Part shown: one piece after another, positions 1 through 37,635 of the stretch
How positions within the stretch are numbered: the stretch's first letter is position 1
Layout of the letters: every line of letters starts with the position of its first letter
Assembly: GCA_021783215.1 (NCBI GenBank)
Contig: JAJXUB010000010.1
Span: forward strand, 1-37,635
Reading direction: 5' to 3'
DNA from: Actinomycetes bacterium
Lineage (GTDB): Bacteria > Actinomycetota > Actinomycetes > Actinomycetales > Dermatophilaceae
DNA: 37,635 bases
Notes under the pieces: model-generated
Database searches by the model: none
The model's input: only the letters and a program-made list of their open reading frames with translations
Told to the model about the DNA's origin: nothing
Position numbers and translations under genes: made by a program

Positions 1-78
1 GAGCCCGCCGCCGCCGGCGGCGGCGCCCGAGCGCCGCGGCGCCGCGGCGGGCGCGGCGCTCCGCCGAGGCGACCGGGA

Positions 79-1896
79 GTGCCGCGTTCGCTCGTCGGCA
101 ACCCGCGCCGACGAGCGCGTGTCCTGTTCGTCGCGGCGGCCTTCGTCCTGTCGATCTTCGCCGCTCAGACCTTCCGGATCCAGGGAATCGACTCTGCGGC
201 CGTCGCCGCACAGGCGCTCTGGGAGCGGGAGGGTCGCGGCCGGCCGGTCCCGGCCGTCCGAGGGGAAATCCTCGACGCCAACGGGGCCGTCCTCGCCTCA
301 AGCGTCGCCAAGCGGACGGTCACCGTCGACCAGACGACCGTCTGCACGTACGAGACGAAGAAGTCGACGTGCGCGCCCGACACCGCGCCGAGCGCCGTCG
401 GCCGCGCCGCCGAGCAGCTGGCTCCCCTCCTCGGGATGCCGGTCGACGCCGTCGTCATGAAACTGACGGGGACGGCGCAGTACAACATCGTCGCGACGAA
501 CGTCTCCGTCCTGGCGTGGCGCCGGATCGCCGCCCTCGGCATACCCGGGATCTACAGCGAGCAGACGATGACGCGGGTCTACCCGACAACGACGGCGGCC
601 GCCTCGCTCGTCGGCTATCTCCTCGACAACGACCAGGGCGGCGGCGGCATCGAGTATCAGCTCAACGGAGTCCTCGCCGGCCGCGGAGGGTGGGATAAGT
701 CGGAGCTGTCCGCGGGCGGGACGGTCATCCCCGACGGCCAGCAGGACATCACCGCGGCCGTCCCCGGCCGGAACGTCCAGCTGACGATCAACGCCGACCT
801 CCAGTGGTACGCCCAGAACGCCCTGGCCCAGAAGATCCAGGAGGTCCAGGCCCTGTCCGGGACCGCCGTCGTCATGAACGCGAAGACCGGACAGCTCCTC
901 GCCGTCGCGTCCTACCCGACGTTCGACCCCAGCAACCTGTCCAGGGCCGGGGCCTGGCTGTCCAACCAGGCCTTCAGCGACGTCTTCGAGCCGGGCTCGA
1001 CGGCCAAGGTCATGACGATGGCCGCGGCGCTGTCGGAGGGCAAGGCGACCCCGACGACGCCGGTCATCGTCCCGAACCAGCTGCACCGCTCGGACACGTG
1101 GTTCCACGACGCCGAGTCCCACGGCACGGAGTACCTCACAACGGCAGGCGCGCTCGCGCAGAGCTCGAACATGGGCCTCATCCTCATCGGCGAGACGATG
1201 TCGGCGCAGACGCTCGAGCGCTACTTCCACAAGTTCGGGCTCGGCTCGACGTCGGGGTCCGGGTTCCCCGGTGAGTCACCCGGCATCCTCGCCCCGGTCG
1301 ACAAGTGGAGCGGCAGCCAGCGCTACACAGTCATGTTCGGGCAGGGGCTCTCCGTCACGGCGATCCAGGCCGCGAGCGTGTTCCAGACCATCGCCGACGG
1401 CGGGGTCCGCATGGCGCCCCGGCTCGTCCAGTCGGTCGAGGACACGACGGGGGCGATGGTGCCACAACCGACGGCCCCGGGCGTGCGCGTCATCCCGGCG
1501 AAGGCGGCCGAACAGCTGTCCCAGATGCTCGAAGGCGTCGTCTCCGTCGAAGGGACCGCCCCGCTGGCGAAGATCCCCGGCTACCGCGTCGCCGGCAAGA
1601 CGGGCACGGCCAACCGGATCGCCGCCAACGGGCGGTACAGCGGCTACACGGCGAGCTTCATCGGGTACGCGCCCGCGGACGACCCGCAGCTCGTCGTCGC
1701 CGTCATCGTGCAGCGGCCCGTCAAGGGGACGTACGGCGGCATCGTTGCGGCTCCCGTCTTCCGCAGCATCATGACGTATGCGTTGCAGCTGCTGAAGATC
1801 CCGCCGACGGGGACAAAGCCGCCGACCCTCGAGCTCAACGCCCCGGCGTCGACGAGCATCAACGACCCCGCGGTGCTCGCGGACCGTCAGCCGTGA
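79..1896 (+). CDS. ftsI: FtsI / PBP3, septal peptidoglycan transpeptidase
   Basis: Class B penicillin-binding protein that cross-links septal peptidoglycan together with FtsW. One N-terminal membrane segment (about residues 14-31) follows an Arg-rich start; then come the PBP dimerisation domain and the transpeptidase domain. All three penicillin-binding motifs are present: STAK at 307-310 (nucleophile Ser307), SSN at 362-364 and KTGT at 507-510. The length, 605 residues, is near normal. The start is uncertain: GTG at 79 has a possible GAGG ribosome site at 65-68, but the frame stays open to the window edge. That upstream stretch would encode an Ala/Pro/Gly/Arg-rich tail like those on other actinobacterial FtsI proteins, so the true start may lie outside the window. 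First gene of the visible dcw cluster; murE follows after 18 bp. Confidence 0.95.
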   Translation: MPRSLVGNPRRRARVLFVAAAFVLSIFAAQTFRIQGIDSAAVAAQALWEREGRGRPVPAVRGEILDANGAVLASSVAKRTVTVDQTTVCTYETKKSTCAPDTAPSAVGRAAEQLAPLLGMPVDAVVMKLTGTAQYNIVATNVSVLAWRRIAALGIPGIYSEQTMTRVYPTTTAAASLVGYLLDNDQGGGGIEYQLNGVLAGRGGWDKSELSAGGTVIPDGQQDITAAVPGRNVQLTINADLQWYAQNALAQKIQEVQALSGTAVVMNAKTGQLLAVASYPTFDPSNLSRAGAWLSNQAFSDVFEPGSTAKVMTMAAALSEGKATPTTPVIVPNQLHRSDTWFHDAESHGTEYLTTAGALAQSSNMGLILIGETMSAQTLERYFHKFGLGSTSGSGFPGESPGILAPVDKWSGSQRYTVMFGQGLSVTAIQAASVFQTIADGGVRMAPRLVQSVEDTTGAMVPQPTAPGVRVIPAKAAEQLSQMLEGVVSVEGTAPLAKIPGYRVAGKTGTANRIAANGRYSGYTASFIGYAPADDPQLVVAVIVQRPVKGTYGGIVAAPVFRSIMTYALQLLKIPPTGTKPPTLELNAPASTSINDPAVLADRQP

Positions 1897-1901
1897 CCGG
1901 A

Positions 1902-1907
1902 TAGGGT
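1902..1907 (+). promoter_or_regulatory. Candidate leaderless -10 box of murE
   Basis: TAGGGT lies in the 18-bp ftsI-murE gap and matches the actinobacterial -10 pattern TANNNT. Its last base is 8 nt before the GTG start of murE at 1915, the spacing expected for a transcript that begins at the start codon. No good Shine-Dalgarno sequence precedes this GTG. A -35 element is not evident. Confidence 0.35.
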
Positions 1908-1914
1908 CGACGCC

Positions 1915-3471
1915 GTGGCCATTCCGCGACCGACACCGCCGATCCGGACCGGCCTGCACGACCTTCTCCACGCCGTGTCCGCGCTCCACGGGGCGCGGGT
2001 CATCGGCGACCCGGCGACCGTCGTCACCGGCGTCGCCCTCGACTCGCGGCAGGTCCAGCCCGGCGACCTCTACGCGGCGCTGCCCGGTGCGCACACGCAT
2101 GGCGGGGCGTATGCCGCAGCTGTCGCCGATCGCGCCGCGGCCATCCTCACGGACCCAGCCGGCGTCGCCCTTGTCACCGAGCAGGGCGTGTCCCTCCCGC
2201 TGCTCGTTGCCGACGACCCCCGCGCCGTCCTCGGTGAGGTCTCCCGTGTCGTCTACGGGTCGGACCGCTCCCGGCCGACGATGATCGGCGTCACCGGGAC
2301 GAACGGGAAGACGACGACCGCCCACCTCATCGCCTCGGCGCTCGGCGCTCTGGGCCGAAGCCACGGCCTCATCGGGACCGTCGAGATGCGCATCGGCGAC
2401 GAACGGATCACATCGGTTCGGACGACGCCGGAGGCCTGTGACCTCCATGCCCTGCTCGCCGTCATGGGTCGGCGTGGGACGAACGTGTGCGTCATGGAGG
2501 TGTCGAGCCACGCCCTTGTCCAGCACCGGGTCGACGGCGTCGTCTACGACGTGGCCCTCTTCATGAACCTCTCGCAGGACCACCTGGACTACCACGGGAC
2601 GATGGAGGCCTACTTCGCCGCGAAGGCCCGCCTCTTCACGCCCGAGCGCGCCCGTCGCGGCGTCGTGTGCGTCGAGGACGACTGGGGCCGCCGGCTGGCC
2701 GCCACGGCACGGGTCCCCGTCGTCACGCTGTCCTCCACCGGGGACGCCGACTGGCGCATCCACCGCGACCCGGCCGACGCCGAGGCGTTCCGGCTCGCCG
2801 GTCCTGGCGCCGAGCTCGAGCTTCGGACCCTCCTGCCGGGGGACTTCAACATCGTCAACACGGCGATGGCGGCCCTCGCGCTGCTCGAGATCGGCGTCGC
2901 GGGTCGCGACGTCGAGCGGGCCATCCTCACCGACCCGCGCGTGCCCGGACGGATGGAACCGGTCGCACCGACGTCTCCCGACGACCGGGGGACCGTCCCG
3001 CGCGCGGTCGTCGACTACGCCCACACCCCGGACGCCGTGACGGCCGTTCTCTCCGCACTGCGCCCGACGACCCCCGGTCGGCTCGTCGTCGTCCTGGGCG
3101 CCGGCGGCGAGCGCGACCGAGCCAAGCGGCCGGCGATGGGACGTGCGGCGGTCCTCGGTGCCGACGCCGTCGTCGTCACCGACGACAACCCCCGCAGCGA
3201 GCTGCCCGAGGACATCCGCGCCGCGGTACTTTCCGGTGCTCGCGCCGTCGGCGGGAGGACGGTCCTGCGTGAGGTTCCCGACCGCGCCGACGCGATCCGG
3301 GCGGGCGTCGCGCTCGCCGCCGAGGTCCCCGGGTCGACGGTGGCCGTCCTCGGCAAGGGCCACGAGACGACCCAGGACGTCGGTGGTGACCGTCGCCCCT
3401 TCGACGACCGTGACCACCTGCAACGAGCGCTCGACGACCTCGTCGCGGCGAGAGCCGGCCAGACCCGATGA
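1915..3471 (+). CDS. murE: UDP-MurNAc-L-Ala-D-Glu:diaminopimelate ligase (MurE)
   Basis: Cytoplasmic Mur ligase that adds the third stem-peptide residue. The N-terminal UDP-MurNAc domain is followed by the ATP-binding central domain, with GTNGKTT at about 128-134, and the C-terminal ligase domain. The DNPR motif at 424-427 is the signature of diaminopimelate-specific enzymes, so the peptidoglycan should contain DAP rather than lysine (meso or LL form cannot be told). 518 residues, normal size. The start is GTG at 1915. The stop overlaps the murF ATG as ATGA at 3468-3471, indicating translational coupling. Confidence 0.96.
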   Translation: MAIPRPTPPIRTGLHDLLHAVSALHGARVIGDPATVVTGVALDSRQVQPGDLYAALPGAHTHGGAYAAAVADRAAAILTDPAGVALVTEQGVSLPLLVADDPRAVLGEVSRVVYGSDRSRPTMIGVTGTNGKTTTAHLIASALGALGRSHGLIGTVEMRIGDERITSVRTTPEACDLHALLAVMGRRGTNVCVMEVSSHALVQHRVDGVVYDVALFMNLSQDHLDYHGTMEAYFAAKARLFTPERARRGVVCVEDDWGRRLAATARVPVVTLSSTGDADWRIHRDPADAEAFRLAGPGAELELRTLLPGDFNIVNTAMAALALLEIGVAGRDVERAILTDPRVPGRMEPVAPTSPDDRGTVPRAVVDYAHTPDAVTAVLSALRPTTPGRLVVVLGAGGERDRAKRPAMGRAAVLGADAVVVTDDNPRSELPEDIRAAVLSGARAVGGRTVLREVPDRADAIRAGVALAAEVPGSTVAVLGKGHETTQDVGGDRRPFDDRDHLQRALDDLVAARAGQTR

Positions 3472-4886
3472 TCCCGACCACCCTCGCCGAGATCGCCGCC
3501 GTCACCCACGGCGAGGTCCACGGCATCCGACCCGAGGAGGCGGCCCGGCTCGTCGTCGACGGGCCGGTCGTGACCGACTCCCGCGAGGCGGGCGGCGGGT
3601 CGCTCTTTGTGGCCCGCATCGGCGAGAGCCTCGACGGGCACGCCTTTGCCGGCGCGGCCCGCGAACGCGGCGCCGTCGCCGCCCTGACGACGAGGGTTGT
3701 CGACGAGCTGCCGTGTGTCGTCGTCGACGACGTCCAGGCCGCCTTCGTCGCCGTCGCGCGCTCCCTGGTCGACCGGTCTGAGGCCCTCACCGTCGTCGGC
3801 GTCACCGGGTCATCCGGGAAGACGAGCACGAAGGACCTTCTCGCCCAGGTCCTCGCGACGGCGGGGGAGACCGTCGCCCCCGTAGGCTCGCTGAACTCCG
3901 AGGTCGGGGTGCCCCTGACCGTATGCCGCGTGACCCCCTCGACGCGGTTCCTCGTCGTCGAGATGGGCGCCCGCGGGGCCGGGCACATCGAGTACCTGAC
4001 GAGCATCGCCCCGCCGCGCGTCGGTGTCGTCCTCAACGTCGGTGTCGCCCATATCGGTGAGTTCGGCTCCCGGGAGGCCATCGCCGTCGCGAAGTCCGAG
4101 CTCGTCCGCGCGTTGCCGCCCGACGGCACGGCCGTCCTCAACGCCGACGACCCTGCCGTCCGCGCCATGGCCGTGTCGACGGCCGCGCGCGTCATCCTCG
4201 TCGGCGAGTCACCCGACGCCGACATCCGCGCCGAGGACGTCCACGTCGACGCGCAGGGCCATCCCTCGTTCACCGTGGTGACGGCGACGGAGTCGGCCAC
4301 GCTGACCCTCGGAGCGCTCGTCGGCCGCCACCACGTCGGCAACGCCCTGTCCGTCGTCGCCGTCGCCCGGGCGTGTGGGCTCGGCCTCCACGACGTGGTC
4401 GCCGCGCTCGCCGCCGCCGGCCCCGTCAGCCGGTGGCGCATGGAGGTCACCCGAACCCCCGGCGGTGTCACCGTCGTCAACGACGCCTACAACGCCAACT
4501 CCGACTCCATGCGCGCCGCGCTCGCCGCGCTCGCCGCCATCGCCACCGACGGCCGCCGCTGGGCCGTCCTCGGCACGATGCTCGAGCTCGGCGACGACTC
4601 CGACAACGAGCACGCTGAGGTCGGCGCCGAGGCGGTCCGCCAGGACGTCGACGAGCTCGTCGTCGTCGGCGATGCCGCGGCCCCGATGGCCGCTGCCGCG
4701 CATCGGAACCCACGCCATGGCGACCACACGACGAGGGTGCGCTACGTCGGCGACGCGGACGCGGCATACGCGATCCTCGCCGAGGAGCTCCGGCGCGGCG
4801 ATCTCGTGCTTTTCAAGTCGAGCCGCGATGCCGGGCTACGGTGGCTCGGAGACCGTGTCGCCGGACGCGTGGAGGAGCAGGCGTGA
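3468..4886 (+). CDS. murF: UDP-MurNAc-tripeptide:D-Ala-D-Ala ligase (MurF)
   Basis: Adds the D-Ala-D-Ala dipeptide to the MurE product to complete UDP-MurNAc-pentapeptide. 472 residues with the three-domain Mur ligase layout. The P-loop reads TGSSGKTST (about 113-121), the Ser-rich form typical of MurF rather than the GTNGKT of MurE and MurD. The [14 protein letters not shown] segment, conserved in MurF, lies at the start of the C-terminal region. The ATG overlaps the murE stop by 4 bp, and the mraY start overlaps the murF stop. Confidence 0.96.
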
Positions 4887-5965
4887 AGACCGTCCTGGTG
4901 GGCGCCGTCGTCGCACTCGTCGTGGGCCTGCTCGGCACCCCCCTCTTCATCAAGTTCCTTGTCCGGAAGGGCTACGGGCAGTTCATCCGAGACGACGGAC
5001 CGACGACCCACCACACGAAGCGCGGGACCCCGACGATGGGCGGGGCGATCATCATCCTCGCCTGTCTGCTCGCCTACGTCGTTGCCCACCTCGTCACGCT
5101 GACCCCGCCGTCGATGAGCGGCGTCCTCATCCTCTTCCTCATGACGGGGCTCGGGCTCATCGGCTTCCTCGACGACTACCTCAAGATCAGCAACCAGCGC
5201 AGCCTGGGGCTCCGGTCGGGGCAGAAGCTGCTCGGACAGGGCATCGTCGGGGTCATCTTCGCCATCCTCGCCGTCCGCTTCCCCAGCGAGTCGCTGCGAA
5301 CCCCGGCCTCCATGAGGATCAGCTTCGTGCGCGACACGAGCCTGAACTTCGCCGTCCTCGGAGGGGTCGTCGGGCTGCTGCTGTTCATCCTGTGGTCGAA
5401 CCTCATGATCGCCGGGGCGTCGAACGGGGTGAACCTCACCGACGGTCTCGACGGACTCGCGACGGGCACGTCGGCGATGGTGTTTGCGGCCTACGTCCTC
5501 ATCGGCATCTGGGAGTTCAACCAGAGCTGCGTCCGCGTGCCCGGTCCGAAGTGCTACGAGGTCCGCGACCCGCACGACGTCGCCCTCATCGCCGCATGCG
5601 CCATGGGCGCCTGTTTCGGGTTCCTCTGGTGGAACGCCTCGCCGGCGAAGATCTTCATGGGGGACACCGGCTCACTCGCCCTCGGGGGCGGCATCGCCGG
5701 CCTCGCCATCATGAGCCGGACCGAGCTCCTCATGGTCATTCTCGGCGGCCTCTTCGTCATGGTCACTCTCTCGGTCATCATCCAGGTCGCCTCCTTCAAG
5801 ATGACGGGCAAACGCGTCTTCCGGATGGCCCCGCTCCAGCATCACTTCGAGCTCCTCGGGTGGCAGGAGGTCACGATCGTCATCCGGTTCTGGATCATCT
5901 GCGGGCTCTTCGTCGCCCTCGGGCTCGGGATCTTCTACGCCGAGTGGGTGGTGGGCACGACATGA
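4883..5965 (+). CDS. mraY: Phospho-MurNAc-pentapeptide transferase (MraY)
   Basis: Polytopic inner-membrane enzyme that transfers phospho-MurNAc-pentapeptide to undecaprenyl phosphate, making lipid I. GTG at 4883 is chosen because it overlaps the murF stop (GTGA) and is preceded by GGAGGAG at 4871-4877; upstream in-frame starts would add an Arg-rich stretch foreign to the family. 360 residues, normal length. Signature motifs are present: the DD pair at 97-98, NLTDGLDG at 184-191, MGDTGS with Asp261, and the late PLQHHFE motif. The many hydrophobic segments match the roughly ten-helix fold. Confidence 0.96.
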
Positions 5966-7428
5966 CGACGCGCACGTCCGAGCTGACCTCCCGCGACGCG
6001 AGCTGGTCGGGCCTGCGGGTCGTCGTCGCGGGTATCGGGGTCAGCGGTTTCGCCGCCGCCGACGCGCTCCTCGAGCGGGGAGCCCACGTCACCGTCGTCG
6101 ACGGGCTCGCGCCCCGAGACGGGTCGGCTTCCGCCGAACGGGCCCGGATCCTCGACATCCTCGGGGCCACCCTCCTTCTCGGACCGGGGCGGACCGGCGG
6201 TCTGCCGCCCGGTGACTGGGACCTCGTCGTCACCTCACCGGGGTGGCGCCCCGACCAGCCGCTCCTCGCCGAGGCCGCGGCCGGCGGCATACCGGTCTGG
6301 GGGGAGGTCGAGCTCGCCTGGCGCATGCGGCCCTCGGAGGGGGCCGCCCCGTGGCTGACGGTCACCGGGACCAACGGCAAGACGACAACGGTCAAGATGC
6401 TCACGTCCATCCTGCGGGCCGCCGGGCTGCGGGCCTGCGCGGCCGGCAACGTCGGCACGCCGATCCTCGAGGCCGTGCTGCACCCCGACCCCTACGACGT
6501 CATCGCCGCCGAGCTGAGCAGCTTCCAGCTCCACTGGTCGTCCTCGATCGCCCCTCGCGCCTCGGCCTGCCTCAACGTCGCGCCCGACCACATCGACTGG
6601 CACGGCTCGTTCGAGTCGTATGCCGCAGCCAAGGGCGTCGTCTACGCCCGGACCGAGGTCGCGTGCATCTACAACGTCGAGGACCCCCTGACCGAGCGTC
6701 TCGTCGAGGACGCCGAGGTGCAGGAGGGGTGCCGCGCGGTCGGTTTCACCCTCGGCATCCCGGCACCGTCGATGGTCGGTCTCGTCGACGGTGTCCTGGC
6801 CGACCGGGCCTTCATCGAGCAGCGGACGCACAACGCCGCCGAGCTCGCCACGGTCGCCGACCTCGGCGGCGACCCCCCTCCCCACTACGTCGCCAACGCC
6901 CTCGCCGCAGCCGCGCTGGCCCGCGCGCACGGTGTCCCGGCCTGGGCGGTCCGGGACGGCCTGCGGGCCTTCCGCCCGGACCCGCACCGGATTGCCGACG
7001 TCGCCACAATCGACGGCGTCCGTTTCGTCGACGACTCGAAGGCGACGAACCCGCACGCCGCCGCCGCGTCTCTCGGGGCGTACCCGCACGTCGTCTGGGT
7101 CGCCGGCGGGCTCCTCAAGGGCGCCGACGTAGACGGCCTCGTCGTGGCGGCCGCCGCACGACTGCGGGGCGTCGTCCTCATCGGTGCCGACCGGCAGCGG
7201 ATCGCGGCGGCACTTGCCCGACACGCGCCGGATGTCCCCGTCATCGACATTGCCGACACCGACACTGACGTGATGGATCTCGTCGTCTCCCGCGCCGTCG
7301 ACCTCGCCCACCCCGGCGATGTCGTCCTTCTCGCGCCCGCGGCAGCCTCCATGGACATGTTCACCGACTACGCCGAGCGAGGCGACGCGTTCGCCGAGGC
7401 GGTTCACCGGCACAGCCGGGGGGAGTGA
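5962..7428 (+). CDS. murD: UDP-MurNAc-L-Ala:D-Glu ligase (MurD)
   Basis: Cytoplasmic ligase that adds D-glutamate to UDP-MurNAc-L-Ala. The frame is open far upstream, but the real start is ATG at 5962, which overlaps the mraY stop (ATGA) and places the Rossmann-like motif GIGVSG at the N-terminus. 488 residues. The ATP-binding motif TGTNGKTTT lies at about 135-143, and the C-terminal region carries the DDSKATNP motif seen in MurD. ftsW begins 1 nt after the stop. Confidence 0.95.
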
Positions 7429-7429
7429 C

Positions 7430-8704
7430 ATGAGCAGCCATGTCGCCTGGCCGGGTCGCAGCCGGGACGGGGTCGTTGGTGCGGGAGCCGGGAGCACCTC
7501 CGCGTGGCTGCGTCGGCTTGACGCTTCGACGACCGACTACTACGTCCTCATCGCCGTCGTCGTCGCGCTGACCTCCGTCGGGCTCGTCATGGTCCTGTCC
7601 GCCTCCTCGATCCTCTCCCTCAAGCTGACGGACTTCCGGTCGGCCTACTCGATCTTCTGGGGACAGGCGCTCTTCGCCGTGCTCGGCACCGTGGGGCTCC
7701 TCGTCGCGTCGCGCATCGGCGTGACCACGTGGAAGCACCTTGCCCTTCCGGCCTTCCTCGGCTCGCTCGCCCTCCAGTGTCTCGTGTTCACGAGCTTGGG
7801 CGTCACGATCCTCGGCAACCGGAACTGGATCCATGTCGCCGGGTTCAGCATCCAGCCGTCCGAGCTGATCAAGCTCGGCCTCGTCCTTCTCGGCGGGGCG
7901 GCCCTCGCTCGCAAGCAGCGCCTCCTCGACCGGCCCGGACACATCGTCGTCCCGTTCCTCCTTCCCATCGCGGCGGCCGCGGTCGGGCTCATCCTCCTCG
8001 GGGGGGACCTGGGCACGACCGTCGTCATCGTCGCGATCATCGGTGGGATGCTCTTCGCCGCGGGCGTCCCCCTGCGCTACTTCGTCGCCTCGTTCGCCGT
8101 GGCGGCCGGCCTCGGTGCCGTCGCCGTGATGAAGAGCGCCCACCGCCTCGCCCGGTTCGACGTGTGGCTCGGCCGGGACACCAACCCCTACGGCGCGGCG
8201 CTGCAGACGATCCACGGACGGTACGCGCTCGCCGACGGCGGCTGGTTCGGCCTCGGCCTCGGCGCGAGCCGGGAGAAGTGGGGCCGCCTGCCCGAGGCCC
8301 ACAACGACTTCATCTTCGCCATCATCGGCGAGGAGCTCGGCCTGCCCGGGACATGGGTCGTCATCGGCCTCTTCGTCGCCCTTGCGTGGGTGACCTACCG
8401 GATCGCGACGCGATCGACGGACACCTTCGTCCGGATCGCGTCGGCCGGGGTCATGAGCTGGATCCTCGTCCAGGCCGTCGTCAACATCGGATCCGTCATC
8501 GGACTCCTCCCGGTCGTCGGGGTGCCGCTGCCGCTCGTCTCAGCAGGCGGGTCATCGCTCGTCACGACGATGACGGCGCTCGGGGTGCTCCTGTCCTTCG
8601 CACGAGCCGAGCCCGGCTGCGCAAAGGCCCTCGCCGCCAAGCCCTCCGTCGTCCGGCGCACCCTGGCCGTCATCCCCTCCCGGCGTCCCCGGGCCCGGCG
8701 GTGA
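7430..8704 (+). CDS. ftsW: FtsW, SEDS-family peptidoglycan polymerase
   Basis: Integral membrane glycosyltransferase that polymerises lipid II at the septum, in complex with FtsI encoded at the start of the cluster. The start is ATG at 7430, preceded by a G-rich GGAG at 7422-7425. 424 residues with about ten hydrophobic helices. The SEDS signature HNDFIFA carries the conserved acidic residue Asp293, followed by GEELG, and the C-terminal PLPLVSAGGSS motif is present. The stop overlaps the murG GTG as GTGA. Confidence 0.95.
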   Translation: MSSHVAWPGRSRDGVVGAGAGSTSAWLRRLDASTTDYYVLIAVVVALTSVGLVMVLSASSILSLKLTDFRSAYSIFWGQALFAVLGTVGLLVASRIGVTTWKHLALPAFLGSLALQCLVFTSLGVTILGNRNWIHVAGFSIQPSELIKLGLVLLGGAALARKQRLLDRPGHIVVPFLLPIAAAAVGLILLGGDLGTTVVIVAIIGGMLFAAGVPLRYFVASFAVAAGLGAVAVMKSAHRLARFDVWLGRDTNPYGAALQTIHGRYALADGGWFGLGLGASREKWGRLPEAHNDFIFAIIGEELGLPGTWVVIGLFVALAWVTYRIATRSTDTFVRIASAGVMSWILVQAVVNIGSVIGLLPVVGVPLPLVSAGGSSLVTTMTALGVLLSFARAEPGCAKALAAKPSVVRRTLAVIPSRRPRARR

Positions 8705-9813
8705 CCGGGTCGGGCCCCTCATCCGTGCTGCTGGCCGGCGGTGGCACGGCCGGGCACGTGAGCCCGCTGCTCGCGCTCGCCGACTGCCTGCGGCGGCGCG
8801 ATCCGGAGATCGCCGTCGCGGCCCTCGGCACGGCTGAGGGTCTCGAGTCGCGACTGGTCCCCGGGGCGGGCTACGTCCTGCACGTCATCCCGAAGGTCCC
8901 GCTGCCTCGCCGCCCGACGGTCGACCTCCTCCGTCTGCCGGGCCGGCTGGGTCGCGCGGTCGCCGCCGCCGGTGACGCCATCGACGCGACGGGTGCCGAG
9001 GTCGTCGTCGGGTTCGGTGGCTACGCCGCGACGCCGGCCTACCTCGCGGCCCGCCGCGCCGGCATCCCCCTGGTCGTCCACGAGCAGAACGCGCGCCCTG
9101 GGGTCGCCAACCGCCTCGGTGCCCGCCTCACGCCGTGGGTGGGGACGACGTTCGCGGTCTCCCGGCTGCCGCACGCCCGGCGCGTCGGGATGCCGCTCCG
9201 CCGTGAGATCACGACGCTCGACCGCGGCACCGCCCAGCCGGAGGCGTTGACCCGTTTCGGGCTGCGCGACGGCTACCCGACGGTCCTCGTCTTCGGGGGC
9301 TCGCTGGGTGCCCAGCGGCTCAACGACGCGTTCGCCGCACGCGCGGACTCCTTGCGGGACAAGGGGATCCAGGTCCTTCACGTTACCGGGCGTGGCAAGA
9401 CGTTCGACGTGACGCCGCGGCCGGAGGGGCCGGCATACGTCGTCCTGGAGTACTGCGACCGGATGGATCTCGCGTATGCCGTCGCCGACCTCGCCGTCGC
9501 CCGCTCCGGTGCGGGGACGGTGTGCGAGCTGACCGCGCTGGGCGTTCCCGGTGTCTACGTGCCACTGCCGGTCGGTAACGGCGAGCAGCGGCTCAACGCG
9601 GCGGATGTCGTTGCGGTCGGTGGGGGCGTCGTCGTCGCCGACCGCGAGCTCACGCCGGCGTGGATCGACGATCACCTCGTGTCGCTGGTCGGCGACCGGG
9701 CCCGTCTCGCGGCGATGTCGACGGCGGCTGCGTCCGTCGGCGACCGAGCCGGCGACGAGCATCTGGCCGACCTCGTCGAGGAGGCGTGGCGGGCGGGGAG
9801 GCGTCATGGCTGA
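8701..9813 (+). CDS. murG: MurG, lipid II-forming GlcNAc transferase
   Basis: Peripheral membrane GT28 glycosyltransferase that adds GlcNAc to lipid I. GTG at 8701 overlaps the ftsW stop and puts the nucleotide-fold loop AGGGTAGH right at the N-terminus, as the family requires. 370 residues. Other recognisable motifs are HEQNARPG, FGGSLGAQRLN, and the UDP-GlcNAc site around RSGAGTVCEL followed by GNGEQRLNA. The stop overlaps the murC start by 8 bp. Confidence 0.95.
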   Translation: MTGSGPSSVLLAGGGTAGHVSPLLALADCLRRRDPEIAVAALGTAEGLESRLVPGAGYVLHVIPKVPLPRRPTVDLLRLPGRLGRAVAAAGDAIDATGAEVVVGFGGYAATPAYLAARRAGIPLVVHEQNARPGVANRLGARLTPWVGTTFAVSRLPHARRVGMPLRREITTLDRGTAQPEALTRFGLRDGYPTVLVFGGSLGAQRLNDAFAARADSLRDKGIQVLHVTGRGKTFDVTPRPEGPAYVVLEYCDRMDLAYAVADLAVARSGAGTVCELTALGVPGVYVPLPVGNGEQRLNAADVVAVGGGVVVADRELTPAWIDDHLVSLVGDRARLAAMSTAAASVGDRAGDEHLADLVEEAWRAGRRHG

Positions 9814-11260
9814 CGGCGTCAACGGGCGGTTCGACTTCACCGCCCCCGTCCCACGGCTCGCCGAGCTCGGCGCCGTCCACCTCATTGCCATCGGCGGGAC
9901 GGGGATGTCGGCCGTCGCGCGGCTCCTGCTCGGCCGGGGCATCCGCGTCTCCGGGTCCGATGCGAAGGACTCGCCGGTCCTCGCCTCCCTCGCGGCGCAG
10001 GGGGCGACCGTGCGCGTCGGGCATGACCCGGCGGCACTCGACGGTGCCGACACCGTCGTCGTCTCCTCGGCGATCCGTGAGGACAACGTCGAGCTGACGG
10101 CGGCCAGGGCCAGGGGGCTGCGCGTGCTGCACCGCGCGCAGGCCCTCGCTGCGTGCCTCGAGGGGAGCCGGTCGGTCGCCGTGGCCGGGGCCAACGGCAA
10201 GACGACGACGACGTCGATGACCGCCGTCGGGCTCGACGCAGCCGGGCTCGACCCGTCCTTCGCCTCGGGTGGTGAGCTGCCCGTCTGGGACACCAACGCC
10301 CGCGTCGGCTCCGGACCTGCCTTCGTGCTCGAGGCCGACGAGAGCGACGGCTCGTTCGTCACGTACCACCCCGACATCGCCGTCGTCACCAACGTCCAGC
10401 CGGACCACCTCGACTTCTACGGCACCTTCGAGCACGTCCGCTCGGCATATGCCGCGTTCGCCGCCTCGATGCGCCCTCGTGGCCTCCTCATCGCCTGCGC
10501 CGACGACGAGGGGTCGGCCGCCCTCGCGCGCTCGCACTCGGCGGCCGGGGGGCGTGTCCTCACGTATGGGTTCGCCGTCGACAGCGCCGTCCGTCTGAGC
10601 GATGCCGTCGACGCGACGCTCGACGCCGACGGGTTCGGCGCCTCCGCGCGGGTGTCCTTCGACGGGGCGAGCCGGGACCTGCGGCTCGCCGTGCCCGGGC
10701 ACCACAACCTCCTGGATGCCGCCGCCGCGTTCGCCGCCTGTGTCGCCGGTTTCGGCGCCGACCCGGCCGCGGTGACCTCCGGGCTGCGCCACTTCGCCGG
10801 GGCCCGACGCCGGTTCGAGGTCATCGGGCGCCGGGGTGGCGTCACGGTCATCGACGACTATGCGCACAACCCCGGCAAGGTGCGCGCCGTCGTCTCGACC
10901 GTCGTCGGGCTCGTCGGGCGTGAGCACGTCCACGTCGTGTTCCAGCCTCACCTCTACTCCCGGACCCGCGACTTCGCGGACGGCTTCGCCGCCGGGCTCG
11001 CGCCGGCGGCCGACGTCGTCCTCCTGCCCATCTACGGCGCCCGGGAGGAGCCCATGCCGGGCGTGACGTCCGGGCTCGTCGTCGCCGCGCTGAACCGGCT
11101 CGGCGGTCCCGACCATGCGGTCGCGGTCGCCGGCCCGGACGAGGCGGTCGCGTCCGTCGTGGGTCGGGCACGTCCCGGAGACGTGATCCTCACCGTCGGC
11201 GCCGGTGACGTGACGGCCTGCGCCCCCCGCATCCTCGACGCGCTCGGGCACCGCCGATGA
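9806..11260 (+). CDS. murC: UDP-MurNAc:L-Ala ligase (MurC)
   Basis: First amino-acid-adding Mur ligase; attaches L-Ala to UDP-MurNAc. ATG at 9806 has a good ribosome site (GGGGAGG at 9795-9801) and overlaps the murG stop. 484 residues. The N-terminal GGTGMS loop, the EADESDGSF segment and YAHNPGK in the C-terminal domain are MurC features. The P-loop reads GANGKTTTT at about 128-136, where MurC proteins normally have GTHGKTTTT. The lysine and following Thr are kept, so activity is expected. The stop overlaps ftsQ (ATGA). Confidence 0.95.
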   Translation: MADGVNGRFDFTAPVPRLAELGAVHLIAIGGTGMSAVARLLLGRGIRVSGSDAKDSPVLASLAAQGATVRVGHDPAALDGADTVVVSSAIREDNVELTAARARGLRVLHRAQALAACLEGSRSVAVAGANGKTTTTSMTAVGLDAAGLDPSFASGGELPVWDTNARVGSGPAFVLEADESDGSFVTYHPDIAVVTNVQPDHLDFYGTFEHVRSAYAAFAASMRPRGLLIACADDEGSAALARSHSAAGGRVLTYGFAVDSAVRLSDAVDATLDADGFGASARVSFDGASRDLRLAVPGHHNLLDAAAAFAACVAGFGADPAAVTSGLRHFAGARRRFEVIGRRGGVTVIDDYAHNPGKVRAVVSTVVGLVGREHVHVVFQPHLYSRTRDFADGFAAGLAPAADVVLLPIYGAREEPMPGVTSGLVVAALNRLGGPDHAVAVAGPDEAVASVVGRARPGDVILTVGAGDVTACAPRILDALGHRR

Positions 11261-11988
11261 CGGCACGAAGGAGCAGGTCCGCCGCCCAGCGCTTCGACCG
11301 GCGTCAGGCCTCGGGCCGGCGTCGGCGCCTCGTGCGCGCAGCCGTCGCGGTGCTCGTCACGGCGGGTGTCGCGGGCCTCGTCTGGCTGTTCGCCGTCTCC
11401 CAGGCGTTCGCCGTCAGGTCGGTCACCGTCGTCGGCGTGGCCGGCCCGGAGCGCTCGGCCATCGCCGCGATCGCTCGTGGCTCGCTCGGGACACCCCTTG
11501 CGCGGGTCGACACCGGCGCGATCGCCGCGGCGGTCCGCCGCCGGCGCGCGGTCGCCGAGGTCCAGGTCGCGAGGTCCTGGCCCACGGGTCTCACCGTGAC
11601 GGTTCTCCTGCGCACACCCGTCCTGGTCCTCCGCGACCCTAACGGTGAACTTGAGGTTGTGGACCGTCAGGGGGTCGTCTTCGGGACGGTGACGCGCGCT
11701 CCCGCCGGCGTCCCCACCGTGTCCGGAGCCGACGTGGCGTCGACATCCCCGGACATCGTCCGCGCGGCCCTCGCCGTCGTGCGGGCGCTACCGACCGACA
11801 TGCTCCGGACCGTCACCGGGATCACGGTGACGAAGGCCGGTGTCGTCTCCTTCACGAGCGGGACGACGACCGTTGTCTGGGGCACCCCCGGCCAGGAGGC
11901 CCTGAAGCTCCGCGTCGTCCGTGCCCTGCTCGCGACGCATCCGCACCTGCTGGACGTCAGCGCGCCGGACATGCCGGTGACCGGCTAG
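11257..11988 (+). CDS. ftsQ: FtsQ / DivIB-type divisome protein
   Basis: Bitopic division protein that links early and late divisome components. 243 residues: a basic Arg-rich cytoplasmic tail (1-27), one membrane helix (about 28-50), a POTRA domain starting near FAVRSVTVVG, then the FtsQ/DivIB C-terminal domain. The position between murC and ftsZ is diagnostic in Actinomycetota, which lack ftsA here. ATG overlaps the murC stop. A 259-bp gap follows, so ftsZ has its own control region. Confidence 0.92.
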   Translation: MTARRSRSAAQRFDRRQASGRRRRLVRAAVAVLVTAGVAGLVWLFAVSQAFAVRSVTVVGVAGPERSAIAAIARGSLGTPLARVDTGAIAAAVRRRRAVAEVQVARSWPTGLTVTVLLRTPVLVLRDPNGELEVVDRQGVVFGTVTRAPAGVPTVSGADVASTSPDIVRAALAVVRALPTDMLRTVTGITVTKAGVVSFTSGTTTVVWGTPGQEALKLRVVRALLATHPHLLDVSAPDMPVTG

Positions 11989-12089
11989 GTGGCGGCTTCC
12001 TGGTCGGGTACCGGAGAGACGGATGTGACGTTTGTGACCGTGCTCGGTCGACCCGGCACAACTGGTTCGGCGACACGCCCACCTCCGTG

Positions 12090-12119
12090 TTGCCTCGACC
12101 CGGGTGGACCGCCTAGCGT
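12090..12119 (+). promoter_or_regulatory. Candidate sigma70-type promoter of ftsZ
   Basis: TTGCCT (12090-12095) and TAGCGT (12114-12119) are separated by 18 bp inside the 259-bp ftsQ-ftsZ gap, fitting a housekeeping promoter. The transcript would carry a leader of about 120 nt. Upstream, TGTGACG (12024-12030) and TGTGACC (12033-12039) form a short direct repeat with 9-bp phasing, of unknown meaning. Actinobacterial ftsZ genes commonly have several promoters of their own. Confidence 0.4.
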
Positions 12120-12148
12120 CGCTCCAGGCGCACGCGGAGAAACGGACA

Positions 12149-12187
12149 CCAACGGTAAACCTCACGGTTAGACATTTCCACCGTTGG
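12149..12187 (+). repeat. Inverted repeat in the ftsZ leader
   Basis: CCAACGG (12149-12155) and CCGTTGG (12181-12187) are exact inverted 7-mers 25 nt apart. Between them lies a smaller AACC-TCAC-GGTT hairpin (12158-12169). The element sits 60-100 nt before the ftsZ start and downstream of the predicted promoter, so it could be an RNA structure or an operator. Confidence 0.4.
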
Positions 12188-12247
12188 ACGCGGTCAGCGG
12201 ATCGCCCGGACGGACATCGAGCGAGCAAGAGCAGAGGAAGGCCTCCC

Positions 12248-13444
12248 GTGGGAGCACAGAACTACCTGGCAGTCATCAAGGTCGTCGGCATCGGCGGGGG
12301 CGGCGTCAATGCCATCAACCGGATGATCGAGGTCGGCCTCAAGGGCGTCGAGTTCATCGCCATCAACACCGACGCGCAGGCACTGCTCATGAGCGATGCC
12401 GACGTCAAGCTCGACGTCGGCCGCGAGCTGACCCGTGGACTTGGTGCCGGCGCGGACCCCGAGGTCGGACGCAGGGCCGCCGAGGACCACACGGAGGAGA
12501 TCGAGGAGGTCCTCCGGGGCGCGGACATGGTCTTCGTCACCGCGGGCGAGGGCGGGGGTACTGGCACCGGCGGGGCGCCCGTCGTCGCCCGCATCGCCAA
12601 GAGTCTCGGCGCTCTGACCATCGGCGTCGTGACACGTCCCTTCACGTTCGAGGGTCGTCGCCGCGCTAACCAGGCCGAGTCCGGCATCGGCGGCCTACGC
12701 GAGGAGGTCGACACCCTCATCGTCATCCCCAACGACCGGCTCCTGTCGATCAGCGACCGGGGCGTCTCCATGCTCGACGCGTTCCGTAGCGCCGACCAGG
12801 TGCTCCTGTCCGGTGTGCAGGGGATCACGGACCTCATCACGACCCCGGGCCTGATCAACCTCGACTTCGCCGATGTCAAGTCCGTCATGCAGGGCGCCGG
12901 CTCCGCCCTCATGGGCATCGGCTCCTCGCGCGGCGAGGACCGCGCCGTCCAGGCCGCCGAGCTCGCGATCAGCAGCCCGCTCCTCGAGGCGAGCATCGAC
13001 GGTGCCCACGGTGTCCTCCTGTCCATCTCCGGCGGAAGCGACCTCGGGCTGTTCGAGATCAACGAGGCCGCCCGCCTCGTCCAGGAGGCCGCACACCCCG
13101 AGGCAAACATCATCTTCGGGGCCGTCATCGACGACGCACTCGGTGACGAGGTGCGCGTGACCGTCATCGCCGCGGGCTTCGACGGGGGAGCCCCGACCCG
13201 GCGCGAGAACGACCGGGCCCTCGGTTCGGTGGTCGCCGGTGGACGGGCCGCGGCCTCGCCGGTCACCACGACGACGGCGCAGACCGCCACGGCGAGCGCC
13301 GGCGCGACCGCAGAGGAGGTCCGGGCCGAGCAGAGCGTCGACGCCGGCCCTGACACCCCCGGGCGCACCGCGGCGGCCAATCCGCCGACGCAGGTGAGCT
13401 TCGAGGAAGTCGACGACCTGGACGTGCCCGACTTCCTCAAGTAG
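12248..13444 (+). CDS. ftsZ: FtsZ, tubulin-like cell division GTPase
   Basis: Polymerises into the cytoplasmic Z ring. The frame is open upstream, but GTG at 12248 is chosen: GAGGAAGG at 12234-12241 is a good ribosome site, and the resulting N-terminus runs straight into the GTPase fold (VVGIGGGG). 398 residues. The tubulin signature GGGTGTGG lies at 102-109, NTDAQAL and VIPNDRLL are present, and the acidic C-terminal peptide [10 protein letters not shown] that binds partners such as SepF and FtsW is intact. A variable Ala/Thr-rich linker precedes this tail. Confidence 0.97.
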
Positions 13445-13508
13445 GACACCCCGCCTGCGGCGCCCGGCCGACGGCGGGCTCCATCAGCAGGCGCGGGCAC
13501 GGACGGCA

Positions 13509-13514
13509 TACGGT
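13509..13514 (+). promoter_or_regulatory. Candidate leaderless -10 box of pgeF
   Basis: TACGGT fits TANNNT and ends 7 nt before the GTG of pgeF at 13521, the classic geometry for a leaderless actinobacterial transcript. No ribosome site precedes the GTG. The 76-bp ftsZ-pgeF gap shows no strong hairpin. Confidence 0.4.
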
Positions 13515-13520
13515 GGATGC

Positions 13521-14234
13521 GTGTGGTGGTGGCACGACGTCGGTGACGGTCTCGAGCGCGGCTTCACCGACCGTTGCGGAGGCGCGAGCGAGGGGCCGTA
13601 TGCCGGCCTCAACCTCGGCGGTCACGTCGGGGACGAGCCCGACTCCGTCCGCGAGAACCGAGCCATGCTCGCCGAGGCGATTGCGGTCGCGGTGCACCGG
13701 CTCGTCCTGCTCAGCCAGGTGCACGGTGACGGCGTCGTCGTCGTGACGGGCGACGAGACGACACCGCCGACCGCCGACGCCGTCATCACCGCCGAGCGCG
13801 GCCTGGCGCTCGCCGTTCTCGTCGCCGACTGCACACCCGTCCTCCTCCACGACCTCACCTCCGGGCTTGTCGCCGCCGTCCACGCTGGCCGACCGGGCCT
13901 GCGGCTCGGCGTCGTCACACGGACCGTCGAGGCGCTGCGAGACCTCGGGGCGCGCGACATCTCGGCGGTCGTCGGTCCATCCGTGTGCGGCCGGTGCTAT
14001 GAGGTGCCCTCGGACATGAGGGCGGACGTCGCCGCCTCCGCGCCCAGCGCCCACACCGTCTCCTGGTCGGGAACACCGGCCCTCGACGTCGCTGCTGGCG
14101 TCGTCGAGCAGCTTGCGGCGAGCTCCGTTGCCGTGCAGTGGGTTCCGGGGTGCACCCGCGAGGAGCCCCGCCTGTACTCCTACCGCCGGGACAGGGTCAC
14201 GGGGCGGTTCGCCGGTGTGGTGGTTCGGCGATGA
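13521..14234 (+). CDS. pgeF: PgeF/YlmD/LACC1-family multicopper-like enzyme
   Basis: Laccase-domain protein of the family whose members include the E. coli peptidoglycan editing factor (removing wrongly incorporated L-Ser from UDP-MurNAc-peptides) and purine nucleoside phosphorylase/deaminase LACC1. 237 residues. The family metal site is complete: His68 in QVHG, Cys104 in ADCTP and His121 in VHAG; GPSVCGRCYEV follows. The start GTG at 13521 places the usual short lead before the GPYAGLNLG motif. The position after ftsZ is standard in Gram-positive dcw clusters, which favours a peptidoglycan-related role. The stop overlaps ylmE (ATGA). Confidence 0.9.
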   Translation: MWWWHDVGDGLERGFTDRCGGASEGPYAGLNLGGHVGDEPDSVRENRAMLAEAIAVAVHRLVLLSQVHGDGVVVVTGDETTPPTADAVITAERGLALAVLVADCTPVLLHDLTSGLVAAVHAGRPGLRLGVVTRTVEALRDLGARDISAVVGPSVCGRCYEVPSDMRADVAASAPSAHTVSWSGTPALDVAAGVVEQLAASSVAVQWVPGCTREEPRLYSYRRDRVTGRFAGVVVRR

Positions 14235-14929
14235 GCGACCGTCGGGCCGAGCTCGCCCGCGGGCTGAGCGCCGTTCACGAGCGCATCGACGCCGCCTGTG
14301 CGGCGGCGGGCCGCACGGCGGCCGAGGTCACGCTCGTCGTCGTGACGAAGCGCTTCCCCGCCAGCGACGTCGACCTGCTCGCCGAGCTCGGGGTCGTCGA
14401 CGTCGGGGAGAACCTCGACCAGGAGGCGTCGGAGAAGCTCGCCGACATGGTCGCCCCCGACCGCGTGCGCCTGCACTTCATCGGCCGGCTCCAGTCCAAC
14501 AAGGCCCGCCACGTCGGCACGTATGCCTCGGTCGTCCACTCGGTGGACCGACCCAAGCTCCTGCGCCTGCTGTCCCACGGCGCTGCCGAGGCGGGCCGGC
14601 TCGTCGACACGCTGATCCAGGTCAGCCTCGACGGTGACCTCGAGCGCGGTGGGGCGCTCATCGGCTCGGTGCCGTCCCTCGCCGACGCCGTCGCCTCGAC
14701 GGAGGGCCTGCGGCTGCGGGGCGTCATGGCGGTCGCCCCGCTCGAGGCCGACCCGCGGGACGCGTTCGCGCGACTCCGGAGCGTGGGGGAGGGCATACGG
14801 GCCGACCACCCGGAGGCGACGTGGATCTCCGCCGGGATGTCCGGCGACCTGGAGGCAGCGGTCGCCGAGGGGGCGACACACCTGCGTGTCGGCGCGGCAA
14901 TCCTCGGACCTCGCCCGTCACGTCGGTAA
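14231..14929 (+). CDS. ylmE: YggS/YlmE/PLPBP pyridoxal-phosphate homeostasis protein
   Basis: Fold-type III PLP-binding protein without a known catalytic reaction; the family maintains PLP and amino-acid balance. 232 residues. Lys40 in VVVTKRFP is the PLP Schiff-base lysine, followed by GENLDQEA and the signature HFIGRLQSNK. Ser/Gly phosphate-binding residues are near ISAGMSGD. ATG at 14231 overlaps the pgeF stop. The pgeF-ylmE-sepF order is typical of Gram-positive division clusters. Confidence 0.93.
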   Translation: MSDRRAELARGLSAVHERIDAACAAAGRTAAEVTLVVVTKRFPASDVDLLAELGVVDVGENLDQEASEKLADMVAPDRVRLHFIGRLQSNKARHVGTYASVVHSVDRPKLLRLLSHGAAEAGRLVDTLIQVSLDGDLERGGALIGSVPSLADAVASTEGLRLRGVMAVAPLEADPRDAFARLRSVGEGIRADHPEATWISAGMSGDLEAAVAEGATHLRVGAAILGPRPSRR

Positions 14930-14967
14930 CTTCGTTCACGACCGACTGAGACACAAGGAGCTTCGAC

Positions 14968-15438
14968 ATGGCTGGCGCGCTGCGAAAGACGATGGTCTAC
15001 CTCGGGCTGGCCGAGGACTACGAGCAGGACGACGAGGGATCCGACTATGGACCCCAGGGCGGGGCGCACCACGAGGAGCCGGGCTACCGCGGCGCCGAGG
15101 TGACCCAGCTGCGTGGGGTGCCGTCCGCGCGGGTCGTCCGCACCCCGGAGGTCACCGGCGTGAGCCGGATCACGACGATCCACCCCCGGACCTACAACGA
15201 GGCCAAGGCCATCGGGGAGAACTTCCGCGAGGGCACGCCGGTCATCATGAACCTCTCCGACATGGAGGACGCGGACGCCAAGCGCCTCGTCGACTTCGCC
15301 GCCGGCCTCATCTTCGGCCTGCACGGGAGCATCGAGCGGGTGACCGCCAAGGTGTTCCTCCTGTCGCCGTCGCACGTCGAGGTGACGGGTGAGGAGACCG
15401 GCGCCGACTCCCCGCACGGGTTGTTCAACCAGTCCTGA
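14968..15438 (+). CDS. sepF: SepF, membrane anchor of FtsZ
   Basis: Division protein that tethers FtsZ to the membrane in bacteria without FtsA, consistent with the absence of ftsA here. 156 residues: a short N-terminal amphipathic helix ([14 protein letters not shown]), an acidic disordered linker, then the SepF domain (about 65-145) with [13 protein letters not shown] and the [12 protein letters not shown] core. AAGGAG at 14955-14960 is 7 nt before the ATG, a strong ribosome site. Confidence 0.95.
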
Positions 15439-15456
15439 GGCAACGTCACCCCTCGG

Positions 15457-15744
15457 ATGCTCATCGTCGCCCAGGTCCTCGACCTGCTCCTGCTGCTCTA
15501 CCTCATCGTCCTCATCGGGCGGATGATCATCGACTGGGTCCAGGTCCTCGCGCGGGACTGGCGGCCCCACGGGGTCACCCTCGTCATCGCCGAGACCGTC
15601 TACACGCTCACCGACCCGCCCCTGCGACTGCTGCGCCGTCTCATCCCGCCCCTGCGCCTCGGAGGCGTCGCCCTCGATCTCGGCTTCCTCGTGCTCATCG
15701 TCGGGGTGCAAGTGTTGCGTATGCTCGTCGCCGCCATCCTCTAG
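15457..15744 (+). CDS. YggT-family membrane protein
   Basis: Small integral membrane protein of 95 residues with two hydrophobic helices (about 5-24 and 66-93) joined by a loop containing the family motif TDPPLRLLRRLIPPL. Family members (YggT, YlmG) sit between sepF and divIVA in many Gram-positive genomes and are linked to division or osmotic stress, but the molecular role is not settled. ATG at 15457 lies 18 bp after the sepF stop; no clear Shine-Dalgarno sequence is seen. The stop codon overlaps a candidate divIVA -10 box. Confidence 0.9.
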   Translation: MLIVAQVLDLLLLLYLIVLIGRMIIDWVQVLARDWRPHGVTLVIAETVYTLTDPPLRLLRRLIPPLRLGGVALDLGFLVLIVGVQVLRMLVAAIL

Positions 15745-15747
15745 GCT
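15742..15747 (+). promoter_or_regulatory. Candidate -10 box upstream of divIVA
   Basis: TAGGCT overlaps the YggT-family stop codon and matches the favoured actinobacterial -10 hexamer. No convincing -35 is found at 16-19 bp. It would give a leader of about 60 nt ending in the GAGGTG ribosome site (15805-15810) of divIVA. Confidence 0.3.
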
Positions 15748-15814
15748 GATCCTCGGACCGACGCCTCGGGCGCCCCGGACCGGTACAGGTTTCCCTTCTT
15801 CCTAGAGGTGACAG

Positions 15815-16924
15815 ATGGCGCTCACGCCTGAAGAGGTCCTCAACAAGACCTTCCAGACCACGCAGTTCCGTCGCGGCTACGACGAGCGCGAGGTCGACGA
15901 CTTCCTGGACGACATCGTCGCCGAGATGAGACGGCAGGGGAAGGAGAGCGAGGACCTCCTCGCACAGCTCAACGACTGCCGCGACGGCAAGGGGCTCGCC
16001 CCGATGCCCGTCTCCGGCGAGGCCGACACCGCGGCGCTCGAGGAGGCCAGGTCCGAGGTCGCGCGGCTCGAGGCGCGCAACAAGGAGCTCGAGGACCTCT
16101 CCGGGCAGTACGAGGAGCGGATCGCCTCCTTGGACGCCTCGCACGGCGACCTCCAAGCCCAGCATGACGCGCTGCTCGCCGAGCATGAGAACCTCAAGGG
16201 CGAGCACGAGCAGCTCAAGAGCGAGCACGTCGGCCTTCAGCAGGCCCACGCCGCCGCCCTTGCCGCCGCCCCCGCGCAGGGAGAGGCCCCGGACACGAGC
16301 GGCTACGACCAGCTCGTCGCCGACGCCAAGGCGCGCGCCGAGCAGGCCGAGAAGGACGCCCAGGAAAGGATCGCCCGCGCCCAGGCGCAGGCCGACGAGG
16401 CGGAGCAGAAGGCCGCGGCCGGTCAGGGCGACGGAGCACACGTCGCGGAGGCGGCTGGGGCCGGTCTCGGTGCCGCCGGGGTGCTCGCCCTCGCCCAGCG
16501 CCTCCACGACGAGCACATCGCGGCCGGCGAGGCCCACCGCGACCAGCTCATCGCGACGGCGACGAGCCAGCGCGACGAGATGCTGTCCACGGCGTCGAGC
16601 CAGCGCGACGAGATGCTGTCCACGGCGTCGGCCCAGCGTGAGCAGATGCTCACCGAGGCGCGCGAGCGCTCCACGGGCATGGTCGCCGAGGCGCAACAGA
16701 AGAAGGCGGCGATCCTCGAGGAGCTCGGCCAGCAGCGGAGCAAGCTCGAGGCGCGCATCGAGGAGCTCAAGGGCTTCGAGCGTGACTACCGCTCCTCGCT
16801 CAAGGGCTACATCGAGAACCAGCTCCACCAGCTCGACCGGACCGGTGTCGAGGTCCCCGAGGCCGAGGAGCCTGCCTCCGAGGGCCCCGGCGAGACGACG
16901 CAGGACCAGCAGCACGAGGGCTGA
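15815..16924 (+). CDS. divIVA: DivIVA / Wag31 polar growth scaffold
   Basis: Coiled-coil protein that binds curved membrane at poles and septa and organises polar wall growth in Actinomycetota. 369 residues. The conserved N-terminal membrane-binding domain is clear (LTPEEVLNKTFQTTQFRRGY, then EREVDDFLDDI). A long Glu/Lys/Ala-rich coiled coil follows. Residues about 251-283 contain 11-residue repeats (SQRDEMLSTAS) encoded by a perfect 33-bp tandem repeat. GAGGTG at 15805-15810 is the ribosome site. Last gene before a strong terminator-like hairpin. Confidence 0.94.
   Translation: MALTPEEVLNKTFQTTQFRRGYDEREVDDFLDDIVAEMRRQGKESEDLLAQLNDCRDGKGLAPMPVSGEADTAALEEARSEVARLEARNKELEDLSGQYEERIASLDASHGDLQAQHDALLAEHENLKGEHEQLKSEHVGLQQAHAAALAAAPAQGEAPDTSGYDQLVADAKARAEQAEKDAQERIARAQAQADEAEQKAAAGQGDGAHVAEAAGAGLGAAGVLALAQRLHDEHIAAGEAHRDQLIATATSQRDEMLSTASSQRDEMLSTASAQREQMLTEARERSTGMVAEAQQKKAAILEELGQQRSKLEARIEELKGFERDYRSSLKGYIENQLHQLDRTGVEVPEAEEPASEGPGETTQDQQHEG
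16565..16663 (+). repeat. 33-bp tandem repeat inside divIVA
   Basis: Two perfect copies (16565-16597 and 16598-16630) encode SQRDEMLSTAS twice; a third, diverged copy (16631-16663) encodes AQREQMLTEAR. The 11-residue period matches a hendecad coiled-coil stutter, so repeat number changes would lengthen the rod without breaking it. Confidence 0.85.
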
Positions 16925-16936
16925 CGACAGCCTTCG

Positions 16937-16974
16937 ACGGAACGGCGCTCCGCTTCGGCGGGGCGCCGTTCCGT
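16937..16974 (+). terminator. Hairpin terminator after divIVA
   Basis: A 17-bp stem (16937-16953 with 16958-16974), interrupted only by one G-U wobble, closes on a TTCG tetraloop. It begins 13 nt after the divIVA stop. No T-tract follows, which is common for actinobacterial hairpins. It separates the dcw cluster from the next transcription unit. Confidence 0.8.
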
Positions 16975-17004
16975 CTCGGGTGGCGATGGTCACGGCGTTG
17001 CCGT

Positions 17005-17034
17005 TTGGGGACAAGGGGCAACGGGTCGTATTCT
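17005..17034 (+). promoter_or_regulatory. Candidate promoter of the DksA-like/lspA/rluD unit
   Basis: TTGGGG (17005-17010) and TATTCT (17029-17034) are 18 bp apart, just downstream of the hairpin. Predicted transcription start is near 17041, giving a leader of about 60 nt before the ribosome site GGAGGA at 17091-17096. Confidence 0.4.
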
Positions 17035-17101
17035 CGGCGGCACCATGCCCGCCGTACTCAGAACGGCGGGCGACTGTCATGCATACGGCCGGAGGACTTC
17101 C

Positions 17102-17776
17102 ATGGCGGCAACGAAGGCGTCATCGACCAGGGGGGCAGCCGCCGCCACGACCGGCCGGCCGGCGCCTGCCGTGAAGAGGGCTGCCGCAGCGGCGCCGAGC
17201 GCCCCGGCGAAGAAGGCGGTCGCGGCGAAGAAGGCCGTCCCCGCGAAGAAGGCCGTGCCCGCCAAGAAGGCCGGCCCCGCCAAGAAGGCCGGCCCCGCCA
17301 AGAAGGCCGGCCCCGCCAAGAAGGCGGTCGCGGCGTCGAAGGCTGCCCCGGGAACGCCGGCCGCGCCGGCGAAGGCCGGTCCGCATGCCTTCGTCGTCCG
17401 TCCCGACGAGAAGCCATGGACCGCCGCCGAGGTCAAGGCGATCCGCGGTCAGCTCGAGGCGGAGGTCACCACGCTTCGGTCCGACCTCGCGCTGGCCGAG
17501 AGCGAGCTCGTCGGGCTCATGCGCGACTCCGGCGACGGTGCCGGCGACGACCAGGCCGATGCCGGCACGAAGACCTACGAACGCGAGCAGGAGATGACCG
17601 TGGCGGCGAACGCACGAGACCTCTTGCTCCAGAACGAGTATGCCCTTGGCCGGCTCGCGGACGGGACGTACGGGCGGTGCGAGAGCTGCGGCCAGCCCAT
17701 CGGGAAGGCGCGACTCCAGGCGGCGCCGCGCGTGACGATGTGCCTGGACTGCAAGCGCAAGGAGGAGCGTCGCTGA
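17102..17776 (+). CDS. DksA/TraR-type C4 zinc-finger protein with lysine-rich tail
   Basis: Likely RNA-polymerase-interacting regulator of the DksA/TraR superfamily. ATG at 17102 is favoured over an earlier in-frame ATG at 17045 because GGAGGA lies 6 nt upstream. 224 residues. The N-terminal third is a histone-H1-like tail of repeated [12 protein letters not shown] units; the middle is a helical hairpin (about 100-180). The C-terminus has the four-cysteine zinc finger (CESCGQP then CLDCKRK). The tail probably binds nucleic acid, an inference from composition only. Neighbours lspA and rluD follow with overlaps. Confidence 0.85.
17210..17335 (+). repeat. 18-bp tandem repeat encoding the lysine-rich tail
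   Basis: Seven consecutive 18-bp units, each encoding KKA-x-x-A. The three at 17264-17317 are identical (AAGAAGGCCGGCCCCGCC); the outer units differ at a few positions. This arrangement is prone to length change by slippage or recombination. Confidence 0.85.
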
Positions 17777-18300
17777 CGTCGCCCGACCGGCCACCTGTCC
17801 GCCTCACGCTTCTCGTGTGGGGGGCCGCCCTGGCCACCCTGGCGGTCGACCAGGCGAGCAAGGTCTGGGCGCTCGCCGCCCTCAAGGACGGCCGGTCGCA
17901 CGAGATCCTCGGCGGTGTCCTCACCCTGCGCCTGCTGCGCAACTCGGGCGCCGCGTTCTCCCTCGGGTCCGGGCGCACCTGGCTCATGACGCTCGTCGCC
18001 GTCGTCATCGTCGTCGCCGTCCTGCGGACCGTGGCGGGGGTGCGTTCGCGCCCATGGGCCGTGCTGCTCGGGCTCGTCCTCGGCGGCGCACTCGGCAACC
18101 TGGCCGACCGGTTCTTCCGGCAACCGGGCCCCGGCCGTGGCGACGTCGTCGACTTCATCGACTACGGTGGCCTGTTCGTCGGCAACGTCGCCGACATCGC
18201 GATCGTCCTGGCCGCGATCGGCATCGCCTGGCTCGCGCTGCGCGGCATACCCCTCGGGGAGCCGCCGAGCACCGGCCGTCACGGGCAGCGGCCGACATGA
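17773..18300 (+). CDS. lspA: Lipoprotein signal peptidase II (LspA), probable CTG start
   Basis: Membrane aspartyl protease that cleaves prolipoprotein signal peptides. Four hydrophobic helices, the NSGAAFSLG motif, and the two catalytic aspartates: Asp112 in GNLADRFF and Asp141 in GNVADIAI. The proposed start is CTG at 17773, overlapping the previous stop, because AAGGAGGAG at 17759-17767 is perfectly placed and the resulting first helix is complete. The next in-frame start, GTG at 17815, would cut helix 1 short; GTG at 17740 lacks a ribosome site. 175 residues, normal. The stop overlaps the next gene (ATGA). Confidence 0.9.
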
Positions 18301-19220
18301 CCGAGGCCAAGCACGTCCTCGTGCCCGACGGCCTCGACGGCGAACGCGTCGACGCGGCGGTCGCACGCCTCTTCGGCCTCAGCCGGACCAAGGCGGCCGA
18401 CCTGGTCGTCGCGGACGGGGTTCTCATCGACGGCCAGCCGGTCGGCAAGTCGCGTCGGCTCACCGCGGGCGAGCTGCTCGAGGTGACGCTCCCGGCCTAC
18501 GGGGAGCGGGAGGGGCCCATCGTCGTCGCCGACCCCGTACCGGGGATGCGGATCGTCCATGACGACGACGACATCGTCGTCGTCGACAAGCCGTCCGGAG
18601 TCGCGGCACACCCGAGCGTCGGCTGGACCGGCCCGACCGTCGTCGGCGGCCTCGCCGCGGCCGGCTATCGGATCGCCACGTCCGGGGCGAGCGAACGGCA
18701 GGGGATCGTCAGCCGGCTCGACGTCGGCACGAGCGGGCTCATGGTCGTCGCGAAGAGCGAGTACGCCTACAGCCGGCTCAAGCACGCGTTCCGGAGCCGG
18801 ACCGTCGACAAGACCTACCACGCGCTCGTCCAGGGCCTGCCCGAGCCCGTCATCGGGACGATCGACGCCCCCATCGGCCGCCACCCGGGCTTCGACTACA
18901 AGTTCGCCGTCATGGAGTCGGGCCGGCACTCGATCACGCACTACGAGGTGCTCGAGGCGTTCCGGCACGCGAGCCTGGTGACCATCCATCTCGAAACCGG
19001 TCGCACGCACCAGATCCGGGTCCATTTCGCCGCCATGCACCACCCCTGTGTGGGGGACCTGACATACGGCGCCGATCCCGTCCTCGCCAGGCGGGTGGGT
19101 CTCGAGCGGCAGTGGCTCCATGCCGTCGGGCTCGGGTTCGAGCATCCCGGCACCGGGGCATACGTCAGCTACACGAGCCCGTATGGGCCCGACCTCGAGG
19201 CCGCCTTGGACCGCCTCTGA
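18297..19220 (+). CDS. rluD: RluA/RluD-family 23S rRNA pseudouridine synthase
   Basis: RNA-modifying enzyme that isomerises uridines in rRNA. 307 residues: an N-terminal S4 RNA-binding domain (about 15-75) and the RluA-type catalytic domain. The catalytic motif is SRLDVGTSG with Asp142; most family members have His in place of the Ser. Later motifs [12 protein letters not shown] and [10 protein letters not shown] are intact. The exact target uridine cannot be read from sequence; the symbol is by best fit. ATG overlaps the lspA stop. Confidence 0.88.
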
Positions 19221-19364
19221 CGGCGCCTGACGGCACCCCACATGCCCTTCCCCCCACCCCAGTCACGAGGGGAGCGGCGGCGGGACCGGGCCCTGGGGAG
19301 GGCGAGCAGCCTTGGGAGGACGACACGCGTGCACGACGCGCCGAAGCACGTCTGACCCCCGCCA

Positions 19365-19370
19365 TAGACT
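19365..19370 (+). promoter_or_regulatory. Candidate -10 box of dnaE
   Basis: TAGACT, a near-consensus actinobacterial -10, ends 10 nt before the dnaE ATG. The transcript would have a leader of at most a few bases. No Shine-Dalgarno sequence precedes the ATG. The rest of the 159-bp gap (19221-19379) shows nothing else definite. Confidence 0.4.
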
Positions 19371-19379
19371 GCAGGTCCG

Positions 19380-22300
19380 ATGTCCGATCAGCCCCCCGCC
19401 CCGAGGTCCGCGCAGGACGGATTCGTCCATCTGCACGTCCACACCGAGTACTCGATGCTGGACGGCGCGGCCCGCATCGACGAGCTGATGTCGACGGCCG
19501 TCGAGATGGGGATGCCGGCGATCGCGACGACCGACCACGGGTACATCTTCGGGGCCTACGAGTTCTGGTCCAAGGCCAAGAAGCACGGCATCAAGCCGAT
19601 CATCGGCGTCGAGGCCTACCTGACGCCGGGCACCCACCGGACCGACAAGACACGGGTCCGGTTCGGGGGGCCCGACTCCTCCTCACGCGACGACGTCGGC
19701 GGCGGCGGCGCCTACACGCACATGACGCTGCTGGCCCGGACGACCGGCGGGATGCACAACCTCTTCCGGATGAGCTCGCTCGCGAGTCTCGAGGGGCACT
19801 ACTTCAAGCCGCGCATCGACCGGGAGCTGCTCGCCACCTATGCCGACGGCCTCATCGCGACGACCGGGTGCGTCGGCGGAGAGATCCAGACGCGGCTGCG
19901 GATGGGTCAGTATGCCCAGGCCCGCGAGGCCGCCGCCGAGATGCGGGACATCTTCGGGCGGGAGAACTTCTACGCCGAGGTCATGGACCACGGCATCCCC
20001 ATCGAGCGCCAGACCCAGCGCGAGCTGCTCCGCCTCGCCAAGGACGTCGGGCTGCCCCTCGTCGCGACGAACGACCTGCACTACACCCACGCCAACGACG
20101 CCAAGGCCCACGCGGCGCTCCTCTGCGTGCAGTCCGGCTCCACCCTGGAGGATCCCAACCGGTTCAAGTTCGAGGCCGACGAGTTCTACCTGAAGTCGCC
20201 GGCGCAGATGCGGGCGCTGTTCCGGGAGCTGCCCGAGGCGTGCGACAACACCCTCGCCATCGCCGAGCGCTGCGACGTGACCTTCACGACGGGAGAGGGG
20301 CGCTACATGCCGCGCTTCCCCTGTCCGCCGGGGGAGGACGAGGCGAGCTGGTTCGTCAAGGAGGTCGAGCGGGGCCTGCACGACCGTTTCCCGGGCGGCA
20401 TCCCGGAGTACGCCCGCAAGCAAGCCGCGTACGAGACGCAGGTCATCCTCACCAAGGGGTACGGCGGCTACTTCCTCGTCGTCGCCGACTTCATCACCTG
20501 GGCCAAGAAGAACGGCATCCGCGTCGGTCCGGGACGTGGTTCCGGTGCCGGCTCCATGTGCGCGTATGCCATGCGCATCACCGATCTCGACCCCGTCGAG
20601 CACGGGCTCGTCTTCGAGCGGTTCCTCAACCCGGAGCGGCCCTCGATGCCCGACTTCGACGTCGACTTCGACGAGCGACGCCGGGGCGAGGTCATCCGCT
20701 ACGTCACGGAGAAGTACGGCGAGGAGCGCGTCGCGCAGATCGTCACGTACGGGACGATCAAGGCCAAGCAGGCCGTCAAGGACGCGGCCCGGGTCATGGG
20801 CCACCCCTTCGCCATGGGGGAGAAGCTGACCAAGGCGATGCCCGCCGACGTGCTCGGCAAGGGAGTGCCGCTCCAGGCGATCTTCGACAGGGACCACGAC
20901 CGGTTCGCCGACGGAGCGGACTTCCGCAACCTCCACGACGACGACCCGTCGGCCAAGGAGATCGTCGCCACGGCGCTCGGCCTCGAGGGCCTCAAGCGCC
21001 AGTGGGGCGTCCACGCGGCCGGCGTCATCATGAGCAGCGAGCCGCTCATCGACCTCGTGCCCATCATGCGCCGCGAGCAGGACGGCCAGATCATCACCCA
21101 GTTCGACTACCCGAGCTGCGAGGCGCTCGGGCTCGTCAAGATGGACTTCCTCGGCCTGCGGAACCTGACCATCCTCGACGATGCCATCGCCAACGTCCGG
21201 ATGAACCGCGGCACCGACGTCGACCTCGAGGCCCTGTCCAAGGACATGACCGACCCCAAGGCCTACGAGATCCTCCAGCGCGGGGAGACCCTCGGGGTCT
21301 TCCAGCTCGACGGCGGCGGCACCCGGACCCTGCTGCGGCAGCTGCAGCCGAACCGGTTCGAGGACATCTCGGCGACGATCGCGCTCTACCGCCCGGGGCC
21401 GATGGGCCAGAACAGCCACACGAAGTACGCGCTGCGCAAGAACGGCCGCGAGCCGATCACGCCGATCCACCCCGAGCTGGCCGCGCCGCTTGCCGAGGTC
21501 CTCGATGCGACGTACGGGCTCATCGTCTACCAGGAGCACGTCATCCAGATCGCCCAGAAGGTCGCGGGGTACACCCTCGGCCGGGCCGACCTGCTCCGCA
21601 AGGCGATGGGGAAGAAGAAGAAGGAGGTCCTCGACGCCGAGTTCGCGGGCTTCGAGGCGGGCATGCGCGCAAACGGCTACAGCCCTGGCGCCGTCAAGGC
21701 CCTGTGGGACGCCCTGATGCCGTTCGCCGACTACGGCTTCAACAAGGCGCACGCGAAGGCATACGCGCTCATCTCCTACTGGACCGCCTATCTGAAGGGG
21801 AACTACCCGGCTGAGTACATGGCCGCCCTCCTGACGAGCGTCCAGGACGACAAGGACAAGTCCGCCCTCTACCTGGGCGAGTGTCGCCGGATGGGGATCC
21901 GGGTCCTCCCGCCGGACGTCAACGAGTCCGTCGACCGGTTCTCCGCCGTCGGAGCGGATATCCGCTTCGGTCTCGCCGCGATCCGCAACGTCGGGCACAA
22001 CGTCGTCGCGGCGATCGTCGAGGCGCGTGAGTCCAAGGGCGCGTTCGGCTCCTTCCAGGACTTCCTCACCAAGGTGCCCGCGGTCGTCTGCAACAAGCGG
22101 ACGATCGAGTCGCTCATCAAGGGCGGGGCGTTCGACGGCCTTGGTCACCCGCGGCGTCAGCTCCACCTCGTCCACGAGAAGGCTGTCGACGAGGTCATCG
22201 GGCTCAAGCGGAACGAGGCGATCGGCCAGTACGACCTCTTCGGCGCGGCGACGACGGACGAGCCGATCGGGCTGCGGCTCGACCTGCCCGCGGTGGAGGA

Positions 22301-22937
22301 GTGGGACAAGGCGACCCTGCTCCAGCAGGAGCGCGAGATGCTCGGGCTGTACGTCTCCGACCATCCCCTGTTCGGGATCGAGCACATCCTCGCCCAGAGC
22401 TCGGACACCTCGATCTCGGCCCTCACCGCCGAGGACGGGAAGCCGGACGGCACCACCGTGCTCGTCGCCGGGCTCGTGACGAACCTCCAGGTCAAGCTCA
22501 ACAAGCGGGGCGAGCGCTACGCGGTCGCCGTCGTCGAGGATCTCGAGGGGTCCGTCGAGTGCTACTTCTTCGCCAAGACCTACGCGGCCGTCGCCGCCAA
22601 CCTCGTCCAGGACGCCGTCGTCTCCGTCCGCGGCCGGGTGGCCCGCCGGGACGAGAGCGTCGCCGTGTATGCGAGCGACCTCACCATCCCCGACCTGTCG
22701 GTGAGGGCCCGTCCCGTCGTCGTCTCCATGGACCGTCGCCGGGCGACGGCGACGCGCATCGAGGAGCTCAAGGCTGTCCTCGCCGACCACCCCGGATCTT
22801 CGGAGGTCCGCATTCGTCTGCTGGACGGTGACCGTGCCGTCCTCATGAAGGTCGACGACCGCTACCGGGTCGCGGCCACGGAAGAGCTGTTCGGTGACCT
22901 CAAGGTCCTCCTCGGGCCGCGCTGCCTGGTCGGCTGA
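19380..22937 (+). CDS. dnaE: DNA polymerase III alpha subunit (DnaE1)
   Basis: Replicative C-family polymerase. 1185 residues. The N-terminal PHP domain begins with HLHVHTEYSMLDG and TTDHG. The catalytic PDFDVDFD motif has Asp427 and Asp429, and the third catalytic aspartate is Asp589 in KMDFLGL. YRPGPM, the VYQEHV segment and the FNKAHAKAYA motif follow; a helix-hairpin-helix and an OB-fold (about 1015-1100) end the protein. Length matches DnaE1, not the shorter error-prone DnaE2. ptrB starts on the last base of the stop (TGATG). Confidence 0.96.
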   Translation: MSDQPPAPRSAQDGFVHLHVHTEYSMLDGAARIDELMSTAVEMGMPAIATTDHGYIFGAYEFWSKAKKHGIKPIIGVEAYLTPGTHRTDKTRVRFGGPDSSSRDDVGGGGAYTHMTLLARTTGGMHNLFRMSSLASLEGHYFKPRIDRELLATYADGLIATTGCVGGEIQTRLRMGQYAQAREAAAEMRDIFGRENFYAEVMDHGIPIERQTQRELLRLAKDVGLPLVATNDLHYTHANDAKAHAALLCVQSGSTLEDPNRFKFEADEFYLKSPAQMRALFRELPEACDNTLAIAERCDVTFTTGEGRYMPRFPCPPGEDEASWFVKEVERGLHDRFPGGIPEYARKQAAYETQVILTKGYGGYFLVVADFITWAKKNGIRVGPGRGSGAGSMCAYAMRITDLDPVEHGLVFERFLNPERPSMPDFDVDFDERRRGEVIRYVTEKYGEERVAQIVTYGTIKAKQAVKDAARVMGHPFAMGEKLTKAMPADVLGKGVPLQAIFDRDHDRFADGADFRNLHDDDPSAKEIVATALGLEGLKRQWGVHAAGVIMSSEPLIDLVPIMRREQDGQIITQFDYPSCEALGLVKMDFLGLRNLTILDDAIANVRMNRGTDVDLEALSKDMTDPKAYEILQRGETLGVFQLDGGGTRTLLRQLQPNRFEDISATIALYRPGPMGQNSHTKYALRKNGREPITPIHPELAAPLAEVLDATYGLIVYQEHVIQIAQKVAGYTLGRADLLRKAMGKKKKEVLDAEFAGFEAGMRANGYSPGAVKALWDALMPFADYGFNKAHAKAYALISYWTAYLKGNYPAEYMAALLTSVQDDKDKSALYLGECRRMGIRVLPPDVNESVDRFSAVGADIRFGLAAIRNVGHNVVAAIVEARESKGAFGSFQDFLTKVPAVVCNKRTIESLIKGGAFDGLGHPRRQLHLVHEKAVDEVIGLKRNEAIGQYDLFGAATTDEPIGLRLDLPAVEEWDKATLLQQEREMLGLYVSDHPLFGIEHILAQSSDTSISALTAEDGKPDGTTVLVAGLVTNLQVKLNKRGERYAVAVVEDLEGSVECYFFAKTYAAVAANLVQDAVVSVRGRVARRDESVAVYASDLTIPDLSVRARPVVVSMDRRRATATRIEELKAVLADHPGSSEVRIRLLDGDRAVLMKVDDRYRVAATEELFGDLKVLLGPRCLVG

Positions 22938-25057
22938 TGTCCCTCGAACCGCCGGTCGCGCCTCGTCGCGACGACATCCGCGAGCACCACGGGGACCGCG
23001 TCGTCGACCCGTACGAGTGGCTCCGCGACCGCTCCAACCCGGAGGTGCTCGCCTACCTCAAGGAGGAGAACGCCTACGCCGAGGCGCGGACGGCCCACCT
23101 GGAACCGTTGCGCGAGAAGCTCTTCCGTGAGATCAGGTCGCGCGTGAAGGAGACCGACCTCTCGGTCCCGGTACGCAGTGACGACTGGTGGTACTACGCC
23201 CGGACCGCTGAAGGGTCCTCGTATGCCGTCCAGGCCCGGTGTCCCGTAACGGGTACGACGAGCCGCCCGTCCCTCGAGGGCGCCGACATCCCTGGCGAAC
23301 AGGTCATCCTGGACGGCAACCTCGAGGCGCAGGGCCACGAGTTCTTCGCGGTCGGGGGCCTCACCGTCAGCCACGACCATGCCGTCGTGGCCTTCGCCGT
23401 CGACGTGACCGGCGACGAGCGCTTCGACGTCGTCGTCCGCGACATCGCCTCGGGCCGCGTGCTCGACGACGGCGTCACAGGGGTGGGCTACGGTCTCGAG
23501 CTCTCCTACGACGGGCAGTGGCTCTTCTACACCCGGCTCGATGACGCGTGGCGTCCGTTCGAGCTGTGGCGCCACCGGGTCGGGGCACCGGTGGCCGGTG
23601 ACGTCCGCCTCCACCGGGAGGACGACGAGCGCTTCTGGATGGGGCTCGGAGCCTCCCGTGACGACCGATGGATCCTCCTTACACTCGCCTCACGGACGAC
23701 GTCGGAGGTGCGGATCCTCGACGCCGCGGAGCCGCTCGGCGACCTCCGCGTCGTCTGCGCCCGCCGGGAGGGGCTCGAGTACGACGTCGAGCCGGGGACG
23801 GACGCCCTCCTCGTCGTCCACAACCGGGACAACGAGGACTTCGACCTCGCGTGGGCACCGTTCGAGACGACGTCCGACGACGACTGGCGGCCGGTGCTGC
23901 AGGCCTCGGAGGGCGAACGGGTCGCCGGGGTCGACGCCTTCGACGGCTTCGCCGTCGTCAGCATCCGACGAGGCGGGTTCCCCGAGCTTCTCGTGCTGCC
24001 GAGCGACGGCACGGCCCCATCGGGGTTCGGCGCGCCCCGGGGTGTCTCCTTCGAGGATGCGATCCACACGGTGGCGCTCGGCGACAACCCCGAGATGTCG
24101 ACCCGGACGATCCAGGTCGTCCACGAGTCGTGGGTCTCGCCCCGGTCGGTGCTCGACGTCGACGTGACGACCGGGGAGCGGACCCTCCTCAAGCGGCAGC
24201 CTGTGCTCGGCGGGTTCGACCCCGCCCGCTACGCCCAGCTCCTCGACTGGGCGACCTCAGCCGACGGGACCCGGGTGCCCGTCTCCGTCGTCCACCGTGC
24301 CGACGTCGTCGCGGGCCGGCCCAACCCGTGCCTGCTCACGGCATACGGCGCCTATGAGATCGCCAGCGACCCCTACTTCTCCGTGGCCCGTCTGTCGCTG
24401 CTCGACCGCGGCGTCGTCTACGCCGTCGCCCACGCGCGCGGGGGTGGCGAGCTCGGACGCCGGTGGTACGAGGGCGGACGGTACGAGCGCAAGCCGAACA
24501 CGTTCGCCGACGTCGTCGCCGCCGCCGAGCTGCTCGTCTCCACCCGGTGGAGCGCGGCGGACCGCCTCGCCCTCGAAGGGGGGTCGGCCGGCGGCCTCAT
24601 GGTCGGCGCGGTCGCCAACCTCCGGCCCGACCTCTTCCGGGTCGTCCACGCGCAGGTGCCGTTCGTCGACGCCCTGACGACGATCCTGCGGCCGGACCTC
24701 CCGCTGACCGTCGGGGAATGGGACGAGTGGGGAAACCCGTTGGCGGACAAGGCCATCTACGAGGCGATGAAGGCGTACACCCCGTACGAGAACATCGCCG
24801 CGCGTGGCTATCCGGCCGTCCTCGCGACGACGAGCCTCAACGACACGCGGGTGTACTTCACCGAGGCGGCGAAGTGGGTCGCCATGCTCCGTGCGACGGT
24901 GACCAACGACCCCGCCAGCCGTCCGATCCTCCTGCGGACGGAGATGGCCGCCGGCCATGGTGGACGGAGCGGGCGGTATGCCGTGTGGCATCAGGTCGCC
25001 TGGGAGTGGGCCTTCCTGCTTGACCAGCTCGGCCTGGGGGTCGCCGTCGATGGGTGA
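22937..25057 (+). CDS. ptrB: Oligopeptidase B-like S9 serine peptidase
   Basis: Cytoplasmic prolyl-oligopeptidase-family peptidase that cleaves short peptides, probably after basic residues. 706 residues: N-terminal beta-propeller, then alpha/beta hydrolase domain. The catalytic triad can be assigned: Ser550 in GGSAGG, Asp636 in SLNDTRV and His674 in AAGHGG. The GGSAGG motif and the RGGGELGRRWYEGG block favour oligopeptidase B over true prolyl oligopeptidase. No signal peptide. The start overlaps the dnaE stop and the end overlaps mtnA by 8 bp, so the three genes probably share a transcript. Confidence 0.9.
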   Translation: MSLEPPVAPRRDDIREHHGDRVVDPYEWLRDRSNPEVLAYLKEENAYAEARTAHLEPLREKLFREIRSRVKETDLSVPVRSDDWWYYARTAEGSSYAVQARCPVTGTTSRPSLEGADIPGEQVILDGNLEAQGHEFFAVGGLTVSHDHAVVAFAVDVTGDERFDVVVRDIASGRVLDDGVTGVGYGLELSYDGQWLFYTRLDDAWRPFELWRHRVGAPVAGDVRLHREDDERFWMGLGASRDDRWILLTLASRTTSEVRILDAAEPLGDLRVVCARREGLEYDVEPGTDALLVVHNRDNEDFDLAWAPFETTSDDDWRPVLQASEGERVAGVDAFDGFAVVSIRRGGFPELLVLPSDGTAPSGFGAPRGVSFEDAIHTVALGDNPEMSTRTIQVVHESWVSPRSVLDVDVTTGERTLLKRQPVLGGFDPARYAQLLDWATSADGTRVPVSVVHRADVVAGRPNPCLLTAYGAYEIASDPYFSVARLSLLDRGVVYAVAHARGGGELGRRWYEGGRYERKPNTFADVVAAAELLVSTRWSAADRLALEGGSAGGLMVGAVANLRPDLFRVVHAQVPFVDALTTILRPDLPLTVGEWDEWGNPLADKAIYEAMKAYTPYENIAARGYPAVLATTSLNDTRVYFTEAAKWVAMLRATVTNDPASRPILLRTEMAAGHGGRSGRYAVWHQVAWEWAFLLDQLGLGVAVDG

Positions 25058-26075
25058 CGAGGTCGTCACCATCGCCTGGGACGACGGCCTGGACGGGGTC
25101 AGGCTCCTCGACCAGAGACTCCTGCCGGGGCGCACCGAGCACCGCGAGATCACCACCGTTGCGGCACTGGTCGAGGCGATCCGCACCCTCGCCGTCAGAG
25201 GCGCCCCTGCTCTCGGCGTGGCCGGCGCCCTCGGCGTCGTTCTCGCCATGGACGAGGGCGACCGCAACGGCTGGGGCGAGGAGGAGGTCGCCGTGGCGGT
25301 GGACTCGGTCCGCGCCGCCCGGCCGACCGCCGTCAACCTCGCGTGGGGCGTCGACGAGGTTCGGGGTCGTATGGCACAGGGCCGCGACGCCGTTCTCGCC
25401 GCCGCCCGGCAGATCGCCTCGGAGGACGCGCGCGCCAACCGAGAGCTGTCCCGACTGGCCGCCGACTGGCTCCTCGCCCGGCTCGACCGGCCGCGGCTGC
25501 GGGCGCTGACCCACTGCAACGCCGGGGCGTTGGCGACGTCCGGGTGGGGGACGGCCGTCGGCGTCCTCCGCGAGCTCCATGAGCGTGACCGGCTCGAGCT
25601 CGTCGTCGTCGACGAGACGCGCCCACTGCTGCAGGGAAGCCGGCTGACGGCCTACGAGCTCGACCACCTCGGCATCCCCTACCTCATCGAGGTGGACGGC
25701 GCCGCGAGCTCGACGATCCTCCGCGGGCTCGTCGACGTGGCCGTCGTCGGGTCCGACCGGATCGCCGCCAACGGCGACGTCTGCAACAAGATCGGCACCG
25801 TTGGTGTCGCGCTCGCCTGCGACGCGGCCGGCATCCCCTTCGTCGTCGCCGCTCCCTGGTCGACCGTCGACCTCGACACCGCCGACGGCGACGTCATCGA
25901 CATCGAGCAGCGGCCCGGTGCCGAGGTCGTCGAGCTGGCCGGCGTCCGGACCGCCCCGCCCGGTGCCCGCGGCCTCAACCCGGCCTTCGACGTGACGCCG
26001 GCGCGACTCGTCACGGCCATCGTCACCGAGCGCGGCGTCGTCGAGCCCGCCCGCGGCGCACGGCTCGACCGCTGA
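25050..26075 (+). CDS. mtnA: S-methyl-5-thioribose-1-phosphate isomerase (MtnA)
   Basis: Interconverts methylthioribose-1-phosphate and methylthioribulose-1-phosphate; some members also act on 5-deoxyribose-1-phosphate. 341 residues of the eIF2B-like fold. RGAPALGV lies in the N-terminal half, catalytic Cys156 in THCNAGALATSG, and catalytic Asp236 in GSDRIAANGD followed by NKIGT. ATG at 25050 overlaps the ptrB stop; upstream in-frame starts lie deep inside ptrB. It converges with the class II aldolase gene 6 bp downstream, which probably takes its product. Confidence 0.92.
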   Translation: MGDEVVTIAWDDGLDGVRLLDQRLLPGRTEHREITTVAALVEAIRTLAVRGAPALGVAGALGVVLAMDEGDRNGWGEEEVAVAVDSVRAARPTAVNLAWGVDEVRGRMAQGRDAVLAAARQIASEDARANRELSRLAADWLLARLDRPRLRALTHCNAGALATSGWGTAVGVLRELHERDRLELVVVDETRPLLQGSRLTAYELDHLGIPYLIEVDGAASSTILRGLVDVAVVGSDRIAANGDVCNKIGTVGVALACDAAGIPFVVAAPWSTVDLDTADGDVIDIEQRPGAEVVELAGVRTAPPGARGLNPAFDVTPARLVTAIVTERGVVEPARGARLDR

Positions 26076-26081
26076 CCACGT

Positions 26082-26702
26082 TCACGCGACGATGATCCGG
26101 TCGAGGAGCTCCGGTGGGAAGGTCAGCTCGCCGCGGCCGAGAAGGAGCAGCCGGTAGGTCTGTGCGGCCGCCTCCTCGATGTTGAGAGCGCGCCGTAGGG
26201 CCATCGAGACGCAGTCGCCGAGCGCGGAGCAGCCGTGGTGGCCGAGCACGAGGGCGTCGTGACCGTCGCGGACCGCATCCGCTGCCGCGTCGGCCAGCTC
26301 GTCCGAGCCGGACGGCAGGAACGGGATCCGCACGACCTCCCGGAGGTAGTACGCGTGGTCGAGGCTGATGAGCCGGACCTGCTCGCCGAGGGCGTCGACG
26401 AGGATCGCGTGCTGGGGGTGGAGGTGGACGATGGCGTTCACGTCGGGCCGGGCGGCATACGTCCGCTGGTGCAGCTTCCACTCGAGGCTCGGGGGCGGCC
26501 CCGAGACGACCGACCCGGCCAGCGTCATCGTCGTGAAGCTCCCCGGGCCGAGCCGGTCGAGCCACGTGCCCGTGCCCGTGACGACGAAGGTGTCGCTCTC
26601 CGGCACGCGGGCGGAGAGGTTGCCGCCCGAGGCCTGGACAAGGCCCACGTGGACCGCCTTGGCGCCCGCGTCGACGAGCTCCTGGATGACGTCGGTGTTC
26701 AT
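26082..26702 (-). CDS. Class II aldolase/adducin-family enzyme
   Basis: Zinc-dependent sugar-phosphate aldolase or dehydratase. 206 residues from ATG at 26702, which has AGAGGA upstream; an earlier in-frame ATG at 26783 would overlap the divergent transporter gene. Predicted zinc ligands are His93 and His95 in HLHPQH and a third His in GHHGC (155/156); Glu74 in SLEWKLH matches the catalytic glutamate of fuculose-phosphate aldolase. Next to mtnA the best candidates are a methylthioribulose- or 5-deoxyribulose-1-phosphate aldolase (DHAP shunt), or MtnB dehydratase. Sequence alone does not decide. Confidence 0.85.
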   Translation of the reverse strand: MNTDVIQELVDAGAKAVHVGLVQASGGNLSARVPESDTFVVTGTGTWLDRLGPGSFTTMTLAGSVVSGPPPSLEWKLHQRTYAARPDVNAIVHLHPQHAILVDALGEQVRLISLDHAYYLREVVRIPFLPSGSDELADAAADAVRDGHDALVLGHHGCSALGDCVSMALRRALNIEEAAAQTYRLLLLGRGELTFPPELLDRIIVA

Positions 26703-26752
26703 GCCGCCAATCCTCTCGCGAGGCGACCTCGGCACGGTGACAGACTGGTCGC

Positions 26753-27682
26753 GTGAGCTGTGCGCCGGCCGTCCCCACCACACGACGCGAGAACCTCACC
26801 CGGTTCGCGTGGCTGTCGATCGCCGCGGCCATCACGACGATCGTCATGAAGTCGGGGGCGTACCTGCTCACCGGCTCGGTCGGACTGCTCTCGGACGCGG
26901 CGGAGTCGGTCGTCAACCTCATCGCGGCGTTCGTCGCTCTCGTCGCCCTCAATGTCGCGGCGCAGCCCGCCGACGCCGACCACCACTTCGGGCACAGCAA
27001 GGCCGAGTACTTCTCGGCAGCCGTCGAGGGGATGATGATCTTCGTCGCGGCGATCTTCATCATGGTCAGCGCGGTGCGGAGGTTCCTTCACCCCCAGGTG
27101 CTCGAGAACGTCGGCCTCGGTCTGGCCATCTCGATCCTCGCGTCGGCGGTCAACGGCGCCGTCGCGGTCATCCTTCTGCGTGCCGGGCGTCGCCACAGCT
27201 CGATCACCCTCGTCGCCGACGGCAGGCACCTCATGACGGACGTCTGGACCTCCGCCGGCGTCGTCGTCGCCGTGCTCCTCGTCAACCTCACCGGCTGGCT
27301 CCGGCTCGACCCCATCATCGCCTTCGCCGTCGGCTGCAACATCGTCTGGACCGGTTGGCATCTCGTCCGTGCCTCCGTCGACGGGCTCATGGACAAGGCG
27401 CTCCCGCCCGAGGAGGCGAGGGCGATCGACGGTGCCCTCGCCGAGTTCGCCAGCGAGGAGGTGAGCTTCCACGCCCTCCGCACCCGGCAGGCCGGGCATG
27501 CCCGCTTCGTATCCGTGCACGTCCTCGTCCCGGGCGACTGGACGGTCCGGCGCGGGCACGAGGTCGTCGAGCGCCTGGAGGCGCGTCTGCACGAGGTCGC
27601 CGACAGCCTGGACGTCTCGACCCATCTCGACCCGCGGGAGGACCAGGGCGTCGCCGTGACGTCACGGGGCACCGGACCGTGA
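26753..27682 (+). CDS. Cation diffusion facilitator (CDF) metal exporter
   Basis: Proton-coupled divalent metal exporter (Zn, Fe or Mn; ion not determinable). 309 residues with six hydrophobic helices from about 17 to 215 and a soluble C-terminal dimerisation domain. The transport site is partly canonical: His159 and Asp163 in GRHLMTD, but the TM2 motif reads DAAES (Asp48, Ser52) instead of DxxxD. Start GTG at 26753; the gene diverges from the aldolase over a 50-bp gap. CAGACT at 26741-26746 resembles a leaderless -10. The stop overlaps the next start (GTGA). Confidence 0.88.
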   Translation: MSCAPAVPTTRRENLTRFAWLSIAAAITTIVMKSGAYLLTGSVGLLSDAAESVVNLIAAFVALVALNVAAQPADADHHFGHSKAEYFSAAVEGMMIFVAAIFIMVSAVRRFLHPQVLENVGLGLAISILASAVNGAVAVILLRAGRRHSSITLVADGRHLMTDVWTSAGVVVAVLLVNLTGWLRLDPIIAFAVGCNIVWTGWHLVRASVDGLMDKALPPEEARAIDGALAEFASEEVSFHALRTRQAGHARFVSVHVLVPGDWTVRRGHEVVERLEARLHEVADSLDVSTHLDPREDQGVAVTSRGTGP

Positions 27683-28416
27683 GATGGCTCGCCGTCGACG
27701 AGACGTCCGTCCCGGCAGGGAGCGCGTGGCTGTCCGACCGCGAACGTGAGGTCAGCGAACGCCAGCGGTTGACGAAGCGGCGCCAGGAGTGGCTCCTGCG
27801 CCGGTACGCCATGAAGCGTGCCGCCGCGGTCGCTCTGGGCCGGGGCGCGGCCATCGGCGGCCTCGAGGCGCTCAACGACCCGTCCGGGGCGCCGTACATC
27901 CTCCTCGACGGCAGCCCGGTGCCCATCGCCGTCTCCGTCAGCGACCGCGCAGGGCTGGCCGTCGCCCTCGTCACGTCGGAACGGCACGGGGCGGCGGGCA
28001 GCATCGGCATCGACGTCGAGCTCGTCGAGAGCCGGTCGGACGGCTTCATCCGCGACTTCCTCACCGCCCCCGAACAGCTGTGGACGCTGCGGACGACGCT
28101 GGGGCGCGACGTGGCCGCCAACCTCCTCTGGTCGGCCAAGGAGGCGGCTCTGAAGGTGCTTCGCGTCGGCCTACGGGCCGACACGCGCACGGTCGACGTC
28201 ACGGTCAGGGGTGAGACGCCCGCGGATGGCTGGAGGCCGTTGTCGGTGGCTGGTGCGGGCGGCGTCGTTCTGCCGGGCTGGTGGCGCCGCGACGGGGATT
28301 TCCTCATCACCGTCGTCACCCGCGACGCGGCGGACCCGCCGACACGTATGCCGGGCGGCGTCGACCCGGCCCACGTCACCGCGGCCCACTCGTGGCTGGA
28401 CAACCCCCTCGCGTGA
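27679..28416 (+). CDS. Sfp-type 4'-phosphopantetheinyl transferase
   Basis: Transfers 4'-phosphopantetheine from CoA to carrier proteins. 245 residues. The Mg/CoA motifs are present: GIDVE with Asp112 and Glu114, and WSAKEAALK with Lys154 and Glu155. The frame is open far upstream, but GTG at 27679 overlaps the transporter stop and gives the usual N-terminal WLAVDE-like lead. Length matches Sfp-type rather than the 120-residue AcpS type. It converges with the carboxylase gene, 37 bp away, and the likely substrate is the pair of ACPs in the synthase further right. Confidence 0.9.
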   Translation: MRWLAVDETSVPAGSAWLSDREREVSERQRLTKRRQEWLLRRYAMKRAAAVALGRGAAIGGLEALNDPSGAPYILLDGSPVPIAVSVSDRAGLAVALVTSERHGAAGSIGIDVELVESRSDGFIRDFLTAPEQLWTLRTTLGRDVAANLLWSAKEAALKVLRVGLRADTRTVDVTVRGETPADGWRPLSVAGAGGVVLPGWWRRDGDFLITVVTRDAADPPTRMPGGVDPAHVTAAHSWLDNPLA

Positions 28417-28453
28417 CGCCTCCTGGGCCAGACGGCGTCCGACGTCGACGGTC

Positions 28454-33814
<5,361 letters not shown>

Positions 33815-33830
33815 CGACGGTGCCAACGGC

Positions 33831-36800
33831 TCAGTCTCCGTACGTTGCGTGGAGGGCTTCAGAGACGTCGTCTGGTATCGGCGCGGGGAATGCCACGGTG
33901 TCATAGCCCTCGAGCCGGACGACGACGCGGCCCTCGGCGTCGATGACGAGGCAGTCGTACGAGCCGTCGTCCCGGCATACGGCGCGGGCGGTCAGCGGGC
34001 CACCGTCGACGGCTCCGGCCGTCGCAACGCGACCCACGCGAAGCGGGAGGCCGAGCGTCCCCTCCCGACCGGCACCCCACAGACCCGCGGTCTGGAAGCA
34101 CAGCTCGACGAGGCGTGGGGACAGGGTGAGCGGCTTCTCGGCCGGGACGTGGTTGTCGGGGAGTGCGTCGGCCAGGGTCGCGGCTGACGCGTCCTCGTCG
34201 CGCCACGCCTGACCGACGACCTGGTAGGCCGGGCCGTGGAAGTAGAACGCGTAGACCTGGTCCGGACCCAGCCTCGGTTCCCCGGCGGTCGGCACGGGCA
34301 CCGAAGCGAGGGGTTCGGCGTCGGCGCGGGTCAGCCGTACCGTCCCGGTGAAATGGGTCGTCCGGGTTGGGGCCTGCTGACCGGGGAGCCGGCGTTCCGC
34401 GGTCAGGGTGCACCGGGCGAGGAGGTCGCCCACGGTCTCTGCGTCGGGCTCGATGACAGCCGAGACCGTCAGGGTCCGGGGCTCGTCGCGGTAGAACTTG
34501 ACCGGCGTCGCGAACCTCGCGTCCTCGACGGAGGCGACCCGGTAGCCCTCGGGCGCGGCGAGCTCGGCGAGCTCGGCGAAGGACTCGAGTCCCATGACCC
34601 CCGGTAGGACGGGCGTTCCGTCGATCCGGTGGTCGGTGAGGAACCCCTGCTCCGCGGGGTCGAGCGTGATGGTGTCGACGAAACCGTTGTGGACGCTCGA
34701 CGTCACCTCGCCGATCATCGGCCCGTATGCCGCAACGTCCGGCGTGACGGCTGCCGGGTCGAGCCCACCGGCGGCGGCGTGCTCGGTGGCCATCGCCCCG
34801 AGGACACCGGCGACGATGACCTCACCGGTGAAGGCCGAGGCCGTCAGCTCCCGCCGGATCCACGCGACGCCGGCCTCCGGAGGCAGCATCTCGACGCCCG
34901 CCATGGCCATGACCGTGGGGGTCGACCCGCGTGTCGCCATCCCGATGCCGCCCCACGCCGTCCAGTCCATGGCGAGGGCGCGGGTCTGCGGTCGGTCGTG
35001 CCGCAGGTGCGAGGCGACCTTGCACAGGAGGTCGTTGGCGGCGCTGTAGTCCGTCTGGCCGTTGTTGCCGAACCTTCCGGCGACCGACGAGAAGAGAACG
35101 ACGGCGCCGACCTCCATGTCCTTGACGGACCGCCAGACGTTGAACCAGCCGGTCGTCTTGACGTCGAAGACGAGGTCGTACTCCGAGGGTTCCTTGTCGG
35201 GCAGGTTGTGGCTGATCTCGATGCCGGCGGCGTGGAGAAGGACGTCGATATGCCCGCTGCGCTCGCGGATACGCGCGACGGCATCGGCGACGGCATCGGC
35301 GTCGGTCACGTCGACGGAGTAGTAGTACGCGGTGCCGCCGGCGGAGGTCACCGCTTCGATGGCACTGAGGACCGCCGCGCTCCGCTCGATCCGGGAGAGC
35401 TCCTTCTCGATGGCGACGGGGGTGGCCTTGGCGCCGGACTGCCTGAGCCGGCCGGCGATCGTCGTCTTGAGGCCGTCCTTGTCGGTCCGGAACGCCTCGA
35501 TGTCGCGATCGGCCGGGTCGGGTTCGGCGGTGCGGCTGAGGAGGTGGAACGTGCCGCCGCTGGCCGTGGCCAGGTCGACCGTGATGGCCGAGACGATGCT
35601 GCCCGCGGCGCCGGTGATGACGAACACGGACTCGTTCGTCAGCGCCATCCCGCCGGGGCCGACGGGTTCGTCCTCCCGGCGGGGCGGGAACGGCCGCTCC
35701 GTGAAGGCGACGCCGAAGCGGTTGCCGTCGGCGAGGCCGATCTCGACGCATCCAGGGTCGCGCAACGTCTCCTCGAGGAGGAGGTCGGCGATGGCCGCCG
35801 TCTTCCGGCTCGTCGGGAGGTCGACGGCCTTGACGAGGGCGTCGGGGCGCTCCTTCTTGTACGACTTCGTGAAGCCGGTGACGGCGCCGCCGAGGACGGA
35901 CGTCGCCCCGGCCGCGTCGTAGCCGTGGAAGCCGCCGAGCCGGGTGGCGCTGACGAGGAACGGGCTGGTGTCCCAGACGCGGCGCATCGTCGCGTAGAGG
36001 GCCTTGACGCGGCGCCGGAGGGCTTCCTGCCACTGCGGGAGGTCGTATGCGTCGTCGTCGTCGAGCCCGGCGAGCCAGTAGACGCCGTCGACGGGACCGT
36101 CGTCGAGCCACGTCTCGAGAGTCGCGAGGATGTCCTCCGTCGACGTGCCGGCATCGAGCGTCAGTGCGCGGGCGCCGGCCTTGTCGAGGCGCTTTGCCAG
36201 TGCCGCGCCGACGCCACCTTCGTCGAGCATGACGACGACGCGGGCCCCGTCGAGCGAGACCCCGGTGCGCGCGCACCGGTCCGCGGCGGGGCGCAACGCC
36301 AGCGTTGGTAGGCGCCGGGGGAGGGCGTCGACGGCGTCGAGGCTCCCGACGATCCGTTCCGGATGCGTCGCATGGTGGGCCTGGGGCGCCGCGGGGGCTA
36401 CCGGTGCGGCGACCGGTGCCGGGGTGCCGGTCCTGGAGCGGACCCAGCCGGCGACGTGGTTGAGGGTGGGGAAGTCGCGTAGCTGCAGGTCGGGGTCGCG
36501 CTCGAGGTTCCACCGTTCGCGGACGGCGGCGAAGACCTCGGCCTGCTTGACGGTGTCGACGCCGAGGTCGGCCTCGAGGTCGAGGTCGGGGTCGAGCAGG
36601 TCGGTCGGGTAGCCGGTCATGTCGGCGACGATCCCGGTGACCGCGGCGAGGACGTCGTCGCTGCCGGCGGCTGGTGTGCCGGGGGCGGCGGCGGCAAGGG
36701 CGGGGGCTACCGGTGCGGCGACCGGTGCCGGGGTGCCGGTCCTGGAGCGGACCCAGCCGGCGACGTGGTTGAGGGTGGGGAAGTCGCGTAGCTGCAGGTC

Positions 36801-37635
36801 GGGGTCGCGCTCGAGGTTCCACCGTTCGCGGACGGCGGCGAAGACCTCGGCCTGCTTGACGGTGTCGACGCCGAGGTCGGCCTCGAGGTCGAGGTCGGGG
36901 TCGAGCAGGTCGGTCGGGTAGCCGGTCATGTCGGCGACGATCCCGGTGACCGCGGCGACGACGTCGTCCACGGCCGGGCCTGAGGCCACGGGTTTGGGAA
37001 CGGGTTCGGGGACGGGGACGCGGATGGGTGCCGCCGGGAGGGGCGCAGGGACCGTGGGCGGGGGCGGGGGCGGGGCGAGCGCCGGACCCGGAGCCGGCGC
37101 CGCGTGCGGTGCCGACGGGACCGATGCGTTGAGGCGTCCGGCATAGGGCACGGGGACGGCCGTGACATACACGGTCGGCTGTTCCGGCGCGCCGATGTCG
37201 GCCACGCGCAGTCGCCGGTGGTCCACTTCGAGGCGGCTGCTGCCGTGTCCGGAGAGGGTGTCGAGCCAGCGCTGCCACGCCGCCTCGTCGATGATGCGGT
37301 AGGCGAACCCCAGGTGGTCGGGGGTGGGCCGGCGGCCGCTCGCCGTCGGCGTACGACGGAGCAGCGTCATGGCGACCTGCGATCCGAAGCCCGCGGCGAG
37401 GCGAATGGCGTACTCGACGGGGTACGAACCGCCGGTCGACAGGTTCAGCCGGCCCAGCTCCGGGTCGGGGTCACGGTAGTTCGGCACCGGGGGGACGATC
37501 CCGGTCTCCAGCGCCTTGACGGCGACGACGTCCTCGATGCCGGCGCCCATGGCGTGGCCGGTGAAGCCCTTCGTGTTCGTGATGACGATGCGGTCCGCGT
37601 CGGGGCCGAACGCTCGCCGGAGGGCGTTGATCTCC
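33831..37635 (-). CDS. Multidomain polyketide/fatty-acid synthase, N-terminus beyond the window
   Basis: Partial; the frame is open through the right edge. From the N-terminal side: the C-terminal end of a ketosynthase ([13 protein letters not shown], with the conserved Lys and His, 37635 to about 37353), a Pro/Ala linker, two ACPs (about 36980-36700 and 36670-36390), a non-catalytic SDR-like half, a ketoreductase (TGAAGSIV at about 35592-35615; catalytic Tyr codon at 35046-35048 in TDYSAAND), and a C-terminal double-hotdog dehydratase (His codon 34629-34631 in [13 protein letters not shown]; later VELCFQTAG). Both ACPs read GVDTVKQAE, with Thr where the phosphopantetheine Ser is expected. 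No acyltransferase or enoylreductase is visible; they may lie to the right. The product is unknown. It is in one operon with the carboxylase. Confidence 0.88.
36391..36649 (-). repeat. ACP-encoding direct repeat, copy 2
   Basis: Identical over 259 bp to 36700-36958, at a 309-bp offset. One mismatch (36650 versus 36959) and nine further identical bases extend the match to 269 bp. Encodes the second ACP and the following Ala/Pro linker; Thr codon at 36552-36554. Confidence 0.95.
36700..36958 (-). repeat. ACP-encoding direct repeat, copy 1
   Basis: Partner of 36391-36649 with no base difference over 259 bp. Encodes the first ACP and its linker; Thr codon at 36861-36863. Complete identity even at synonymous positions points to recent duplication or gene conversion (or an assembly question to be excluded). 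Confidence 0.95.

What the first reader, a model, noticed from the sequence alone, without database searches (positions are those of the whole stretch)
36552..36863. Both acyl carrier domains have threonine at the phosphopantetheine attachment site
The carrier motif is GVDTVKQAE in both ACPs (Thr codons 36861-36863 and 36552-36554), where type I ACPs normally have DSL or DSI with an essential Ser. The surrounding helix (DLEADLG before it, AAVRERWNL after it) is otherwise a good ACP. Either threonine is modified, perhaps by the dedicated Sfp-type enzyme encoded at 27679-28416, or these carriers act without the arm. I have an impression that DTVK-type carriers occur in related synthases but cannot check.
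Basis: partly seen in the sequence, partly recalled or inferred. Interest (0 to 1): 0.7.

Follow-up and report, generated by a model that had tools for sequence, protein, structure and literature searches.

The report
Acyl carriers anchored on threonine
The carrier domains of this lipid-making enzyme have threonine where carriers normally have serine, and relatives in distant bacteria do too, so the cell very likely hangs its swinging chemical arm on threonine, which would widen a textbook rule.

Summary
Both ACP domains read [10 protein letters not shown], with Thr codons at 36861-36863 and 36552-36554, and score as Pfam PP-binding domains. It is not an error or a decayed gene. The enzyme is a multidomain lipid synthase (KS-AT-KS-ACPn-KR-DH) related to polyunsaturated fatty acid synthases. 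A profile blind to the attachment residue scored 72 non-redundant carrier copies in such synthases of 25 genomes: all Thr. Seven new loci found through the KR-DH part, not the carrier, gave 13 of 13 Thr. Comparable Ser-type synthases gave 16 of 16 Ser; no locus mixes the two. All four Thr codons occur and catalytic motifs are intact. In the window's own genome these are the only PF00550 carriers found, and there are two phosphopantetheinyl transferases: an AcpS beside FAS I, and the Sfp/PptT-fold enzyme beside this synthase. Best explanation: the arm sits on Thr, attached by the neighbouring transferase. The modification is inferred, not shown; engineered Ser-to-Thr in E. coli and spinach ACP is reported to abolish function, so the natural pairing would be special. 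The cluster type was described in 2011 ('Type R'), without mention of Thr. I found no paper on natural Thr carriers in the library searched.

The parts
33831..37635 (-). synthase gene, 5' end off the contig: C-terminal part of second KS, two ACPs, KR, DH
   Evidence: translation; Pfam; domain map; N-terminal part on contig C178 of the same genome
36729..36980 (-). ACP1 (84-residue domain); Thr codon 36861-36863
   Evidence: PF00550 hit 36750-36953
36420..36671 (-). ACP2 (84-residue domain); Thr codon 36552-36554
   Evidence: PF00550 hit 36441-36644
34803..35642 (-). ketoreductase (KR) domain
   Evidence: Pfam KR 94.8 bits; map; motif columns
33834..34742 (-). dehydratase (DH) domain, HxxxGxxxxP motif present
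   Evidence: Pfam PS-DH 46.4 and PKS_DH_N 40.8 bits
28454..33904 (-). single-chain carboxylase (biotin carboxylase, biotin carrier and carboxyltransferase parts); likely malonyl-CoA supply
   Evidence: Pfam; near the synthase in relatives
27679..28416 (+). Sfp/PptT-type 4'-phosphopantetheinyl transferase; the likely arm-attaching enzyme for the Thr carriers
   Evidence: Pfam ACPS 52.1 bits; invariant D112, E114, E155, K159 among 16 sequences; AlphaFold2 pLDDT 90.9; best folds PptT/Sfp type

Best explanation
This is a working iterative lipid synthase of the PUFA-synthase-like kind whose carriers bear the 4'-phosphopantetheine arm on Thr instead of Ser. Shown: the Thr, its invariance, the domain architecture, intact catalytic motifs, the neighbouring transferase. 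Inferred: that transferase moves phosphopantetheine from CoA to the Thr hydroxyl; the carboxylase makes malonyl-CoA; the AT loads it on the arm; the two KS domains condense, the KR reduces and the DH dehydrates, giving a fatty-acyl product that is not known.
For: Masked-residue profile over 57 loci: 109 hits, 84 Thr, 16 Ser, 9 truncated; without 8 loci fetched twice, 72 Thr in 32 loci, 16 Ser in 9 loci, no locus with both. Blind subset (found by KR-DH, new genomes): 13 Thr, 5 truncated, 0 other. Among the 59 distinct Thr carriers collected, codons are ACC 30, ACG 24, ACT 4, ACA 1, and no Ser column is conserved (this set was selected for Ser or Thr at the site and Lys two after it, so it tests codons and alternatives, not the Thr itself). 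Catalytic motifs: KS1 Cys and both His 17 of 17, KS2 Cys in 20 of the 20 that cover it, KR Tyr 23 of 23; AT GHSLGEY and SHAFH 19 of 19; DH HxxxGxxxxP 22 of 22; the own genome's KS1, AT and KS2 Cys also intact. Own genome: the only PF00550 hits at E up to 0.001 (2 of 12 candidates scored) are these two; PF01648 hits twice, one just downstream of a FAS I-like frame whose ACP region has Ser at the expected place by eye, the other in this cluster. Transferase near 16 of 19 relatives with at least 3 kb held downstream. Folds as expected.
Against: Engineered Thr fails elsewhere: E. coli ACP(S36T) is stated not to be modified by 4'-PP and does not complement (PMC3340395, passages), and spinach ACP-I Ser38 to Thr is said to change conformation and lose function (PMC9310384 quoting older work, passages). 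Three Thr synthases (G545, G433, G424) have no transferase recognised in the held neighbourhood, also with a profile. G020 and G090 hold further PF00550 domains, and 8 of 16 genomes searched have three or more PF01648 hits, so exclusivity is argued for the window's genome only: a 196-contig assembly, 97.96% complete. The FAS I ACP match is below its family cut-off (21.7 vs 30.6 bits). No product or modification is shown.
Confidence: 0.82

Rival explanations
1. The Thr domains carry no arm: structural or docking relics, while another carrier (stand-alone ACP or the FAS I ACP) feeds the synthase.
For: Engineered Ser-to-Thr is reported to abolish function in E. coli ACP (PMC3340395) and spinach ACP-I (PMC9310384).
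Against: Thr is kept in 72 of 72 copies with all four codons rather than drifting; tandem copies are kept; AT, KS, KR, DH motifs are intact; no other PF00550 carrier was found in the own genome; a transferase lies near most clusters.
Confidence: 0.1
2. The arm sits on a different residue of the domain.
For: Other invariant Thr (in TGYP and PTL) exist.
Against: No Ser is conserved; the TGYP Thr is also present in 12 of 14 Ser-type carriers, so it is not a replacement; the DTVK Thr aligns with the Ser of solved ACPs and starts a helix.
Confidence: 0.03
3. Sequencing or assembly error or pseudogene.
For: The two copies are 94% identical and contigs of relatives break in the repeats.
Against: The same Thr occurs in 25 genomes and the reading frame is open.
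Confidence: 0.005

Closest known systems
'Type R' secondary lipid (Pfa-like) synthase clusters of Shulse and Allen 2011 (PMC3098273; passages and section 8 seen)
   Same: order KS-MAT-CLF-ACP(n)-KR, a PPTase gene downstream, part of an acetyl-CoA carboxylase between them in Koribacter; Acidobacteria among the hosts
   Different: here a C-terminal DH is present and the CLF position keeps the KS Cys; the word threonine occurs 0 times in that paper's main text; its member sequences could not be fetched here
PUFA synthase PfaA (NCBIfam TIGR02813)
   Same: tandem ACPs with TGYP and EADLGxD motifs, KS, AT, KR
   Different: Pfa-like controls read here have Ser (DSIK, in one locus DSVK); the truncated P0001 scores 289.5 bits against a cut-off of 1010.1
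Sfp/PptT-type phosphopantetheinyl transferases
   Same: fold and acidic metal-site residues
   Different: 15-22% identity to the PptT and Sfp chains listed; expected acceptor is Thr
Engineered Thr carriers: E. coli AcpP S36T, spinach ACP-I S38T
   Same: Thr at the attachment site
   Different: man-made and reported non-functional (PMC3340395; PMC9310384; passages only)

Membership tests
Acyl carrier domain (PF00550) | profile match and ACP fold | tested here: met
   47.3 bits vs cut-off 20.8; best PDB folds are ACPs
Acyl carrier domain (PF00550) | Ser as phosphopantetheine attachment residue | tested here: not met
   Thr in both copies and in 72 of 72 non-redundant copies of the family
Type R Pfa-like synthase | KS-MAT-CLF-ACP(n)-KR order | tested here: met
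   domain map of relatives; window gene split over two contigs
Type R Pfa-like synthase | PPTase gene downstream | tested here: met
   window (5.4 kb beyond the DH, after the carboxylase, opposite strand); 16 of 19 loci with at least 3 kb held
Type R Pfa-like synthase | PPTase motif P1b' hShxH | tested here: not met
   window has Asp for His (SVSD); His is present in part of the relatives
Type R Pfa-like synthase | KS phylogeny with Koribacter, Solibacter, Elusimicrobium, Roseiflexus | not testable with these tools
PfaA (TIGR02813) | score above curated cut-off | tested here: inconclusive
   289.5 vs 1010.1 bits, but on a protein cut by the contig end
Sfp-type PPTase | fold and GxDxE...WxxKE motif | tested here: met
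Sfp-type PPTase | transfers the arm to these carriers | not testable with these tools
   needs biochemistry

The most novel reading that the evidence does not exclude
A whole lineage of natural carrier proteins, found in genomes filed under at least two phyla, holds phosphopantetheine on Thr, and its transferases have become Thr-specific and so orthogonal to the Ser carriers of the same cell.
Probability: 0.4. Interest if true: 0.8.

Novelty: new variant of a known kind. Interest (0 to 1): 0.64.

Why it matters
The Ser attachment site is treated as a defining feature of carrier proteins. A natural Thr-bearing family would widen that rule, explain why these domains look 'inactive' to a motif scan, and offer a carrier-transferase pair that may not cross-talk with ordinary ones. 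It also makes the unknown product of these lipid clusters reachable: anyone expressing them with a standard transferase could get only apo enzyme.

Tried and rejected
Error or pseudogene: rejected by other genomes and intact motifs. Other attachment residue: no conserved Ser. Pattern matches that are not carriers were set aside after reading context: L095, L112, L106, L107, L120, L093, L050 and L134, L138, L139, L144, L140; two matches that read a stop codon (G251, G726) were not examined. Left out of counts: loci fetched twice (L021, L025, L100, L115-L119; overlap checked); L099 from the KS1 count, because a frame break splits that domain; 3 of 19 transferase rows (L085, L094, L116) from alignment A2. 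Plasmid search for the tandem ACP: no match. Paper searches for Thr carriers or the motif: searches gave 0 papers; one search gave 3 and one search gave 5, of which I looked at passages of three in all: one quotes the spinach Ser38 mutant, one concerns DST motifs (Thr after the Ser), one a helix IV Thr; one search matched 93 papers for short motif strings, 20 listed, unrelated by title and not opened (the 7-10-letter motifs had 0 occurrences in those 20; GVDTVK 1 in each of two). KS tree (27 domains): 17 main Thr-type KS together; the two KS of L085, a Thr synthase of another architecture, fall outside, so the KS tree does not say whether Thr arose once. ACP tree with the site masked: all 59 Thr carriers together, support only 0.784. 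After the one-time check the confidence went from 0.83 to 0.82 because of the spinach mutant.

Full report
Observation. On the - strand the contig's last gene (33831 to beyond 37635) ends KS-ACP-ACP-KR-DH. Both ACPs read [26 protein letters not shown]; the Thr codons are 36861-36863 and 36552-36554. Pfam PP-binding scores 47.3 bits. The rest of the synthase, KS1-AT-start of KS2, lies on contig C178 of the same genome, with the KS1 Cys and His motifs, AT GHSLGEY and the KS2 Cys intact.

Is it conserved? A search with the KR-DH part only, so blind to the carrier, found 12 loci in genome contigs. Eleven are close relatives (48-65% identity) and one (L027, 26%) is not. Two of the eleven (L021, L025) are the genomes that gave two of the three query rows; the other nine are new there, though L017 overlaps a genome met. 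In the nine, the masked profile sees 13 Thr, 5 truncated and no other residue. L017 and L020 start after the carriers; the genome of L017 has one DTVK match on another contig and that of L020 has none held, so L020 says nothing. In one search, 8 of 10 genomes matched, 20 matches, all Thr.

Pattern surveys that allow Ser, Thr and some other residues: 396 genomes of the window's phylum, 16 matched: 4 with Thr carriers, 9 with Ser matches (5 read as carriers), 2 not carriers, 1 unexamined. 159 genomes of the phylum of L026 (record titled Acidobacteria), 18 matched: 12 Thr carriers, 4 Ser carriers, 2 not carriers. 118 of the phylum of L023 (record titled Bacteroidetes), 5 matched: only L023's own genome has carriers (Thr), 3 not carriers, 1 unexamined; that MAG contig could be misfiled. 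249 of the phylum of the Ensifer genome, 16 matched: 11 Ser (3 read as carriers) and 5 not carriers, three of these chance Thr matches. Among 97 genomes of the relatives search, 4 including the own genome have the exact motif.

A profile with the attachment residue masked, run on 57 loci, gave 109 hits: 84 Thr, 16 Ser, 9 truncated before the site. Without 8 loci fetched twice there are 72 Thr in 32 loci and 16 Ser in 9; no locus holds both. The 72 lie in 25 genomes (my count, with G031 and G486 taken as one). Most of these loci were fetched through a pattern that asks for Lys and I, V or M around the site, so those neighbours are partly selected; the residue itself was free to be Ser. In the 59 distinct Thr carriers the codons are ACC, ACG, ACT and ACA and no Ser is conserved. 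With the site masked, they group together (support 0.784).

What it is. The fuller relatives are KS-AT-KS-ACP(1-4 seen)-KR-DH, many with a single-chain carboxylase and a transferase. One relative, L085, has Thr carriers in a KS-KS-AT-ACP3-KR arrangement. This resembles the 'Type R' cluster of Shulse and Allen (PMC3098273; passages, section 8), apart from the DH, the retained KS2 Cys and, in the window, an Asp in the P1b' motif. That paper's main text does not use the word threonine.

The transferase. 27679-28416 encodes an Sfp/PptT-fold enzyme with the acidic metal-site motif invariant in 16 aligned sequences, the window included. It lies near 16 of 19 relatives for which at least 3 kb downstream is held, 18 of all 24 with a KR or DH. 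Of the six misses, G545, G433 and G424 were rechecked with a profile and stayed negative; L016, L020 and L092 are cut short. In the own genome PF01648 hits twice: here, and on C114 just downstream of a 2995-residue frame read by eye as FAS I. PF00550 hits only in these two ACPs. So the cluster transferase has no other visible partner of that family.

How it most likely works. The transferase attaches phosphopantetheine to the Thr hydroxyl; the rest is ordinary iterative lipid synthesis. The modification is inferred. Against it: E. coli ACP(S36T) is said not to be modified and fails to complement (PMC3340395, passages), it also loses IscS binding (PMC13343975, passages), and spinach ACP-I Ser38 to Thr is said to lose function (PMC9310384, passages). 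I take this to argue for a special pairing more than against modification, because the natural Thr family keeps its catalytic machinery.

Novelty. Seven paper searches gave no natural Thr carrier; the library lacks most subscription journals, so prior notice cannot be excluded.

Noticed in passing
window 27943-27945: The transferase has Asp where the xSxSH motif has His (SVSDRAG); shared by the actinobacterial relatives closest to the window and by L022 and L024, while others have His.
   Followed up: partly
window about 33360-33460: The carboxylase's ATP-grasp part seems to lack roughly 60 residues present in L014, as does L011; Pfam CPSase_L_D2 starts at profile position 91. Seen by eye.
   Followed up: no
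L012 16676-18535 and relatives: The second KS keeps the KS Cys (20 of the 20 that cover it) where PUFA synthases have a chain-length factor, suggesting two active ketosynthases.
   Followed up: partly
L085 (G568): A Thr-carrier synthase with KS-KS-AT-ACP3-KR order and KS domains outside the main clade.
   Followed up: partly
L003-L010 contig ends: Assemblies of relatives break inside the tandem ACP repeats, so the two copies in the window may be an undercount.
   Followed up: no
L015 8959-10779 and L012/L015 upstream: By eye, an acyl-CoA-dehydrogenase-like and an Fe-S-protein-like gene lie upstream of the synthase. Names recalled, not tested.
   Followed up: no
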